From: Lolliginicoccus suaedae
GTDB lineage: Bacteria > Actinomycetota > Actinomycetes > Mycobacteriales > Mycobacteriaceae
Direction of reading: 5' to 3'
Assembly: GCF_008312885.1 (NCBI RefSeq)
Contig: NZ_VSSO01000002.1
Location: forward strand, 62,001 to 126,000
DNA length: 64,000 nucleotides
Positions within the stretch are counted from its first letter, which is position 1. Each line of letters begins with the position of its first letter. A program made the position numbers and the translations under genes. Below, piece by piece: positions 1 to 64,000 of this stretch. The notes beneath the pieces were generated by a model that worked only from the letters and a program-made list of their open reading frames with translations, did not search any database and was not told where the DNA came from.

Positions 1-1
1 G

Positions 2-493
2 GTCACGGAGGCCGCGCTCTCCCTCGAGGGCGCGGATGCCGCCGTGTTCGCCGCCGGGGCGGGACCGGGCAGCAGCGCCGAGCGCAAGGACACCGTGGAC
101 CGCGGAGCCGCGGTACTGCTCGCTGCCGCGGCCGAGCGGGCTGGGGCGCGCCGGTTCATCCAGATCTCCACCTTCGGAGCGGGCGAGCCGATCCCCGTCG
201 ATGCCGGCGAGGTGTGGGCGGCATACCTGCGCGCCAAGACCGCCGCGGAGGAGGACCTGCGCGGGCGCGACAACCTCGACTGGACGATCCTTCGGCCTGG
301 CCGGCTGACGAACGATCCCCCGACAGGCCTCGTCGCGCTGTCCGCGCCACCGCTGCCCAAGGACGAGGTGCCGCGGGCTGACGTCGCCGCGGTGGTGGCG
401 GCTCTCATCGATGCGCCCGCCACCGTGGGCGCGACGTTACTGTTGACGCGAGGGGCCACCACGATTCCCGAGGCCGTGGCAGACTCGGTCTAG
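2..493 (+). CDS. NAD(P)-binding (NmrA/atypical SDR-like) protein, 5' end missing
   Basis: The frame is open from base 2, so the start and the usual N-terminal GxxGxxG dinucleotide-binding loop lie outside the window. The visible part contains a Rossmann-type strand (residues AAVFAAGAGPGS), then VLLAAAAERAGARRFIQIS, and a YLRAK stretch that matches the YxxxK pattern of short-chain dehydrogenases. This is followed by a WTILRPGRLTNDP segment typical of NmrA/YwnB-like NAD(P)-binding proteins. The likely role is a redox or sensor Rossmann protein of unknown substrate. It ends 40 bases before the next gene on the same strand. Family assignment is fairly safe; function is unknown. Confidence 0.75.
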   Translation, partial: VTEAALSLEGADAAVFAAGAGPGSSAERKDTVDRGAAVLLAAAAERAGARRFIQISTFGAGEPIPVDAGEVWAAYLRAKTAAEEDLRGRDNLDWTILRPGRLTNDPPTGLVALSAPPLPKDEVPRADVAAVVAALIDAPATVGATLLLTRGATTIPEAVADSV

Positions 494-533
494 CTCGACC
501 GAGAATCGGTGAACGCGTGGGAGGTTGGACGTT

Positions 534-1460
534 GTGACGGTGGATTTCCGGATCTTCACAGAGCCCCAGCAGGGCGCGAGCTATGACACGCTGCTCGCGG
601 TCGCCCGCACGGCCGAGCGGCTCGGCTTCGAAGGCTTCTTCCGGTCCGATCACTTCCTGCGGATGGGAAGCGCGGACGGCCTGCCCGGCCCCACCGATGC
701 CTGGACGACCCTCGCCGGGCTTGCCCGCGAGACCTCCCGCATCCGCCTGGGCACCCTGATGACCTCGGCCACGTTCCGGCATCCGGCGATCCTCGCGGTG
801 CAGGCGGCACAGGTCGATCACATGTCGGGCGGGCGGGTCGAGCTCGGCATCGGATCGGGATGGTTCGAGGCGGAGCATCGCGCGTTCGGCATCCCGTTCC
901 CGCCGAAGCTGTTCGACCGGTTCGAGGAGCAGCTCGCCATCATCACTGGCCTCTGGGACACCCCGGATGGCGTGTCGTTCACCTTCCGCGGCGAGCACTA
1001 CGCGCTGGAGGACAATCCCGCGCTGCCCAAGCCATTCCAGTCTGAGCTGCCGATCATCATCGGTGGCAATGGGCCCACCCGCACGCCCGAGTTCGCCGCG
1101 CGGTTCGCCAACGAGTACAACGCGGCGTTCCCCGAGCTCGAGGCGGTCCGGGGACGCTTCGCCACGATCCGCGATACGTGCGAGCGGCTCGAGCGCAACC
1201 CCGGCGACCTGGTGTACTCGGCGGCACTGGTGGCGTGCGTGGGCAGCACGGAGCAGGAGTTCCAGCGCCGGGCGGCGATCATCGGCCGCGATCCGCAGGA
1301 GCTGCGCGAGCACGGGATCTGTGGCACGCCCAGCGAGGCGGCGGACCGGATCGGCGCGTTCGTCCGCGAAGGCGTGGAGCGGTTCTACCTGCAGATCCTC
1401 GATGTGAACGATCTGGATCACATCGAGCTGATCGCGCGCGAGGTCATCGCGGCGCTGTGA
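534..1460 (+). CDS. LLM-class F420-dependent oxidoreductase
   Basis: The product is a luciferase-like TIM-barrel protein of about 308 residues. Typical family segments are visible: TAERLGFEGFFRSDHF near the N terminus, RIRLGTLMTS, the DHMSGGRVELGIGSGW segment, and a C-terminal CGTPSEAADRI segment. In actinobacteria such proteins use coenzyme F420 (sometimes FMN) for hydride transfer, but the substrate cannot be read from sequence. A GTG at 534 is preferred because the purine-rich GGGAGG at 519-524 is 9 bases upstream. A TTG at 525 would leave no spacing. The stop codon overlaps the start of the esterase gene, so the two are probably co-translated. Confidence 0.85.
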   Translation: MTVDFRIFTEPQQGASYDTLLAVARTAERLGFEGFFRSDHFLRMGSADGLPGPTDAWTTLAGLARETSRIRLGTLMTSATFRHPAILAVQAAQVDHMSGGRVELGIGSGWFEAEHRAFGIPFPPKLFDRFEEQLAIITGLWDTPDGVSFTFRGEHYALEDNPALPKPFQSELPIIIGGNGPTRTPEFAARFANEYNAAFPELEAVRGRFATIRDTCERLERNPGDLVYSAALVACVGSTEQEFQRRAAIIGRDPQELREHGICGTPSEAADRIGAFVREGVERFYLQILDVNDLDHIELIAREVIAAL

Positions 1461-2704
1461 GCGGGCTCGAGCTATTCACCTCGCTGGCGCTGCTGATGAC
1501 GGGAGCAGCGATACTGGCCCTCGCGGTGAACGCGCTATGGCCCCGCACGTCGGGGCGCTCGGTGATCGTCAGCTGGCCGGCGGCGTGGCTCGCCATCGAG
1601 CTGCCGGTCCATGTCCTGCTCGGCGGGACCATCGCCGTCATCGTGCTGGTGGCGGTGGGTGGCATCCATCCGCTGGGAATGGCCGGGCTGGTCCTGTTCG
1701 GGGCGGGCGCCGCGTTCCTCGCGCGGTTCGCGTTCCTCGCCCGCACCGCCGCGATCACGGCCGAGCCCCCGCTGCCCGAGGTCGCCCGAGGGCATGGCTC
1801 TGGGGATGGCCGGGCATATCCTGGCTCGCACGTGCTGCTGCCGTGGCTGCCGTGGCGCCGGCGCGACATCAAGCGCATCAACAACGTCGTGTACTCGCGG
1901 CACGGCAACCTCGCGCTCAAGCTCGACATCACCCTGCCCCGCGATGGCGAGGCCCCGCCGGGCGGCAGGCCCGCAATCATCCAGGTGCATGGGGGCGGCT
2001 GGACCGTCGGCACCCGCAAGGACCAAGCCATCCCCCTGCTCACGCACCTCGCGGCGAACGGCTGGGTGGGATTCAACATCGACTACCGGCTCAGCCCCCG
2101 GTCGCGGTGGCCCGACCACATCGTCGACGTCAAGCAGGCCATCGCCTGGGTGCGCGAGCATGCCAGCGAATATGGCATCGATCCGGGTTTCATCACCATC
2201 ACCGGAGGCTCCGCGGGCGGGCACCTCTGCGCGCTGGCGGCCCTGACACCGGGTGATCCGCGATTCCAGCCGGGCTTCGAGGATGCCGACACCTCCGTCG
2301 CGGCGTGCGTGCCCTTCTACGGGGTGTATGACCTGCTCGATGAGGATCGGCATCATTTCCGGCCCATCGGCTCGCTGCTGCAGCGCAACGTGTTCCGGGC
2401 GCGGCGCAAGCAACAACCAGATTTGTTCCGCGCGGCATCTCCGCTGCACCGGATCACTGCCGACGCTCCGCCGTTCCTCGTCATCCACGGTGATCGGGAC
2501 TCGCTGGTGACGGTCGAGGAGGGCCGCGGGTTCGCCCGGATGCTGCGCGAGAAGTCCCGCGAGCCCGCGTACTACGTGGAGGTGCGCGGCGGGCAGCACT
2601 CGTTCGATGTTCTTCCGTCGTGGCGGACGGTGCGGGCGCTCGCCGTGGTGGAGCAGTTCCTGCGGGGCTCGTGGGAGGAGCATCGCCGGCGACAAGATCG
2701 CTAA
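1457..2704 (+). CDS. membrane-anchored alpha/beta hydrolase, LipC/HSL-type esterase
   Basis: This is a 415-residue protein. Three to four hydrophobic helices fill roughly residues 1-100, followed by an alpha/beta-hydrolase domain. The oxyanion motif HGGGW, the nucleophile elbow GGSAGG, the acid in HGDRDS and the histidine in GGQHSFD are all present, so the enzyme looks active. This matches the hormone-sensitive-lipase-like carboxylesterases of mycobacteria (LipC type), which hydrolyse short to medium acyl esters. The GTG start at 1457 shares bases with the TGA of the preceding oxidoreductase (GTGA overlap), which indicates translational coupling. Lipid-ester substrate is inferred only from family. 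Confidence 0.85.
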   Translation: MSGLELFTSLALLMTGAAILALAVNALWPRTSGRSVIVSWPAAWLAIELPVHVLLGGTIAVIVLVAVGGIHPLGMAGLVLFGAGAAFLARFAFLARTAAITAEPPLPEVARGHGSGDGRAYPGSHVLLPWLPWRRRDIKRINNVVYSRHGNLALKLDITLPRDGEAPPGGRPAIIQVHGGGWTVGTRKDQAIPLLTHLAANGWVGFNIDYRLSPRSRWPDHIVDVKQAIAWVREHASEYGIDPGFITITGGSAGGHLCALAALTPGDPRFQPGFEDADTSVAACVPFYGVYDLLDEDRHHFRPIGSLLQRNVFRARRKQQPDLFRAASPLHRITADAPPFLVIHGDRDSLVTVEEGRGFARMLREKSREPAYYVEVRGGQHSFDVLPSWRTVRALAVVEQFLRGSWEEHRRRQDR

Positions 2705-2776
2705 CGCGTACTGCATTCCGGTTGCGCGCCGCCCTGCGGCGTGCTGTGATCATCTCGATCCGGAGGTGCTATCCCT

Positions 2777-3124
2777 ATGCCGTACTTGTTCCTGCTGTCG
2801 TTCGTGATCCTCGTCGTGTGCTTGATCGACATCATCAACACCGACGAGAGTCGCATCCGCAACCTGCCCAAGGCCGCCTGGATCCTGCTGGTGATCATCC
2901 TCCCGCTCGCAGGCATGGTGGCCTGGATCGTCGCGGGCCGGCCCTACGCCGATGACGCGCCCCGCTACCGCAGCACCGGTTTCCCGGAGTACGAGCGGCC
3001 CGGTCGCCACATCGCCCAGGACCAGCAATCCGATGAGGAGTTCCTCCGCGAATGCCGGGCGCGCGCCGAGGAGCAGCGTCGTCGCTACCGCGAGGAGCAG
3101 CGCAGGGACGAGGCCCAGGACTAG
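2777..3124 (+). CDS. small PLD_N-domain membrane protein
   Basis: The product has 115 residues. Two transmembrane helices (about residues 2-18 and 36-56) surround a short loop containing INTDESRIRNLPKAAW, followed by a charged Arg/Glu-rich cytosolic tail that is probably helical. This is the phospholipase-D N-terminal-like (PLDc_N) domain standing alone, with no HKD catalytic motif. Function is unknown. A clear GGAGGT at 2762-2767 lies 9 bases before the ATG. The gene follows the esterase by 72 bases and precedes the AlkC-like gene by 38. Confidence 0.8.
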   Translation: MPYLFLLSFVILVVCLIDIINTDESRIRNLPKAAWILLVIILPLAGMVAWIVAGRPYADDAPRYRSTGFPEYERPGRHIAQDQQSDEEFLRECRARAEEQRRRYREEQRRDEAQD

Positions 3125-3162
3125 GGCGCTTCTTGTCGGGGCACGGGTGCACAATCGCTGCC

Positions 3163-4248
3163 ATGCCCTATGCCGATGAACTCCTTGGACGCGATACCGT
3201 GGTCGATCTGGCCGCCATCCTCGGTTCCCCCGGGAGCATGCCCTGCCTGCGCGGAGCAGCCGATCGCTTGGATGGACTGGGTTTCCGGCAGCGAGTGAAC
3301 GCCATTCGTGACGCTGTGCTCGAGGATGTCCCGGGCGATCTCGCTCAGCTGGCAGGCCTGGTGCGGGTGGCGCTGCGCGATCCCCGGTTCACCGGCTGGA
3401 TGACGTTTCCGATCACCGAGGCGGTCGCGATCCGGGGCGGTGACCGCATCGAGGACTCGTTGGCCCTGCTGGCCGAGCTGACTTCGCGCTCTACGGCAGA
3501 GACCGCCCTGCGCTGGTTCCTCGACGAGCATCTCGAGCGCGCCGTGGCAGTGGTGATGGAGTGGACCACCAACCCCGATGAGCACGTCCGAAGGCTGGCG
3601 AGCGAGGGGATGCGGCCGCGGCTGCCGTGGGCCCCGCAGGCGCGCAGGCTGATTGACGATCCCCGGCCGATCGTGCCTGTCCTCGAGGCGTTGTACCGGG
3701 ACGAGTCCGAGTATGTGCGGCGATCAGTGGCGAATTGCCTCAACGACATCAGCCGGGATCATCCCGAGCTCGCTGTCGAGGTGGCGCAAGGGTGGCTAGC
3801 GCGACCCGATGGGAACACGGCATCGGTGGTGCGGCATGCACTGCGGACCTTGATCAAGCGATCCCACGCCGGGGCTCTGGCTTGCATCGGCGTTGATGCG
3901 AGCGCGGCGATCAGCGTCACCGGGCCAGCCGTGCGAACTCCGGTGGTCGCGATGGGCGAGGAACTGGCGTTCGATTGCCGCGTCACGCTGGGCGGTGCCG
4001 CTCGCGCCCGCGTAGCGGTCGACTATGTCCTGCACTTCGCGAGCGCACGGGGCGCTGAGCGGGAGAAGGTATTCAAGCTCGGGGTTCGTGACCTCGAGCC
4101 TGGCGAATGCTGGGACATCGCCCGGCGCCACCGGTTCGCGCCGATCAGCACGCGCCGGTGCTACAACGGCGAGCACGGGGTCTCGGTGCAGGTGAACGGG
4201 GTCCGCACGGTCCGGGCAGGGTTCCTGCTCGATGGCGCGGAGCACTAG
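3163..4248 (+). CDS. AlkC-like DNA alkylation repair glycosylase with C-terminal Ig-like domain
   Basis: The 361-residue product has an alpha-helical HEAT-like repeat region (about residues 1-235). It includes TTNPDEHVRRLASEGMRPRLPW and DESEYVRRSVANCLNDISRDHPE, the signature of the AlkC/AlkD family that excises alkylated bases such as 3-methyladenine without base flipping. The last 120 residues (starting near AAISVTGPAVRTP) look like a beta-sandwich, matching the Ig-like extension known from AlkC rather than AlkD. No ribosome binding site precedes the ATG. A CACAAT hexamer ends 7 bases before it, so the mRNA may be leaderless. Subfamily assignment is inferred from domain layout. Confidence 0.82.
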   Translation: MPYADELLGRDTVVDLAAILGSPGSMPCLRGAADRLDGLGFRQRVNAIRDAVLEDVPGDLAQLAGLVRVALRDPRFTGWMTFPITEAVAIRGGDRIEDSLALLAELTSRSTAETALRWFLDEHLERAVAVVMEWTTNPDEHVRRLASEGMRPRLPWAPQARRLIDDPRPIVPVLEALYRDESEYVRRSVANCLNDISRDHPELAVEVAQGWLARPDGNTASVVRHALRTLIKRSHAGALACIGVDASAAISVTGPAVRTPVVAMGEELAFDCRVTLGGAARARVAVDYVLHFASARGAEREKVFKLGVRDLEPGECWDIARRHRFAPISTRRCYNGEHGVSVQVNGVRTVRAGFLLDGAEH

Positions 4249-4283
4249 GCGGGCGCAGCGCCGAGCAGCTTGGCTCGCGCGGC

Positions 4284-4454
4284 CTAGCGGCCGAACATGC
4301 GTGTCAGGAACGAGCCGCCCTGAACACCAGGGGCGGGCTCGTGGCCCTCGCAACGCTCGTTCTTGGGGATTCCTCGCATGACCTGATCGACATGCATGCC
4401 GCAGCCGGACCAGGTGGTTTTGCCGCACTGGCGGCAGTTGACGGGATAGCACAT
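4284..4454 (-). CDS. small Cys-rich protein, probably metal-binding
   Basis: This 56-residue protein starts MCYPVNCRQCGKTTWSGCG and continues HVDQVMRGIP, with a later Cys and a Gly-rich tail. The spacing CxxC, then CGxHV, suggests a small zinc- or copper-binding knuckle. Similar short proteins occur widely in bacteria without a defined role. The ATG at 4454 has a good GAGGAG ribosome binding site upstream. A perfect palindrome of the copper-repressor type lies 38 bases upstream of the start, so expression may respond to copper; this is inference. Confidence 0.75.
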   Translation of the reverse strand: MCYPVNCRQCGKTTWSGCGMHVDQVMRGIPKNERCEGHEPAPGVQGGSFLTRMFGR

Positions 4455-4491
4455 GGTGACTCCTCGGGGGCTAGTGCGAACTATCAGTAAT

Positions 4492-4507
4492 ATACCCCAT
4501 GGGGTAT
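4492..4507. promoter_or_regulatory. perfect 16-bp palindrome resembling a CsoR/RicR copper operator
   Basis: The sequence ATACCCCATGGGGTAT is its own reverse complement and contains the TACCC-N4-GGGTA core used by CsoR-family copper sensors in actinobacteria. It lies in the divergent spacer between the small Cys-rich gene (minus strand, 38 bases away) and the EAL-DICT gene (plus strand, 75 bases away). It could therefore control either or both. No CsoR gene is present in the window. Confidence 0.6.
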
Positions 4508-4581
4508 TGAGATGTCTAGATTCGAGCTCGACCACAGGGCTGCGCGCACCCCGCGGCGCACCAGGTGCAAGCCTGAAGGCT

Positions 4582-5766
4582 ATGGAATACGCGGGACTCC
4601 CGATCCGGCCGACCTTCGCACCGATCCACCACCTCGGCACCGGCCACCTCGCAGCAGTGGATGTGCAACTGCGCGGCGAGGGCGACGGCCCCCTCTCCGC
4701 GTCCGCCGCGCTGAGGGCAGTCGCGCGCGCCATGAGCGACACCTCCACTCTCGACCAGATGCGCTCCCGCGCGCTCGATGGCCATCCCGCCAGCGCCGTG
4801 CCCGCCCTCGTCACCGTCGACGTTAGCTCGCTCGAGCAGCTCCAGCCCGCCCCCGAGCCACGCGGCGACCTCCGCGAGATCGTCGTCATCACCGACCACG
4901 CCCTCGCCTCCGACCCCGCGCGCGCCCTGCGCCTGATCGCCGCAGCCCGCGCGTCCGGCAAAGCCATCGCCGTCGACGAGGTCGGCGCCCGCGACAAGCC
5001 ACTGGCACTGCTGCCCCTCATCGAGCCGGAGATCATCATCCTCTCCGCAGCGCTCGTCGCCACCCGGCCCGACTCGTGGACAGCCCACGTCGCCCAGGCC
5101 ATCGCCGCCCAAGCCGAGCACAGCACGACCATCGTCATCGCCGATGGGATCGACACCGCTATCCACCGCGAGCGCGCCCGCGGCCTCGGCGCCAGCCACG
5201 GCATGGGCCAGGTCTATCCCGCGGCAGCCTCCCCCGCGCAGCTCGACGCGACCAGCGTCACCCCCCTGCTCATCAGGACCGCGCCAGACCGTGAAGGACG
5301 GCTCCCCTTCGCCATCGCCGCCGAGCACCACCGCACCCACTGGAGCCGCAAGACGCTGCTCGTCGAGCTGAGCACCATACTGGAGAACCAGGCAGCCACC
5401 GCCGGCCGCGACACCATCCTGCTCGGCACCTTCCAGCACGTCCGCAACTTCACCACCCGCACCCGGCGGCGCTGGGAAGCCCTGGCCGGGCGCGTCGCCT
5501 TCGCAGGCGTCTACGGCGTCGGAATGGGAACCCTTGTCGAGGACGGGGTCCACCAGGCGCCACTCGAACCCGGCGAGCCACTAGTGGAGGAATGGAACGT
5601 CGTGGTGCTCGCCCCGCACTTCTGCAGCGTGCTCACAGCCCGAGACCTGCACCTCGGCGAGCACGACGAGGACCGCGAGTTCGAGTACGTGCTCACCCAG
5701 GACCGCGCCACCGCCGTGCGCTGCGCCCGCGCCATCCTCGACCGGTTCGACGGCGCTGGGAGCTGA
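4582..5766 (+). CDS. degenerate EAL domain fused to a DICT sensory domain
   Basis: The product has about 394 residues. The N-terminal half (about residues 1-215) follows the EAL-domain fold: PTFAPIHHLGTGHLAAVDVQ aligns with the usual QPIVDLATG...EAL start, and AIAVDEVGA sits where DDFG is expected. The catalytic residues are replaced (EAL becomes DVQ, the DDFG pair becomes DEVG, and the later Lys is absent), so phosphodiesterase activity is unlikely. The C-terminal half (about 240-394) resembles the DICT domain found with cyclic-di-GMP and two-component proteins. The ATG at 4582 is chosen because homology begins there; an upstream in-frame start at 4453 would run through the operator. Confidence 0.7.
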   Translation: MEYAGLPIRPTFAPIHHLGTGHLAAVDVQLRGEGDGPLSASAALRAVARAMSDTSTLDQMRSRALDGHPASAVPALVTVDVSSLEQLQPAPEPRGDLREIVVITDHALASDPARALRLIAAARASGKAIAVDEVGARDKPLALLPLIEPEIIILSAALVATRPDSWTAHVAQAIAAQAEHSTTIVIADGIDTAIHRERARGLGASHGMGQVYPAAASPAQLDATSVTPLLIRTAPDREGRLPFAIAAEHHRTHWSRKTLLVELSTILENQAATAGRDTILLGTFQHVRNFTTRTRRRWEALAGRVAFAGVYGVGMGTLVEDGVHQAPLEPGEPLVEEWNVVVLAPHFCSVLTARDLHLGEHDEDREFEYVLTQDRATAVRCARAILDRFDGAGS

Positions 5767-5861
5767 CATAGCCGCTCGGCGGTGGCTGGGCTTTGCGGCG
5801 GCTGAAGCCGGTTTCGCGGTGGGCCGAGGAGCCTGGTGACGCAAAAGCACCGGAAACGGCT

Positions 5862-5909
5862 AAACGCGATAGAAGCGGAGCCGTTTTTCCGATCGCTTCT
5901 ATCGCGTTT
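5862..5909. repeat. palindromic repeat, family A copy 1
   Basis: Two perfect 16-base arms (AAACGCGATAGAAGCG and its reverse complement) surround a 16-base centre. The element lies in the convergent gap between the EAL-DICT gene and the STAS gene. The core AAACGCGATAGAA recurs in the copy at 6574-6651. It may act as a bidirectional terminator or be a dispersed REP-like unit. Confidence 0.75.
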
Positions 5910-5932
5910 GCAGCAGGGCTTCGCGGTTAACG

Positions 5933-6319
5933 CTACGAGGCCGACGACACGAGCCGCAAGGCCGGCCGGGCTGGGCGTGCCGCGAGAAGCGAGCATGCGG
6001 CCCGCAGGGAGGAGCAGGATAGCGGCGCGTTCTCGCGCGCGGCGAGCGCCTCGCGCAGGTTCGCCGGCGCGATGATCGCGACCGATGCGCCGGTCAGGGA
6101 GGACAGGGACGCTAGGTCAGCGAGGGCGCTCAAGCCGGTCCGGGAAACGAAGTGGACCCTGCGCACATCGATGATCACCTGCTCGGGAGAATCGAGGTTG
6201 CCAAGCACGGTGAACAGCCGCGGCAGGGCAAGGGCATCAAGCTCTCCCGCGATGCGCACGACATCGATCTCGTCGGACAGGCTCTCGATACTGATGGCGA
6301 CGTTCGGGCTGGCGATCAT
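5933..6319 (-). CDS. STAS-domain protein, anti-sigma factor antagonist-like
   Basis: The 128-residue product has the STAS pattern. An N-terminal strand (EIDVVRIAGELDALALPRL) is followed by VIIDVRRVHFVSRTGLSALADL, where the Ser before the Arg-Thr-Gly loop is the position phosphorylated in SpoIIAA-like antagonists. A further strand (ASVAIIAPANLREAL) comes next, then an Ala/Arg-rich tail of about 25 residues. Such proteins act in partner-switching with an anti-sigma kinase, but no partner kinase or sigma factor of that type is encoded here. The gene stands alone between two palindromic repeats. Identification as STAS is solid; its partner is unknown. Confidence 0.8.
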   Translation of the reverse strand: MIASPNVAISIESLSDEIDVVRIAGELDALALPRLFTVLGNLDSPEQVIIDVRRVHFVSRTGLSALADLASLSSLTGASVAIIAPANLREALAARENAPLSCSSLRAACSLLAARPARPALRLVSSAS

Positions 6320-6573
6320 GGCACGATGCTCCGTCCAAGGCGGGGGCCGATCATGATGCCACCGCAGTCAGGAGACCTCTTCGCTGCTACTGCGTGGGGC
6401 GGGTGGGGTCGGGCGAATCGGAATCCTGAACTGCGGTGACGTTCTCTACGATGCGCTCCGGGTGTCACAGCGCCACCGCAGCGATAGTCACGCTTCGATA
6501 ACTTACAGATAACGGTGCGATAACGCAGCGGTCGAAGTGGTTCGCCCGGTCGCGCCACCGACACGCATCACCG

Positions 6574-6651
6574 GCGCCAAACGCGATAGAAACCACCCGA
6601 CACGCCGGTGCAACACGCCGAACCGCGTGGTTTTTCTATCGCGTTTGGCGC
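6574..6651. repeat. palindromic repeat, family A copy 2
   Basis: A 23-base left arm beginning GCGCCAAACGCGATAGAAAC pairs with the right arm ending at 6651, with a two-T bulge and a loop of about 30 bases. It shares the AAACGCGATAGAA core with the copy at 5862-5909 and lies downstream of dnaB. A run of 11 C residues follows at 6687-6697 between the repeat and the dnaB stop. Apart from these, the 388-base gap 6320-6707 shows no gene. Confidence 0.75.
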
Positions 6652-6707
6652 AAGGGCTCCCGCCGATGCTCGCCAGCCGGTAAGCGCCCCCCCCCCCGAC
6701 CAGCGCT

Positions 6708-8102
6708 CTACCCTCGCGCCATATCGACGAAGCGGGAGTAGTGAAGCTGGTGGGCGACAGTGATGGTGGCCGTGGGGCCCGCACGGTGCTTGCCGATGAT
6801 GATGTCGGCCTCGCCGCCGCGAGGGTCGTCGGGCTCGAACGCATCAGGGCGGTGCAGCAGGATCACCATGTCGGCATCCTGCTCGAGGGAACCCGATTCG
6901 CGCAGGTCGGAGACTTGGGGCTTCTTGTCGGCACGTTGCTCGGGACCACGGTTCAGCTGGCTGATCGCGATGACGGGGACCTCGATCTCCTTGGCGAGGA
7001 GCTTGAGGCTGCGGGAGAACTCGGAGACTTCCTGCTGCCGTGATTCGACCTTGCGCCCGGAGCTCATGAGCTGCAGGTAGTCGAGCACGATCAGTTTGAG
7101 GTCGTGCTTCTGCTTGAGCCGGCGGGCCTTGGCACGGATCTCCATCATGGTGAGGTTGGGCGAGTCGTCGATGAACAGCGGCGCTTCGCTGATCTCGCTC
7201 ATGCGGCGGGCAAGCCGGGTCCAGTCGTCGTCGGTCATGCGACCGGACCTCATGTCGGCGAGCTTGATCTTCGATTCGGCCGAGAGCAGTCGCATGACGA
7301 TCTCGGTCTTGCTCATCTCGAGCGAGAACACTGCGCTGGCCATGCCGTGCTTGATGGAGCACGAGCGCAGGAAGTCCATTCCGAGCGTGGATTTTCCCAC
7401 GCCAGGCCGGGCGGCGATGATGATCATCTGCCCCGGGTGGAGGCCGTTGGTGAGCTCGTCGAGCTCGACGAACCCGGTGGGGACACCGAGGGACATGCCG
7501 CCGCGGGAGGCGATGGAGTCGATCTCGTCCATGGTGGGCTGCAGGAGCTCCTCGAGCGCGACATAGTCCTCGGTGGTGCGGCGCTCGGTGACCTCGAAGA
7601 TCTCCGCCTGGGCGCGGTCGACGATGCCTGCTACGTCTTGCCCCTCGCTACCGTTGTAGCCGTACTGGACGATGCGGGTGCCCGCTTCGACGAGGCGGCG
7701 GAGGATGGCCTTCTCGGCGACGATCTCGGCGTAGTACCCAGCGTTGGCGGCTGTGGGCACGGTCGAGATGAGGGTGTGCATGTAGGGCGCGCCACCGATG
7801 CGCCGGAGATCGCCACGGCGCTCGAGCTCCGCAGCGACCGTGACCGGGTCGGCGGGCTCGCCGCGCGCGTAGAGATCAAGGATGCAGTCATAGACATCCT
7901 GGTGGGCCGGGCGGTAGAAGTCGCCAGGGCGCAGGCGCTCGATGACGTCAGCGATGGCGTCCTTGCTCAGCAGCATGCCGCCCAGGACGGCTTGCTCGGC
8001 GCCGAGGTCCTGGGGTGGCTGGCGGAAGTGGTCGTCGCCGGGACCGTGATCGCCGGTGGAGCCGTGGTCGCTAGTGCGTGGTGCCCGATCGTCCGCGGCC
8101 AC
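6708..8102 (-). CDS. dnaB: replicative DNA helicase DnaB
   Basis: This 464-residue hexameric helicase unwinds DNA at the replication fork. The N-terminal DnaB domain spans about residues 30-130 (PPQDLGAEQAVLGGMLLSKD). The RecA-like motor has Walker A ARPGVGKST near residue 230, the Walker B region LIVLDYLQLM, and AISQLNRG and SDLRESGSLEQDADM towards the C terminus. No intein interrupts these motifs, unlike in some mycobacteria. The gene is separated from rplI by a strong terminator and about 500 bases containing a DnaA-box cluster, so it is transcribed on its own. Confidence 0.97.
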   Translation of the reverse strand: MAADDRAPRTSDHGSTGDHGPGDDHFRQPPQDLGAEQAVLGGMLLSKDAIADVIERLRPGDFYRPAHQDVYDCILDLYARGEPADPVTVAAELERRGDLRRIGGAPYMHTLISTVPTAANAGYYAEIVAEKAILRRLVEAGTRIVQYGYNGSEGQDVAGIVDRAQAEIFEVTERRTTEDYVALEELLQPTMDEIDSIASRGGMSLGVPTGFVELDELTNGLHPGQMIIIAARPGVGKSTLGMDFLRSCSIKHGMASAVFSLEMSKTEIVMRLLSAESKIKLADMRSGRMTDDDWTRLARRMSEISEAPLFIDDSPNLTMMEIRAKARRLKQKHDLKLIVLDYLQLMSSGRKVESRQQEVSEFSRSLKLLAKEIEVPVIAISQLNRGPEQRADKKPQVSDLRESGSLEQDADMVILLHRPDAFEPDDPRGGEADIIIGKHRAGPTATITVAHQLHYSRFVDMARG

Positions 8103-8247
8103 TTGGTGCCTCCTGTGGGTGGTGCTAGCTCAGCGCGGCGTGGGTGCCGCGTTCTTGTTGTACCGCTTTGGTCCGACGGTTGCGAGGGTGTGCCGCGTGT
8201 CGGTTTCGCGGACCCGGACGAGTCTCAAGTGTCACGTGAGAGTTACC

Positions 8248-8549
8248 TGTGCACAGTTCTGTGCATAACCCTGTGGATAGTTGGGCATATCTTGTGAACA
8301 ACCTGTGGACAGTTTCGAGAGCAGCGAGCCACCTCTCTCAATAGAGCCAGCTCAGACACGATTTTTCGGCTGTGCACACTGTGGACAATGCTGTGTACGG
8401 CGTGTCGCCAGATTGTGATTCCCGGCGTGTCGCAACGTGTGGTGCGTTAGCTGTCCATGCGCTATTTGCCGGCCCGCCACCTTCGCGTGGCCCTGGATCG
8501 ATCTTCCGGCCTGCCTCCCCAGAGTTATCCACAGGCACATTGTGGATAA
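8248..8549. promoter_or_regulatory. cluster of DnaA boxes upstream of dnaB
   Basis: Five nonamers match the DnaA-box consensus TTRTNCACA exactly: minus-strand TTATGCACA at 8260-8268, TTGTTCACA at 8293-8301, TTGTCCACA at 8380-8388 and TTATCCACA at 8541-8549, plus a plus-strand TTATCCACA at 8525-8533. Three more have one mismatch (8248-8256, 8272-8280, 8304-8312). Starts at 8248, 8260, 8272, 8293 and 8304 are spaced about one or two helical turns apart, which favours cooperative binding. No gene is visible in 8103-8605. The cluster lies 146 to 447 bases upstream of the dnaB start. Confidence 0.75.
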
Positions 8550-8554
8550 CTACA

Positions 8555-8593
8555 CGTCTAGCCCCAGGGGTCAGGGACCCCTGGGGCTAGACG
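8555..8593 (-). terminator. rho-independent-like hairpin after rplI
   Basis: A perfect 17-base stem (CGTCTAGCCCCAGGGGT and its complement) with a 5-base loop lies 12 bases past the rplI stop. There is no long T-run, as is common in high-GC actinobacteria. It should end the rpsF-ssb-rpsR-rplI transcript before dnaB. Confidence 0.8.
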
Positions 8594-8605
8594 CTACGTG
8601 CTGTG

Positions 8606-9058
8606 TCAGGCAGGCACGATACTGACGTTCACACGGGCTGACACCTTGGGGTGCAGACCGACAGCGATGACGTACTTGCCAACCGACTTGATGTGCGCTG
8701 AAGGCATCTCGACATTGCGTCGATCCACCGTTGGGCCACCGGCCGACTTGATCGCCGCAACGATATCCGATGCTGCGATCGAGCCGAAGAGCTTGCCACC
8801 CGCTCCGGTGCGAACCGGAATCGTGATGGCGCCGATCTTCTCCAGCGTCGCCTTGGCTTCCTCGGCGATGTCAAGGTCGCGGGCAGCGCGCGACTCGCGA
8901 GCCTTGCGCAGCTCCTCAACCTGCTTCTCGGCGCCACGGGTGGCGCGGATTGCGAGTCCTCGCGGAAGCAGGTAGTTACGGCCGTAGCCGTCCTTGACCT
9001 CGACAGAGTCGCCAGGAGCGCCAAGGTGCTCAACTTCAGCGGTGAGGATGAGCTTCAT
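8606..9058 (-). CDS. rplI: 50S ribosomal protein bL9
   Basis: The 150-residue protein begins [36 protein letters not shown], the highly conserved L9 N-terminal domain that binds 23S rRNA. A long central helix (about residues 45-80) and a C-terminal domain with [13 protein letters not shown] complete the full-length protein. It is last in the rpsF, ssb, rpsR, rplI cluster and follows rpsR by 19 bases. A hairpin terminator follows it. Confidence 0.97.
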
Positions 9059-9077
9059 TCTAGTGTCCTCCCGTTCC

Positions 9078-9314
9078 TTAGCGTGCCGTCGAGGTGTACG
9101 GCAGCAGGGCCATTTCTCGTGAAACTTTGACAGCGGCAGCCACGTCCATCTGGTGATGGACGCAGGTGCCAGTGACCCGGCGAGCCCGGATTCGTCCGCG
9201 ATCGCTGACGAATGTCCGGAGCAGTGCCGTGTCCTTGTAGTCGATGCGGGCTCCCGCCGAGGCGCAGAACACGCATGACTGTTGTGGTGTCAAACGCAAG
9301 CTTGCGTGGGACAT
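9078..9314 (-). CDS. rpsR: 30S ribosomal protein bS18, zinc-binding type
   Basis: The 78-residue protein keeps the S18 core ([25 protein letters not shown]) that partners S6 on the platform of the small subunit. It has CVFC near the N terminus and a further Cys-x-x-His in TGTCVHHQ, so it is the zinc-binding (C+) form rather than the zinc-independent paralogue induced on zinc starvation. The basic N-terminal extension of mycobacterial homologues is short here. The ATG at 9314 is preceded by GGAGAAAG. It lies 146 bases after ssb. Confidence 0.95.
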
Positions 9315-9460
9315 GGTCTTTCTCCGATTGATTCCTGTGGCGGTCGGGAACGCGCACCCCCGCGTTCCTGCTGCACCAGGCATCTCATCTGCTGGTATCT
9401 CAACTCCTGGAAGGGTGTTCCCTCCCAGGCCGAATGTGTCCGTGGTGTGCCCCGGACCGA

Positions 9461-9964
9461 TCAGAACGGCGGCTCGTCGCCCTGACCTGCAAAGCCACTG
9501 GCCGGTGGTGCGCTTCCCCACGGATCATTCGCCGGTGCGGCCGCGGCCGCACCGAATCCGCCGCTGCGTCCACCCTGTGGCGCCTGTCCACCGTCGGAAC
9601 GGCTGACCCGGTTGACCTTCGCGGTGGCGTACTTCAAGGAAGGACCCACCTCGTCGACCTCGAGCTCGATGACAGTGCGCTTCTCGCCCTCGCGGGTCTC
9701 GAAGCTGCGCTGCCGCAACCGGCCGTTGACGATGACGCGCATCCCCTTGTTGAGGGACTCAGCGACGTGCTCCGCCGCCTGGCGCCAGATGTTGCACCGG
9801 AGGAACAGTGCCTCGCTGTCCTCCCACTGGTTCGTCTGAGCGTTGAACCTGCGAGGGGTCGACGCGACAGTGAATGTCGCTACTGCTGCACCTGCGGGAG
9901 TAAACCGTAGCTCGGGATCCGCAGTGAGATTGCCGATGACCGTGATTACAGTTTCGCCTGCCAT
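9461..9964 (-). CDS. ssb: single-stranded DNA-binding protein
   Basis: This 167-residue protein has an N-terminal OB fold (residues 1-115, with [24 protein letters not shown] and [24 protein letters not shown]). A flexible Gly/Ala-rich linker and the acidic tip DEPPF, the docking peptide for replication and repair partners, follow. It is full length for an actinobacterial primary SSB. The position between rpsF and rpsR is the standard one. The 207-base gap from rpsF is unusually long and may hold its own promoter. Confidence 0.97.
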
Positions 9965-10171
9965 GTTTCCTCCTGAGGGTGGACGAGCCAGCCTGGTTGT
10001 TCGTGAATGTCCTTCGGTGATCCAATGTCACACAGATGCAGGGCCAGGATCAGCGACATGCCCTGGGGCTTGCCGATGTCGTGACCTATCCGGGCGTCAT
10101 GGGATTCACTGCGGGAGCCGCACGTGCATGCTTACCCGCGACCTCTGACAATTCACGCGCTTGAGGCTTGC

Positions 10172-10459
10172 TCAGTGGCCGAGCCGGAGAACCTTGGTGC
10201 GCATCACGGACTCATTGAGACCGAGCTGGCGGTCAAGCTCCGCGACGACGCTGGGCTCAGCAGTCACGTTGACGACGGCATAGATGCCCTCGCCGAGCTT
10301 GTTGATCTCGTAGGCGAGCCGACGCTTGCCCCAGATGTCGATGTTATCGACCGTGCCGCCACCCTGGCGGATCACATTGAGGAAAGTATCGAGCGAAGGG
10401 GCAACGGTGCGCTCGTCCAGGCGTGGATCGAGGATCACCATCATTTCGTATTGACGCAC
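10172..10459 (-). CDS. rpsF: 30S ribosomal protein bS6
   Basis: The 95-residue S6 protein starts [23 protein letters not shown] and contains the conserved [25 protein letters not shown] strand pair that contacts S18 and 16S rRNA. There is no long C-terminal tail. It is the first gene of the minus-strand ribosomal protein and SSB cluster, with GGAGGTGA upstream of the start. Its promoter should lie in 10460-10640, the divergent spacer shared with the glycosyltransferase gene. Confidence 0.97.
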
Positions 10460-10648
10460 GGGACCTCATCACCTCCTATGGGCTTCAACGGCCGCGGACG
10501 TTCCGCGGCAGGAGGGTTGTTACGTCAGTAACCTCAGCAAACTACCAGTTCGCAGCGGTAGAAGCTAATCGCTGGCGCGGCCCCCGCAGCGGCCCCCGGA
10601 GCAGCCCTGGGACGGTCGTGCCCGCAGCGGTCCAGCTTTTCGGCAACA

Positions 10649-12010
10649 ATGTCCCCGATGCCTGTTCACGCGCGCCGCTACCTCGCTCCCGCCCTGGTCC
10701 TCCTTGCCGCGGCCATCGCGCTGCTCCTCGCCTACGCGAACAAGGCACGCTGCACGGGGCCGGTCTTCGATGCCGCCGGCCGGAGCGAGAGCTTCGCCGC
10801 TCTCAAGAACAAGGCCGTGTGCTATTCCGACATCCAGTTGCTCTGGCTGGGCCGGGGCATCGACACCAAGGTGTTCCCCTACATCCACGGCGGCATCACC
10901 CCCGACGGGATGCTCGGTGGTGGCAGTGTCGAGTATCCGGTGCTCTCGGGCCTGCTGATGTGGCTCGGCGCGCTGCCCGCGAGCAACGATGCGGGCTTCC
11001 TGCTGTGGTCCAGCATCATCCTGGCACCGTTCGGCCTGGCCACCGCATGGCTGCTCGCCCGGCTCGCGGGCTGGCGCGCGCTGCTGTTCGCGGCGGCCCC
11101 GGCCCTGGTGATGTATGGCTTCCACAACTGGGACCTTGCTGTCGTCCTCACTGCGGTGGCCGCGGTGTTCGTCGTGCTCCGCTACCGGGCCTGGGGCACC
11201 CGCAAGCGCGCGCTGGTAGCCGCGGTCATACTCGCCATCGGGTTCTGCGTGAAGATCTATCCCGGCTTCTTCCTCGCTCCCCTGGCGCTATGGGCGCTGA
11301 CCGGCGGGGATGATCCGCGGCGGCGGTGGGACGCTCCGGGTGCCGTCGCGGTCGCCGGCGTGGCAGCACTCGTGGTGGCGGCCATCAATGCCCCGTTCGC
11401 CGTGCTGGGCTTCGACGGATGGCGGGCATCGTTCGAGTTCCAGTCCTTGCGCGAGGCCGACATCACCACCAACTCGATCTGGTACTGGGGCCTGCGGCCC
11501 TTGATCGGCGACGATGAGATGTACGACCTGATCGTGGGCACCGCCTCCCCTGCCCTGGTGCTGGCTAGCTTCGCTGCGGCGCTGGCAGCGGGGTGGTGGA
11601 TCCTGCGCCGGACCGGTGAATATCCGTGGGTCGCGGTGTCGGCGACAATGCTGTGCGGTTTCCTGCTGCTGCACAAGGTCCACTCGCCGCAGTTCATGCT
11701 GTGGTTGCTGCCGTTCCTGGTGCTGCTGCGCGTTCCCTGGACGTTGATCGGCGCGTACATGCTCGCCGATCTCGCGATCGGTATCGGCGTCTTCCGCTAT
11801 TTCCATGACCTGGGCGCGGGCATCGATCCCGCGGGCGGCTCGTTGCTGCTGCTGCAGATCGGGGTATGGGGCCGCGCGGCCGGCCTCGTGCTGCTCGCGG
11901 CTGCATTTCTCGTGGCCCGGCCAGCGTGGTCGCGTTCCTGTACGGTGACGAGCGCCTCGCGGTACGATGACCAGTTACTGCCGCGGGCCGGGCATCGCGC
12001 CGGCACCTGA
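10649..12010 (+). CDS. GT87-type (DUF2029) membrane glycosyltransferase
   Basis: This 453-residue protein has about ten hydrophobic helices. The first extracytoplasmic loop contains KAVCYSDIQLLWLGRG, an acidic residue in the position of the GT-C catalytic aspartate. VKIYPGFFLAPLALW and HSPQFMLWLLPFLVLL are typical of GT-C family 87. Such enzymes use polyprenyl-phosphate sugars outside the membrane to build cell-wall glycans or glycolipids; the exact acceptor is unknown. It is paralogous to the gene at 14598-16211, which has the same CYSD motif. ATG at 10649 or 10658 is possible; no convincing ribosome binding site decides. Confidence 0.78.
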   Translation: MSPMPVHARRYLAPALVLLAAAIALLLAYANKARCTGPVFDAAGRSESFAALKNKAVCYSDIQLLWLGRGIDTKVFPYIHGGITPDGMLGGGSVEYPVLSGLLMWLGALPASNDAGFLLWSSIILAPFGLATAWLLARLAGWRALLFAAAPALVMYGFHNWDLAVVLTAVAAVFVVLRYRAWGTRKRALVAAVILAIGFCVKIYPGFFLAPLALWALTGGDDPRRRWDAPGAVAVAGVAALVVAAINAPFAVLGFDGWRASFEFQSLREADITTNSIWYWGLRPLIGDDEMYDLIVGTASPALVLASFAAALAAGWWILRRTGEYPWVAVSATMLCGFLLLHKVHSPQFMLWLLPFLVLLRVPWTLIGAYMLADLAIGIGVFRYFHDLGAGIDPAGGSLLLLQIGVWGRAAGLVLLAAAFLVARPAWSRSCTVTSASRYDDQLLPRAGHRAGT

Positions 12011-12042
12011 GGACCACGAGTGCTACTGAGGGGGTACGTGCT

Positions 12043-12723
12043 GTGATGCCTGCCGGGACCGAACCAGCAACACCATCAGTGCGCAGGATTGGCCTGATCG
12101 AGGACCATGAATCGGTGGCGATCGGGCTGGCGACGATCCTCGCCGACGTGCCTGACCTCGCGCTCGTGGTGACGGTCAGCACGGTGCAGGATATTCTGCC
12201 GCGGATCGACGAGGTGGATCTGGTGGTGCTGGACCTGCGGCTCGGCGATGGCTCGTCCCCGATGAGCAACGTGACCACGCTGCACGAGCATGGCAAGCCA
12301 GTGCTCGCGTTCACTGGCGCGGAGAATCCTTACCTGGTGCGTTCCGCGGCGCGGGCCGGTGTCCTCGGCGTGGTGCGCAAGTCCGAGCCGGCGCATGCGG
12401 TCATCGAGGCGATGCGCATGGCCGCAGCGGGACAGCAGGTGGTCACCACGGATTGGGCCGCAGCGATCGATGGTGATCCGCAGTTGCCGAACGTAGGCCT
12501 GAGCCCCCGCCAGCAGGAAGTGCTCGCGCTGTACGCCTCTGGGGAGAAGGCTGCCCGCGTGGCACGCCTGACCGGGCTGGCCGAGCAGACGGTGCATGAC
12601 TACCTGGGGCGCATCCGGCAGAAGTACTCGGAGGCAGGCCGGCCCGCTCCCACGAAGACAGACCTGTTCAAGCGGGCCGTGGAGGATGGCTGGCTGCCCA
12701 TTCCCGAGCATCGGGAGCCCTGA
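12043..12723 (+). CDS. NarL/LuxR-type response regulator
   Basis: The product has 226 residues. An N-terminal receiver domain (about residues 14-130) carries GLIEDHE and a phosphorylatable Asp in LVVLDLRLGDG, with Thr in AFTGAEN and Lys in VVRKSEP at the expected positions. A LuxR-type helix-turn-helix follows (about 150-205: LSPRQQEVLALYASGEKAARVARLTGLAEQTVHDYLGRIRQKY). No histidine kinase gene is adjacent. The C-terminal stretch TDLFKRAVEDGWLPIP recurs in the convergent neighbour, so the two are paralogues. GAGGGGG lies 8 bases before the GTG at 12043; an ATG follows directly. Confidence 0.85.
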   Translation: MMPAGTEPATPSVRRIGLIEDHESVAIGLATILADVPDLALVVTVSTVQDILPRIDEVDLVVLDLRLGDGSSPMSNVTTLHEHGKPVLAFTGAENPYLVRSAARAGVLGVVRKSEPAHAVIEAMRMAAAGQQVVTTDWAAAIDGDPQLPNVGLSPRQQEVLALYASGEKAARVARLTGLAEQTVHDYLGRIRQKYSEAGRPAPTKTDLFKRAVEDGWLPIPEHREP

Positions 12724-12774
12724 AGCACGGATTCCCCGACACAGCTTGACCGGGATTCGCTAGCTGGCCAGGGG

Positions 12775-13389
12775 TTATTCGCCGGTGAACGCGCTGCGAT
12801 TGCAGGGGCAAGGGATGAGCCCGTCCTCGAGCGCGCACCGGAGCAGCCCGATCTTGCCCTCCGCCCCGCGGCCCGCGGCGACGTATTTCGCGCGAGCCCG
12901 ATCGAGGTGGGTGGACACTGTCGTGGGCGCGACGCCAAGCTCCTCAGCGACCTGCCGGACCGTCATGCCGAGCGAGTAGTGGATGACGGCGGCCCGCTCC
13001 CGGGCTGACAAGGCGGGATCGCGACGCGCCAAAGGGGGGCTGGATATCCCGATGAGCTCGATGACGCTATTGACGAAAGTGGTGCGATCGACGTCGCTCG
13101 CCAGCCAGCGCGCCGCGGGGAACCGGGCGATCGTTGCTGGGTCGGGCTGGCCGAGAACGAGGTGCCGGGGCGCGGCTGCTGCCACCGTGGTGGCGAAACC
13201 TGATTTCCAGCCTGACTCTGGGGGCCGGACGACGATCAGGTCGTAGCGACTGGCTGGTTCCGCGCTGATTCGCGTGGTGGCGTGGAATCCCTGCGCGGCG
13301 AGCAGCGCAGAGATCGCGTCGTCGACGAAGTCTCCGCGTCCTGCGATCGCAATCCGCCCGCGGGAGCTACTGAGCTTCTCCGTGAACAA
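12775..13389 (-). CDS. LuxR-family regulator with receiver-like domain lacking the phospho-Asp
   Basis: The product has about 204 residues. The C-terminal half (LSARERAAVIHYSLGMTVRQVAEELGVAPTTVSTHLDRARAKY) is a clear LuxR/NarL helix-turn-helix. The N-terminal half has a receiver-like strand order, but the strand that should carry the phospho-acceptor reads DLIVVRPPESG, so the usual Asp is missing. It is probably an atypical, non-phosphorylated regulator. Its tail KIGLLRCALEDGLIPCP matches the neighbour at 12043-12723. A TTG at 13389 with GAAAGG 7-8 bases upstream is preferred. In-frame starts at 13398 or 13437 are possible. Confidence 0.75.
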   Translation of the reverse strand: MFTEKLSSSRGRIAIAGRGDFVDDAISALLAAQGFHATTRISAEPASRYDLIVVRPPESGWKSGFATTVAAAAPRHLVLGQPDPATIARFPAARWLASDVDRTTFVNSVIELIGISSPPLARRDPALSARERAAVIHYSLGMTVRQVAEELGVAPTTVSTHLDRARAKYVAAGRGAEGKIGLLRCALEDGLIPCPCNRSAFTGE

Positions 13390-13558
13390 CCAACACACCT
13401 TTCGGTCACAACTTTTCTTGGCAACAGTGAGTAGCAAAATAGTATCTGGACGCTATGGGAATGGATTTATAGATTAATCAGCCACCGCGTCGCAGAATAA
13501 ATCAACGTACATATATTAGACAGCCCGGTTGCTGGTGGCGCAATACCCTAGATGCTTT

Positions 13559-13572
13559 GTCATTTAAATGAC
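13559..13572. promoter_or_regulatory. 14-bp palindrome in AT-rich spacer
   Basis: GTCATTTAAATGAC is a perfect palindrome inside the AT-rich stretch 13430-13575, which contrasts sharply with the GC-rich surroundings. It lies upstream of the atypical LuxR regulator (minus strand) and is a candidate operator for that gene. The rest of the 366-base spacer 13390-13755 holds no visible gene. Confidence 0.4.
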
Positions 13573-13699
13573 CTACACGGCAGCACCAGTGCTCCGCCGC
13601 CGACCGCCGCGATCAAGCCGGTGCTCCACGAGTGCCGCGCAGCCCGATCAGTTTGCCTCCAGGTCACCGCACCGGTGTAGAGAGAGATGATTCAACTCG

Positions 13700-13727
13700 C
13701 GTCACAACGGGTACTGATAATGTGACG
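13700..13727. promoter_or_regulatory. inverted repeat flanking the promoter of the CalB-like gene
   Basis: CGTCACA and TGTGACG form perfect 7-base arms separated by 14 bases. A GATAAT -10-like hexamer sits inside the spacer, and the GTG of the downstream secreted protein is 29 bases away. A regulator bound here would cover the promoter. The half-site order is opposite to a CRP site, so CRP/GlxR is not implied. Confidence 0.45.
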
Positions 13728-13755
13728 TGGAGCACATCTCAAGGTGGAGGATGTC

Positions 13756-14601
13756 GTGCAGCAGGAGAAAAAGCCGCCGAAGCAGCGACGGAGCCTCCTC
13801 GCATGCGCGAGCACAGCGCTCCTCGCCGCGATCCTCGCTGCGGCGCCCAGTCCCGCGTTCGCCGGGCCGAGCGATCCGACCCACCATGCAAGCCCTCAGC
13901 CTCGCGCGACCGTCCACTGCGACGCAGATCTCACTGTGAGCCCCAGCACGGTGGGCGAGCCGGTCCTGCTCGTGCCGCCCACCGAAACAGGAATGCCGAA
14001 CGACTATCCGCTCATCGCGGAACTGATGAATTCCGGGCACACCACGTGCCTGCTCAAGATTCCGCGCCAGGACGCCACCGACCCTTCCCGCGCGAGCCGG
14101 CACGTATTCGAGACCCTGCGCGCCATGATCGAGATCCACCGCGACAAGATCAGCGTCGTCACTATCGGATCAGGAACACTGCCCAGCATTCTCGCGATCG
14201 GGAAATGGCCCGCCGCCGCACATGTCATCAAGGATCTCGTGGCGATCTCGCCGGACCTCGATCCGCGGAACCGACCGACGTTGAGCAAGGCCCGATCAAC
14301 CGGCCTCGAGACCACATTCATCGTCAGTGGCACCGACGCGATGGGCCTGGCGCACACCGTCGAGGATCTGCTGCCCCAGCCTGAATCCCCCCTGCGCATC
14401 GTCCGCACCCAGGACGTGTGCGGGCCCTACTTCCCCGAGGTCCTGGCCATGCAGGCCACCTGGAACACCTTCGTCAGCACCGGCAGGATCACCTTCCAGA
14501 CCCTTGCCATCGACCCGGTGGCCCAGCGCCTCGTGGTCGATGCTCTCGCCAGCGATGGACCAGCCGAGCCACGGCGCGTGCCCCGCTCGGCATGCCCCTA
14601 G
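13756..14601 (+). CDS. secreted CalB-type lipase homologue, catalytic residues lost
   Basis: The 281-residue product begins with a basic stretch and a signal peptide, probably cut after AFA near residue 36. The mature part follows the Candida antarctica lipase B fold: EPVLLVPPTETGM matches the oxyanion region, LVAISPD follows, TFIVSGTDAM carries the acid position, and VCGP is conserved. The nucleophile elbow TWSQGG is replaced by TIGSGT, and the histidine expected after VCGP is absent. It therefore appears to be a pseudoenzyme. GTG at 13756 is favoured by GGTGGAGG 5 bases upstream. It overlaps the convergent glycosyltransferase by 4 bases. Confidence 0.7.
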   Translation: MQQEKKPPKQRRSLLACASTALLAAILAAAPSPAFAGPSDPTHHASPQPRATVHCDADLTVSPSTVGEPVLLVPPTETGMPNDYPLIAELMNSGHTTCLLKIPRQDATDPSRASRHVFETLRAMIEIHRDKISVVTIGSGTLPSILAIGKWPAAAHVIKDLVAISPDLDPRNRPTLSKARSTGLETTFIVSGTDAMGLAHTVEDLLPQPESPLRIVRTQDVCGPYFPEVLAMQATWNTFVSTGRITFQTLAIDPVAQRLVVDALASDGPAEPRRVPRSACP

Positions 14602-16211
14602 GCCCTGAGTCCTCGCGCGCCCGCCACCGGCTCGCCAGCATCGCCGTTCCGGGTCGCCTGCCATGGCTGGAACCCGCGCGGGCGCAACCAGCGCGGCAGC
14701 CAGCGAGGCGGCGCATCGGGCGCGTGATCGAGCGGTCCCCCCGCGGGATCATCCCGGCCGTGCTGGCGAGCGCGGTCCTCCCCCGGGCGATAGATGTCAC
14801 GGACCACGACGGCGCACACCACGAGTATCGCGATATCACGCAGCACGACCGTGGCGGTGAACCATTGCTCGGGCAGCCCATTGCTCCCTGTGCCGAGGTA
14901 GTAGTACATGCGCGGCACCCACACGAGCGCATCGATGACCATCCAGGCGAGCAGCAGCCGGTAGCGAGGCACCGCGAGAACGGCCAGCGGGACCAGCCAC
15001 AGCGAGAACTGCGGGCTCCATACCTTGTTGGTGATCAGGAACCCGACCACGAGAAGGAGCATCAACTGCGTCACGCGGGGCCGCCGTGGCGCGGTCAGCG
15101 CGATGATCGCCACCGCGATGCACACCAGCAGGAAAGCGCCCAGCGAGACCGCATTGAGGATCCTGGGGCTCTCGCCCGCGGCAAGCACGCCGTCGAAACC
15201 CGGCCAGCCGGTGAACGATCGGACCACGTTGTAGATGGAATCGGGGTCCATGCCGCGCTCGTTGTTGAGCCGGAAGAACTCCAGCCATCCCTGCGGATAG
15301 AGCACGCGCACGGGAAGGTTCACCGCGAGCCATGCCGCGATGGCAGCAACGAGCATCCGGGCCCAGCTGCCGAGCCGCCCGGTTCGCAGGCACAGCACGA
15401 GCAGCGCGCCCACGAGGAACACGGGATAGAGCTTCGCAGCGGCACCGAGACCGATGAGCAGGCCTGATGTGGCGGACCGTCCCCGGCTCCAGGCCAGCAG
15501 GGCGAGCAGGGTCAGGGCCGTGGCGATGGCATCGAAGTTGGTGAAGACATGCACGAGGGCGATCGGTGAGAGCGCGACGAGAGCGGCATCCCACGGCCGG
15601 CGCCCGGCGAGCGCCATGGTGCAGCGCACGGTGAGCAGCCAGGCCACGGCGAGGCCGAGAGCGACGACATTGAAGTAGAGGACCACGGGGAGCGCTCCGG
15701 GCAACCATCCCTCGCGCGCGCCCTCGGCCCACACACTGGCCACCACCGCGGCGGCGTACTGGTACATGCCGGTGACGACGGGGTACTCCATGTACCGGGT
15801 GACTACGGTGCCGTCGGCGTTCTCCTGCTCCCAGGAGGTCTTGTACGGAAGCGCGAGCTCGTTGAGCCGGTGTGCCCCGTAGAGAGGCACCGTGTCGGAG
15901 TAGCACAGCGCCACGTACTGGCGGCTGTCGCGCCAGTCGAGCACCTGGGTTCCATCGGGGCCACCCGGATACTGCTGGATGCAGGCCGCCTTTCCGGTCC
16001 ATGCCAGGGCGAGGACCAGTACGGCGAGCGCGAGCACCACACGCAGCGGTGTCCAGAACCGCGCGCTGCCGATCTGTGCATGCTGGCCCACGGGCCCGCC
16101 GATCGCAGTACTCAGCTGGGCTACCGCGGGGTGGGCGAGCGTGGGCAGGTCACGCTGTTCGGGGCCCAGGCCTGGTGCTGCGGCCGGGCGGGCGCCTGCT
16201 GCATCAGGCAC
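14598..16211 (-). CDS. GT87-type (DUF2029) membrane glycosyltransferase, Rv0051-like
   Basis: This 537-residue multi-spanning protein has an N-terminal cytosolic segment of about 50 residues, then about ten helices and a long charged C-terminal tail. The first outer loop has QYVALCYSDTVPLYGAHRLNE with the acidic GT-C residue. AAKLYPVFLVGALLVL and VWSPQFSLWLVPLAVLA are family landmarks. It sits directly downstream of ponA (19 bases), the position of the mycobacterial Rv0051 membrane protein. This suggests a role in cell-wall polymer or glycolipid assembly; donor and acceptor are unknown. Confidence 0.82.
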   Translation of the reverse strand: MPDAAGARPAAAPGLGPEQRDLPTLAHPAVAQLSTAIGGPVGQHAQIGSARFWTPLRVVLALAVLVLALAWTGKAACIQQYPGGPDGTQVLDWRDSRQYVALCYSDTVPLYGAHRLNELALPYKTSWEQENADGTVVTRYMEYPVVTGMYQYAAAVVASVWAEGAREGWLPGALPVVLYFNVVALGLAVAWLLTVRCTMALAGRRPWDAALVALSPIALVHVFTNFDAIATALTLLALLAWSRGRSATSGLLIGLGAAAKLYPVFLVGALLVLCLRTGRLGSWARMLVAAIAAWLAVNLPVRVLYPQGWLEFFRLNNERGMDPDSIYNVVRSFTGWPGFDGVLAAGESPRILNAVSLGAFLLVCIAVAIIALTAPRRPRVTQLMLLLVVGFLITNKVWSPQFSLWLVPLAVLAVPRYRLLLAWMVIDALVWVPRMYYYLGTGSNGLPEQWFTATVVLRDIAILVVCAVVVRDIYRPGEDRARQHGRDDPAGGPLDHAPDAPPRWLPRWLRPRGFQPWQATRNGDAGEPVAGARGLRA

Positions 16212-16229
16212 CCGGGCTCCTGGAGTCCA

Positions 16230-18638
16230 CTATCCCGTGCCGGCCTCGGTGGCCTGGGCTGCTTGCTCGTCCTCGTCCGTGGTGTCCTCCGAGGGCTCGC
16301 TCGCGGCGGTGGTGAGCGGCTGGCTCGATACCGTCTCATCACTGGCGGGATCGTCCGCCGGGGCCGAGGTAGTACCGGTTACCTGGCTGCTCGCGGGGTT
16401 GCGGCCAGAGATCGGCCCGCCCCCGACGCCGGGGGTCTCCTGCTCCTGATTGGTTCCTGCCTCGCCACCCTCGGTGGTGCCACCACCGCCCTGGCCTGGC
16501 TCGGAGGTGGTTCCGCCACCGGTGCCGCCGGTTCCGCCCTCACCGGTCCCCTGGCCGCCGTTGCCGCCGCCGGGCACGGGGATCTCGATGGTCAGGCCGG
16601 GAGCGATCGGGATGGAGACCTCCGTGGTCTCGGTCTCCTCCTCTTCCTCTTCTTCCTCCTCGGTCGTGGTGGGCGGCACGTAGACGGGCACGCCCGCGAC
16701 ACCACCGATCGGATCGGGCTCCGGGAAGTCCTCCCAGGGGGTGTTCATGAGGGCGCCGTCCATCGTGCGCTTCCAGATGGTGGAGGGGAAGCCGGAGCCA
16801 TAGACCTGGCCGCCCCAGGATGTCAGCAGCGGCTCGCCATCGTTGGTGCCGACCCATACCGCGGTGGACAGGGATGGGGTGTAGCCGACCATCCAGGCAT
16901 CACGGTTGTAGCCGGTATCCCCGAGTTGGGTGGTGCCGGTCTTCGATGCGGAGGGCTGGCCACCGATGAGCGCGTTGCCGTTGGAGTAGGCGGCGATCGG
17001 CTCCATCGCCGAGGTCGCGTTGTCGGCCACAGCTTCGCGCAGGCGCCGCTCGCCGTCGGGCTCGCCGCGCTCGAAGAGCAGCCGGCCCTCGGCGTCGACG
17101 ACTCGCTCGACGAAGTAGGGCTCGTGGTAGATGCCCGAGGCGGCGATCGTCGCGTACGCGGAGGCCATGTCGATGGGGCGCACCTGGTACTGGCCGAGCA
17201 CGATGCCGTTGTTGGGCGGGTCGCCCTGCTCGGTGAGCACCTCGAAGTCGAGCTCGGGGATCTCGCGCGGGATGCCGGCCTCGTGGGCTGCTTCCTTCAC
17301 GTCCTGCGGGCCATTGTCGAGCGAGAGCATCAGGCGGTAGAAGGACGTGTTCAACGACTGCTTGAGCGCCTCGGCGATGGAGCAGCGGCCGCAGCTCGCG
17401 TTGGCAACGTTGCTGATGGTGATGCCATTGAGCGTCAGCGGGCTGCTGTCGTAGGGCTGGGTCACCGGGATGCCCTGGTCGAGAGCAGCGAGCAGGGCGA
17501 ACACCTTGAACGTCGAGCCGGTCTGCAGCGGAGCATGGCCGTAGTCGAACCCGGCTCCGTCCTCACCGCCGTAGTAGGCGCGCACGGCACCGGAGCGTGG
17601 GTCGATCGAGACGACGGCCGTGCGCAGGTTCTCGGGCTGCCCGGAGAGCGTGTTGTCCACGGCATTGACCGCGGCGTCCTGGGCGAGGGAATCGATGGTG
17701 GTGGTGATCCGGAGGCCTTGCGTGTTGAGGGTCGTGTCATTGATGCCGAGCGAGCGCAGCTCGTTGATGACCCGGGTGCGGATCAGCCCGTTGGGGCCCG
17801 GCGTCATGGTTTCCTCGCCGACGTCCTCGAGGGCCCGGAACTCGGGGTACTGCGCGGCCGCTCGCTCGCTGGCACTAAGGGCACCGGTCTCCACCATGCC
17901 ATCGAGCACGTAGCCCCACCGTGTCTCGGCCTCCTCGCGATTGAGGGCCGGATCGAGGCGCGAGGGCTGCTGGACGACCGCGGCGAGCACCGCGCTCTCC
18001 TCGGGGGTCAGCTCGGAGACGTCCTTGCCGAAGTAGTAGTCGGCGGCCAGCTCGATGCCGTAGGCGCCGCGGCCGAAGTAGATCGTGTTGAGGTAGGCGA
18101 GCAGGATGTCGTTCTTCGCCCACTCGCGGGACATCTTCGTCGCGATCACGAGCTCGCGCAGCTTGCGCGTCAGGGTCCGCTCGGAGCCGACGAGCGCGTT
18201 CTTGACGTACTGCTGGGTGATCGTGGAGCCACCGCCGGCGTTCTCGCTGCCCAGCAGGTTATCGCGGACCGCTCGGGCAAGCCCGGTGACCGAGAACCCG
18301 GGGTTGGTGTAGAAGTCCCGGTCCTCGGCGGCGATGACGGCGTCGAGCATGTGCTGGGGGATCTCGTCGATCGTGACCTCGGTGCGATTGCCCTCGGCGG
18401 GAACGATGCGCGCGAGCTCCGTCTCGCCGTCCTCCATGTAGATGGTGGCGACCTGGTTGGTCGGGATATCACCGGGCCGGGGCACGCTCGCTGCCATGTA
18501 GAACACCATGAACGTGGCGATGGGAACGATGATGATCAGGACGAGCGCGACCGCGAGGAGCCGCAGGGCCAGGCCGAGCCGGGACTTCTTGCGACGGGCT
18601 GCGCTGCCCCTCGGTGAGGGCTTCTTCGTCGAGCTCAC
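16230..18638 (-). CDS. ponA: class A penicillin-binding protein (PonA1-like)
   Basis: This is a bifunctional peptidoglycan synthase of 802 residues. A basic cytosolic stretch and one transmembrane helix (about residues 23-48) precede the GT51 glycosyltransferase, with catalytic Glu in AAEDRDFYTNPG and GGGSTITQQYVKN. The transpeptidase has GSTFK near residue 378, SLN in KQSLNTSF and KTGTT near residue 567. The last 150 residues are low complexity: a run of nine Glu, then Gly/Thr/Glu-rich sequence, unlike the Pro-rich tail of mycobacterial PonA1. The GTG start has GGGAG about 10 bases upstream. It belongs to the ponA-glycosyltransferase operon. Confidence 0.93.
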   Translation of the reverse strand: MSSTKKPSPRGSAARRKKSRLGLALRLLAVALVLIIIVPIATFMVFYMAASVPRPGDIPTNQVATIYMEDGETELARIVPAEGNRTEVTIDEIPQHMLDAVIAAEDRDFYTNPGFSVTGLARAVRDNLLGSENAGGGSTITQQYVKNALVGSERTLTRKLRELVIATKMSREWAKNDILLAYLNTIYFGRGAYGIELAADYYFGKDVSELTPEESAVLAAVVQQPSRLDPALNREEAETRWGYVLDGMVETGALSASERAAAQYPEFRALEDVGEETMTPGPNGLIRTRVINELRSLGINDTTLNTQGLRITTTIDSLAQDAAVNAVDNTLSGQPENLRTAVVSIDPRSGAVRAYYGGEDGAGFDYGHAPLQTGSTFKVFALLAALDQGIPVTQPYDSSPLTLNGITISNVANASCGRCSIAEALKQSLNTSFYRLMLSLDNGPQDVKEAAHEAGIPREIPELDFEVLTEQGDPPNNGIVLGQYQVRPIDMASAYATIAASGIYHEPYFVERVVDAEGRLLFERGEPDGERRLREAVADNATSAMEPIAAYSNGNALIGGQPSASKTGTTQLGDTGYNRDAWMVGYTPSLSTAVWVGTNDGEPLLTSWGGQVYGSGFPSTIWKRTMDGALMNTPWEDFPEPDPIGGVAGVPVYVPPTTTEEEEEEEEETETTEVSIPIAPGLTIEIPVPGGGNGGQGTGEGGTGGTGGGTTSEPGQGGGGTTEGGEAGTNQEQETPGVGGGPISGRNPASSQVTGTTSAPADDPASDETVSSQPLTTAASEPSEDTTDEDEQAAQATEAGTG

Positions 18639-18677
18639 TTCTGGACTCCCGTTCTTGCGGTGGCGCTCATGGTGCGG

Positions 18678-19097
18678 CTATTCGCTCGCGGTGCGGGCCG
18701 ATGGTCGCTGTTGCTTGCGGCGGGATCGGCGCGGTGGTGCCTCGCCCAGCACGTGGGATTGCACGAGGTGGTTCCATCCACATGTCCGGCACACCTCCAC
18801 GATATGGACCGTGAACTCTTCCTGCACCAGCGCGAGCCTCGCGATCTCCTCGTCGCTGCGCGCCGAGCCCGAGACCGTGCCGAGCCGATCACCGAATACC
18901 CACGATACGAGGGTGAGTTGTTCCTTACGGCAGATCGGGCAGACAACCTCGCTGGGGCGCCCGTGGAACTTCGCCGCCCGCAGGAGGTAGGGGCTCGCAT
19001 CGCAGGCCTCGGCGACTCCGGTCCTCCCCGCGTAGACGTCGGCGAGGACGGAGCGACGCTGGAGCGCGTAGTCCACGGTCTGCCGCTGCGATCGCAC
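18678..19097 (-). CDS. DUF5318 zinc-ribbon protein (Rv0049-like)
   Basis: The 139-residue protein carries CPIC and CRTC pairs about 45 residues apart (VVCPICRKEQLT and VCRTCGWNHLV), forming a probable zinc ribbon. An N-terminal helical region RQTVDYALQRRSVLADVYAGRTGVAEACDASPYLLRAAK precedes it, and the C-terminal tail is basic. The family is conserved upstream of ponA in Mycobacteriales and uncharacterised. The GTG at 19097 has no ribosome binding site. TACTCT sits exactly 6 bases before it, which suggests a leaderless transcript that continues into ponA. Confidence 0.8.
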   Translation of the reverse strand: MRSQRQTVDYALQRRSVLADVYAGRTGVAEACDASPYLLRAAKFHGRPSEVVCPICRKEQLTLVSWVFGDRLGTVSGSARSDEEIARLALVQEEFTVHIVEVCRTCGWNHLVQSHVLGEAPPRRSRRKQQRPSARTASE

Positions 19098-19103
19098 GGG
19101 TCC

Positions 19104-19109
19104 AGAGTA
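19104..19109 (-). promoter_or_regulatory. -10 hexamer TACTCT of a leaderless promoter
   Basis: TACTCT on the minus strand ends 6 bases before the GTG of the DUF5318 gene, the geometry of leaderless actinobacterial promoters (TAnnnT plus 6-7 bases to the start codon). Confidence 0.55.
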
Positions 19110-19285
19110 CGTCGGTGCCTCGCGGGCGCCTCGGCCTGGTGGCCCTTTGCACGCGCGGGCGCCAGTGTGACTGGCCGCACCCGAGGGCTGGAACGGGAAG
19201 CCGCTGGTGACGGGACCATGGAGTGGCGGTTGACACATCGTGGCGCGGAGGTTATGCCGTGGCTAACAAATACGTGCATCGAATA

Positions 19286-19298
19286 TATCGCTGCGATA
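19286..19298. promoter_or_regulatory. candidate PadR operator upstream of padR-ino1
   Basis: TATCGCTGCGATA is a palindrome with 6-base arms around one central base. It is followed after 9 bases by a related half-conserved element (TTATCGCATCGCTGCATA, 19306-19323). Both lie in the 267-base divergent spacer, 42 to 79 bases before the padR start, where an autoregulating PadR dimer would be expected. Assignment to PadR is inference. Confidence 0.45.
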
Positions 19299-19364
19299 CA
19301 GTTGGTTATCGCATCGCTGCATAAGCAGCGGTAGCCAGCACACCGGGACCAGTGAGGGGGAGCC

Positions 19365-19952
19365 GTGCTCGAGCTTGCAGTGCTAGGCCTCCTCAAGGAG
19401 TCCCCCATGCACGGGTACGAGCTGCGCAAGCGCCTGACCGAGCTGCTCGGTCCGTTCCGCGCGTTCTCGTACGGCTCGCTGTACCCCACGCTCCGCAGGA
19501 TGCAAGCGGATGGCCTGATCGCTGAGGATCCCCTCAACGTGGGCCAGGGGCTACGCCGGCGCGCCCGGAAGGTCTATGAGGTCACCGAGGCAGGGCACGC
19601 CCGCTTCGACGAGCTCGTGGCCAACACCGGCCCGCAGAACTACAGCGACGACGGCTTCGGGGTCCACCTGGCGTTCTTCAACCGCACACCGGCCGACGCG
19701 CGGATCCGCATCCTCGAGGGCCGCCGGCGGCAGGTCGAGGAGCGCCGCGAGAGCCTCCGCGAGACCATCGCCCGCATGAGCGGGCATGACCGGTACACCC
19801 GGCAGCTGCACCAGCTCTCGCTCGAATCGAGCGAGCGCGAGGTCCGCTGGCTCAACGAGCTCATCTCCACCGAGACCGCCCCCCAGTCCCACAAATCGAC
19901 AACGCCAACGAGCGAGCTTCACCAGACAGAAGGAGAACCCGACCATGGGTGA
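19365..19952 (+). CDS. PadR-family transcriptional regulator
   Basis: The 195-residue product has an N-terminal winged helix ([52 protein letters not shown]), a wing ending in [17 protein letters not shown], and a C-terminal dimerisation coil with two long Arg/Glu-rich helices. This is a Vinson-type PadR repressor and the orthologue of mycobacterial Rv0047c, always next to ino1. The GTG start has GAGGGGGA upstream. The 3' end overlaps ino1 by 8 bases, so the pair is co-transcribed and PadR probably governs inositol synthesis. Operator-like repeats lie upstream. Confidence 0.88.
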
Positions 19953-21030
19953 GAAAAAGGTACGCGTCGCCATAGCGGGTGTAGGCAACTGCGCCTCCTC
20001 GCTTGTGCAGGGCGTCGAATACTACAAGGACGCTGACGCCAGCTCGACCGTCCCCGGACTGATGCACGTGCAGTTCGGCGAGTACCACATCAGTGATGTG
20101 GAGTTCGTCGCCGCGTTCGATGTCGATGCCAAGAAGGTCGGGTTCGACCTTTCCGAGGCCATCAACGCCAGCGAGAACAACACCATCAAGATCGCCGACG
20201 TGCCGCCGACCGGCGTCAGTGTCCAGCGCGGGCCGACCCTCGACGGCATCGGCAAGTACTATGCCGAGACCATCGAGCTCTCCGACGCCGAGTCGGTCGA
20301 CGTGGTACAGGCGCTCAAGGACACGAAGGCCGACGTCCTCGTCTCCTACCTTCCCGTGGGCTCCGAGGAGGCGGACAAGTTCTACGCGCAGTGCGCCATC
20401 GACGCGGGCGTGGCGTTCGTCAACGCGCTGCCCGTCTTCATCGCCTCCGACCCCGTCTGGGCGAAGAAGTTCGAGGACGCTGGCATCCCGATCGTCGGTG
20501 ACGACATCAAGTCGCAGGTCGGCGCGACCATAACGCACCGCGTGATGGCCAAGCTGTTCGAGGACCGTGGCGTCGCGCTCGACCGCACCTACCAGCTCAA
20601 TGTCGGCGGCAACATGGACTTCAAGAACATGCTCGAGCGCGAGCGCCTCGAGTCCAAGAAGGTCTCCAAGACCCAGGCCGTCACCTCGAACCTGAGCGGC
20701 TCGCTGTCGGGCAAGATCCATGACCGCAACGTCCACATCGGCCCCTCCGACTACGTCGAGTGGCTCGATGACCGCAAGTGGGCGTACGTGCGCCTCGAGG
20801 GCCGCGCCTTCGGCGACGTGCCCATCAACCTCGAGTACAAGCTCGAGGTGTGGGACTCCCCCAACTCGGCCGGCATCATCATCGACGCCGTGCGTGCCGC
20901 CAAGATCGCCCTGGATCGCGGCGTGGGCGGGCCAGTCTTCTCGGCCTCCTCGTACCTGATGAAGAGCCCCCCGAAGCAGCTCGCCGACGATGTCGCGCGC
21001 GCCCAGCTCGAGGACTTCATCAGCAACTGA
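19945..21030 (+). CDS. ino1: myo-inositol-1-phosphate synthase
   Basis: This 361-residue enzyme converts glucose 6-phosphate to inositol 1-phosphate using NAD, the committed step to phosphatidylinositol, PI-mannosides and mycothiol. [17 protein letters not shown] is the dinucleotide-binding loop, and the family motif [12 protein letters not shown] follows near residue 220. [15 protein letters not shown] and [22 protein letters not shown] are further conserved stretches. It has the full length of the short bacterial form. AGGAGA lies 8 bases before the ATG at 19945. Confidence 0.97.
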
Positions 21031-21200
21031 TGCCACGCCAGCGCGAGCTGGCCCAGCATGACCAGCGCCCCGGGAACCTCCACGGTCCCGGGGTGCTGCC
21101 ATTCCCGGCTGCCTGCCCGCGCGTGGTCCGAATGTTTGAAGCACGCGCAACCGGGGCATCCCTTCTGTGACCCGTCCTCGAGCGCAGGAGAAGCAGCATC

Positions 21201-21596
21201 ATGGACAAGCACGTGCCCCGCGACCCCGAGGACATCACCGGCGGGGAGCAGATCGCCACCACGCCGCAGGACGCTCGGGAGAACGTGGAGGCCGATCGGC
21301 TCGCTTCCAGCGATAGCCCCATGCCTGGCGAGGAGCAACCGCCGCCAGCGGGCAGCCCCGCTGCCGCCGGTCAGTCCGCATCGCGTCCGGCCGAGAGCGG
21401 CGAGCCCGCGGAGGACGAGGATGAGGACGAGAAGAAGGTCATGGGCCAGCCCAGCGTGATGCCTGGCACCCACGGCGCCGTAGCGGGAACAGCGTTCTCG
21501 CATCTCGTCGAGGATGACGAGACGGCCAATCGCAATCCGGCGGTCGCTGCGCAACTGGATAACAAGCGCGAGGAAGACCGGAAGGACGGCAAGTAG
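21201..21596 (+). CDS. acidic, disordered actinobacterial protein
   Basis: The 131-residue product is rich in Glu, Asp, Pro and Ala. Residues 1-75 look disordered, with an EDEDEDEKK run near 73-80. A more conserved-looking patch VMGQPSVMPGTHGAVAGTAFSHLVEDDE follows, then a charged tail. No known domain, signal peptide or membrane segment is seen. The gene stands 171 bases after ino1 with AGGAGAAGC upstream. The function is unknown. Confidence 0.6.
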   Translation: MDKHVPRDPEDITGGEQIATTPQDARENVEADRLASSDSPMPGEEQPPPAGSPAAAGQSASRPAESGEPAEDEDEDEKKVMGQPSVMPGTHGAVAGTAFSHLVEDDETANRNPAVAAQLDNKREEDRKDGK

Positions 21597-21622
21597 GCTC
21601 GCGCCCGCCTGCTCCCCCGCCT

Positions 21623-23611
21623 TTACTCCCCCGCCTGCTGCACCTCGGCCGATACACGTTCGGCGGCCTCGTCGGCGACCTGTCGCGAGAGCACGCCGGA
21701 CTCCGCCATGTGATGGAGCTCCTCGACGATGGCGATGCGGCTGAGCGCCTTGGCCTGCCGCCGGCGCAGCACCCGCTCATCCAGCGCGCTGGAGGTGCCC
21801 ATGTCCTCGAGGGTCTCGCTGGCACGCTCCTCCCAGTGGATGAAGAGATCCTTCGCGGCATCGACATTCGCGACCTCGACATTGGGGAGCGTCTTGAACA
21901 GCTCGAGCTCCTCGGCTGCCTTGTGGGCGGCTAGCCGTCGCGCGGAGATCTCGATGTAGCTGACCTCGTGCAGGTCCTCCCCGAGCGGCGGCGGCAGCTT
22001 GCCGAGGGACCACCTGTGCAAGAGCGCGTACCAGGGCAGGCGGGCACGGCGCGCATCGTCGACGCGCAGGGTTCCGCTCTCGACCTCCTCGATCTCATCA
22101 TCGATCTCCTGCATGAGGGTTCGGGTGGCGATGGGCGGCAGGAGGCCGGCGTCGCTGAGGTTCTGATAGGTCTCGCGCTCGATGTGCAGGCCGCGCAGCA
22201 TGAGCACATTGACCTGCTCCTCGCCGCTGAGATCGGTGCGGTTGAGCTGATCGCGGGCATCGGCCTCGGCGACGTCGAGGTGGGCGGCAACGAGGTCATC
22301 GTGGAAGTTGAGGTCGTCGAGCTTGTCGCGGGCGGCGCGGACGCCGACCATGCGGCCGAGCGATTCGAGGTACTCGTCGGTGCGGCTGGGCTTGTCGAGG
22401 CCGAGCGCATGCACGACGAACGAGATCGTGGTGGCGTTGACCAGCAGCGTGGCCAGCACGACGCCGCCGGTCATGGCGATGAACTCGTCGCGCCATTCGA
22501 GCTCGTCGGGCAGCGAGAGCGCGAGAGCGAGGGCGACGCCACCGCGCAGCCCGCCCCAGACGACGACGGCGGAGTTGCGGTTGCCGACCTTCGGGATACG
22601 AGCGAGCCGCTCGAGCATGATGACGACCGGGATGACTCCGAGCGGCCGGGAGATGAGCACCGCGGCGAGGCCGATGAGGATGGCGACGAGGTTCTCGCGG
22701 AGGATGTCGAAGTCGAGCGCGATGCCGATGAAGAGGAACAGCAGCGCGTTGGCCATGTAGCCGAGCGATTCCCACAGCTCGCGGAGCAGGTCACGGGCGG
22801 CATGCTGGGCACGGCTCTCGAGGAGGCCACCAACCGTGATGCCCGCGGCAACGGCGGCCATGACGCCGGACGCCTCGAGGATTGCCTCGGCGAAGACGAA
22901 GGAGCCGTAGGCGACCGCGATGGACATGGCGGCCGCGGCGAGCCTGTCGAGGAAGGGCAGGAGCATCACCGCGAGGGTGCCGACGATGGCACCAGTCAGG
23001 ATTCCGCCCACCACGACGATGACGAAGTCGGTGATCCCGGCGCCGACGGAGAGCGTGCCAGTGACCGCTGCGACGGCGAGGATGTTGTAGAGCACGATGG
23101 CGACACCGTCATTGAGCAGGCTTTCCCCCTCGACGAGGGTGAGCAGCCGCTTGGGCACGCCGAGCTCGCGGAAGATCGCGACCACCGCGACGGGGTCCGT
23201 GGCGGAGATGAGGACACCGAAGAGCAGCGCGGCGAGGATGGGGGTGCCGAGCAGCGCGGTGAGGCTGAGCCCGACGACTGTCGCGGAGATGACGAGCGCG
23301 GCGGAAGCGAGCGCGCTGATGGCGAGCAGGTTGCGCATGAACTCGCGGGTGGAGAGGCCGAGGGCTGCCTCGAAGATCAGGATCGGCAGGAACAGGTTGA
23401 TGAGCAGTTCCTTGAACCCGTCCCCGGTGAGGAAGTCCGAGACGACGAGGTTGGCGCCCATCTCGGTGGCGAGGAGCCCCGCGACGGCGAGGACGATGGT
23501 GAGCTGGATATGCGCCCGCCGGGTGACGAGGCTGATCAGGACGGCCGCGCCGAGGAGGAGTGACACCTCGAGAAGCGCGGTGGGGAGTTTCTCGACCAGC
23601 TCGTTGGGCAT
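21623..23611 (-). CDS. Na+/H+ antiporter, CPA1 family
   Basis: The product has 662 residues. About twelve transmembrane helices cover residues 1-410, with ISATDPVAVVAIFRELGVPKRLLTLVEGESLLNDGVAIVLY containing the conserved acidic ion-binding Asp-Pro and the NDG motif, and VWGGLRGGVALALALSLP further on. The last 250 residues form a hydrophilic, helical cytosolic regulatory domain. It exchanges monovalent cations for protons to control pH or salt. It is monocistronic. Its spacer (23612-23785) contains an ATCCGGT/ACCGGAT inverted repeat (23662-23681) of unknown role. Confidence 0.9.
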   Translation of the reverse strand: MPNELVEKLPTALLEVSLLLGAAVLISLVTRRAHIQLTIVLAVAGLLATEMGANLVVSDFLTGDGFKELLINLFLPILIFEAALGLSTREFMRNLLAISALASAALVISATVVGLSLTALLGTPILAALLFGVLISATDPVAVVAIFRELGVPKRLLTLVEGESLLNDGVAIVLYNILAVAAVTGTLSVGAGITDFVIVVVGGILTGAIVGTLAVMLLPFLDRLAAAAMSIAVAYGSFVFAEAILEASGVMAAVAAGITVGGLLESRAQHAARDLLRELWESLGYMANALLFLFIGIALDFDILRENLVAILIGLAAVLISRPLGVIPVVIMLERLARIPKVGNRNSAVVVWGGLRGGVALALALSLPDELEWRDEFIAMTGGVVLATLLVNATTISFVVHALGLDKPSRTDEYLESLGRMVGVRAARDKLDDLNFHDDLVAAHLDVAEADARDQLNRTDLSGEEQVNVLMLRGLHIERETYQNLSDAGLLPPIATRTLMQEIDDEIEEVESGTLRVDDARRARLPWYALLHRWSLGKLPPPLGEDLHEVSYIEISARRLAAHKAAEELELFKTLPNVEVANVDAAKDLFIHWEERASETLEDMGTSSALDERVLRRRQAKALSRIAIVEELHHMAESGVLSRQVADEAAERVSAEVQQAGE

Positions 23612-23722
23612 GGCTCACCTCGGGTTACGCCGTTGTTGATCTAACGGTGCTCCTCAAGATCATCCGGTGTCAATACCGGATATTCAGGGCGCGACGATAT
23701 GGGGTCCGCCACACCCTATTTT

Positions 23723-23737
23723 CATAGTTAAACTATG
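23723..23737. promoter_or_regulatory. 15-bp palindrome, candidate operator
   Basis: CATAGTTAAACTATG has perfect 7-base arms around a central A. It lies 48 bases before the start of a small plus-strand gene and 111 bases upstream of the antiporter start, in an AT-richer patch with promoter-like sequence. It is a plausible repressor site for the small gene. Confidence 0.45.
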
Positions 23738-23785
23738 GATCTAGGCTGAGGGGAAGAGCCCCCTTCACGCTTCCAGGAGCAGCCC

Positions 23786-23962
23786 ATGACGACGACCACC
23801 GCGCACGAGCACCCATCGCTCGCCCGCATCTTCCGCGACCAGCCCCTCCCCGTCTGGATCACCGCCTTCGCCGCCGTCGTGCTGGCTTACCGCGAATCAG
23901 CTGCCCCCGAGGCCGATCCCCACGAGGTGCCCGCGCTCGCCGCTGCCGCCGGAGCCGACTAG
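23786..23962 (+). CDS. short protein of unknown function with one hydrophobic segment
   Basis: This 58-codon gene starts at an ATG with AGGAG 6 bases upstream. It encodes MTTTTAHEHPSLARIFRDQP, a hydrophobic stretch (LPVWITAFAAVVLAYR, about residues 21-36) and an acidic/Ala-rich tail. Ribosome binding site, promoter palindrome and codon usage support a real gene, but no family is recognised. It may be a small membrane-associated peptide. It lies 54 bases before the F420-type oxidoreductase and could be co-transcribed with it. Confidence 0.5.
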   Translation: MTTTTAHEHPSLARIFRDQPLPVWITAFAAVVLAYRESAAPEADPHEVPALAAAAGAD

Positions 23963-24016
23963 GGCAAAACAGTCACAGGGGTGCGCGAGCGCGTGACCGC
24001 TGCCACACTGGTAGCC

Positions 24017-24793
24017 ATGCAGCGACCGATACGCATTGGTGTGCAGATCCAGCCGCAGCACGCGCCCGACTACGCGCTCCTCCGCGATGCCGTGATGCGC
24101 GTGGAGGATGCCGGCGCCGACGTGGTGTTCAACTGGGACCACTTCTTCCCCCTCTACGGCGATCCCGACGGCCCGCACTTCGAATGCTGGACCATGCTCG
24201 CCGCCTGGGCCGAGCAGACCGAGTCGATCGAGTTCGGCGCGCTGGTCACGTGCAACAGCTACCGCAACCCCGAGCTGCTCGCCGACATGGCCCGCACCGT
24301 CGATCACATCTCGGGCGGACGGCTCATCCTCGGCATCGGCTCCGGCTGGTTCGAGCGCGACTACACCGAGTACGGATACGAGTTCGGCACCAAGGGCTCT
24401 CGCCTCAACGACCTCGCGGAGAGCCTGCCCCGCATCGAGAAGCGCCTCGGCCAGCTCAACCCCGCCCCCACCCGCGATATCCCCGTGCTCATCGGCGGCG
24501 GCGGCGTGCGCAAGACCCTTAGGCTCGTCGCGAAGCACGCAGGGATCTGGCACTCCTTCGGCGATGCCGAGACGTTCGCCTACAAGTCCGGAGTGCTCGC
24601 CGAGCACTGCGCTGCCGTGGGACGGGACCCTGCCGAGATCGAGCGCTCCATCCAGCTGCCCGAGGACCTCGACGACGCTCGCGAGTACATCGACGCCGGC
24701 GCCTCGCTGTTCACCATCCCGGTCAACGGCCCCGACTATGACCTCACGCCCGTGATCAAGGCCATCGCCTGGCGGGACAGCCTCAACGGGTAG
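24017..24793 (+). CDS. LLM-class F420-dependent oxidoreductase (TIGR03560-like)
   Basis: This 258-residue luciferase-like protein starts MQRPIRIGVQIQPQHAPDY. It contains ADVVFNWDHFFPLYG, DHISGGRLILGIGSGWFERDYTEYGYEFG and PVLIGGGGVRKTLRLVAKHA, a pattern of F420-dependent oxidoreductases in actinobacteria. It differs from the enzyme at 534-1460 in length and in the DHFFPLYG loop. The substrate is unknown. The ATG at 24017 is where homology begins; there is no ribosome binding site. The upstream in-frame start at 23981 adds 12 residues without support. Confidence 0.82.
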   Translation: MQRPIRIGVQIQPQHAPDYALLRDAVMRVEDAGADVVFNWDHFFPLYGDPDGPHFECWTMLAAWAEQTESIEFGALVTCNSYRNPELLADMARTVDHISGGRLILGIGSGWFERDYTEYGYEFGTKGSRLNDLAESLPRIEKRLGQLNPAPTRDIPVLIGGGGVRKTLRLVAKHAGIWHSFGDAETFAYKSGVLAEHCAAVGRDPAEIERSIQLPEDLDDAREYIDAGASLFTIPVNGPDYDLTPVIKAIAWRDSLNG

Positions 24794-24846
24794 TCGGCAG
24801 GGCGAGCGCGAGTGTGGCCCCGCACGGGAGCCCGCTCGGGGAACCC

Positions 24847-24900
24847 GCGAGTGTGCGAGAAACGACAGGATTGAGCACGAAAGCTGTCGTTTTTCGCACA
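24847..24900. repeat. palindromic repeat, family B copy 1
   Basis: The arms TGTGCGAGAAACGACAG and CTGTCGTTTTTCGCACA pair with one G-T wobble around a 15-base loop. The element sits in the convergent gap after the F420-type gene. It shares GCGAGTGTGCGA and ACGACAG with the copy at 31672-31730. It may be a bidirectional terminator or a dispersed palindromic unit. Confidence 0.75.
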
Positions 24901-24901
24901 T

Positions 24902-24947
24902 CCGCGGCCGCGCAGGCAGCACACCCGCGGCCGCGCAGGCAGCACAT
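24902..24947. repeat. tandem duplication of a 23-base unit
   Basis: Two adjacent 23-base units beginning CCGCGGCCGCGCAGGCAGCA differ only in the last base. They follow the family B palindrome directly and end 22 bases before the hydrolase stop codon. Confidence 0.7.
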
Positions 24948-24969
24948 GCGCCGCCAGCCCCCGAGAAAG

Positions 24970-25755
24970 CTACCCGCGCGAGCTGCCCTCCAGCAGGATC
25001 CTGCTGATCTCGCGCGGATCATCGATCATGGGAACGTGCCCCGCCCAGGGCAGCACGATGAGCCGCGCCTCGGGGAAGACCTTCCGCACGCCAGCCATCT
25101 CGTAGATCGGCAGCATGAGGTCTCCCCCGCCCCACTCCACGGTGATCGGGATCGCGTGATCCACCGGCGGGGTGATGCTCCAGTCCGCGCCCTGGATGGC
25201 GTCGATCATGGTGTTGGTCTTCAGTGATTCCAGGTCCCGCGCCGCTTCCAGCGGGTTGATGCGCCAGGGCCTGCCGAAGAAGACCCCGAGCGCGGCGCTG
25301 CGGACAAGGGGGTTGCGCAGCGCCGGGGGACCGACTGGGCCGAGCGCGCGGGCGACGGCGCGCAGTCCGAGGAAAGTCCGCGTCGCGCGCTGCTGGTCGA
25401 GGTCGTTGACGAAGAACCCGCCGGGCGAGAGCGCGGTGGCGGAGGCCACGACTCCGCGCGCGGCCAGCTCCAGCGAGAGCCATCCACCGAGGGAGTTGCC
25501 CGCCACATGCACCTTCTCCCCCGCCGGGGCGATGGAGGGCAGGAAGTCCTCCACCGCATCCGCGAGGGTCTGCAGGATGCGATCCGAGGCGGGGAGCTGT
25601 GGCGAATCGCCATGGCTCGGCAGGTCCACGGTGACCACGCGGCGCTCACGGGCGAGGCGGTCCACCACGGGGTTCCAAGCGCGCCGGTTGTGAACGATTC
25701 CGTGCAGCAGCACCAGGGTGGGGCCGGAACCTGTGACGCGATATGCGAGATCCAT
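24970..25755 (-). CDS. alpha/beta hydrolase
   Basis: The 261-residue product starts MDLAYRVTGSGPTLVLLHGIVHNRRAW (oxyanion HG). It has the nucleophile elbow GNSLGG, a candidate acid in WGGGDLMLP and the catalytic His in WAGHVPMIDDP, so it looks active. It is similar in layout to haloperoxidase or C-C hydrolase-like enzymes, but the substrate cannot be predicted. The ATG at 25755 starts directly at the conserved N terminus. It lies 7 bases after the ABC-importer operon on the same strand, so it may be the last cistron. Confidence 0.82.
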   Translation of the reverse strand: MDLAYRVTGSGPTLVLLHGIVHNRRAWNPVVDRLARERRVVTVDLPSHGDSPQLPASDRILQTLADAVEDFLPSIAPAGEKVHVAGNSLGGWLSLELAARGVVASATALSPGGFFVNDLDQQRATRTFLGLRAVARALGPVGPPALRNPLVRSAALGVFFGRPWRINPLEAARDLESLKTNTMIDAIQGADWSITPPVDHAIPITVEWGGGDLMLPIYEMAGVRKVFPEARLIVLPWAGHVPMIDDPREISRILLEGSSRG

Positions 25756-25762
25756 TTCTCGA

Positions 25763-25987
25763 TTATCCCTGTGTCGTGGTGGTAGTTGGTGCCGGGTCCG
25801 CGAGGCGCCGCCATTTCCGGTAGGTGATGAGGAAAAGGGCGGCACAGACGAGGAGGACCAGGGACGGCCCGAGGCCGGTCTCGCCCTGGATGATCCCCGC
25901 GATAGCGCCGAGCAGCGCGATGGCAGTGAAGAACCCGGTGAAGCCGAGCATGATCTCGAGGCGCTGGCGCAGGGCAATGGGGTGCAT
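25763..25987 (-). CDS. small two-helix membrane protein of the sugar ABC operon (MusI-like)
   Basis: The 74-residue protein starts MHPIALRQRLEIMLGFTGFF and has two transmembrane helices (about residues 13-33 and 40-56) and a KWRRLAD basic end. Its ATG overlaps the stop of the second permease (TGATG), so it is translationally coupled to the importer. Corynebacterial maltose transporters of the MusEFGK2I type include a small essential membrane protein, MusI. Position and topology match that role, but no sequence proof is possible here. Confidence 0.65.
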   Translation of the reverse strand: MHPIALRQRLEIMLGFTGFFTAIALLGAIAGIIQGETGLGPSLVLLVCAALFLITYRKWRRLADPAPTTTTTQG

Positions 25988-26871
25988 CAGCTCTTGACCC
26001 CGCCGGCGGTGAGGCCGGAGACGATGCGCCGCTGGAAGATCAGCACCATGATGACGAGCGGGATGGTCACGAGGGTGCCGGCAGCCATGATCGCGGCGTA
26101 GGGCTGCACGAAGGGATCGTCGCCACCGAAGCGGGCGATGGCCACGGTGACCGGCTCGGTCGTGCGGTTGGAGAGCAGGCTGGCGAGGAGGAACTCGTTC
26201 CAGGTGATGATGAACGCGAGGATCGCCGAGGTGAACAGGGCGGGCGCTGCGAGCGGCAGGATGACGATGCGGAACGCCTGCGCGCGGGTGGCCCCGTCGA
26301 CGCGCGCTGCTTCCTCGAGCTCCCATGGCAGGTCACCGAAGAACGAGGTGAGGGTGTACACGGTGAGCGGCAGCACGAAGGAGATGTTGGGGATCACCAG
26401 CGCCTGGTAGGTGCCGATCCAGCGAAGATCGGTGAACAGCTGGAACAGCGGGGTCACTAGCGCGACGACGGGAAACATGGAGGCGCCGAGGATGACCCCG
26501 GTGACGATGTACTTGCCGCGGAACTCGAGGCGGGCGAGCGCGTAGGCGGTGAAGATGCCCAGGCTCAGCGCGATCAGCGTGGTGGCAGTGCCGATGATGA
26601 GGCTGTTGATGATCGCGCCGAGGAAGTCGTTGCCGGCCCGGGTGGAGAGCGCGTTGCGGAAGTTGTCGAGGGTGAGGTTCGTCGGCCACGGGGTGGTGCT
26701 GAAGGTGAACCGGAGATCACGGAACGCGGTGACCATCATCCAGTAGAACGGCGCGAGCCCCCACACGAGGATGACAGCGACGCCAGCGTAGGTGCGCAGG
26801 GACTGCGAGCGGCGCCGACGCGCGGCCGTCGTCCGGGAGGACACGACCGCTTGGCCAGATCTCGCCATCAT
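25987..26871 (-). CDS. carbohydrate ABC transporter permease, MalG/MusG type
   Basis: The 294-residue product has six transmembrane helices. The cytoplasmic EAA loop, EEAARVDGATRAQAFRIVILPLAAPAL, contacts the ATPase. The Arg-rich N terminus precedes helix one. The ATG at 26871 overlaps the TGA of the upstream permease by 4 bases. Together with the MalF-like permease and solute-binding lipoprotein it forms a CUT1-type di- or oligosaccharide importer. No ATPase gene is in the operon, so a shared MsiK/MusK-like ATPase encoded elsewhere must be used. Confidence 0.88.
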   Translation of the reverse strand: MMARSGQAVVSSRTTAARRRRSQSLRTYAGVAVILVWGLAPFYWMMVTAFRDLRFTFSTTPWPTNLTLDNFRNALSTRAGNDFLGAIINSLIIGTATTLIALSLGIFTAYALARLEFRGKYIVTGVILGASMFPVVALVTPLFQLFTDLRWIGTYQALVIPNISFVLPLTVYTLTSFFGDLPWELEEAARVDGATRAQAFRIVILPLAAPALFTSAILAFIITWNEFLLASLLSNRTTEPVTVAIARFGGDDPFVQPYAAIMAAGTLVTIPLVIMVLIFQRRIVSGLTAGGVKS

Positions 26872-27905
26872 GTCCCCTTCCCCTGGGTTTCCTGGGCACG
26901 GACCGCATTGGCGCCAAGCCATTTCACCATGATGAACGCGACCGCGAAGATCATGAGGAACACGAGCGTGGAGAGCGCCGAGGCACTATTGAAGCTGCCT
27001 TGCCGGATGTCGGCCACCACCAGGATGGATACGGTGGTGGTGGGCGAGGCGCCGCCAGCGCCGTGGAGGATGGCGGGCAGGTCATACATGCGCAGGACGT
27101 CGAGGGTGCGAAAGAGCACCGCGACCATCAGTGCGGGCCGGACCAGCGGCAGGGTGATCTGGGTGAAGCGTTGCCAGGTGTTGGCGCCATCGACCTTGGC
27201 TGCCTCGTAGACATCCTTGGGGATCATTTGCAGGCCGGCGAGGATGAGCAACGCGACGAACGGGGTGGTCTTCCACACGTCGGAGATGATGACGGCGAAT
27301 CGGGCGGGCCAGTCCTCGGTGAGCCAGCCGATGCGTCGGCCCAGGATCTGGTTGGCGATGCCCTGGTCCGCGAAGATGAAGAACCAGAGCTTGGCGGTGA
27401 CGGCGGTGGGGATGGCCCACGGGATGAGGACGCTGGCCCGCAGGAGCGAGCGGCCCGCGAAGGTCCGCGCCATGATGATGGCCATCCAGAACCCCAGCAC
27501 CACTTCGATCGTCACAGTGACGATGGCGAAGAAGAAGGTGATGCCCACCGATTCCCAGAAGTTGGAGCACAAGGTTCCGGGTGGGCAGGCGATCGTCTCG
27601 CCGAGGGAATTAGTGGTCTGCTGCAGTATCCACTTCGTGTAGTGCGCGAATCCCGCGAAGCCGCCATCGACGAAGCGGCCGGTCGCCTGATCGAATCCCT
27701 GGTCCGCCTGGAAGGACAGGTAGAGGGCCCGGATCACGGGATAGGCGATGACCACGGCAAGGATCGCCATGGTGGGGGCGATCAGGTAGACCGGTCGCCA
27801 GTCCCGCTTCCTCCGTGCCGGCGATACCGGCGCAGGCTTGCTGCGCCGCGAATCGGCCAGCACGGGGCCGGGAACATCGTTCCCGGCCCCTGCTGATCGA
27901 GCCAA
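26868..27905 (-). CDS. carbohydrate ABC transporter permease, MalF/MusF type
   Basis: The 345-residue product has six to seven transmembrane helices with a large periplasmic loop after the first helix (QADQGFDQATGRFVDGGFAGF). The EAA loop is YEAAKVDGANTWQRFTQITLPLVRPALM, as expected for a CUT1 permease. It is the second gene of the operon, 26 bases after the solute-binding protein. Substrate is inferred as maltose- or trehalose-like only from operon architecture. Confidence 0.88.
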   Translation of the reverse strand: MARSAGAGNDVPGPVLADSRRSKPAPVSPARRKRDWRPVYLIAPTMAILAVVIAYPVIRALYLSFQADQGFDQATGRFVDGGFAGFAHYTKWILQQTTNSLGETIACPPGTLCSNFWESVGITFFFAIVTVTIEVVLGFWMAIIMARTFAGRSLLRASVLIPWAIPTAVTAKLWFFIFADQGIANQILGRRIGWLTEDWPARFAVIISDVWKTTPFVALLILAGLQMIPKDVYEAAKVDGANTWQRFTQITLPLVRPALMVAVLFRTLDVLRMYDLPAILHGAGGASPTTTVSILVVADIRQGSFNSASALSTLVFLMIFAVAFIMVKWLGANAVRAQETQGKGT

Positions 27906-27931
27906 TCCCTTGTCTCCTTGGGCGTCAGGTG

Positions 27932-29191
27932 TCAGCGGCCCGCGGCGTCGATCGCGGCCTGCATGTTGGCGATGGCCTCGTCGACGGTCACGTCACCGTT
28001 GATGGCTGCATAGGCGTTGTCGCGCACGGCCTTCGAGATCGCCTCGTAGAACGGCGTCACCGGGCGCGGCTTGGCGTTCTCGAGGGATTCCTTCAGGACC
28101 GGGAGGTAGGGGTACTCCTCGGCGAGCGCGGAATCATCGTAGATCGAGGCAAGGACGGGCGGGAACGCGGCCTCCATGAACTGGCGCTGGCTCTCCTCGT
28201 TCTGGATGTAGGCGATGAAGTCCCGCGCGGTGGCCTTGTTCTCGGAGAACACGTTGATGGCGTTGTTGTAGCCACCGAGAGTGGACGTGCCGATGCCATC
28301 CTCGCCGGGCAGCGGCGCGATGCCGAAGCTGTCGGCGACGTTGGATTCCTCGGCGGCCGCGTTGGCATACATGTAGGGCCAGTTGCGGGCGTACATGGCG
28401 TCGCCGTCGACGAAGGTGAGGTTGGTCTCTTCCTCGGTGAAGCCGGTGGCACGCTTGGGGATCACGCCGTTGTTGAATGCATCCACGAGGGTCTGGAGCG
28501 CGGCACGCACCTCAGGAGTGTCCACTGCGGGGGTCTGGCCATCGTCGCCGACGATGTCGCCACCGAAGGCGTTGATCGCCTCGGAGACGTTGACGGTGAG
28601 CCCCTCGTAGTTGCTGAACTGGCCCACGTAGCAGTCGATGCCGGCGTCGAACGCCGCGCCGCAGGAATCGGACAGCTCGGCCCAGGTCGTGGGTGCCTCG
28701 TCGACGAGGTCGGTGCGGTAGTACAGCAGCGCGCCGTTGGTGTTCTGCGGGCCGGCGTAGAGCGTGTCGCGGTAGGTGGCGCTCTCCACGGTCGCGGGCA
28801 GTAGTCCGGAGGTGTCGAGCTCGAGCTCGCCCTGAAGCGGCTGCGCCCATCCGTTGGCAGCGAACTCGGCGGTCCACACCACGTCGAGAGCCATCACGTC
28901 ATACTGGCCGTCCTGCGCCTGGAGGCTCTGGACGAGTGCGTTGCGCTGATCGTCCGCGGAGCCGGGCAGCTCGGCGAAGGTCACTTCCTCCTCCGGGTTC
29001 TCGGCGTTCCAGCGCTCGATGACCTCGAGGACGACGGCGGCATCGTTCTTGCCCATCGCGAAGGTGATCGGGCCGCGCCCGTCGAGGTTCTGCTCCGCGG
29101 CCTGGTCCGCGCTCAAGGGATTGGAGCAACCGGTCAGCATCAATGCTCCGGCCGCTGCGGCGGCGAGTAGCGCGCGCGGGATGTAGGACAT
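27932..29191 (-). CDS. sugar-binding lipoprotein of the ABC importer (MusE/LpqY-like)
   Basis: The 419-residue product has a signal peptide ending in lipobox LMLTGC, with the lipidated Cys at about residue 22, so it is anchored outside the membrane. The mature part follows the extracellular solute-binding family 1 pattern (ITFAMGKNDAAVVLEVIERWNAENP, YDVMALDVVWTAEFA, LLYYRTDLVDEAPTTWAEL). It captures the sugar and delivers it to the two permeases downstream. It is the first gene of the operon; the promoter is in the 382-base divergent spacer 29192-29573. Confidence 0.88.
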   Translation of the reverse strand: MSYIPRALLAAAAAGALMLTGCSNPLSADQAAEQNLDGRGPITFAMGKNDAAVVLEVIERWNAENPEEEVTFAELPGSADDQRNALVQSLQAQDGQYDVMALDVVWTAEFAANGWAQPLQGELELDTSGLLPATVESATYRDTLYAGPQNTNGALLYYRTDLVDEAPTTWAELSDSCGAAFDAGIDCYVGQFSNYEGLTVNVSEAINAFGGDIVGDDGQTPAVDTPEVRAALQTLVDAFNNGVIPKRATGFTEEETNLTFVDGDAMYARNWPYMYANAAAEESNVADSFGIAPLPGEDGIGTSTLGGYNNAINVFSENKATARDFIAYIQNEESQRQFMEAAFPPVLASIYDDSALAEEYPYLPVLKESLENAKPRPVTPFYEAISKAVRDNAYAAINGDVTVDEAIANMQAAIDAAGR

Positions 29192-29409
29192 CTACCACTC
29201 CAGTTCTGCGACGCCCGATCAGCGGGGCGTGTTCCGTCACGTTCGTGTTGCTGGCGCCCAGCGTCCCTGGGGGACCAGCACCGTCGGGAACAGTGTGCCT
29301 GCTCGGGGCGCGCAAACCTGGCATTTCGATCTCGAATCAGCGTCGATGCGGGTCGCGATTCCGATACGCATCCCATTCGCGGGACTCGTCCGAATCAGCG
29401 TCGCGCGCG

Positions 29410-29502
29410 GTTTACCTGCTGTTCCAGGGCGTTCAGCTTCCCTCCCGCGATGCTTGGCCAGCGTTACCCGGGCGTTCACCGTCCCCGTGCCTGCCGCTCA
29501 CC
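29410..29502 (+). promoter_or_regulatory. PHO-box-like direct repeats upstream of the PhoX-type gene
   Basis: GTTACCC at 29463, GTTCACC at 29474 and GCTCACC at 29496 lie on an 11-base register (the unit at 29485 is weak). A second group upstream has GTTTACC at 29410 and GTTCCAG at 29421, again 11 bases apart. Direct repeats of GTTCACC every 11 bases are the PhoP/RegX3-type phosphate-starvation site in actinobacteria. The downstream gene encodes a phosphatase, which supports the reading. The remaining part of 29192-29573 shows no gene. Confidence 0.5.
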
Positions 29503-29573
29503 TCGTGTCCCTAGCGTCCCAGTGGAGTAGCCCTCAGGAACGTCACGCCAGCCCTGCCCCAAGGAGACCCACT

Positions 29574-31646
29574 GTGAAGCTCCAGCCCTTGTCCCTCTTC
29601 GTCAAGCATGACGGCCAGTCCGCCCGCTCCCACGCGACCTGTGTCTACCGGTGCGGCGATGCGTGCTCCAAGGAGGTCCCCAACACCTCCGGCAACGAGT
29701 ACTTCGGCGATGTCGTGCGCGCGGCAGTGACCCGCCGCCGGGTGCTGCATGGTGGCGCGGTCGCCGCCCTCGGCATCGGTGCCAGCACCGTCCTCGCCGC
29801 GTGCGGCACCAGTGATTCCGCGACCGGCGCCCAGGCCAGCGCCTCCCCCACCAGCGGTGATGGCGGCGAGCTCCCACCCCCGCCGCGCGGCCTCGACTTC
29901 GAGCCCGTGCCCCCGAACACCGAGGACGCGGTGCGCGTGCCCAGCGGCTACTCCAGCGATGTGGTGATCCGCTGGGGCGATCCTGTTCTCGACGGCGCTC
30001 CCGCATGGGACTTCACCGCTCAGAACGCCGCCGCGCAGGAGCAGCAGTTCGGCTACAACAACGACTTCGCCGGCCTTCTCCCCATCGAGGGCTCCCCCAA
30101 TGACCACCTGCTCGTCGTCAGCCATGAGTACACCAACGAGCCGGCCATGTTCCCCGGCTACGACGAGGAGAACCCCACCGAGGAGCAGGTCCGCACCGCG
30201 TGGGCGGCGCACGGCATCTCGGTGGTCAAGGTCCGGGGCAATGCCGGCGACGGCCGCCTCGTCCCGGCTGCCTCGGAGTACAACCGGCGCCTCACCGCCA
30301 CCGCCGAGTTCCGGCTCGTCGGCCCCGCTGCCGGCAGCGACCTCGTACGCACCAGTTCCGATCCCGTCGGCACGACCGTCCGCGGCACGCTGAACAACTG
30401 CGCGGGCGGCGTCACCCCGTGGGGCACGATCCTCTCCGGCGAGGAGAACTTCAACCAGTACTTCGCCAACGCCGACCAGGTCACCGAGGAGCCCGCAGCC
30501 ACCCGTCTCGCGCGCTACGGCATGCCCGAGGGCGCGTCGCGCCGAGCCTGGGAGCGCTTCGACCCACGCTTCGATGTCACCGCCGAGCCGAACGAGCCCA
30601 ACCGCTTCGGCTACATCGTGGAGATCAACCCGTGGGATCCCGCCTCCACCCCGGTCAAGCACACCGCCATGGGCCGGTTCAAGCACGAGGGCGCCACCAT
30701 CCACGTCACCGACGACGGCTCCGTGGTGGCCTACATGGGCGATGACGAGCGCTTCGACTACATCTACAAGTTCGTCTCCGCGAAGAAGATCCAGCAGGGC
30801 AACGGCGCCGCCGCGATGCGCCACAACATGACCATCCTCGACGAGGGCACTCTCTACGTCGCGCGCTTCGACGGCAACTCCCCCACCAGCGAGTTCGACG
30901 GCTCCGGCGCGCTGCCCAAGGACGGGGCGTTCGATGGCACCGGCACCTGGATCCCGCTGCTCCGCGCCACCGCTGACGGTGCCGAGTCGCTCATCGATGG
31001 CTTCACCGCCGAGGAGGTAGCGGTATTCACCCGCCTCGCCGCGGACGAGGCCGGCGCGACGAAGATGGACCGCCCCGAGGACATCGAGGCCAACCCACGC
31101 ACTGGCAAGGTGTACTGCGCCCTGACCAACAACAAGAACCGCGGCGTGGACGACTACGCCCCGGCGGACGAGGCGAACCCGCGCAACGAGAACAAGAACG
31201 GCCAGGTCATCGAGATCTCCGACGACCACACTGGCACGAGCCTCACCTGGACGCTGCTGCTGGTGTGTGGCGACCCGGCCACCGCCGATACCTACTACGG
31301 CGGGTTCGACAAGGAGCAGGTCTCCCCCATCTCCTGCCCCGACAACGTCGCGTTCGACCCGGATGGCAACCTGTGGATCTCCACCGACGGCAATGCCCTC
31401 GGCGCGAACGACGGACTGTTCTCCGTGGTTCTCGACGGCCCGCGCCGCGGCGAGACCCGCCAGTTCCTGTCCGTGCCCATCGGAGCGGAGACCTGCGGGC
31501 CCATCATCACCGAGAACCGCCACATCGTGTGCGTGCAGCATCCGGGCGAGCTCGATGACGCGACCATCGAGAACCCCGCCTCGCACTGGCCCGAGGGCGG
31601 CGACGCGCAGCCGCGCCCCTCGGTCGTGGTGGCCTGGAAGGGCTAG
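29574..31646 (+). CDS. PhoX-family (DUF839) secreted phosphatase
   Basis: This 690-residue protein starts at a GTG with AAGGAG upstream. An N-terminal extension (ATCVYRCGDACSKEVPN) is followed by a Tat-like motif TRRRVLHGG near residue 52 and a hydrophobic stretch ending in LAAC, which could also be a lipobox. The remainder matches PhoX-type alkaline phosphatases: NNCAGGVTPWGTILSGEENFNQYF, HEGATIHVTDDGSVVAYMGDDERFDYIYKF, CPDNVAFDPDGNLWISTDG and AETCGPIITENRHIVCVQHPG. These are calcium- and iron-dependent enzymes releasing phosphate outside the cell. Regulation by phosphate starvation is suggested by the upstream repeats. Confidence 0.88.
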   Translation: MKLQPLSLFVKHDGQSARSHATCVYRCGDACSKEVPNTSGNEYFGDVVRAAVTRRRVLHGGAVAALGIGASTVLAACGTSDSATGAQASASPTSGDGGELPPPPRGLDFEPVPPNTEDAVRVPSGYSSDVVIRWGDPVLDGAPAWDFTAQNAAAQEQQFGYNNDFAGLLPIEGSPNDHLLVVSHEYTNEPAMFPGYDEENPTEEQVRTAWAAHGISVVKVRGNAGDGRLVPAASEYNRRLTATAEFRLVGPAAGSDLVRTSSDPVGTTVRGTLNNCAGGVTPWGTILSGEENFNQYFANADQVTEEPAATRLARYGMPEGASRRAWERFDPRFDVTAEPNEPNRFGYIVEINPWDPASTPVKHTAMGRFKHEGATIHVTDDGSVVAYMGDDERFDYIYKFVSAKKIQQGNGAAAMRHNMTILDEGTLYVARFDGNSPTSEFDGSGALPKDGAFDGTGTWIPLLRATADGAESLIDGFTAEEVAVFTRLAADEAGATKMDRPEDIEANPRTGKVYCALTNNKNRGVDDYAPADEANPRNENKNGQVIEISDDHTGTSLTWTLLLVCGDPATADTYYGGFDKEQVSPISCPDNVAFDPDGNLWISTDGNALGANDGLFSVVLDGPRRGETRQFLSVPIGAETCGPIITENRHIVCVQHPGELDDATIENPASHWPEGGDAQPRPSVVVAWKG

Positions 31647-31671
31647 CTGCTGTAGCTAGCGTGACCCGCTC

Positions 31672-31730
31672 GCGAGTGTGCGATCTACGACAGCTTTTCG
31701 CGCTGGACCTGTCGTTTTTCGCACACTCGC
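31672..31730. repeat. palindromic repeat, family B copy 2
   Basis: Two 22-base arms beginning GCGAGTGTGCGA and ending TCGCACACTCGC pair with three central mismatches around a 15-base loop. The copy lies in the convergent gap between the PhoX-type gene and a small secreted protein, the same kind of location as copy 1 at 24847-24900. Confidence 0.75.
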
Positions 31731-31762
31731 TGGGCTGCGGGGCTACCCATGCCCAGCCCGGC

Positions 31763-32119
31763 CTACTGCGGTCCCCGGGTCTCCGTGGTGATCTGCTGGT
31801 GGATCGGAAGCCATCCGCTCTCGCCGATGCACGTGGCGAACGAGGGCATGCCCACGGGCATCCACGGCCCCTCGACCCGCACGGTGGTGAATCCGTGGCT
31901 GCTGCCACCGATCTGCGGGAACACCTCGAGCACGCAGTCCATGGCGACCCGGTGCTCGCCGAACCCCTCGAAGCACAGCGACAGGCCCGCGACCCCCATG
32001 GGAAGCTGGTTGCAGTTCACTGGCTGGGCCGATGCCGTTGCCGCGCCGCCTGCTAGCGCCGCCGCAGTGAGCGCCGCGCCGCATGCACCGGTGGCGAGGG
32101 CACGCTGGATCCCCTTCAT
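31763..32119 (-). CDS. small secreted Cys-containing protein
   Basis: The 118-residue product has a clear signal peptide, with cleavage after ASA near residue 31. The mature part of about 87 residues carries four cysteines (VNCNQLP, LSLCFEG, MDCVLEVF, FATCIGE) that could form two disulphides, and ends GWLPIHQQITTETRGPQ. No enzyme motif is visible. It resembles, in size and style only, the secreted protein at 36709-37029. The function is unknown. Confidence 0.65.
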   Translation of the reverse strand: MKGIQRALATGACGAALTAAALAGGAATASAQPVNCNQLPMGVAGLSLCFEGFGEHRVAMDCVLEVFPQIGGSSHGFTTVRVEGPWMPVGMPSFATCIGESGWLPIHQQITTETRGPQ

Positions 32120-32246
32120 CAGTAATCACACCTTCCGGGTGTCATCGAAATGCTGTCATCCCCGGGGCTTCCGGGGACGCGTTGATCGTGGCACACCAGA
32201 TGGTCCCTGCCACGTGTGGTTGGCCGGACTGTGACCTGCCGCCCGG

Positions 32247-33890
32247 CTAGCTGCCAAGCAGGAGCGGGGCGAGCTGATCGAACGCGTCGCCAGGGCCTGG
32301 GTTGTGGGGGTGGGTGCGTCCACCGAGCTGCCGCTGCACGGCCCACACCGCGTTGAGAGCTGTCGTCACGGCTCCCTCGGCCCACCCGGCGGTGAAGGAG
32401 ATGTCATCCCCGGCCAGGTAGATGCCGCGATGCGGCGGTGCAGAGGCATCCTGCATGAAGTGCGTGAACAGCCGTTGCTGGTACCGGTAGTGGCCTGGCA
32501 GGTTGTTCTTGAACGCACCCATGAAGTTGGGGTCGCTCTCCCAGGAGACGGTGATCGGCTCACCGCGTATGTGGGACGCGATATCCACTCCGGGATAGAT
32601 GGTGCTCAACGAGTGCAGCATCAGGCGAACGCGTTCCGGCGGATCCAGCGCCAGCCACTTCAGCGCGTCATCGTTCCAGGTGTAGCTCAGGCAGATCGTG
32701 GCAGGCCCGTCCGGCTGGTCCTCGAGGAGATACGTGGCACGAGTGAGGCGATCGGTGAGGGTCATGCTCATCGCGTGCTGTCCTGTGCCGGGATCAGCAT
32801 CGTGCCAGAAGGGGCGATCGACCATCACGAAGGTCTTGGAGGATTGCATGTAGTGGCTGCGCTCCATCGCGGACCACAGGTCGTGGTGGAACAGGCCCTC
32901 GTCGCAGTCGATGCGGGCTGATAGCAGCCACGTCTGGCACGTGACGATGACAGCCTCGTAGGAGGCTGTGTTGCCCAGCATGTCGGTAATGGCGATCTTG
33001 CCGTGCGCGTCGCGGTGGATGCGTCGCGCACCCATCCGTGGACCTCCGGGATGCAGTGTTGCCACCGATGTTCCCGATGGCCAGGGCGTGGAATCGTCGA
33101 GCGGCAGCTGCCAGATGGCTCGGGGGAGCGCATCGGCGCCGGCGAGGATGCGATGGTGGTCCTCGTCGGCACCGGTGAGGACGATGCGCAGCACCTCGAG
33201 GATGGAGTTGGGGAAATCAGTGTCCCATCCGCCGGTGCCGAACCCCACTTGCCCGAACATCTCCCGGTAGCGGAACGGCTGGTCGGCAAAGCCTGGTGAG
33301 CGGGAAAGGAATCCGTAGAATGATTCGTCGTCGAGCCGCGCCACCATCGGGTTCCACAGCTCCTTGATAGCGCGGTGGTCCCGGCGATGTATTGCTGCGC
33401 GCAGCGCGTCCCCGTTGGCGGCGCGCAGGCATTGCTCCCAGCACCGCGATACCTCGTGGAAGACCGGTGGCAGGTCCTCGGCGGTGCGGGCGTAGTGGCG
33501 CGCTCCCCCGAGCTCGATCACGGTGCTTGGCGTCGCGGGCACCAGTGGGTTCGGAAAAGGCGCCGTGCGCAGTCCGGCCTTGTCGATGTAGTGGAACAGC
33601 GCGCGGCTGGACCGGGGGAAGCGCATGGCGCCGAGATCCGCGGGCGGCGCCGAGGAATCAGGAAACCGGGCCGAGCGCATCCGGCCACCGAGCTTCGCTG
33701 ACTCGTAGACCACGGGGCGAGCGCCGAGCTTGAGCAGTTCGTGGGCACAGACAACTCCTGCGAGCCCGCCCCCGATGATCGCTACGGGCGTGCCGTGCGC
33801 GTCGCTGGGGAGGTTGCCGAGTCCGGCGGGGTGGGCGAGGTAGGTGTCATAGGAGAAGGGGAAGTCTGGCACCAGCATGGACATGCTCAT
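32247..33890 (-). CDS. davB: L-lysine 2-monooxygenase (FAD-dependent)
   Basis: This 547-residue flavin monooxygenase converts lysine, O2 and FAD equivalents to 5-aminovaleramide. The dinucleotide-binding site VAIIGGGLAGVV follows VPDFPFSYDTYLAHPAGLGNLP. Family motifs include LGAMRFPRSSRALFHYIDK, FPNPLVPATPSTVIEL, GQVGFGTGGWDTDFPNS, CQTWLLSARIDCDEGLF and MQSSKTFVMVDRPFW, closely resembling Pseudomonas DavB. It also belongs to the tryptophan and arginine 2-monooxygenase family, so another amino acid is possible. The ATG at 33890 overlaps the stop of the upstream amidase by 4 bases. Confidence 0.85.
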   Translation of the reverse strand: MSMSMLVPDFPFSYDTYLAHPAGLGNLPSDAHGTPVAIIGGGLAGVVCAHELLKLGARPVVYESAKLGGRMRSARFPDSSAPPADLGAMRFPRSSRALFHYIDKAGLRTAPFPNPLVPATPSTVIELGGARHYARTAEDLPPVFHEVSRCWEQCLRAANGDALRAAIHRRDHRAIKELWNPMVARLDDESFYGFLSRSPGFADQPFRYREMFGQVGFGTGGWDTDFPNSILEVLRIVLTGADEDHHRILAGADALPRAIWQLPLDDSTPWPSGTSVATLHPGGPRMGARRIHRDAHGKIAITDMLGNTASYEAVIVTCQTWLLSARIDCDEGLFHHDLWSAMERSHYMQSSKTFVMVDRPFWHDADPGTGQHAMSMTLTDRLTRATYLLEDQPDGPATICLSYTWNDDALKWLALDPPERVRLMLHSLSTIYPGVDIASHIRGEPITVSWESDPNFMGAFKNNLPGHYRYQQRLFTHFMQDASAPPHRGIYLAGDDISFTAGWAEGAVTTALNAVWAVQRQLGGRTHPHNPGPGDAFDQLAPLLLGS

Positions 33891-34648
33891 GGGAGGTCCT
33901 GCAGGTAGGTGTTGACGGCACGGCCCGCGTGGGCGGCGGTGATGTCGATGTCGTGCACCGTGATCCCCGGCTTCGCTCCGGCGAGCATCAGGGTGCCCAG
34001 CGGTCCGGTGACCGTGCTCTGCCCGATGAATTCCGGCCGGGCATAGTTTGCATAGGCGATATGCAGCTGGTTCTCGATCGATCGGGCTGGGACGATCACC
34101 TCGGGCACCTGTTCGGCCACCTGACCGGTCATGCCATCGGTCAGGGCAGTGGGCACGCACAGCAGGTCAGCACCCGCAAGGCTGGCCGCGCGAGCTATCT
34201 CCGGGAACTCGATCTCATAGCAGAGCGCGAGTCCGATTCGAGCACCGGCGAGCTCCACCACCCCAGTAGGATCTCGGCCCGCCTCGAAGCTAGCCTTCTC
34301 TGCCGCGCCAAAAAGGATGCGCTTGCGGTGATGGAGCCGGGCCTCGCCCCCGGCTAGCAACGTCACGGTGATGAATCGACGCCCAGCCGCTAGCTCGGGG
34401 GTCGAGACCACCAGGGCGATCCCGGACTCACTGCTGATGCGTGCCGCGGCCTCCCGCAGCCGATCGCCCTCGGCCGCGACGAGCGCGGCCCGCGCAGGAT
34501 CGTAGCGAGTGAGCATCAGCTCGGGAGTCACCAGGATATCCGCTCCGAGGCTGGCGGCCTGGTCGGCGAGGTGGCCCAGCATCGCGATGTTCTGCTCCAG
34601 GTCATCGCTCAACGCCGACGCTGCTACCTGCGCGATCCCGACTCGCAT
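33887..34648 (-). CDS. davA: 5-aminopentanamidase, nitrilase superfamily
   Basis: The 253-residue product has the Glu-Lys-Cys triad of carbon-nitrogen hydrolases: Glu in VTPELMLTRYD, Lys in HHRKRILFG and Cys in ALCYEIEFPE. The ENQLHIAYANYARPEFIGQSTVTGPLG segment resembles DavA. It would hydrolyse the 5-aminovaleramide made by the coupled monooxygenase to 5-aminovalerate. It is the promoter-proximal gene of a two-gene operon with davB. Downstream steps (davT, davD type) are not encoded in this window. Confidence 0.8.
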   Translation of the reverse strand: MRVGIAQVAASALSDDLEQNIAMLGHLADQAASLGADILVTPELMLTRYDPARAALVAAEGDRLREAAARISSESGIALVVSTPELAAGRRFITVTLLAGGEARLHHRKRILFGAAEKASFEAGRDPTGVVELAGARIGLALCYEIEFPEIARAASLAGADLLCVPTALTDGMTGQVAEQVPEVIVPARSIENQLHIAYANYARPEFIGQSTVTGPLGTLMLAGAKPGITVHDIDITAAHAGRAVNTYLQDLP

Positions 34649-34659
34649 GCTGCACCTCC

Positions 34660-35868
34660 CTACCTATTGTCGGTGATGCGCCTCGCGATCGCGCGCGAAC
34701 CCGCCGTCACGCAGCGTTCCAGAGGACCCCGGCCCACCCAATGCGACCAGGCCAGCGCCACCACGATCGGCACGAGAAGGAACAGCACGAACTGGATCAT
34801 GTCCAGCGTGAGCACGCCCAGCATCATCATGAGACCAAGAGCGACGATGTGACCGGCATAGATGGTCAGCGGCATCCGCCCCACTGCGGCGAGGGGCGCG
34901 ACCGCGCGCGGTATCCAGCGCGCCAGCAGCAACGATGCCCCGATCACCAGGAGCGCCACTCCCCCGCTGCCGATGATCTCGAAGCTCGTGCCCGAGTGCG
35001 GATAGTCCACGAGCAGCCAGCGCCAATCCGTCGGATAGACGGTTCCCATGAAGCCCGTTCGCGCCACGCTGTCGAGCAGCTCAGCACCCTTGCCCGGGGC
35101 AAATGTGTCCATCGAAGCGATGAGAGCATCCCGCGCTCCTGCCATCATCGCGAGCGCGGACGTGCCATATCCGAGCACCGCGAGAACGAGCCCGACACCC
35201 ACGAGCCGCCACCCTGCCTCTCGCCGATCCACTCCCCACCTGCCCACCGCGAGGCCCAGCAGCAGGAAGGGAACCCACGTCAACACCGGGTAGGTTCCAT
35301 CGATGAACGTCATGCGCAGCCCCGCGCCCAACGATGCGGGGTCGAGCAGGTCGAGCGCGGTCAGTGTTCCGCCGATCGTGTCGGTCTGGGGCAGCACATG
35401 GGCACGCAGGACGAACGATGCGATTGGTGCAAGCACCGCCCATGCAGCCGCGACCGCGGCCAGTCTCTGCCAGCTCCACGACAGAACGGGCAGGGCCAGC
35501 ACGAACAGCACCGCATAGCTCACCAGGATGACCTGGACATGGCTGGGCACTACCGCAAGGAGCAGCCCCAGGAACAGCAGGATCGCGGCGCGCGCAGCGA
35601 TCGCTGCTCGGTCCCGGCGCAGCCGCCAACTGCCGTGGACCCGCTGGCCACCCGAGAGCAGCGCCAGCGATACCCCGGCGAGGACCGCGAACAGGATCGA
35701 TGAGCGACCAGCGAAAACGGCGTTCGTTTCCTGGCTGACCGCGAGCATGCCCGTGTGCACCACGATCATGCCCAGTACTGCGAGGCCGCGCGCTAGATCG
35801 ATCCCCGCTAGTCGAGGAGCGGCAGAGGTAGGGATTCCGGCGGGGCTGGGTGCCAGGGAGCGTGACAT
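34660..35868 (-). CDS. DUF418/HGSNAT-like multi-spanning membrane protein
   Basis: The 402-residue product has about ten transmembrane helices. The start PRLAGIDLARGLAVLGMIVVHTG and the segment GRSSILFAVLAGVSLALLSGG match heparan-alpha-glucosaminide N-acetyltransferase-like and DUF418 proteins, which are thought to acylate extracytoplasmic substrates. A GRMPLTIYAGHIVALGLMM motif near the end contains a conserved His. The ATG at 35868 has TATCGT 7 bases upstream, consistent with a leaderless mRNA. It ends 11 bases before davA, so it may be transcribed together with davA and davB. The function is unknown. Confidence 0.72.
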   Translation of the reverse strand: MSRSLAPSPAGIPTSAAPRLAGIDLARGLAVLGMIVVHTGMLAVSQETNAVFAGRSSILFAVLAGVSLALLSGGQRVHGSWRLRRDRAAIAARAAILLFLGLLLAVVPSHVQVILVSYAVLFVLALPVLSWSWQRLAAVAAAWAVLAPIASFVLRAHVLPQTDTIGGTLTALDLLDPASLGAGLRMTFIDGTYPVLTWVPFLLLGLAVGRWGVDRREAGWRLVGVGLVLAVLGYGTSALAMMAGARDALIASMDTFAPGKGAELLDSVARTGFMGTVYPTDWRWLLVDYPHSGTSFEIIGSGGVALLVIGASLLLARWIPRAVAPLAAVGRMPLTIYAGHIVALGLMMMLGVLTLDMIQFVLFLLVPIVVALAWSHWVGRGPLERCVTAGSRAIARRITDNR

Positions 35869-35980
35869 GGGCTCAACGATAGGCATCGACGCGACCGGAC
35901 TCATCGGCCCGGAGCAGGAGTTCCGCGTCATCCCTTGGGCGGACGGCGATGCGCCGCCTGTACGCGCCGCCGGCACCCGA

Positions 35981-35986
35981 TAGCCT
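35981..35986 (+). promoter_or_regulatory. -10 hexamer TAGCCT of a leaderless promoter
   Basis: TAGCCT ends exactly 6 bases before the ATG of the short-chain dehydrogenase gene, and no ribosome binding site is present. This is the leaderless promoter geometry. Confidence 0.55.
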
Positions 35987-35992
35987 GTAGGC

Positions 35993-36667
35993 ATGCCGAC
36001 CGCACTGATCACTGGAGCCAGCCGGGGCCTCGGTGCCGCCATCGCCCAGGAGCTCGAGTCCACGCACCGGATCCTGCTCGGGGGCCGCGATGAGGCAGCA
36101 CTGCAGCCACTAGCGGATCACCTGCCCGATGCGGATCCGTGGACCGTGGACCTCACCGACCGTGCCGCGGTCACCGAGGCAGCGAGCACCGTGGGGCCGC
36201 TCGATGTTCTGGTGCACAACGCGGGCGTGGCCGAGATCGGCAGCATCAGCGATACTTCACTGTCGGTCTGGGAGCGCACGCTCGAGGTGAACCTCCTCGC
36301 GATCGTGCACCTCACGCGGGAGCTGCTGCCTGCGTTGCGGCTCGCTGGAGGCCACGTTGTGCTGATCAACTCAGGTGCCGGCCTGCGAGCCAATGCGGGA
36401 TGGTCCGCCTACGCCGCCTCGAAGTTCGCGCTGCGCGCGTTCGCTGACGCCCTCCGGCTCGAGGAGCCCGCGCTGCGGGTCACGTCGGTCTTCCCGGGTC
36501 GCATCGATACTGACATGCAGCGGTCCATCGTCGCGACCGAGGGGCGCGAGTACGACCCCGACGAGTTCCTCCGCCCCGCGACGGTGGCGCAGGCGGTGGC
36601 CAACGCGATCAGGACACCGCGGGATGGTCATCCCAGCGAGATCGTGCTGCGTCCCAGCGGCAGCTAG
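35993..36667 (+). CDS. short-chain dehydrogenase/reductase
   Basis: This 224-residue classical SDR has TGASRGLG at the N-terminal NAD(P)-binding loop, NAG in VLVHNAGVAEIG, a catalytic Ser in INSGAG and YAASK as the YxxxK pair. SVFPGRIDTDMQRS completes the fold. The Arg at the start of the Rossmann loop favours NADPH. The substrate is unknown. It is a single gene transcribed divergently from the DUF418-like gene, with a spacer of 124 bases. Confidence 0.88.
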   Translation: MPTALITGASRGLGAAIAQELESTHRILLGGRDEAALQPLADHLPDADPWTVDLTDRAAVTEAASTVGPLDVLVHNAGVAEIGSISDTSLSVWERTLEVNLLAIVHLTRELLPALRLAGGHVVLINSGAGLRANAGWSAYAASKFALRAFADALRLEEPALRVTSVFPGRIDTDMQRSIVATEGREYDPDEFLRPATVAQAVANAIRTPRDGHPSEIVLRPSGS

Positions 36668-36708
36668 GACGCCCGCGGCGGCGAGGAATTCAGGGCGTGG
36701 TCTCCCGC

Positions 36709-37029
36709 TCAGAAGAGCGGGGTAAGCCCGATTCCGGTATGCACGTCAACGGGCCCGCTGGTGCCGGGCACGCACACGACAGTGACTCCCCCGGCTCCCT
36801 CGATCACCGGTGGCAGGAGGATCTTCGGGATGATCGTCCACGGCCCCACCGGTAGCCCCTGGGGCGCGGTGCGGCAGAACTGGCCAGGTGCGTTGACCTC
36901 GACAGCGGTGGCGATGCCGAGGTCCCAGGCGGTGACCGCGGGACTCGCTGTGGCGGCGCTGGCACCCAACAGAGCTAGCGGGGCGGCGAGGGCCATGGTG
37001 ACGGCCGCGCGCGCGAGCATCGTTCTCAT
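36709..37029 (-). CDS. small secreted protein
   Basis: The 106-residue product has a signal peptide MRTMLARAAVTMALAAPLAL followed by AATASP; cleavage is likely near residue 29. The mature part is hydrophobic and proline-rich (PVGPWTIIPKILLPPVIEGAGG) with two cysteines. The ATG at 37029 has AAAGG about 7 bases upstream. No family is recognised. It could be a surface or cell-wall-associated protein. It lies downstream of leuS on the same strand but 132 bases away. Confidence 0.6.
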   Translation of the reverse strand: MRTMLARAAVTMALAAPLALLGASAATASPAVTAWDLGIATAVEVNAPGQFCRTAPQGLPVGPWTIIPKILLPPVIEGAGGVTVVCVPGTSGPVDVHTGIGLTPLF

Positions 37030-37161
37030 CGGGCTACCTTTCGGATGCGGGATGCCCTGGTGGCAGCGCAGACCGTCCGCCACCAGGAGTGACATGGATC
37101 ACTCTAGCTGACGAGAATGGGGCCGCCGGGCCGCCCTGCCCCATTCCCCGCAACGAGCCTC

Positions 37162-40038
37162 CTAGAGCACCACGTTGACCATCTTGCCGGGGATGACGAT
37201 GACCTTCCTCGGCTGCTTCTCCTGCAGGGCCGCGGCAATGCGTGGCGCCGCGAGCGCCGCCGCCTCCACCGTGGCGCGATCCGCATCAGCAGCGACAGTG
37301 ATGCGATCCCGCACCTTGCCATTGACCTGGATCGGATACTCGACGGAATCGTCGATCAGCCACTTCTCCTCGGCGACCGGGAAAGGGCCATGGGCGAGCG
37401 AATCGCCATGACCAAGCCGGTGCCACAGCTCCTCGGCGACGTGGGGCGCGAGGGGCGCGAGCATGAGGACCAGCGGCTCGACGGCAGCGCGCGGTGGGGA
37501 ATCCGGGGTGTGCTTCGTCAGATGGTTCGTCAGCTCGATGAGCTTGGCCCCGGCGGTGTTCATCCGCAGCGAGCCGTAGTCGTCGGAGACCCCCGCGATG
37601 GTGCGGTGCAGGATGCGCTGCGTCTCGTCGTCGGGCTCGGCATCGGTGGTCTTGATGCCACCGGTGCTCTCGTCGATGACCAACCGCCACACCCGCTGGA
37701 GGAACCGGTGCGCGCCCACGACGTCCTTGGTCGCCCACGGGCGCGACGCGTCGAGCGGACCCATCGACATCTCATACATGCGCAAGGTGTCGGCGCCGAA
37801 GTCCTCGGCGATCTCATCAGGCGTGACGGAGTTGCGGAGGCTCTTGCCCATCTTGCCGTACTCCTGGTGCACGGCCATGGTCTCGCCCGCCGGGCTGGTC
37901 CAGGCGAACTGCCCTTCTGACTCGGTGACCTCCTCGGCTGGCACGTAGACGCCGCGGTCATCGGTGTAGGCGAAGGCCTGGATGTAGCCCTGGTTGAACA
38001 GGCGCCGGTAGGGCTCGCTGGAAGTGACATGGCCGAGGTCATGGAGCACCTTGTGCCAGAAGCGCGCGTAGAGCAGGTGCAGCACCGCGTGCTCGACACC
38101 GCCGACGTAGAGATCCACACCGCCGGGATCGCGCGGGCCATGCTGCTCCGGCCGCGGACCGACCCAGTACTCCTCGTTCTCCTTGGCGCAGAACTCGACC
38201 TCGTTGGTCGGATCGATGTAGCGCATCTGGTACCACGAGCTCCCGGCCCACTGCGGCATGACGTTGGTGTCCCGCCGGTAGCGCTTGGGCCCGTCGCCGA
38301 GGTCGAGCTCCACGCTCACCCAGTCGACGGCCTTGGCCAGCGGCGGCGAGGGCTCGGAGCTCGCATCGTTGGGGTCGAAGGTGACGGGCGCGTAGTCGGT
38401 CAGGTCGGGCAGCTCGACGGGCAGCATCGATTCGGGCAGCGCGTGGGTGACGCCATCCTCGTCATAGACGATGGGGAAGGGCTCTCCCCAGTAGCGCTGC
38501 CGGGCAAAGAGCCAGTCGCGCAGCTTGTACTGCACGGTGCCGCTCCCGAGGCCCTTCTCCTCGAGCCAGGCGATGGTGGCGGCCTTCGCGTCCGCGACGG
38601 CGAGCCCATTGATGTCGAGGCCGGAGTCATTCGCCGAGTTGATGGCCTCGCCGTCCCCGGTGAAAGCCTCCCCCTCCGGCGCTTGCCCCTCGCCGCGCGG
38701 AGCGACCACAGGGATGATGTCGAGCCCGAGCACGGTCGCGAACTCGTGGTCGCGATCATCATGGGCGGGCACGGCCATGATGGCGCCCGTTCCGTATCCG
38801 GTGAGCACGTAGTCGGCGATGAACACTGGGATGCGCTCGCCATTGACCGGGTTGATCGCGTGCGCGCCGAGGAAGACGCCGGTCTTCTCCTTGCTCTCCT
38901 GCCGCTCGAGATCGGACTTCGACGCGATGGACGCCCGGTACGCCTCGACGGCATCGCGGGGGCTCTCCCCTCCCCCGGTCCAGCGCGGATCCGTACCGGC
39001 GGGCCAGGCGTCGGCGACCAGGGTGTCCACGAGGGCATGCTCGGGGGCCAGCACCATGTAGGTCGCGCCGAAGAGCGTGTCGGGCCGGGTGGTGAATACC
39101 TCGATGGTCGCGTCGCCCTCGGTGGCGAACCGGACGCTGGCGCCGCGGGAGCGCCCGATCCAGTTCCGCTGCATCGTCTTGACCTTCTCGGGCCAGTCGA
39201 GATCGTCGAGGTCGTCGAGCAGGCGGTCCGCGTAGGAGGTGATCCGCATCATCCACTGGCTCAGGTGCTTGCGGAAGACAGGGAAGTTCCCGCGCTCGCT
39301 GCGGCCGTCGGCGGTGACCTCCTCGTTGGCGAGGACGGTGCCCAGGCCGGGGCACCAGTTGACCATCGCGTTCGAGTGGTAGACGAGGCGGTACTGCTCG
39401 AGCACCTGCTCGCGGGCACCCTGGGTCATCTCTGACCAGGCCTGATCGCCGGGCACCTGCCGGGCACCTGACTCGAACTCGGCGATCAGCTCGTCGATCC
39501 GGCGAGCGCGCCCCAGCTCGGGATCGAACCAGGCGTTGTAGATCTGCAGGAAGATCCACTGCGTCCACTTGTAGAACTCTGGATCGGTGGTCGCGACGCG
39601 CCGCCGCTCATCGTGGCCGAGGCCGAGGCGGCGGATCTGCGCGAGATAGCGCTCGATGTTCGCTTCGGTCGTGGTGCGCGGGTGGGTGCCCGTCTGCACG
39701 GCGTACTGCTCGGCGGGCAGGCCGAAGCTGTCGAAGCCCATGGTGTGCAGGACGTTGTGGCCCTGCATGCGGTGGAACCGCGCGTAGACATCGGTGGCGA
39801 TGAACCCGAGGGGGTGCCCGACGTGCAGGCCCGCGCCGGAGGGGTATGGGAACATATCGAGGACGAAGAGCTTGTCCGACGGCACATCGCCCGCGAGCGG
39901 CCCGGTCGGGTTGGGCGCATCGAAGGTGCCCTGGGTGCTCCATTCGTTCTGCCAGCGACGTTCTAGCTCGCCCGCGAGCTCCGCCGTGTAGCGGTGCTGG
40001 GGCGTCTTGTCTCCTGTGGCTGTGGACGACTGAGTCAC
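37162..40038 (-). CDS. leuS: leucyl-tRNA synthetase
   Basis: This 958-residue class I synthetase charges tRNA-Leu. The HIGH-type signature is in [20 protein letters not shown] near residue 68. The CP1 editing domain lies in the middle ([21 protein letters not shown], and the threonine-rich and [12 protein letters not shown] segments). The KMSKS-type loop is KMGKS near residue 730. The anticodon-binding and C-terminal domains complete the protein. It is full length. It is transcribed away from the predicted origin side, as a single gene. Confidence 0.97.
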
Positions 40039-40148
40039 GGTGGGCTTCTACCTCAATGTTCGGCGTGAGTGCGAAATGGGCCGGCGCAGGGCCTCCCGGG
40101 GCGCGCCGACAGGTGTCCAGGATAGTTGCAACCGGGACCGATTAATCG

Positions 40149-40580
40149 ATGGCGCCCCACAAACGTATGCTAGTTACCGTGCTCGTAGTTGCCCTAATCC
40201 TGGTCATGTTCGCGACGTTGCTCATGCTGGCTGGAATCGCTGGCGTGGCTGGGCGTCTCCCCCGCAACCGGTTCCTTGGCGTCCGGTCCCCCGAGACGCT
40301 CCTCGACGACGACTCGTTCGCGCTCGCCAATCGTGTGGCGGGCCCCACGATGATCGCCGCGTCGGTGATCGTGCTTTCGGGAGCAGCTGCCGCAGCGCTT
40401 CTTGGCTGGTGGCTCGGAGCTGTCGTGGCTGCTGTCACCGTGGTGAGCGCGATCCTCGTCGCGGGCATGGGGGCATCGATGGGAATCCAGGCGGCGGCCT
40501 CGCGACCGGCCGCGGATGCCTGTTCCTCGTGCAGCGGATGCTCCCTCGCCCAGGCCTGCCAGCCGGACACCGAGCACTGA
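40149..40580 (+). CDS. SdpI-family membrane protein with Cys-rich tail
   Basis: The 143-residue product has three hydrophobic helices. The family signature GRLPRNRFLGVRSPETLLDDDSFALANRVAGP lies between the first two; this is the SdpI/YhfL motif known from Bacillus toxin-immunity proteins, but the actinobacterial members have no established role. The C-terminal tail ACSSCSGCSLAQACQ has four cysteines in 15 residues, which is unusual and may bind metal. An alternative leaderless GTG start at 40179 is preceded by TATGCT at 7 bases. A TGACCGG/CCGGTCA hairpin follows the gene at 40599-40632. Confidence 0.75.
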   Translation: MAPHKRMLVTVLVVALILVMFATLLMLAGIAGVAGRLPRNRFLGVRSPETLLDDDSFALANRVAGPTMIAASVIVLSGAAAAALLGWWLGAVVAAVTVVSAILVAGMGASMGIQAAASRPAADACSSCSGCSLAQACQPDTEH

Positions 40581-40798
40581 GCACGACGTCTCCTCGACTG
40601 ACCGGGAGGCTGCCCGGTCCCATGGCCGGTCAGGTGGTCGCAGGGTGCGAATGAATGATCACTGCTGGTAGTTGGGTGATCGCGAGCATGACCGGGCTAG
40701 TGCTCGCCGTATTGTCGGCCACCACACCCTGGTTGCACTTTCGTCAAGTGACGATATGAATCGTTGGCCCCCGAATCCCAAGCTTGAGGCACCAGAGC

Positions 40799-41791
40799 AT
40801 GAAGCGACTCGCACGATACGGGATCGATGGCTTCATCCTGGCCATCCTCATCGCAGCCCTCGCCGGAACCGTCGTCCCCGCCACCGGGGCCAGCGCCGAG
40901 ATCGTCACCTGGCTCACCCGGATCGGTATCGCCCTGCTGTTCTTCCTCTACGGGACACGCATCACGCCACAGGACGCGCTGCGCGGGCTCGCGCACTGGC
41001 GCCTGCACATCACGATCCTCGCCATCACGTTCACGCTGTTCCCTCTGCTGGGAATCCTGATCGGGCAGGTGCCCGACAGCCTGCTCGCTCCCGAGCTCTA
41101 CGCGGGCATCCTGTTCCTCACGCTCCTCCCCTCCACAGTGCAGGCGTCCATCGCATTCACATCCATCGCGCGTGGCAACGTCGCTGCAGCCATCGTCAGC
41201 GCCTCAGCCTCGAACCTTCTCGGAGTACTGATCACCCCCCTGCTCGCGATCATGCTCATGACTTCCTCCGGTCATGCCCAGATCGATTCGAGCGCCATCC
41301 TCGGCGTCTGCCTCCAGCTCCTGCTCCCGTTCATCATCGGACAGCTTGCCCGTCCCTGGCTTGCTGTTTTCCTGTCCGGTCATGCCCGAGCTACTCGTCT
41401 GGCAGACCGTGGCTCGATCATTCTCGTCGTGTACGCCGCGTTCAGCGAGAGTGCCCGCGAGCATGTCTGGGCGCGAGTCGATGCCGGCGACATCATGATG
41501 ATCATTGGGATCAGCATCGTGCTGCTCGCCCTCGTCCTCGCCCTCAGCTCCGGCATCGGCAGGATGCTCCGGTTCGATCGCGCGGACCGGATAGTCATCC
41601 TGTTCGCCGGGTCCAAGAAGTCCCTCGCGAGCGGCCTGCCCATGGCCGCGGTCATGTTCGACGGCCAGGCGCTGGGCATGATCGTGCTGCCCGTGATGAT
41701 CTTCCACCAGATCCAGCTGATCACCTGCGCGATAATCGCGAACCGGCTCGGTCATGGCTACGAGCAGCATGAACACGGTTCGAGCAGGTGA
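40799..41791 (+). CDS. bile acid:sodium symporter-like (BASS) transporter
   Basis: The 330-residue product has about nine to ten transmembrane helices. It contains the SBF-like pattern LLFFLYGTRITPQDALRGLAHWRLH, LLPSTVQASIAFTSIARGNVAAAIVSASASNLLGV and FAGSKKSLASGLPMA, typical of the archaeal/bacterial BASS branch that exports or imports organic anions. The substrate is not known. Spacer 40581-40798 has a GATCAC/GTGATC inverted repeat (40657-40681). The gene ends 82 bases before lat on the same strand, so a link to lysine metabolism is possible but unproven. Confidence 0.82.
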   Translation: MKRLARYGIDGFILAILIAALAGTVVPATGASAEIVTWLTRIGIALLFFLYGTRITPQDALRGLAHWRLHITILAITFTLFPLLGILIGQVPDSLLAPELYAGILFLTLLPSTVQASIAFTSIARGNVAAAIVSASASNLLGVLITPLLAIMLMTSSGHAQIDSSAILGVCLQLLLPFIIGQLARPWLAVFLSGHARATRLADRGSIILVVYAAFSESAREHVWARVDAGDIMMIIGISIVLLALVLALSSGIGRMLRFDRADRIVILFAGSKKSLASGLPMAAVMFDGQALGMIVLPVMIFHQIQLITCAIIANRLGHGYEQHEHGSSR

Positions 41792-41873
41792 CGGTCACCT
41801 AGCCCGGCATGCCCTTGGTCAGGCGCTGCCCGGTGGGCCGAGCACCTGCCCGGATCGGGCATATCATGGAGAG

Positions 41874-43208
41874 ATGGTGGCGCCGCAGGAAGTCCATCAC
41901 GTTCTCGGGCGGAACATCCTCACCGATGGGCTGGACCTCGTCCTGGACCTCGAGCGCTCGCACGGCACCTGGCTCGTCGATGCCCGCGACGGAACCGAGT
42001 ACCTCGACATGTTCGGCTTCTTCGCCTCGAGCACCCTCGGCATGAACCACCCGGCACTGCTCGACGACATAGATTTCCGCGCGAGGCTGCTCGCGGCAGC
42101 GATCAACAAGCCCACGAACTCCGATATCTACACGACCGCCTACGCGGAGTTCGTCGACACGTTCGCCCGGGTGCTCGGCGACCCCAGGCTGCCGCACCTG
42201 TTCTTCATCGATGGGGGAGCGAACGCCGTGGAGAACGCGCTCAAGGCAGCATTCGACTGGAAATCACGCCACAACGAGCAGCGTCATCGCCAGCCCGGGC
42301 GGGCCTTGTCGATCATGCACCTCACCGACGCGTTCCACGGACGGACCGGATACACGTTGTCGCTCACCAACACCGACCCGATAAAGACTGCCAGGTTCCC
42401 GGGTTTCGACTGGCCACGTGTTCGGTCGCCCTATCCGGGCACTGACCGCGACGGGCATGCCCGGAATACCTCTGAGCTGGTCGAACACTCGTTAGAGCAG
42501 GCCCGGGCAGTGTTCCGCGAGCAGCCCCATGCCGTGGCGGCGTTCATCGCCGAGCCCATCCAGGGGGAGGGGGGCGACCACCACCTGCCCGCTCGCTTCC
42601 TCCAGCAGATGCAGCAGCTCTGCCACGCCCATGACGCCCTGCTCATCCTCGATGAGGTCCAGACGGGAGCCGGAGCCACGGGGACCGCATGGGCCTACCA
42701 GCAGCTCGGGCTCGAGCCGGACATCGTCGCGTTCGGCAAGAAGACACAAGTCTGCGGAATCATGGCAGGCGGACGGATCGAGGAGGTGAGCGACAACGTC
42801 TTCACCGTGCCCTCCCGCATCAACTCCACCTTCGGGGGCAACCTCGTCGACATGGTCCGCTACCAGAAGATCCTCGAGGTCGTCGAGTCCGAGGACCTGA
42901 TCCGCGCGGCACGCGCCAAGGGGGAGTGGCTTCTCGGCAACCTCGAGGAGCTCGCCCGACAGTGCCCAGACGTCACCGATCCGCGCGGGCGGGGGCTGAT
43001 CTGCGCGGTCACCCTACCGGGCACCCGAATCAGGGAGGCGACGATCGCTGCGCTCCGCGAGAAGCACCATGTGCTGATGATCGGCTGCGGGGAACGGTCA
43101 GTGCGGCTCCGTCCACCGCTGACCGCCAGCATCGAGGAACTGCACCGGGCGGTCGCGGCACTCGGCACGGCGGTCGAGGATCAGTTGCGCTCCACGTCGA
43201 CCGGATGA
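41874..43208 (+). CDS. lat: L-lysine 6-aminotransferase
   Basis: This 444-residue class III PLP enzyme transfers the epsilon-amino group of lysine to 2-oxoglutarate, giving 2-aminoadipate 6-semialdehyde. PLP Lys lies in VAFGKKTQVCGIMAGGRI; LILDEVQTGAGATGTAWAYQQL and FFIDGGANAVENALKAAFDWKSRHN match mycobacterial Lat (Rv3290c type) very closely. Full length. The ATG at 41874 is preceded by GGAGAG, and TATCAT lies 6 bases before it, so both leadered and leaderless readings are possible. The 3' end overlaps the convergent YqgE/AlgH gene by 28 bases. Confidence 0.92.
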   Translation: MVAPQEVHHVLGRNILTDGLDLVLDLERSHGTWLVDARDGTEYLDMFGFFASSTLGMNHPALLDDIDFRARLLAAAINKPTNSDIYTTAYAEFVDTFARVLGDPRLPHLFFIDGGANAVENALKAAFDWKSRHNEQRHRQPGRALSIMHLTDAFHGRTGYTLSLTNTDPIKTARFPGFDWPRVRSPYPGTDRDGHARNTSELVEHSLEQARAVFREQPHAVAAFIAEPIQGEGGDHHLPARFLQQMQQLCHAHDALLILDEVQTGAGATGTAWAYQQLGLEPDIVAFGKKTQVCGIMAGGRIEEVSDNVFTVPSRINSTFGGNLVDMVRYQKILEVVESEDLIRAARAKGEWLLGNLEELARQCPDVTDPRGRGLICAVTLPGTRIREATIAALREKHHVLMIGCGERSVRLRPPLTASIEELHRAVAALGTAVEDQLRSTSTG

Positions 43209-43798
43209 GTCGCGAGCATCGAGTACCGGTCGGACTGGCGCCGCAGCACCTGCCCCCACAGATCGATGCGGGCAGGGGCGAGCACGTCCGCGGGCAGGCT
43301 CGGGAACACCATCCAGTCGGCACGGGCCAGCTCGCTTTCCAGCTGCCCGCCGGACCAGCCCGCGTAGCCCACGAACACCCGGATACCGGCGAGCAGGGGA
43401 GCGAGGTACTCGGGTTCCGCATCGAGGTCCACCATCACCGTTCGGCCATCGACCTGCTTGAGCCCCTCGATGCCATCCGCGGACATGCCCGGACGGACAG
43501 TGCCCAGGCACACGGCGGACTCCCGGCTGACCGGGCCACCGATGAACAGCGCCTGCGGCTTGGCCGCGAGCGGGGCCCACTGCGGGAACACGTCATGCAC
43601 CGCAGTCTCGCTCGGCCGGTTGAGCACCACTCCGAGACTGCCCGAGTCATCGTGATCGATCAGGTAGACCACGGTTCGGCGAAACGTTGGCTCGTAGAGC
43701 TCGGTCGAAGCGATCAGCAGCGCGCCCGGAAGCGGGGCATGACCAGACCGAGCGCGCTCTTCCTCAGGCTCATCCCAGGTCGACACACTCACTATCAT
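43181..43798 (-). CDS. YqgE/AlgH family (UPF0301) protein
   Basis: The 205-residue product has the family hallmarks PGALLIASTELYEPTFRRTVVYLIDHDDSGSLGVVLNRPS, FIGGPVSRESAV and GYAGWSGGQLESELARADW. The family is widespread (Rv0038 in Mycobacterium) and named after an alginate regulator, but its biochemical function is not settled. The Met at 43798 is where homology begins. The last codons overlap lat on the opposite strand. It is divergent from the MFS gene with an 81-base spacer. Confidence 0.88.
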   Translation of the reverse strand: MIVSVSTWDEPEEERARSGHAPLPGALLIASTELYEPTFRRTVVYLIDHDDSGSLGVVLNRPSETAVHDVFPQWAPLAAKPQALFIGGPVSRESAVCLGTVRPGMSADGIEGLKQVDGRTVMVDLDAEPEYLAPLLAGIRVFVGYAGWSGGQLESELARADWMVFPSLPADVLAPARIDLWGQVLRRQSDRYSMLATHPVDVERN

Positions 43799-43879
43799 GG
43801 CATCACACCCCGCGAGGAACACACCGATCGACTGGCTTCCCCGCGACCATCCACGCGCGAACCATCGTAAGGAACCAGG

Positions 43880-45235
43880 TTGACCGGGCGCATCCGCGCA
43901 TTCGTCGAGGCCGTGCGGCACCGACCTCCACTGCTGCGGCTCGCTGTGGTCAGGTGGCTCAACCAGTTCGGTGATGGCTTCTTCCAGGCAGCCCTCGGGG
44001 GAGCGATCCTTTTCAACCCCGAGCGCAACACCGATCCGCGGGCCATCGCTGCGGGATTCGTGCTGCTGCTCCTGCCGTACTCGTTGATCGGGCCGTTCGT
44101 GGGCGTGCTGCTCGACCGCTGGGACCGGCGCTGGGTCCTCGTATGGGCGATGATCGCGCGGATGGTCCTCACGGGCGCCGCCGGCTATGTCCTCCTGGCC
44201 TCTGTCCCTGGCCCCGCCCTCATCCTCATCGCGCTCGCTGCGATCGGCACGAGCCGCTTCATGTTCGCGGGCATGTCCGCCGCCCTGCCCAACACCATCC
44301 CGAGCACCATGCTGGTGCCCGTCAACTCGATCCTGGTGACCGTGGGAGCGGCCGTGGCTGCCCTCGGCGCCACCGCCTCCATCTCCATGGCCGCGCTGGC
44401 GGGAGCGGGGGACACCGGCTCGGGCACGACTGTGTTGTTCGCCGTGGCGCCGCTGGCTCTCGGGGTCTTCCTCGCATGGGGCTTCCCGGCACGGTTGCTC
44501 GGCCCGCATGGCAGCCGCGCGGGGGAGCGGGTCGGCATCATGCGGGAAGCCAGGGCGGTAGCGTCCGGCCTCGGGACGAGCGCCCGCGCGGCCTGGAGCT
44601 CGCGAGGGGTGACCGCGGCGCTCCTCGCGCTCGCGGCGCATCGCGCTGTCTTTGGCATCAACACGTTGATCATGGTCCTGGCTCTGAGGACGCCCGATCC
44701 TGGCTCAGTGCTCCCCGGTGGGCTCGCCGGTTTCGGCCTCGCTGTCGCGGTCACGGCCGGGGGCATGCTCGTGGGCGCGGTGCTCGCTCCGCTGATCGTG
44801 CCCTGGCTAGGCAGGACCCGGACGATCGTGGCAGCAGTGCTGCTCGCTGCGGCCACCCAGGTCATGATCGTGAGCATGCTCGGTCATGATGCGCTGGTCA
44901 TCGCGGCGTTCCTGCTTGGAATCGCGGGGCAGATGATCAAGCTGTCGGGTGATGCCGCGATGCAGATCGAGATCGCTGATCGGGAGCGGGGGAGCGTGTT
45001 CGCTCTCCAGGACATGCTGTTCAATGTGTTGTTCGTCGGGGCGATGGCCGCCGCCTCGATCAGCATCGCCCCCGATGGGCGTTCCTTGCCGATCGTGATC
45101 GCCGGCGCAGCAGCGTATGTGCTCGCGATCGCCTTGATAGCGCTCAACGAGGCCCGCGCGACCCCGCCTCGCACCGCCACCGAGCGGGCGCGGGAACAGC
45201 TTTACCGGTGGGCACGGCGGCTACCCTTCCGCTGA
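43880..45235 (+). CDS. MFS transporter, Rv0037c-like
   Basis: The 451-residue product has twelve predicted membrane helices. The first loop LDRWDRRWVLVWAMIARMV matches the MFS loop 2-3 motif. LRLAVVRWLNQFGDGFFQAALGGAILF opens the protein as in the mycobacterial Rv0037c family next to the YqgE/AlgH gene. The substrate is unknown; drug or metabolite efflux is plausible. It starts at a TTG with AAGGAA upstream. Its last 15 bases overlap the end of the convergent pcnA. Confidence 0.82.
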   Translation: MTGRIRAFVEAVRHRPPLLRLAVVRWLNQFGDGFFQAALGGAILFNPERNTDPRAIAAGFVLLLLPYSLIGPFVGVLLDRWDRRWVLVWAMIARMVLTGAAGYVLLASVPGPALILIALAAIGTSRFMFAGMSAALPNTIPSTMLVPVNSILVTVGAAVAALGATASISMAALAGAGDTGSGTTVLFAVAPLALGVFLAWGFPARLLGPHGSRAGERVGIMREARAVASGLGTSARAAWSSRGVTAALLALAAHRAVFGINTLIMVLALRTPDPGSVLPGGLAGFGLAVAVTAGGMLVGAVLAPLIVPWLGRTRTIVAAVLLAAATQVMIVSMLGHDALVIAAFLLGIAGQMIKLSGDAAMQIEIADRERGSVFALQDMLFNVLFVGAMAAASISIAPDGRSLPIVIAGAAAYVLAIALIALNEARATPPRTATERAREQLYRWARRLPFR

Positions 45236-46675
45236 CCGCTGCTGCCACCATTCGAGCAGAGCGGCCTCGGCCTCGTCCCGATCCAGCGGGCCGCGGTCGA
45301 GGCGTAGTTCCTTGAGGAAGCTCCAGGCCTTGCCCACCTCCGGGCCCGGGCGGATCCCTAGCAATTCCATGATCGCGTTGCCATCGAGATCCGGGCGTAC
45401 CCGCGCGAGGTCCTCTTCCTCCTGGAGCTCGATGATGCGGCGCTCGAGATCGTCGTACGCCCGCTGCAACGCGTTGGCCCGGCGCTTGTTGCGGGTGGTG
45501 CAGTCGGCGCGCACGAGCTTGTTGAGGCGATCGAGCAGGGGCCCGGCATCGGTGACATAGCGGCGCACAGCCGAGTCCGTCCACTGGCCCTTGCCGTAGC
45601 CGTGGAAGCGCAGGTGCAGGTAGACCAGCTTGGAGACGTCCTCGATCATGCTCTTGGAATACTTCAGCGCCCGCATGCGGCGACGGGTCATCTTGGCGCC
45701 CACTACCTCGTGGTGGTGGAAGCTGACGCCGCCGGCCGGTTCATTGCGCTTGGTCGCGGGCTTGCCGATGTCATGGAGCAGCGCCGCCCAGCGCAGCACG
45801 AGGTCCGGGCCATCATCCTCGCGGTCGATGGCCTGGCTCAGGACGGTCAACGAGTGCCGGTAGACATCCTTGTGCTGGTGATGCTCGTCGATCTCGAGCT
45901 GCATCGCCGGGACCTCGGGGAGCACCCGATCAGCGAGGCCCGTGGAGACGAGGATCTCGATGCCGGCGATGGGATCGGCACCGAGCATCAGCTTGTCGAG
46001 CTCGGTGCGGATCCTCTCGACCGTTACCCGGTCGATCTGGCCGGCCATGGCCCGCATCGCATCGACCACCCGTGGCGCGACATCGAAGCGCAGCTGGGCG
46101 GCGAAGCGTGCCGCGCGAAGCATGCGCAGGGGATCATCGTTGAACGACGTCTCCGGTGCTGCGGGAGTGTCGATGCACCGCCCGACGACGTCCGCGAGCC
46201 CGTCGAGCGGATCGATGAACGCGCCCACCCCCTCCTGCGAGATGCGGACTGCCATCGCGTTGAGCCGGAAGTCCCGCCGGACGAGGTCAGCGTCGAGGCT
46301 GTCACCGAAGCGGACCTCGGGGTTGCGGGACTGCCCGTCGTAGGTGTCCGACCGGAAGGTGGTGATCTCGATCTGGGTGCCATGCTTGACGGCACTGATC
46401 GTTCCGAACTCGATGCCGGTGTCCCACTGGCGCTCGGCGAAGCCACGCAGGATCGCCTGCACTGCCGCGGGGCGCGCATCCGTGGTGAAGTCCAGGTCAT
46501 TGCCCAGGCGCCCGAGCACGGCATCGCGCACCGAGCCACCGACGAGGAAGAGCTCGTGGCCGTGCGCATGGAAGCGCGCGCCGAGATCACGCAGCATCGC
46601 ATCATGCGGTCGCAGGGCTATCACCGCGGCCGCGAGCGCGCGCGCGTGCTGGTCTTTCCGGGACAGTGGCACCAC
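45221..46675 (-). CDS. pcnA: CCA-adding tRNA nucleotidyltransferase
   Basis: The roughly 484-residue product has the polymerase-beta-like head with LVGGSVRDAVLGRLGNDLDFTTDA (GGxxR and DxD), RRDFRLNAMAVRI and DPLRMLRAARFAAQL, followed by an HD domain (ALLHDIGKPATK, HHHEVVGA). This is the class II tRNA nucleotidyltransferase of actinobacteria that adds or repairs the 3' CCA. The symbol pcnA follows mycobacterial naming. A GTG at 46675 has TAGGGT about 8 bases upstream and no ribosome binding site, so the mRNA may be leaderless. Confidence 0.92.
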   Translation of the reverse strand: MVPLSRKDQHARALAAAVIALRPHDAMLRDLGARFHAHGHELFLVGGSVRDAVLGRLGNDLDFTTDARPAAVQAILRGFAERQWDTGIEFGTISAVKHGTQIEITTFRSDTYDGQSRNPEVRFGDSLDADLVRRDFRLNAMAVRISQEGVGAFIDPLDGLADVVGRCIDTPAAPETSFNDDPLRMLRAARFAAQLRFDVAPRVVDAMRAMAGQIDRVTVERIRTELDKLMLGADPIAGIEILVSTGLADRVLPEVPAMQLEIDEHHQHKDVYRHSLTVLSQAIDREDDGPDLVLRWAALLHDIGKPATKRNEPAGGVSFHHHEVVGAKMTRRRMRALKYSKSMIEDVSKLVYLHLRFHGYGKGQWTDSAVRRYVTDAGPLLDRLNKLVRADCTTRNKRRANALQRAYDDLERRIIELQEEEDLARVRPDLDGNAIMELLGIRPGPEVGKAWSFLKELRLDRGPLDRDEAEAALLEWWQQRSAEG

Positions 46676-46784
46676 GGCATGACACCCTACCGGTCCGCGG
46701 GCAGCCCGCCGCATCCACGCCACCGGCCTTGATCTGCTCAATAGTGCATGGCTGCGTCATGCCGGTGCACTCGGCGCTTACCGG

Positions 46785-46790
46785 TACCAT
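46785..46790 (+). promoter_or_regulatory. -10 hexamer TACCAT of a leaderless promoter
   Basis: TACCAT ends exactly 6 bases before the GTG of the Nudix gene, without a ribosome binding site. This promoter probably drives the whole Nudix, DUF6049, murJ set. Confidence 0.6.
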
Positions 46791-46796
46791 GACTAA

Positions 46797-47681
46797 GTGT
46801 CTCCTGACGAACGTGTACCACAGCGGCGCCGGCGCCCGCGCCCGCAAGGTGGTCAGCCACGCCAGGGGGGTGCGGCCCGGCCCCAGGCGGCTGATGGCCC
46901 GCCAGCACCAGTCCAGCGGACCCCGCGGGATGCCGCCCGGCTGCCCCATCACGTGGCCAAGCCTCTGCCGTCGCAGGATCGCCAGGAGAGCCTCGAGGCT
47001 CCCAGGTCCGGCCAGGGCCCCGGGAGCAGCAAGGAGCAGGGCCGGTCGGCGCGGGGCTCCTCGAGAGGCGGGCGACGAAACCGGTACCCGGCCAAGGGCG
47101 CGCCCCAGGGGAACGAGAAGCCAGCCCGCAAGCGCCGTTTGCGGACCGTGCGCGAGACATCGGCCGGGGGGCTCGTCATCACCGGATGGGAGGGTGGCCG
47201 CGAGATGCTCCGGGCTGCTCTCATCGGACGGCTCGATCGGCGGGGCAGGTTGCTGTGGTCGCTGCCGAAGGGACACATCGAGCTGGGGGAGACCGCCGAG
47301 GAGACCGCCATGCGCGAGGTTGCCGAGGAGACCGGCATCCAGGGCCGTGTCCTCGCATCGCTCGGCAGCATCGACTATTGGTTCGTCACTGAGGGGCGCA
47401 GGGTGCATAAGACGGTGCATCACTACCTGCTTCGATTCCTTGGCGGCGAGCTATCCGACGCTGACATGGAAGTGACCGAGGTGGCGTGGGTTCCCTTGTC
47501 CGAGCTGGATTCCCGGCTCGCGTACGCCGATGAGCGCAAGCTCGCTCGGATGGCCAGCGAGCTGATCGCCAGCATGAAGGACCTCGTCGATGCCGGTATC
47601 GAGGCGGTCACCGAGGACAAGCCCGCCGCGCCACAGCCTGGCAGCGCCCCTGGCAGCACGAGGGATTCCACGACGTCATGA
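46797..47681 (+). CDS. Nudix hydrolase, MutT4-like
   Basis: The 294-residue product has about 115 N-terminal residues of basic, Arg/Gln/Pro-rich, probably disordered sequence before the Nudix fold. The Nudix box is complete: [23 protein letters not shown]. The [12 protein letters not shown] start and [19 protein letters not shown] strand are typical of the Rv3908 group placed upstream of murJ. Such enzymes hydrolyse nucleotide diphosphate derivatives; the substrate here is unknown. The stop overlaps the next start (ATGA), indicating coupling. Confidence 0.85.
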
Positions 47682-50041
47682 TGTCCTGGCGCGCTAGCGC
47701 ACCTGTCCGGCTTCTGCTTGCCCTGCTCGCGAGCCTCCTGGTCATGGTTATCGCTCCACCTGCGATCATGAGCGCGCAGCCAACACCCGATCAGGGACCG
47801 GGCATGACCGGGCCGCTCGCGGTCCAGCTCGACTCGATCACCCCGGCCACCGTCACCCGAACGACGGGCCCTGATCTCACGGTGACCGGCACCATCACCA
47901 ATACCTCGGGCTCGGAAGCAGCCGCCCTCGCGGTCCGGCTCCAGCGCGCGGCACGGGTGTCCAGCCAATCGGAACTGCTCTCCACCGGGGCGCTCACCGA
48001 GCCGCAGTACCCGATCTTCACGCCGAGCGTCCCGGTAGCGGACATGCTCGGGCCGGGGGAGAGCCAGTCATTCACCGCTTCGTTCCCGCTGCTGCCCGCG
48101 GAGGGCGATTCCCTCTATGTGCGCGAGCCCGGGGTCTTCCCGATCCTCGTCAACGTCACTGCCCAGCATGAGGGCATCGGCATCCGGGATCACTCGGCAC
48201 GGTTCCTGCTGCCGGTCCTTGAGCTGCCGCCCGCGCAGGACGCAGCGGATGCTCCCCGCGAGAACGAGGACGATGAGCGCGGCGACTCGGAGGCGCCCTC
48301 CGCGGAGCGTGATCCGGTACCGCTGACCATGCTGTGGCCTCTCATCGAGGAACCGAGCATCGCGGCCGGCAGCACCGCCGGGGAGGACGGTCCCACTCTC
48401 GCTGGCAACACCCTCGCTGAGTCTCTAGCGCCCGGCGGTCGCCTGGATGTCTTGCTCGCCGTGGTGGAGCGCGCGATCGCTCCCGGCGCGCCCGGCAGTG
48501 CCCTTGTCTCGTCGTCCCTCTGCCTGTTGCTCGATCCGGATCTCATCTCCACCATCGACGCGATGCGCTCGGGCTACCAGGTGGCCGTTGCCGGTGGCGG
48601 GACGGCGCCCGGAAACGGGGCGGGGATCGCGGGACGATGGCTCGATCGGCTGCGCGCCGTTGCCCAGGAGGTGTGCATCGTTGCCGCGCCCGCGGCGCAG
48701 GCCGATCTCGAGGCTCTCGCGCGGTTGCAGCACCAAGGGCTCTCGGAGCGCGCGCTCGCGCGGGGCAGCGAGGTCCTCGCCTCGGTTCTCGGGGCGCAGC
48801 CCGTCCAAGGCATCACGATTCCCGATGAAGCGGTCATCAGCACGCAGGCCGCGGACATGCTCGCGGGCACCCCTACCAATACGGTGGTCATCAGCGATGA
48901 TGCCGCGCTCGTGGATGCCCGGCCAGCGCGAGGGGAGCGGTTCGCGGCACTTGCCACCGAGGGCGATGCCTCGCTGCCGGCCATCCTGCTCGACGGAGGG
49001 CAGGCCCAGGTCCTCGCGGCGACGGGGGCACGGCCCTCGGTGCCAGTCTTCGCGGAACCGACGGATATCGGAGCCGTGAACAAGGACCGGCTCGCCCGGC
49101 TCCAGGACTCGATCGGGGCGATAGCCTGGCCGAGCCTCGTCGACCGCGGTGACGGCACCACGGCCGCCCCCTCCGCCACCCTGCTGCTACCGCCCCGCGA
49201 GTGGAGCATCAGCCCCGCCGAGGGCGATGCGCTGATGGCCTCCATCGCGACGCTGATGCTCACCAACAGTGCGGTGCCGGCCCCGTTCGGCGCGATCGCC
49301 GATGAAGCACGCCGTCCCGGGGCGATCCATCCGCCCGGGACGGTGCAGTACCCGCAGCGCCATGAGGAGGTCCGGGTTCCGGATAGCGTGCTCGAGGACG
49401 TGCTGCGTGCCTCCCGCTCCCTGGAGGAGATCGCCAGCGTGCTCGTGCCGGACACCAACAATCCGCTGACCCCGGATGCCTTCCTCGCGCCGTTGCGCGA
49501 CGAGCTCGTGCGCGCACTGACCACCGCGGGCCGGGATGACCCCGGCACGGCGACCCGCATGGCGGCACGCCGGGCCGAGTCTGTCAGCCAGGCCATCGCG
49601 AGGATGCACGAGCAGATCACGATCCTCAACCCTGGCGGCGTCCAGACGCTCGCCTCGGCGCAGAGCCCGTTGCTGCTCGTTGCGCGCAATGACCTGCCGG
49701 TCGCGGTCCGTGTCCGCATCGTGGCGACGGCCCCTCCCGGCGTGGCCTTCGAGGAGCTTGGCATCCAGCAACTGCCACCGCGCGGCTCGCGGCAACTGTC
49801 CATTCCCACCAGAGTGACCAACAATCGCCAGTTCGCCGTCGATGTCCAGCTCAGTACGCCCGAAGGTCATCTGCTCGGCGAGGCGATCCGCATTTCGGTC
49901 CGCTCCACGGCCTACGGGCGGATAATGACGATCCTCACCGGTACCGCAGGTGCCCTGCTCCTCATCCTCGCGGGCCGCCGGCTATGGCACCGGTTCCGCG
50001 GACAACCCGATCCAGCTGACGAAGGCCACGAGCACCCATGA
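47678..50041 (+). CDS. DUF6049 cell-envelope protein (Rv3909-like)
   Basis: The 787-residue product begins with a signal peptide ([22 protein letters not shown]). A large extracytoplasmic region of beta-sandwich and alpha/beta segments follows ([32 protein letters not shown] resembles an Ig-like start). One transmembrane helix lies near the C terminus ([22 protein letters not shown]). The gene always precedes murJ in Mycobacteriales and probably assists peptidoglycan precursor export or envelope assembly. It is coupled at both ends by 4-base ATGA overlaps. Confidence 0.85.
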
Positions 50042-53000
50042 CGGATGGAACGCACCCACCTGACGGATCCGAGACCCCGCAGGACCAGCCCAGCACGCCC
50101 CGGGCACCGTGGGAGCGCTTTCCCCCCTCGCTTCATCGCACCCGCGGCACTGGCTCGAGGGGCCCTGGATCTTCCGGCTCGGGCAGGCGGTCGACCCCGG
50201 CCGGGCGCAGCCTCCCGCCCCTGCCCGTGGACATGACCGGCCGTTCCCGAGTGCTGCCCGCTACACCTGACCAGACCGTGAAACAGCAGGCCAGCCCCGT
50301 GACCGAGAAGGTGACCAGCACAGCGGGCGGTCAGCCATCGGCGTCCGGCAAGGCACAGTCCCGGCATGATCAGGCCGACACCGCCATGATGCGCAATACC
50401 GGATCGATGGCCGTGCCAACGATGATCAGCCGCGCCACTGGCTTCCTGCGCACGGTGCTCATCGCGGCGGTGCTCGGCACTTTCGTCGGTGACGCTTTCA
50501 CCATTGCCAACGTGTTGCCGAACCTTGTCGAGCAACTCGTGCTCGGCGCGGTGCTCGCCGCTGTGGTCGTGCCGATGCTCGTGCGGGCGGAGCACGAGGA
50601 CAGCGATGGGGGAGAGCGGTTCACCCGGCAGTTGCTCACCCTCGCGACGACCATCCTGTTCGGGGCCACGGTCATCGCCATGGCCACAGCGCCGTTCCTC
50701 GTCTCGCTGATGGTCAGTCGCGGCACCGACGTGGTGGACCGCGGCCTGACCGAGGCGCTCGCCTACCTATTGCTGCCGCAGATCCTGTTCTACGGCCTCA
50801 CGGCGGTGTTCGCCGCGATCCTCAACACGCGCGGGATCTTCGCGCCCGGGGCGTGGGCACCGGTGGCCAACAACATCATCGCCATCGCGACGCTGGGCGG
50901 CTTCTACCTGATCTGGCGGGACCCGAGCAACATGTCCACCGCCGCCGTGCTGTTCCTCGGCATCGGCACCACCCTCGGCGTGGTCGCCCAGGCGATGGTC
51001 CTGCTTCCGAGCATCCGCAGGGCGAAGGTGCCCATTCGCCCGCTGTGGGGGCTCGATCCGCGGTTCAAGAAGTTCGGCAGCATGGCCGCGGCCATCGTCG
51101 TGTACGTGGCGATCAGCCAGATCGGCTTCGTGGTCACCTACAACGTCGCGTCCGGGTCGAGCGAGGGCGCGGCACTGATCTACAACATCGTGTGGCTGCT
51201 GCTCCAGGTGCCCTACGGGGTGCTCGGGGTAGCCGTGCTCACCGCGATCATGCCGCGCATGAGCCGCAACGCGGCCCAGCAGGACGGTCAGGCGGTCATC
51301 TCCGACCTGACGATGGCGACCCGCATGACGATGGTCGCGATGATCCCGGTGATCACCGTGATGACAGTGGCGAGCACGCCCATCTCGGTGGTGCTGTTCC
51401 AGTACGGGAACTTCGGCACCGACGATGCCGCGATGCTGGCCGACACGTTGTCCCTCGCAGCGTTCTCCCTCGTGCCGTACGCCCTCGTGCTGCTGCACCT
51501 GCGCGTCTTCTACGCCAGCAGCGATGGCTGGACGCCCACCTGGATCGTCATCGGCATCACCACGGTCAAGGTCGGGCTTTCGCTGCTCGCTCCGCGACTG
51601 GCGAACGATCCCAGCCAGGTCGTGGCCTTCCTGCATTTCGCGAACGGGGCCGGTTTCGTCGCCGGTGCCATCGTGGGCGCGGCGCTGCTACGCCGACGGC
51701 TCGGCCCGCTCCGCCTGCGCTACACCTTCAGCTCGATGTTCATGGTGTTCGCCGCCTCGGCTGCCGGTGCCGCGGCCTACTTCGGGTACCTGCTCATCCG
51801 CAGGTTCCTCGTGCCCCTCGAGTTCCTGGGGCGCTTCAACTCCTGGATCGATCTGATCGCAGCGACGGTGCTGATCCTGGGTGTCAGCTACGCGATCCTC
51901 TACAAGCTCGGAGTGCCCGAGGTCGCCGTGGTGTTCGGAGCGCTCGGCAGGGTATCGGGCAAGCTCCGGAGGGGACGGGGAGCCGCTGTGGCCGCCCCGG
52001 GCAGCGCAACCATCGACGAATCGCCGGACGCTCCGCAGCAGCGCGCCGGTATTGCCGCCAACCTGTCGTACTCTGGCCCTGAGCACTCTGTATCGCATGG
52101 GCACCGCGACGCAACCGGCGACGTGTCACCTGGTGTGACTGAAGGAAAGAGAATGAACGACGCCTCGGAAACCTTGACCGATCATGGCACCGGCAGTCAC
52201 GACGATGCAGGCTCCGGCCCCTCCCACGGCAGGCGGCCACGCCTCACCCCCGGCACGATCGTCGCCGGGGGCCGCTACCGGCTCCTCGAGGAGCATGGCC
52301 GCGCGCGCGGACTGTTCTTCTGGCAGGCGCAAGACCTCAAGCTCGAGCGGGATGTCGCGCTGACCTTCGTGATGGCACCCGCGGACGAGGATGCGGATTC
52401 CAGCGAGCCGGAGAGCCACGACGCCCTGCTGTCGCGCACGCTGCGCCTCGCGCGCATCGATTCGCCCGGCGTCGCCCGGGTTCTCGATGTGGTCAAGGGG
52501 CGTGCCGGCGGCATCGTCATCTCCGAGTGGACGCCGGGGCAGCCGCTGCGGGAGATCGCCGCCAGCAAGCCAGCCGCGGTGGGTGCCGCTCGCGCGGTGC
52601 GTGCCCTCGCGGCAGCCGCGGAGTCAGCGCACCGGGCAGGCACGGCGCTATCCATCGATCATCCCGACCGCATTCGTATCAACACCGCTGGCGACGCGGT
52701 GCTCGCGTTCCCCGGCACGGCGGCCGACGCCGATCAAGCCCGTGATGTCCATGGCCTCGGTGCTGCCCTGTACGCGCTCGTCACAGGCTTCTGGCCGCTC
52801 GCCGAGCCCGGGGATGCGCTGCTCGATCGAGGCCGTGCGTCCGGAGCCGCGTTCGCGCAGCCTGGCTCGAGCATCGGCGGGCTTCCCGCGCCCGAGCTCG
52901 ATGGCGAGGGACGCCCGACGGATCCACGCAGCCTGCGCCAGGGGGTTCCCTACGAGATCTCCGCGGTCGCGCTGCGGGCGCTGCACCCGAGCAGCGGGAT

Positions 53001-53796
53001 CCGCACCGCCGCGACGGTGCACCAGATCCTCGACCAGGCGACCATGGCCGATCAATCGACCGACATGATCCCGGTAATCCGCGCCACGCAGGCCAACGTG
53101 CGTCCCCGCGCGGTCCGGATCAAGCCCCAGTCGATCCTGATGACCCCGGAGGAGCGGCGCAAGCGTTCCCGCCGCGTCGTGCTCGTGCTGTCGCTGCTAG
53201 CGATCGTGACCGTGGTGATCCTGTCGATCGCTGCGACGCAGCTGACCAAGGCACTGATGGATGGGACGAGCACGCCGGTCCAGCGCCAGCCACTCGGATT
53301 CACTGCCGAGCCGCGCGTGCCGGGGCTCGATCAGACGGACGGTCGGCGCTCGGTTTCGTTCGCTGTCACTCCGAACGATGTGTCGGTGTACTCGCCGCAG
53401 CAGGAGCCGGACAACCCTGGCACCGCTGATCTCGCCATCGACGGGGATCCTTCGACCTCGTGGTCGACGTCCCAGTACTTCCAGCAGTTCCCGGCCTTCA
53501 AGAACGGTGTCGGACTGGTCCTCGCCTTCAACGACGAGTATGGGTTCTCCCAGGTGGATCTGGAGACGACCCGTCCCGGGTCGCGGATCGAGATCCGGGT
53601 CGCCGACGAGCCCGAGCCTGACCTCGAGGACACCGTGGTCGTTGGCTCCACCGAGCTCGAGGATGAATCGGTATCGATCACGCTCGATCCGGGCGCTCGC
53701 GGGCAGTACCTGCTGGTGTGGATCGATCGGCTCAGCGATGCCGAGGGCCGGATGCAGGCAGACATCAGCGAGATCGAAGTTACTGCGCAGCAATAG
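50038..53796 (+). CDS. murJ: lipid II flippase MurJ with pseudokinase and extracellular tail
   Basis: This 1252-residue protein has about 110 disordered residues, then the MviN/MurJ core with about 14 helices (MISRATGFLRTVLIAAVLGTFVGDAFTIANVLPNLVEQL). A kinase-like domain follows (about 737-1007: GTIVAGGRYRLLEEHGRARGLFFWQAQD), then one helix (about 1045-1068) and an outer domain like a galactose-binding fold. The kinase-like part lacks the Lys, HRD and DFG residues, so it is a docking pseudokinase, as in mycobacteria where PknB phosphorylation recruits FhaA. MurJ moves lipid II across the membrane. A terminator-like hairpin follows. Confidence 0.93.
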   Translation: MTDGTHPPDGSETPQDQPSTPRAPWERFPPSLHRTRGTGSRGPGSSGSGRRSTPAGRSLPPLPVDMTGRSRVLPATPDQTVKQQASPVTEKVTSTAGGQPSASGKAQSRHDQADTAMMRNTGSMAVPTMISRATGFLRTVLIAAVLGTFVGDAFTIANVLPNLVEQLVLGAVLAAVVVPMLVRAEHEDSDGGERFTRQLLTLATTILFGATVIAMATAPFLVSLMVSRGTDVVDRGLTEALAYLLLPQILFYGLTAVFAAILNTRGIFAPGAWAPVANNIIAIATLGGFYLIWRDPSNMSTAAVLFLGIGTTLGVVAQAMVLLPSIRRAKVPIRPLWGLDPRFKKFGSMAAAIVVYVAISQIGFVVTYNVASGSSEGAALIYNIVWLLLQVPYGVLGVAVLTAIMPRMSRNAAQQDGQAVISDLTMATRMTMVAMIPVITVMTVASTPISVVLFQYGNFGTDDAAMLADTLSLAAFSLVPYALVLLHLRVFYASSDGWTPTWIVIGITTVKVGLSLLAPRLANDPSQVVAFLHFANGAGFVAGAIVGAALLRRRLGPLRLRYTFSSMFMVFAASAAGAAAYFGYLLIRRFLVPLEFLGRFNSWIDLIAATVLILGVSYAILYKLGVPEVAVVFGALGRVSGKLRRGRGAAVAAPGSATIDESPDAPQQRAGIAANLSYSGPEHSVSHGHRDATGDVSPGVTEGKRMNDASETLTDHGTGSHDDAGSGPSHGRRPRLTPGTIVAGGRYRLLEEHGRARGLFFWQAQDLKLERDVALTFVMAPADEDADSSEPESHDALLSRTLRLARIDSPGVARVLDVVKGRAGGIVISEWTPGQPLREIAASKPAAVGAARAVRALAAAAESAHRAGTALSIDHPDRIRINTAGDAVLAFPGTAADADQARDVHGLGAALYALVTGFWPLAEPGDALLDRGRASGAAFAQPGSSIGGLPAPELDGEGRPTDPRSLRQGVPYEISAVALRALHPSSGIRTAATVHQILDQATMADQSTDMIPVIRATQANVRPRAVRIKPQSILMTPEERRKRSRRVVLVLSLLAIVTVVILSIAATQLTKALMDGTSTPVQRQPLGFTAEPRVPGLDQTDGRRSVSFAVTPNDVSVYSPQQEPDNPGTADLAIDGDPSTSWSTSQYFQQFPAFKNGVGLVLAFNDEYGFSQVDLETTRPGSRIEIRVADEPEPDLEDTVVVGSTELEDESVSITLDPGARGQYLLVWIDRLSDAEGRMQADISEIEVTAQQ

Positions 53797-53809
53797 TTCA
53801 CGCGATACA

Positions 53810-53841
53810 GCTCGGGCCCTTCCTCGCGGGAGGGCCCGAGC
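53810..53841 (+). terminator. hairpin terminator after murJ
   Basis: GCTCGGGCCCT at 53810-53820 pairs with AGGGCCCGAGC at 53831-53841, with a short G/C-rich inner loop. It lies 13 bases past the murJ stop and separates murJ from the sigM promoter. No T-run. Confidence 0.7.
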
Positions 53842-53891
53842 CCGTTGCGGGGGAGCGGCCTTCTCGACTCGTGCACGGCACCGGTTCGCGA

Positions 53892-53897
53892 TATTCT
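53892..53897 (+). promoter_or_regulatory. -10 hexamer TATTCT of the sigM promoter (leaderless)
   Basis: TATTCT ends 6 bases before the GTG at 53904. The G-rich stretch 53916-53922 is too far (14 bases) from the later in-frame ATG at 53937 to act as a normal ribosome binding site, which favours the leaderless GTG. Confidence 0.55.
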
Positions 53898-53903
53898 GGT
53901 GCT

Positions 53904-54506
53904 GTGCGACACATCAGGGGGGTCGCCACAACCGGGATGTCGGATAGGGAATTGATCGCCGCGCACGTGTCGGGGGACACTCAGGCTTTCGCTGAACTCA
54001 TCCATCGTCATCAGCGGTACTTGTGGCGAGTGGCGAAGAGAACCAGTCATTGCGACGAGGACGCGGCCGACGCGTTGCAGGAGGCCATGCTCTCGGCATT
54101 CCGCATGGCCGAGGGGTACCGCGCGGATGCTGCTGTGCGTAGCTGGCTGCACCGGATCGTGGTCAATTCCTGCCTCGACCGCATGCGCCGGAACCGGGTG
54201 CGCCCCGCGATCCCGCTGGATCCTTCGATCATGGAGCATGTGGGGTTGATAGGGGACAGGCCGTCCGGTGATGATATTGCCGAAGCCATCGACCACGCGT
54301 TGATGCTGCTTCCAGCAGAGCAGCGCGCGGCAGTGGTGACCGTTGATGTGGAGGGGTACCCGGTCGCGGAGGCGGCGGAAGTGCTCGGGATCCCGATTGG
54401 CACGGTGAAGAGCCGCTGCGCCCGTGGAAGGTTGAAGCTTGCAGAAATTCTTTCGGAGTTTCATCCGGAACGGAACCGATCAGCGTTCCCGCGCGTCAAT
54501 ACCTAG
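53904..54506 (+). CDS. sigM: ECF sigma factor SigM
   Basis: The 200-residue product has sigma region 2 (LIHRHQRYLWRVAKRTSHCDEDAADALQEAMLSAFRM, then RSWLHRIVVNSCLDRMRR). Region 4 is LPAEQRAAVVTVDVEGYPVAEAAEVLGIPIGTVKSRCARGRLKL. Location between murJ and trxBA is that of mycobacterial and corynebacterial sigM, which directs a stress regulon; in Corynebacterium this includes thiol-oxidative genes. The start may be GTG 53904 (leaderless) or ATG 53937. The next gene starts one base after the stop, as expected for an anti-sigma factor. Confidence 0.9.
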   Translation: MRHIRGVATTGMSDRELIAAHVSGDTQAFAELIHRHQRYLWRVAKRTSHCDEDAADALQEAMLSAFRMAEGYRADAAVRSWLHRIVVNSCLDRMRRNRVRPAIPLDPSIMEHVGLIGDRPSGDDIAEAIDHALMLLPAEQRAAVVTVDVEGYPVAEAAEVLGIPIGTVKSRCARGRLKLAEILSEFHPERNRSAFPRVNT

Positions 54507-54507
54507 T

Positions 54508-55311
54508 GTGGTGAACAAGAACCAGGCACGCCCGGCTCCGTCTCCGGGAGGAGATCCTGCTCCGCCCCGGATGCAACGGGAACCGGCCCTTCCCGAGCCA
54601 CCGTACGATCGGCAGCTCATCAGCGAGCTTCACGCGGGCATGCTCCCGGGGCCTGCAGCCGCGCATGTCCGGGGCCGGCTGCACCTTGATCCCGAGGCCG
54701 ACGCGTTCCTCGCCGAGCTCGACGAGGTGCAGCGCATGCTCGGTCGCCTGTCGCCGGACCATGCCAGGAACCGGGGGAGGGGCGATGATCTGCCGGCCCA
54801 GCTGTCCTCGCGAATCGACGAGATGCTGGCCGAAGCGGTGCGGGAGCGCGAGGCGGCACCGAGCCGCCACCGGCGATCGCTGGGCCGCGGTTCGTACCGC
54901 TACCTGGGCGCCGCGGTCGCATGCGCTGCTGCTGCCACGGGACTACTGGTGCTCTCGCCCCGCATCGTGGATCTCATCAGCACCTCCGGTGACGCAGTGT
55001 CTCCACCCGGCGCCGCGACCACGGGGCCGTGGGGGTTCGAGGAGCGCGAGCCACGACCTGGGCAACCGGGGGCAGGCGTGCTCGCGGGGGAGCAGCTTCG
55101 GGAGTGCCTCGATGCAGCGGGGCTGCCCGGCAGCGTCGAGGCGATCGGTGTGGAGCCCGTCTCGTCCGGGGATGGTTCTCCCGCCCGGTTCCGGATCCTG
55201 GTTCCCGCGCCATCAGGAGCGGGGATCCTCGTCCTGACCGTCGGAAATGGCTGTGCTCCCGACGGCCAAGGCATCCTTGGTCGGCAGGGGATCGGGGTGC
55301 CTGGGGAGTAA
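54508..55311 (+). CDS. probable anti-sigma-M factor (Rv3912-like), membrane protein
   Basis: The 267-residue product has an N-terminal cytosolic part of about 130 residues (PYDRQLISELHAGMLPGPAAAHVRGRLHLDPEADAFLAELDEVQRMLGRL), which resembles an anti-sigma domain, one transmembrane helix (YLGAAVACAAAATGLLVLSP, about residues 131-150) and an extracytoplasmic domain with two cysteines. The HxxxCxxC zinc motif of ZAS anti-sigma factors is missing. GTG 54508 or 54511 follows the sigM stop directly, so translation is coupled. Role is inferred from position and topology. Confidence 0.7.
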   Translation: MVNKNQARPAPSPGGDPAPPRMQREPALPEPPYDRQLISELHAGMLPGPAAAHVRGRLHLDPEADAFLAELDEVQRMLGRLSPDHARNRGRGDDLPAQLSSRIDEMLAEAVREREAAPSRHRRSLGRGSYRYLGAAVACAAAATGLLVLSPRIVDLISTSGDAVSPPGAATTGPWGFEEREPRPGQPGAGVLAGEQLRECLDAAGLPGSVEAIGVEPVSSGDGSPARFRILVPAPSGAGILVLTVGNGCAPDGQGILGRQGIGVPGE

Positions 55312-55366
55312 ATGCGAGGGCAGGCACGAAATGTCCCCCGATCAGGGGTCACAGCTTCGGATTTTT

Positions 55367-55378
55367 CGGACTTGTCCG
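55367..55378. promoter_or_regulatory. candidate TetR autoregulatory operator
   Basis: CGGACTTGTCCG has perfect 5-base arms around TT and lies immediately before the TACTTT -10 hexamer at 55380-55385, which is 7 bases before the GTG of the TetR gene. A repressor bound here would block the promoter. The remaining bases 55312-55392 show no gene. Confidence 0.45.
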
Positions 55379-55392
55379 GTACTTTGTGAGGT

Positions 55393-56130
55393 GTGGCACA
55401 TCACGCTGAGGGAGTTTCCAGTCCGATCGCATCGGATCCGCCCGAGCAACCGCTAGCGCAGCGTCCCGCCGCTGCTCGGCGCCGCCGGGGACGCCCCGCA
55501 ATGGTGACCAGCGAGCAGATCACCGCTGCTGCCCTCGAGCTCGGCGTCGCCACGATCACCATGACCTCCGTGGCGCAGCGCCTCGGCGTGAACCATGCCA
55601 CGCTCTACCGGTATGTCAGCGGTCGCGACGATCTCGTGCGCAATGCCATCGACCGAGCAGTGACCCTCACCGAGTTCCCGCAACCGAACGACGACTGGCA
55701 AGCCTTCCTCCGCGACACCGCGCACGCCATCTTCGACATGTGCGACACGTATCCAGGCATTGCCACCGAGCTCGCGGGCGGCACCTACTCGCCGATGATC
55801 CTCCAGCGCGGAGCCACCCTGATGGCATGCCTCACCCGCATGGCCTTCAGCCCGACCGATGCTGTTCTCGCCCTGGACCTCGTGACAGGGCTGGTCATCG
55901 ATCACTGCCGCCGGGCCGAGCAGATGGATGGGCGCGTCCCGTCGGCCTCGATGCCCTCGCGCGCCGAGCTCTCCAGTTCGTGGCCACGGGTGGAGCCCGG
56001 GAACGAGGAATCCATGCAGAACACCATCGAGGCGGGGCAGCAGGCGATCGAGCAGAGCCCGCGCGATTGGTTCGACCGCAAGCTGCGGATAGCCCTTGCT
56101 GGCATTGCTGCCGAGCTCGCGCCGCGCTGA
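55393..56130 (+). CDS. TetR-family transcriptional regulator
   Basis: The 245-residue product has an Arg-rich N-terminal extension (RPAAARRRRGRP), then the helix-turn-helix TSEQITAAALELGVATITMTSVAQRLGVNHATLYRYVSGRDDLV. The C-terminal ligand domain is of the TetR_C type, with WQAFLRDTAHAIFDMCDTYPGIATELAGG. Ligand and targets are unknown. A GTG start has TACTTT 7 bases upstream and no separate leader, so the mRNA is probably leaderless. An inverted repeat overlaps the promoter. It lies between the anti-sigma gene and trxB. Confidence 0.85.
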   Translation: MAHHAEGVSSPIASDPPEQPLAQRPAAARRRRGRPAMVTSEQITAAALELGVATITMTSVAQRLGVNHATLYRYVSGRDDLVRNAIDRAVTLTEFPQPNDDWQAFLRDTAHAIFDMCDTYPGIATELAGGTYSPMILQRGATLMACLTRMAFSPTDAVLALDLVTGLVIDHCRRAEQMDGRVPSASMPSRAELSSSWPRVEPGNEESMQNTIEAGQQAIEQSPRDWFDRKLRIALAGIAAELAPR

Positions 56131-56164
56131 CACGGGCAATCGCTCCCGGTCATGCCTGCATCCG

Positions 56165-56190
56165 GGAACAACCCCGATTAACCTTGTGTT
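56165..56190 (+). promoter_or_regulatory. SigR/SigH-type promoter of trxBA
   Basis: GGAAC at 56165-56169 and GTT at 56188-56190 are separated by exactly 18 bases, the pattern of ECF promoters read by SigR/SigH during thiol-oxidative stress. trxBA is the standard target of these sigma factors. The trxB ATG is about 63 bases downstream with a good ribosome binding site. Confidence 0.55.
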
Positions 56191-56253
56191 GTCACAGAGC
56201 AGAAGGGGTTCACCACGGGCACGCCGCGGTGAACGCGATCAGGGAAGGCCCGC

Positions 56254-57246
56254 ATGACTACAGCCGAAGCCAGCGCACAGACCACCGATAGCGACGTGCG
56301 CGACGTCATCATCGTCGGATCCGGACCGGCCGGATACACCGCCGCCGTCTACACCGCGCGGGCACAGCTAGCGCCCCTGCAGTTCGAGGGATCGCAGTTC
56401 GGTGGCGCCCTGATGACGACCACTGAGGTCGAGAACTTCCCCGGGTTCCAGGACGGCATCATGGGGCCCAGCCTGATGGACGAGATGCGCGAGCAGGCCA
56501 AGCGATTCGGCACCGATATCCGCTCCGAGGACGTCTCCGCGATCAACCTCGACGGCGAGATCAAGACCGTCACCGCCGGGGGAGTGGACTACAAGGCCCG
56601 CGCTGTCATCCTTGCCATGGGCGCGGCCGCTCGCTATCTCGGCGTCCCCGGCGAGGAACGGCTCCTCGGCCGTGGTGTCAGCTCCTGCGCGACCTGCGAC
56701 GGGTTCTTCTTCCGCGATCAGGACATCGCTGTCATCGGCGGCGGCGATTCCGCGATGGAGGAGGCCACCTTCCTCACCCGCTTCGCGCGGAGCGTGACCG
56801 TCGTGCACCGCCGCGAGGAGTTCCGTGCCTCCCGGATCATGCTCGAGCGCGCCCGCGACAACGAGAAGATTACCTTCGTCACCAATGCACGCGTCGACGA
56901 GATGCTCGGCGAGAACAGCGTGAGCGGGCTCCGCATCACCGATACCGTGACAGGCGAGCAGCGCGACCTCCCGGTCACCGGTGTCTTCGTCGCGATCGGG
57001 CATGACCCGCGCAGCGAGCTCGTCCGTGGCCAGGTCACTCTCGATGACGCCGGCTATGTCGCTGTCTCGTCGCCCTCGACCGCGACCTCCCTCCCCGGCG
57101 TGTTCGCCGCTGGAGATCTCGTGGACCACACCTATCGGCAAGCGATCACCGCCGCGGGCACCGGGTGCGCCGCCGCGATCGATGCGGAGCGCTGGCTTGC
57201 CGAGCATGCTCCATCCACCACCGCCACCGCTGTCGCTGCATCGTAG
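56254..57246 (+). CDS. trxB: thioredoxin-disulfide reductase
   Basis: This 330-residue FAD enzyme passes electrons from NADPH to thioredoxin. The FAD-binding loop is [20 protein letters not shown], the redox-active pair is CATC in [16 protein letters not shown], and the NADPH loop is [50 protein letters not shown] completes the C-terminal FAD contact. It is full length. GGGAAGG lies before the ATG. trxA follows by 18 bases, so the two form one operon for cytosolic thiol balance. Confidence 0.97.
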
Positions 57247-57264
57247 GAACAGGAAAGGTCATTC

Positions 57265-57585
57265 ATGTCCACCATCACCGTCACCGACTCATCGTTCGCT
57301 GATGACGTCCTCAAGAGCGACAAGCCCGTGCTCGTGGACTTCTGGGCGACCTGGTGCGGCCCCTGCCGAATGGTCGCCCCCGTGCTCGAGGAGATCTCCC
57401 GCGAGAAGGAGGAGCAGCTCACCGTCGCCAAGGTCGATATCGACGCGAACCAGGCGATCGCGCGCGACCTCCAGATCCTCTCGATCCCCACCATGATCCT
57501 CTTCAAGAATGGGGAGGCGGTTTCCACGATCGTGGGCGCGAAGTCAAAGGCTGCCCTGCTCAAGGAGATCGAAAACCACCTGTAG
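57265..57585 (+). CDS. trxA: thioredoxin
   Basis: The 106-residue thioredoxin has the active site in VDFWATWCGPCRMVAPVLEEI (WCGPC) and the cis-Pro in LSIPTMILFKNGE, with typical Lys in VAKVDIDANQ. It reduces protein disulphides and is recycled by the coupled TrxB. AGGAAAGG lies before the ATG. A strong hairpin follows the gene. Confidence 0.97.
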   Translation: MSTITVTDSSFADDVLKSDKPVLVDFWATWCGPCRMVAPVLEEISREKEEQLTVAKVDIDANQAIARDLQILSIPTMILFKNGEAVSTIVGAKSKAALLKEIENHL

Positions 57586-57617
57586 TTTCTCTGCCGGGAG
57601 CCCGGACCAAGTAGGAT

Positions 57618-57651
57618 GATTCGTGGGGGCGCCGCTGCGCCTCCACGAATC
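57618..57651 (+). terminator. hairpin between trxA and cwlM
   Basis: GATTCGTGGGGGCGC and GCGCCTCCACGAATC form a 15-base stem with one wobble pair and a CGCT loop, 32 bases after the trxA stop. It probably terminates trxBA or attenuates read-through into cwlM. Confidence 0.65.
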
Positions 57652-57764
57652 GCTGCTGACCGTGTGCTGGGTTGCCGCCGCGAGGACTCCCGTGCATTGC
57701 CACTGGCCGTGGTGCCGGGCTTCGCGCACCGGCCCAGCGCGCTCCCGAGAAAGAGGCCCGCGGT

Positions 57765-58934
57765 ATGCACAATCTTCGGCTTGGAGATTCAGGTCCGGCT
57801 GTGGCCGAGGCTCGATTGCGCCTCGTCAACCTCGGCTTCCTGCACGATGACGGCGATCTGGAAGAGGCGCGGTCCATCTTCGATTCCGTCCTCGATACCG
57901 CTGTCCGCGCGTTCCAGCAGCAACGCGGCCTTCTTGTCGATGGCATCGTCGGGAAAGCGACCTCGAGAGCCCTCCAGGAGGCCGGCTACCGCCTCGGCGC
58001 CCGCATCCTGGCCTACCATGTCTCCGCGCCCCAGTTCGGCGATGACGTCGCCGCGCTGCAGACCCGCCTGCAGGATCTCGGCTTCTACACGGACATGATC
58101 GACGGGTACTTCGGTCCCGGGACGCACAGTGCCCTGAGCTCGTACCAGCGAGAGTTCGGGCTCATCGTCGATGGCATCTGTGGTCCCGAGACGCTGCGCT
58201 CCCTCGAGATGCTCGGCGCTCGGGTGACCGGGGGATCGCCGCACGCGATCCTCGCGGAGGAGGTCGTGCGGCAGTCCGGGCCGAAGCTCCGCAACAAGCG
58301 CATCATCATCGACCCGGGCCTCGGCGGAGAGTCGACCGGCATCACGGTCGAGGGACCTCGTGGTCCATTGACCGAGGCGGAGATCCTGTGGGATCTGGCC
58401 AACCGGATCGAGGGCCGCATGGGCGCGACCGGCATGGAGACCTTCCTCAGCCGACCGCGCGGCAAGTGCCCGTCGGTGATGGAGCGGGCGGAGATGGCGA
58501 ACAGCCTCAACGCTGACCTGATCATCTCGCTCCAGTGCGCGCGCAGCGACTCCGCAACAGCAAAGGGTGTCGCGACCTTCCACTACGGTGTGCCCAATGG
58601 CTCCGAGTCGACGATCGGCGCAGTGCTCGCGGGCTTCCTGCAGCGCGAGATCGTGGCACGGACAGGAATGCTGGATTGCCGATCGCATGGTCGCAGCTGG
58701 GACATCCTCAGGCTGACCCGCATGCCGGCCGTGCAGATCGATGTCGGATATGTCACGAGCCCCGATGACCTCGCCATGCTGGCCGACCCCCGGATGCGCG
58801 ATGTCATCGCCGAGGCCGTGGTGGTGGCGGTGAAGCGGCTGTATCTGCTGGGCAAGGATGATCAGCCCACCGGAACGTTTACCTTTGCCGAGCTCCTCGC
58901 GCATGAGCTTGCCGTGGAGGGGCGCAGCGAGTAG
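57765..58934 (+). CDS. cwlM: CwlM-like regulator, inactive amidase with two peptidoglycan-binding domains
   Basis: This 389-residue protein has two PG_binding_1 domains (about residues 1-70, with QQRGLLVDGIVGKATSRALQ, and 80-150, with REFGLIVDGICGPETLRSLE), followed by an amidase_3-like domain. The zinc ligands are lost: the usual DPGHGG reads DPGLGG and the usual ISIHAN reads ISLQCA. In mycobacteria CwlM is a cytosolic protein phosphorylated by PknB that activates MurA. The C-terminal TGTFTFAELLAHE resembles the phosphorylated Thr region. The start MHNLRLGDSGPAV is chosen because homology begins there. Confidence 0.88.
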   Translation: MHNLRLGDSGPAVAEARLRLVNLGFLHDDGDLEEARSIFDSVLDTAVRAFQQQRGLLVDGIVGKATSRALQEAGYRLGARILAYHVSAPQFGDDVAALQTRLQDLGFYTDMIDGYFGPGTHSALSSYQREFGLIVDGICGPETLRSLEMLGARVTGGSPHAILAEEVVRQSGPKLRNKRIIIDPGLGGESTGITVEGPRGPLTEAEILWDLANRIEGRMGATGMETFLSRPRGKCPSVMERAEMANSLNADLIISLQCARSDSATAKGVATFHYGVPNGSESTIGAVLAGFLQREIVARTGMLDCRSHGRSWDILRLTRMPAVQIDVGYVTSPDDLAMLADPRMRDVIAEAVVVAVKRLYLLGKDDQPTGTFTFAELLAHELAVEGRSE

Positions 58935-58959
58935 CACGATCCCTGGCTCCTGCCACGAG

Positions 58960-59001
58960 AAGGGCGGCTTGTTCCCTCGGGAACAAGCCGCCCTTCTTTC
59001 T
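58960..59001 (+). terminator. strong terminator after cwlM
   Basis: AAGGGCGGCTTGTTCCC and its exact complement form a 36-base near-perfect palindrome followed by CTTTCT, in the convergent space between cwlM and the next minus-strand gene. It is the clearest intrinsic terminator in the window. Confidence 0.85.
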
Positions 59002-59015
59002 ATGCAGCTTTGCTC

Positions 59016-59720
59016 CTAGCCTCCTGCACCAACCGGGGAGGGGGAGGGGAGCGTAATGGTCGATGTCTCGATGAGGCGCATCAACGCTGCCTCGACATCT
59101 GCTTTCCATCCATGGTCGGAGTCGAGCTCATAGCGGAAACGCGGATACTCCGGATGGGGGGCGACCTCGATGAATCGCGAATCCCGCAGGAGCGAGGCCG
59201 GGATCATGCACGTGCTCGGCGTGCAATCACCCGGGCGCTGGTGCACCATGTGTTGGTCCCGCCAACTGGTGGCAGCGTCGTGCTCGTGCCCGAACGCCTC
59301 GATAGCACGCACGCCACGGCGAACGAGATCACTGATGACTGCCTGCAGCAGGGTGTCATGGTAGCCCTGCGAGAGCGCGAACTCGTTGACCTGCAGCGTG
59401 GTGAGCAGGACTGCATCCGCGCTGACCGGGGAGGTGGGGAATGATGCCGCCCGGGGCACGCTGCTCGGTGGCGCATAGAGCGCGCACCCTGACACCTTCT
59501 CCTCGGATGAGCCGCTCGTCGTGTCGTAGAGCAACTGCCCGCAGGATCCCCAGCTGAGCGTGACCGATGAGATCCACGCTTCCTTCTCGAACTCAGGGTC
59601 GCACTGGGCGTGGGCCGTGGTGGTATCGCCTGGCTCCATCTCCCAGAACAGGCACCTGCGGGCGTGATCGGGCAGGTCTGCCAGAGATCCCAGGGTGAGG
59701 GGATGGACCCGTGTCATCAC
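59016..59720 (-). CDS. conserved hypothetical protein, Rv3916c-like, acyltransferase fold possible
   Basis: The 234-residue product has a GNAT-like strand and helix order (FWEMEPGDTTTA, SSEEKVSGCALYAPPSSVPRAASFP, ADAVLLTTLQVNEFALSQGYHDTLLQAVISDLVRRGVRAIEAFG) but no confident acetyl-CoA loop. The order cwlM, Rv3916c-like, parB is conserved in Mycobacteriales. A hydrophilic C-terminal part holds PEYPRFRYELDSDHGWKADVEAALMRL. No role is known. ATG at 59720 or the following ATG at 59717 is possible. Confidence 0.78.
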   Translation of the reverse strand: MMTRVHPLTLGSLADLPDHARRCLFWEMEPGDTTTAHAQCDPEFEKEAWISSVTLSWGSCGQLLYDTTSGSSEEKVSGCALYAPPSSVPRAASFPTSPVSADAVLLTTLQVNEFALSQGYHDTLLQAVISDLVRRGVRAIEAFGHEHDAATSWRDQHMVHQRPGDCTPSTCMIPASLLRDSRFIEVAPHPEYPRFRYELDSDHGWKADVEAALMRLIETSTITLPSPSPVGAGG

Positions 59721-59822
59721 GTTGCTGGCCGTCCTCCATGCCGGGACTTGCGCTTGACCGCAAGCGGTGAATAGGGAGTGCTTCCACGTTCGTCAGGAAC
59801 AGGATACCGGTTGCCCGATGGC

Positions 59823-60854
59823 TCAGGAGGATGCCTGCATCAATCCCACGATGCGCTCGAGATCCTCGACCGATCCGAACTCGACAACGAGCTTGCCCTT
59901 TCGCTTGCCGAGGCTGACGGTGACCCTCGTATCGAAGTTGTCGCTCAGCTTGTTGGCAAGATCAGTGATCTCCGGCGGTGGGGGAGTGGTGGCTCGCCGG
60001 GCCTTGGTGTCCGGCGCGGCGGCCCCGTCCTTGTTGAGCATCGTCACGGCTTCCTCGGTGGCCCGGACGGACAGCCCTTCGGCGACGATGCGCGCGGCGA
60101 GCTGCTCCTGCGCGCTCGCGCCCACAGTGATCGCGAGGAGTGCCCGCGCGTGCCCAGCGGAGAGGACGCCAGCAGCCACGCGGCGCTGGACCGCGATGGG
60201 AAGCTTGAGCAATCTGATCATGTTGGTCACCATCGGCCGTGATCGGCCGATCCGGGCAGCAAGCTCATCATGGGTCACACCGAACTCCTCGAGCAGCTGC
60301 TGGTAGGCGGCAGCCTCCTCGAGGGGATTGAGCTGGACGCGGTGGATGTTCTCAAGCAGCGCATCGCGCAGCATTGCCTCGTCGGCCGTCTGGCGGACGA
60401 TCGCGGGGATCGCTGGCATGCCGAGCCCCAGCGCGGCGCGCCAGCGGCGCTCACCCATGACGAGCTGGAACCTGTCGTCGACCTCGCGGACCACGATTGG
60501 CTGCATCATGCCGAACTCGCGGATGGAGTGAACGAGCTCGTCGAGGGATTCATCGTCGAATACCTGGCGCGGCTGGCGCGGGTTGGGATCGATGAGGCTC
60601 GGATCGATCTCGCGGTAGACGGCAGCAGCATCGTCCGTCACGGGCTGGCGCGCATCGCTCCGGGCCGGCACTGCTGCTGGCTGCTCGCCGCTGCGCACTG
60701 GTTGGTGATCGACCGAGGGGTCACGGCCGATCACAACATCCGCGGCAGCCGACCCGAGCTGGGGAGCGTTGGTGGGCCCGGTGGGAATGAGTGCCGCGAG
60801 CCCGCGCCCGAGCCCGCCACGCTTGTTCTGGTTCACTTGCGATGCCTTATCCAC
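59823..60854 (-). CDS. parB: chromosome partitioning protein ParB
   Basis: This 343-residue CTP-dependent parS-binding clamp starts with [14 protein letters not shown]. The N-terminal CTPase domain has [22 protein letters not shown] and [21 protein letters not shown]. The helix-turn-helix that reads parS is [26 protein letters not shown]. The C-terminal dimerisation domain ends the protein. It loads at the two parS sites 0.9 and 1.6 kb upstream and spreads. The first 8 bases overlap parA, so they form one operon. A GTG at 60836 is an alternative start. Confidence 0.95.
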
Positions 60855-61833
60855 GCGAACTCCTCACCGTGTCGTGTACTCGGTTCGCGATCTCGCGCCC
60901 CGCATCAAGGTAGCTCATGGCGCCGCGCGATCCCGCATCGTATTCGATGACGCTCATGCCGTACCCCGGGGCCTCGGATACCTTGACGCTGCGCGGGATG
61001 ACTGTTCGCAGCACGACATCGCCGAAGTGCCCGCGGACTTCGCTCGCCACCTGCTCGGCGAGCTTGGTGCGGGCGTCGTACATCGTCAGCAGGATGGTGG
61101 AGATGCTCAACCGTGGATTCAGGTGCGCTCGGACAAGCTCGATGTTGTTGAGCAGCTGGCCGACGCCTTCGAGAGCGTAGTACTCGCACTGGATGGGGAT
61201 GAGCACCTCGGTTGCCGCGACCATCGCGTTGAGCGTGAGGAGACCGAGGGACGGGGGGCAATCGATGAAGATGTAGTCGAACCCCCTCCGCTGGATCTCG
61301 GGCGAAGCAAGCACGTGCTTCAGCTTGTGCTCGCGGCCTTCGAGCGTGACTAGCTCGATCTCGGCACCTGCGAGGTCGATGGTCGCGGGTATGACATGCA
61401 GGTTCTCGCTAGCCGTTGATCTCTGGATCGCCTCGCTCGGCTCGATGTCACCGAGGAGCATCTCGTAGCTCGACGGCGTTCCAGATCCATGCTCCGCCCC
61501 GAGCGCGGTACTGGCATTCCCTTGCGGGTCGAGATCGATGACAAGCACGTTCAACCCGTGGATGGCGAGCGCAACGGCAAGATTGACTGTCGTGGTCGTC
61601 TTGCCCACTCCGCCCTTCTGGTTGGCGACGGTGAAGACGCGAGGCTGCGGCGGCTTCGGGAGGGGAGCCGATGTCCGATGGTGGAAGCTCGTCGCGCGCT
61701 GCGCGGCGGCAGCGATGGGGGAATCCGCGAGTATCCCACCGATCAGCTCCGCCATCTCAGCATCGGCGTCCGACGCTGGCGTGGTGCCATGCGATGTTTC
61801 ACGTGAAACACTGGTTCTCAGGTCGTCCGACAT
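60847..61833 (-). CDS. parA: chromosome partitioning ATPase ParA
   Basis: The 328-residue product has a deviant Walker [23 protein letters not shown] near residue 78, [13 protein letters not shown] and [20 protein letters not shown]. It binds DNA non-specifically as a dimer and moves ParB-parS complexes. The first 75 residues are a linker-like extension. A perfect parS site lies inside codons 8-13 (SRETSH). The ATG at 61833 starts 2 bases after the rsmG stop. Confidence 0.95.
61795..61810. promoter_or_regulatory. parS site 1, within parA
   Basis: TGTTTCACGTGAAACA is the perfect 16-bp consensus for ParB binding. It lies within the 5' coding part of parA on both strands. Confidence 0.95.
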
Positions 61834-61835
61834 GA

Positions 61836-62519
61836 TCAGTTCCTGTTCTGCTCGGTTCGACGCCTTTGCCGATTCTCCTTGCGGATGCGCACTACCGTGG
61901 TCGGCGTCGCGAGAATGTCCGCGCCGCATTGCTCGACGGTGACCTCGGCGACGCCCAGCTTCCTGAATCCTTTTGAATCCCGGGCGATCTCATCATGGAC
62001 ACTCGCGCCCTTGATGGCAATGACCTCACCGCCCGGACGCACCAGGGGGAGCGACCATCGCAGCAGCTTCAGCAGTGGCGCCACTGCTCGCGACGTAGCA
62101 ACATCCGCCCCTCCGGCCTGCTTGAGCACATGTGCCTCATCGGCTCGCCCCCGGACTATCTCGATCGCGAGACCCGACTCCTGCTGGAACTCTTGCAGGA
62201 ACTCGGTCCGCCGCTGCATCGGCTCGACGAGAGTGACCGTGAGATCCGGGCGAGCGATGGCGAGCGGGATGCCTGGCAGTCCACCGCCACTGCCCACATC
62301 CACCACGGTCATCGAATGGCCGATCGCGGATTCGATTGCAGCACTGTTGAGGATGTGACGCTCCCAGAGGCGTTCAACCTCGCGCGGTCCGATGACTCCT
62401 CGTTCCACGCCGGCATCCGCGAGGAAATCATGGTACTGCTGCGCCAGGGGAAGGCGTGCGGAGAAAAGTGATTCAACGGCGTCGCGGAACTCATCCGGGA
62501 CTTGTTTCACGTGAAACAT
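61836..62519 (-). CDS. rsmG: 16S rRNA (guanine-527-N7)-methyltransferase RsmG
   Basis: This 227-residue SAM-dependent methyltransferase (GidB) modifies G527 of 16S rRNA. The SAM-binding motif is VVDVGSGGGLPGIPLAIARPDLTVTLVEPMQRRTEFLQEF, followed by ATSRAVAPLLKLLRWSLPLVRPGGEVIAIKG. The first residues MFHVK are written by the second parS site. Loss of this enzyme gives low-level streptomycin resistance in other bacteria. It starts at ATG 62519, and parA follows by 2 bases, so rsmG, parA and parB form one operon. Confidence 0.94.
   Translation of the reverse strand: MFHVKQVPDEFRDAVESLFSARLPLAQQYHDFLADAGVERGVIGPREVERLWERHILNSAAIESAIGHSMTVVDVGSGGGLPGIPLAIARPDLTVTLVEPMQRRTEFLQEFQQESGLAIEIVRGRADEAHVLKQAGGADVATSRAVAPLLKLLRWSLPLVRPGGEVIAIKGASVHDEIARDSKGFRKLGVAEVTVEQCGADILATPTTVVRIRKENRQRRRTEQNRN
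62503..62518. promoter_or_regulatory. parS site 2, at the start of rsmG
   Basis: A second perfect TGTTTCACGTGAAACA, identical to site 1, overlaps the first codons of rsmG and encodes FHVK. The two sites are 708 bases apart. Confidence 0.95.
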
Positions 62520-62685
62520 CCAGTTCTTCAGGGATTGGGAATGCTTGCCACCTTGCGACACTCGCGAGCCGCTCCAGGACTGGTCACCAGTATGACAAAG
62601 GCGCTCGGGGACTGGAGGGCGACACTGCGAGAGGCCCGGCAACTGATCGCAGGCATTGCGCCAGACCAGCAGAGGCCAAGCGCGA

Positions 62686-62731
62686 AACCCCGGCCACCGT
62701 GCCGTCATGTGACGAAACACTGGCCGGGGTT
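62686..62731 (-). terminator. hairpin downstream of jag
   Basis: AACCCCGGCCA and TGGCCGGGGTT form perfect 11-base arms with a 24-base loop, about 60 bases after the jag stop. It probably ends the yidC-jag transcript before rsmG. The rest of the spacer 62520-62789 shows no gene. Confidence 0.65.
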
Positions 62732-62789
62732 CTACTCCTACGCTGTCAATGCTGCGCGGGAATCACTCGGGCGATCTATGGACGATCCT

Positions 62790-63296
62790 TCAGTCCGGGA
62801 GCACCACGACATGACGGTTGGGCTCCTGCCCCTCGCTCTCGCTATGCACGCCGTCAACCTCAGCGACCGCATCGTGAACGATCTTTCGCTCGAACGGCGT
62901 CATCGGCCTCAAGGACTCAGATACACCAGTGTTCTTCACTCGCTGGCCAACCTTGCTGCCGAGCGCTGCCAGTTCGCTGCGCCGGCCGGCACGCCAGCCG
63001 GCGATGTCGAGCATGAGCCTGCTGCGCGATCCCGTGGACTGCTGCACAGCAAGTCGGGTCAGCTCCTGGAGCGCGTCAAGGACCTCGCCATGCTTTCCGA
63101 CGAGCTTGTTGAGATCGTCGCCGCCATCGATGGCAACGATCGCCCGATCACCCTCGACATCGAGATCGATGTCCCCGTCGTAGTCGAGGATGTCGAGCAG
63201 TTGCTCCAGATAGTCGCCAGCGTGCTCGCCTTCCTCGACGAGCCGGTCCTCAAGATCATCTGTCGACTGGTCTCCAGTCGGGTTTGCCACGGTCAC
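62790..63296 (-). CDS. jag: RNA-binding protein Jag/KhpB (KH and R3H domains)
   Basis: The 168-residue product has an acidic N-terminal region, a KH domain (DGDIDLDVEGDRAIVAIDGGDDLNKLVGKHGEVLDALQELTRLAVQQ) and an R3H domain (SLRPMTPFERKIVHDAVAEVDGVHSESEGQEPNRHVVVLPD). It lacks the Jag-N domain of Firmicutes, as usual in actinobacteria. It is thought to bind small RNAs and influence cell division. It lies 50 bases downstream of yidC in the usual rnpA-yidC-jag cluster. Confidence 0.93.
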   Translation of the reverse strand: MTVANPTGDQSTDDLEDRLVEEGEHAGDYLEQLLDILDYDGDIDLDVEGDRAIVAIDGGDDLNKLVGKHGEVLDALQELTRLAVQQSTGSRSRLMLDIAGWRAGRRSELAALGSKVGQRVKNTGVSESLRPMTPFERKIVHDAVAEVDGVHSESEGQEPNRHVVVLPD

Positions 63297-63346
63297 GTGA
63301 ATACTCTCCTAGCAATTGGACAGCGAGAAAGTCATCGGGGGAGCGG

Positions 63347-64000
63347 TCAGCGTCGCCGCTGCTTTCGCTTCTTCGCCTTGGAGTTCCGCGGTTGCGTCGG
63401 CCGCGCTCCTGGCTTTGGTGAGGCCGGGCGCGGGGGAGTGGGGGAGCCGATTGCTTCCTCGCTGCTCCCTGGCTGATCCGGGACTGCTCCGGACCGCTTG
63501 TCCACAGCGGGCTTGGCCCCGGGACGAGGAGCGTAGCTATCGCGTCGCTCAATAGCCTCGAGGCGCTTGGCCTCTTCCTCCTTGTCGATCTGCGTGTAGA
63601 CGACCTTCTGCTGGAAGAGGGTCCAAGCGTTGTTGCTCACCCAGTACAGCAGCACCGCGACCGGGAGGAACGGACCACCGACAAGCACGCCGAACGGGAA
63701 GATGTAGAGCGCGAGACGGTTCATCACCGCGGTCTGCGGCTGGTCCGCGACCTCTGCGGTCTGGCGCGAGATGGAATGGCGAGCGTTCAGGTGAGTAGCG
63801 ATGGAAGCAATGATCATCAGCGGAACCGAGATCAAGGCGACCGAGGTGCGGCTGGGAATACCGTTGTCCAGCAGATTCGGGAGGTCGAAGGCGAGATAGA
63901 GCTCTTGCGAGTGCGCGATGGCGGCCGAGAGTGGAGCACCGAACAGGCGCGCATCGAGGAAGGACTGGACGTCCTGGACGCTGAACACGTAGTTGGGGGT
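63347..64000 (-). CDS. yidC: membrane protein insertase YidC, 5' part outside the window
   Basis: Only the C-terminal 217 residues are visible; the start lies beyond base 64000. Three of the conserved helices can be seen (SVALISVPLMIIASIATHLNARHSI, NRLALYIFPFGVLVGGPFLPVAVLLYWVSNNAWTLFQQKVV). A basic, Pro-rich cytosolic tail ending KAKKRKQRRR follows and may contact the ribosome. It inserts membrane proteins alone or with SecYEG. rnpA, rpmH and the origin are expected just outside the window. Confidence 0.95.
   Translation of the reverse strand, partial: TPNYVFSVQDVQSFLDARLFGAPLSAAIAHSQELYLAFDLPNLLDNGIPSRTSVALISVPLMIIASIATHLNARHSISRQTAEVADQPQTAVMNRLALYIFPFGVLVGGPFLPVAVLLYWVSNNAWTLFQQKVVYTQIDKEEEAKRLEAIERRDSYAPRPGAKPAVDKRSGAVPDQPGSSEEAIGSPTPPRPASPKPGARPTQPRNSKAKKRKQRRR

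Follow-up and report, generated by a model that had tools for sequence, protein, structure and literature searches.

The question raised by this stretch of the Lolliginicoccus suaedae chromosome is why a dense row of DnaA boxes lies in the spacer between dnaB and rplI, outside the origin of replication (oriC). DnaA is the protein that starts chromosome replication and DnaB is the DNA-unwinding helicase. The window, by which we mean the whole 64,000-nucleotide stretch that was analysed, carries the following features in and around this spacer.

6708..8102, minus strand: dnaB, the replicative helicase gene, 464 aa with a GTG start; Pfam PF00772 and PF03796; AGGAGG at 8109-8114 in the sequence.
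8157..8178, minus strand: degenerate PafBC-type promoter-like site, CGTCGG-N10-TACAAC; the strict pattern failed in all four genus members.
8248..8256, minus strand: one-mismatch DnaA box CTGTGCACA, which is conserved box E and adjoins the -35 element in relatives (sequence and alignment).
8260..8268, minus strand: exact DnaA box TTATGCACA, conserved box D (sequence and alignment).
8272..8280, minus strand: one-mismatch DnaA box CTATCCACA, conserved box C (sequence and alignment).
8293..8301, minus strand: exact DnaA box TTGTTCACA, adjoining box B (sequence and alignment).
8304..8312, minus strand: one-mismatch DnaA box CTGTCCACA, which aligns with conserved box B.
8371..8379, minus strand: one-mismatch DnaA box GTGTGCACA, seen in the sequence and abutting the 8380-8388 box.
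8380..8388, minus strand: exact DnaA box TTGTCCACA, which aligns near the TCCACA block 3' of the direct repeat.
8399..8430, minus strand: direct repeat ACACGCC-N18-ACACGCC, 25 bp from start to start.
8525..8533, plus strand: exact DnaA box TTATCCACA of the distal pair, facing the 8541-8549 box; retained in three of the four genus members.
8541..8549, minus strand: exact DnaA box TTATCCACA of the distal pair; three of the four genus members retain TTATCCACA or TTGTCCACA.
8556..8592, minus strand: long hairpin 3' of rplI, a probable terminator, kept in the genus and shorter in relative G002.
8606..9058, minus strand: rplI, ribosomal protein L9, the upstream neighbour of dnaB; Pfam PF01281 and PF03948.

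The spacer thus holds five exact TTRTNCACA boxes (starting at 8260, 8293, 8380, 8525 and 8541), as the earlier note had counted within about 300 bases, together with four distinct one-mismatch boxes, all of the minus strand, one more than the three given there; three further one-mismatch matches overlap the listed boxes or an exact box on the opposite strand. Start-to-start spacings across the spacer are 12, 12, 21, 11, 67, 9, 145 and 16. The spacings of 11-12 and 21 bases that had first drawn attention fall in the proximal array, five boxes on the dnaB-sense strand at 8248-8312 with steps of 12, 12, 21 and 11; upstream of it stand the two abutting boxes at 8371-8388 and, beside the rplI hairpin, the inverted pair at 8525-8549. 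The Pfam domains of both flanking genes bear out the placement of the cluster upstream of dnaB.

The density of boxes at this site is exceptional for the genome. The 64-kb window has six exact boxes, where shuffled sequence averages 0.72 and never has more than three; the genome as a whole (G000, 3.47 Mb in nine contigs) has 67 exact boxes against 11 matches to the reversed pattern. At the genome-wide rate, a given 310-bp segment would hold five or more exact boxes with a probability of about 6e-14. Taking the exact-box cluster beside dnaA as oriC (G000:C2:129421-129643, just 3' of dnaA at 127748-129382), the densest 310-bp windows in the 240 kb around it are oriC with eight exact boxes (overlapping sites merged; nine unmerged), the dnaB spacer with five and three places with two. 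With one mismatch allowed, the densest windows of these 240 kb hold 13, 9, 4 and 4 boxes, and the reversed pattern reaches a maximum of three. The genome-wide count that the earlier note had called for extends this ranking, since the exact-box list of the whole genome nowhere exceeds two per 310 bp besides oriC and the dnaB spacer; the similar clusters at many unrelated loci that would have spoken against the idea are not there. The dnaB spacer is the genome's densest exact-box cluster after oriC, and lies about 59 kb from it, in agreement with the earlier estimate of more than 55 kb from an origin next to rpmH-dnaA. GC skew along G000:C2:1-240000 is very weak, with no clear turn at oriC, and was set aside around oriC and dnaB as too weak to locate an origin.

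The places with two exact boxes form a short list: the rpmH-dnaA spacer (G000:C2:127642-127662), a spacer beside crgA (PF06781; 150723-150744), the spacer of a DUF4328 gene near sodA (189458-189541), a divergent spacer beside a HAD hydrolase gene, and two more. The rpmH-dnaA and crgA-side pairs correspond to DnaA sites mapped in M. tuberculosis, the latter to Rv0010c-Rv0011c, crgA being Rv0011c. A third possible counterpart, of the M. tuberculosis Rv3843c site, is the DUF4328 pair near sodA. At G000:C2:344674-344700 two exact boxes lie in the divergent spacer between the HAD hydrolase gene and an open reading frame that has no Pfam match and that resembles the septum-site gene ssd; in mycobacteria the 6C small RNA sits at the counterpart of this spacer. 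Two more exact-box pairs, at G000:C3:508506-508544 and G000:C4:183831-183857, are found near the starts of open reading frames or inside them.

A DnaB match was found in all 61 genomes searched (own included), of which 59 were used after dropping G048 (partial) and G059 (weak). In 45 of these 59 genomes, the window's own among them, exact boxes occur no further than 700 bp upstream of dnaB. Of the named loci, for which the best 80 of the matches listed were taken, 64 show the same; the reversed pattern is found in one of the genomes and five of the loci, and the two sets share at least two species, L040 being G004 and L066 being G028. Outside the order, 40 genomes of 34 other families were picked by hand among the 113 that gave a match out of 118 in the class (one of the 40 yielded a short stretch only). 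An exact box is present in 23 of them and the reversed pattern in three, with totals of 42 exact and 162 one-mismatch boxes where the control gives three and 27; since the rows are related, none of these conservation counts represents independent events. Where rplI was recognised (43 of the 59), the spacers together carry 90 exact boxes; 100 permuted patterns averaged 0.56 matches and never exceeded seven, the reversed pattern matched once, and the 36.8 kb upstream of these rplI-bounded spacers contain no exact box. Within the genus, spacer identity to G000 is 85%, 81% and 62% in the three relatives. The earlier note had proposed aligning the spacer across related genomes, with a lack of conservation in sister species counting against the cluster; every one of the four genus members keeps boxes B to E in position, although the G002 spacer is only about 60% identical to the others, and boxes recur both within the order and outside it. 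The window's genus has a degenerate box A. The box array is real and old and, judged by its conservation, functional.

The same DnaB comparison gave a side observation on the protein itself. In several relatives the matches are split after about residue 240 and/or 408, e.g., in G008, G013, G024, G026 and G042, where they lie within long open frames of 816-1069 aa. Splits of this kind would be expected if inteins occupied two insertion points, and the window's own dnaB carries no such insertion.

The organisation of the region is best seen in relatives carrying the direct repeat. ACACGCC-N17..22-ACACGCC, on the dnaB strand, matches in 63 of 139 dnaB upstream regions, several of them with no exact DnaA box, and 59 of the 63 (four near-duplicates removed) were aligned; as only repeat-bearing regions were used, the consensus is conditional on the repeat. 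Read on the dnaB strand, it begins with CaACACGCC, about 26 bp, GACACGCCG, the TCCACA block and ctgAcCTGcg, continues with boxes A and B, a half-conserved box and boxes C, D and E, and passes into TTTG, about 17 bp and TA(A/G)CGT, a sigma-A-like promoter, followed in many rows by TGTCGG-N10-TA, which is the published motif of PafBC in M. tuberculosis (PMC8151990). The consensus of 24 Streptomyces regions has the same order (boxes, TTGGCT-N17-TAACGT, TTTGTCAGTG-N8-TA), with the ACCTG block inverted. Across the 139 regions the sigma-A-like pattern is present in 50, against four when reversed, and beyond the order in nine of 40 against none; the PafBC pattern TGTC(A/G)G-N10-12-TA, within 350 bp upstream of dnaB, is present in 81 of 139 against one reversed, and in 15 of 40 against none.

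The distance between boxes and promoter is close to constant in these relatives. In a set of 177 regions (the 139 and the 40 less two duplicates, with boxes called by a permissive pattern), a sigma-A-like promoter preceded by a box-like site is present in 59. The end of the nearest box lies 7-8 bp before the -35 element in 35 of them, 18-21 bp in 16 and 5-6 bp in five, so that 51 of the 59 show one of the two main spacings; in the remaining three the distance is 1, 30 and 107 bp. The distance from the -10 element to dnaB is variable in the same regions, from 108 to 411 bp. All box ends taken together cluster at 7, 19, 30, 52, 63, 72-75 and 83 bp before the -35 (median 0 per offset), and the steps between them are much like the 12, 12, 21 and 11 of the window. 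In twenty Markov resamples the combination of promoter and box turned up in 1.0 region on average, never at 7-8 bp, and in the reversed regions it was absent. Of all the evidence, this fixed spacing in relatives points most strongly to an array that would serve the sigma-A-like promoter; many of the rows are related to one another and do not count as independent events.

In the window's own genus the same promoter is not recognisable. Strict sigma-A-like and PafBC matches are both missing from the 350 bp preceding dnaB in all four members, and the fixed distance from last box to promoter that marks the relatives is not found here; a generic sigma-70 scan of 8000-8700, of a kind not suited to this bacterial group, returned no promoter. 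A degenerate PafBC-like site, GTC(G/A)G-N10-TA(C/G)AAC, is kept in all four. Because no promoter core was recognised next to the array, we infer its action in this genus. LexA-like boxes upstream of dnaB were also considered and put aside as too weak to claim (53 of 139 regions against 35 in the reversed control).

Profile searches extend the comparison to regions lacking exact boxes. A profile running from the TCCACA block to the -10 element, built from 57 regions with the window's genus excluded and mycobacteria included, ranks the dnaB spacer first in 240 kb (E 4.6e-13), followed by oriC (1.2e-12) and the DUF4328 spacer (0.005). It matches 71 of 122 upstream regions outside the build set, or 65 of 116 once the window's own genus and two duplicates are removed, and none of 179 reversed regions. 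An exact box upstream of dnaB is missing in 14 of the 59 genomes, 16 of the 80 named loci and 17 of the 40 regions outside the order; eight of the 14 genomes are nevertheless rows of the array alignment and the other six match the array profile, and of the 16 named loci seven are alignment rows, one matches the profile and eight have no match. A 46-row profile prepared without the named mycobacterial rows and G031 still matched 10 of the 12 named mycobacterial dnaB loci, in a test that is not fully independent since the remaining rows may include mycobacteria.

These mycobacterial loci connect the spacer to measured DnaA binding. Five strong DnaA sites were found in M. tuberculosis by IDAP-seq and again in M. 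smegmatis by ChIP-seq, one of them being the region upstream of dnaB (the Rv0057 region), and the DnaA variant I282T, which binds more weakly upstream of dnaB, uniquely under-expresses dnaB (PMC7738170). The statement in the earlier note that no such locus is commonly described in this order was thus mistaken. On position upstream of dnaB and profile match, which constitute the likeness between the two, the window's box array is homologous to the mycobacterial site; it differs in having five exact boxes in the spacer where each of the 12 named mycobacterial loci has none or one, and in that binding is measured there and predicted here. DnaA binding at dnaB being already known, the window's locus represents a homologous, box-richer example. 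The same source states agreement with Caulobacter crescentus, in which DnaA is likewise found at the helicase gene, in another phylum (PMC7738170, citing Hottes 2005); apart from this mention, the parts of it available say nothing of a box array, of promoter spacing or of conservation beyond mycobacteria. A literature search among open-licence papers gave PMC7738170 as the sole relevant one on DnaA at dnaB and found the breadth of the array, the promoter geometry and the repeat not described, and what appears to be new here is how widely the array is conserved, its fixed geometry and the co-conserved GACACGCC repeat.

This GACACGCC direct repeat is co-conserved with the DnaA array upstream of dnaB. 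With the N18..21 pattern in 37 whole genomes, 20 of the 33 matches listed lie upstream of dnaB, in 20 genomes; as the 13 elsewhere resemble the 20 matches of the reversed control, the excess is located at dnaB. In the window's genome the dnaB spacer is the sole match, the reversed control likewise giving one. The entries listed by a literature search on GACACGCC among open-licence papers look unrelated. WhiA, which reads GACAC, is a lead for the reader of the ACACGCC repeat. MtrA was rejected as a reader of GACACGCC, as its published motif differs and dnaB is absent from the main text in the portion available (PMC6265350). The possibility of a leader RNA was dropped because RNAalifold on 59 repeat regions gave no structure on the sense strand, the opposite strand showing one weak helix (-4.7); an Rfam search of the spacer returned a single match, far below the gathering score and at the rplI hairpin, and no family fits.

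Against this background, the spacer is in our view quite likely a DnaA-bound control region of dnaB, probably an activating one. The earlier note had offered a DnaA-controlled dnaB promoter, a relic or secondary origin, and a DnaA-titrating locus. The first of these has gained from the conservation, the fixed promoter spacing in relatives and the mycobacterial binding (PMC7738170), the origin has lost ground, and titration is possible as a side effect. As for the origin, the dense same-strand array, in part spaced 11-12 bp, and the fact that oriC itself is the second-best match of the array profile in 240 kb do give the spacer some resemblance to one. It contains no comparable AT-rich stretch, however, its lowest 60-mer having 45% GC against 27% at oriC. 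The usual oriC neighbourhood in this group, rpmH-dnaA-dnaN, is absent at the spacer, and a typical oriC with nine exact boxes adjoins dnaA instead (dnaA and the nine-box cluster at C2:127.7-129.7 kb). That the spacer is or was an origin is therefore highly improbable.

More weight attaches to a locus that titrates or resets DnaA, as datA, DARS and the Bacillus DnaA-box clusters do, that would time initiation at oriC and lie near dnaB by chance. Clusters near oriC reportedly restrain initiation in Streptomyces coelicolor (Smulczyk-Krawczyszyn and co-workers are said to have described them in 2006), and one of them, H24, could be the dnaB spacer, going by the cosmid numbering. Streptomyces spacers likewise contain several boxes. 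In Streptomyces and Bacillus, untimely initiation is repressed by DnaA-box clusters close to oriC (PMC5742627, PMC4585315), and those of S. coelicolor and Bacillus subtilis also lie outside but near oriC, being defined by their effects on initiation. The spacer offers what such a locus would need, nine boxes in a cluster outside oriC and about 59 kb from it, and among 23 single-contig relatives the distance between dnaB and dnaA ranges from 23 to 439 kb, with 17 of them below 150 kb (circular contigs assumed). Nevertheless, the array stands at a fixed distance from the dnaB promoter in relatives, a spacing that titration does not need, and boxes or array are still upstream of dnaB in six relatives where dnaB is 227-439 kb from dnaA (exact boxes in G010, G037, G039 and G053, a profile match in G054 and an alignment row in G033). 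We consider titration as the reason for the cluster unlikely. The sign of the control is a separate matter: DnaA could repress dnaB, as it autoregulates its own promoter (PMC7738170), and in the window's genus the boxes could overlap the promoter, since its core is not located. The boxes of the relatives, however, end upstream of the -35, and the mycobacterial variant with less binding has less, not more, dnaB expression (PMC7738170), so that repression is the more doubtful sign, and an improbable one.

Returning to activation of dnaB by DnaA, the protein would bind the same-orientation five-box array at 8248-8312, helped by the boxes further upstream, and from there would set dnaB transcription, most likely as an activator touching RNA polymerase. 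In relatives the end of the last box is typically found 7-8 bp before the -35 of the sigma-A-like promoter, and a PafBC-type damage promoter often comes after it. For L. suaedae itself we infer the DnaA binding, the sign of the regulation and its dependence on the cell cycle or on ATP-DnaA. PafBC promoters are the RecA-independent promoters of mycobacterial DNA-damage genes, and their pattern is common upstream of dnaB in relatives, whereas the window's genus has only the degenerate form; the induction of dnaB by mitomycin C is partly PafBC-dependent (PMC8151990).

Conserved as it is in many actinobacteria, the row of boxes most likely represents an old switch through which DnaA would set the supply of helicase. 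More tentatively, and as a possibility that we hold at less than even confidence, the rplI-dnaB spacer of actinobacteria may be one ancient composite switch for helicase supply, made up of repeat, block, array, sigma-A promoter and PafBC promoter. In such a switch the GACACGCC repeat and the TGACCTGC block would be bound by one or two putative factors, which together with the fixed DnaA array would fire the sigma-A promoter once ATP-DnaA is ready; with the PafBC promoter in tandem, helicase production would be coupled to initiation as well as to DNA damage. If DnaA does control dnaB through the array, the initiator and its partner helicase would be wired by transcription in much of a bacterial class, with a wiring geometry that is readable, fixed and testable in non-pathogenic laboratory species. 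It would also explain a peak in the mycobacterial DnaA binding map, and would point to a factor reading the GACACGCC repeat at dnaB.
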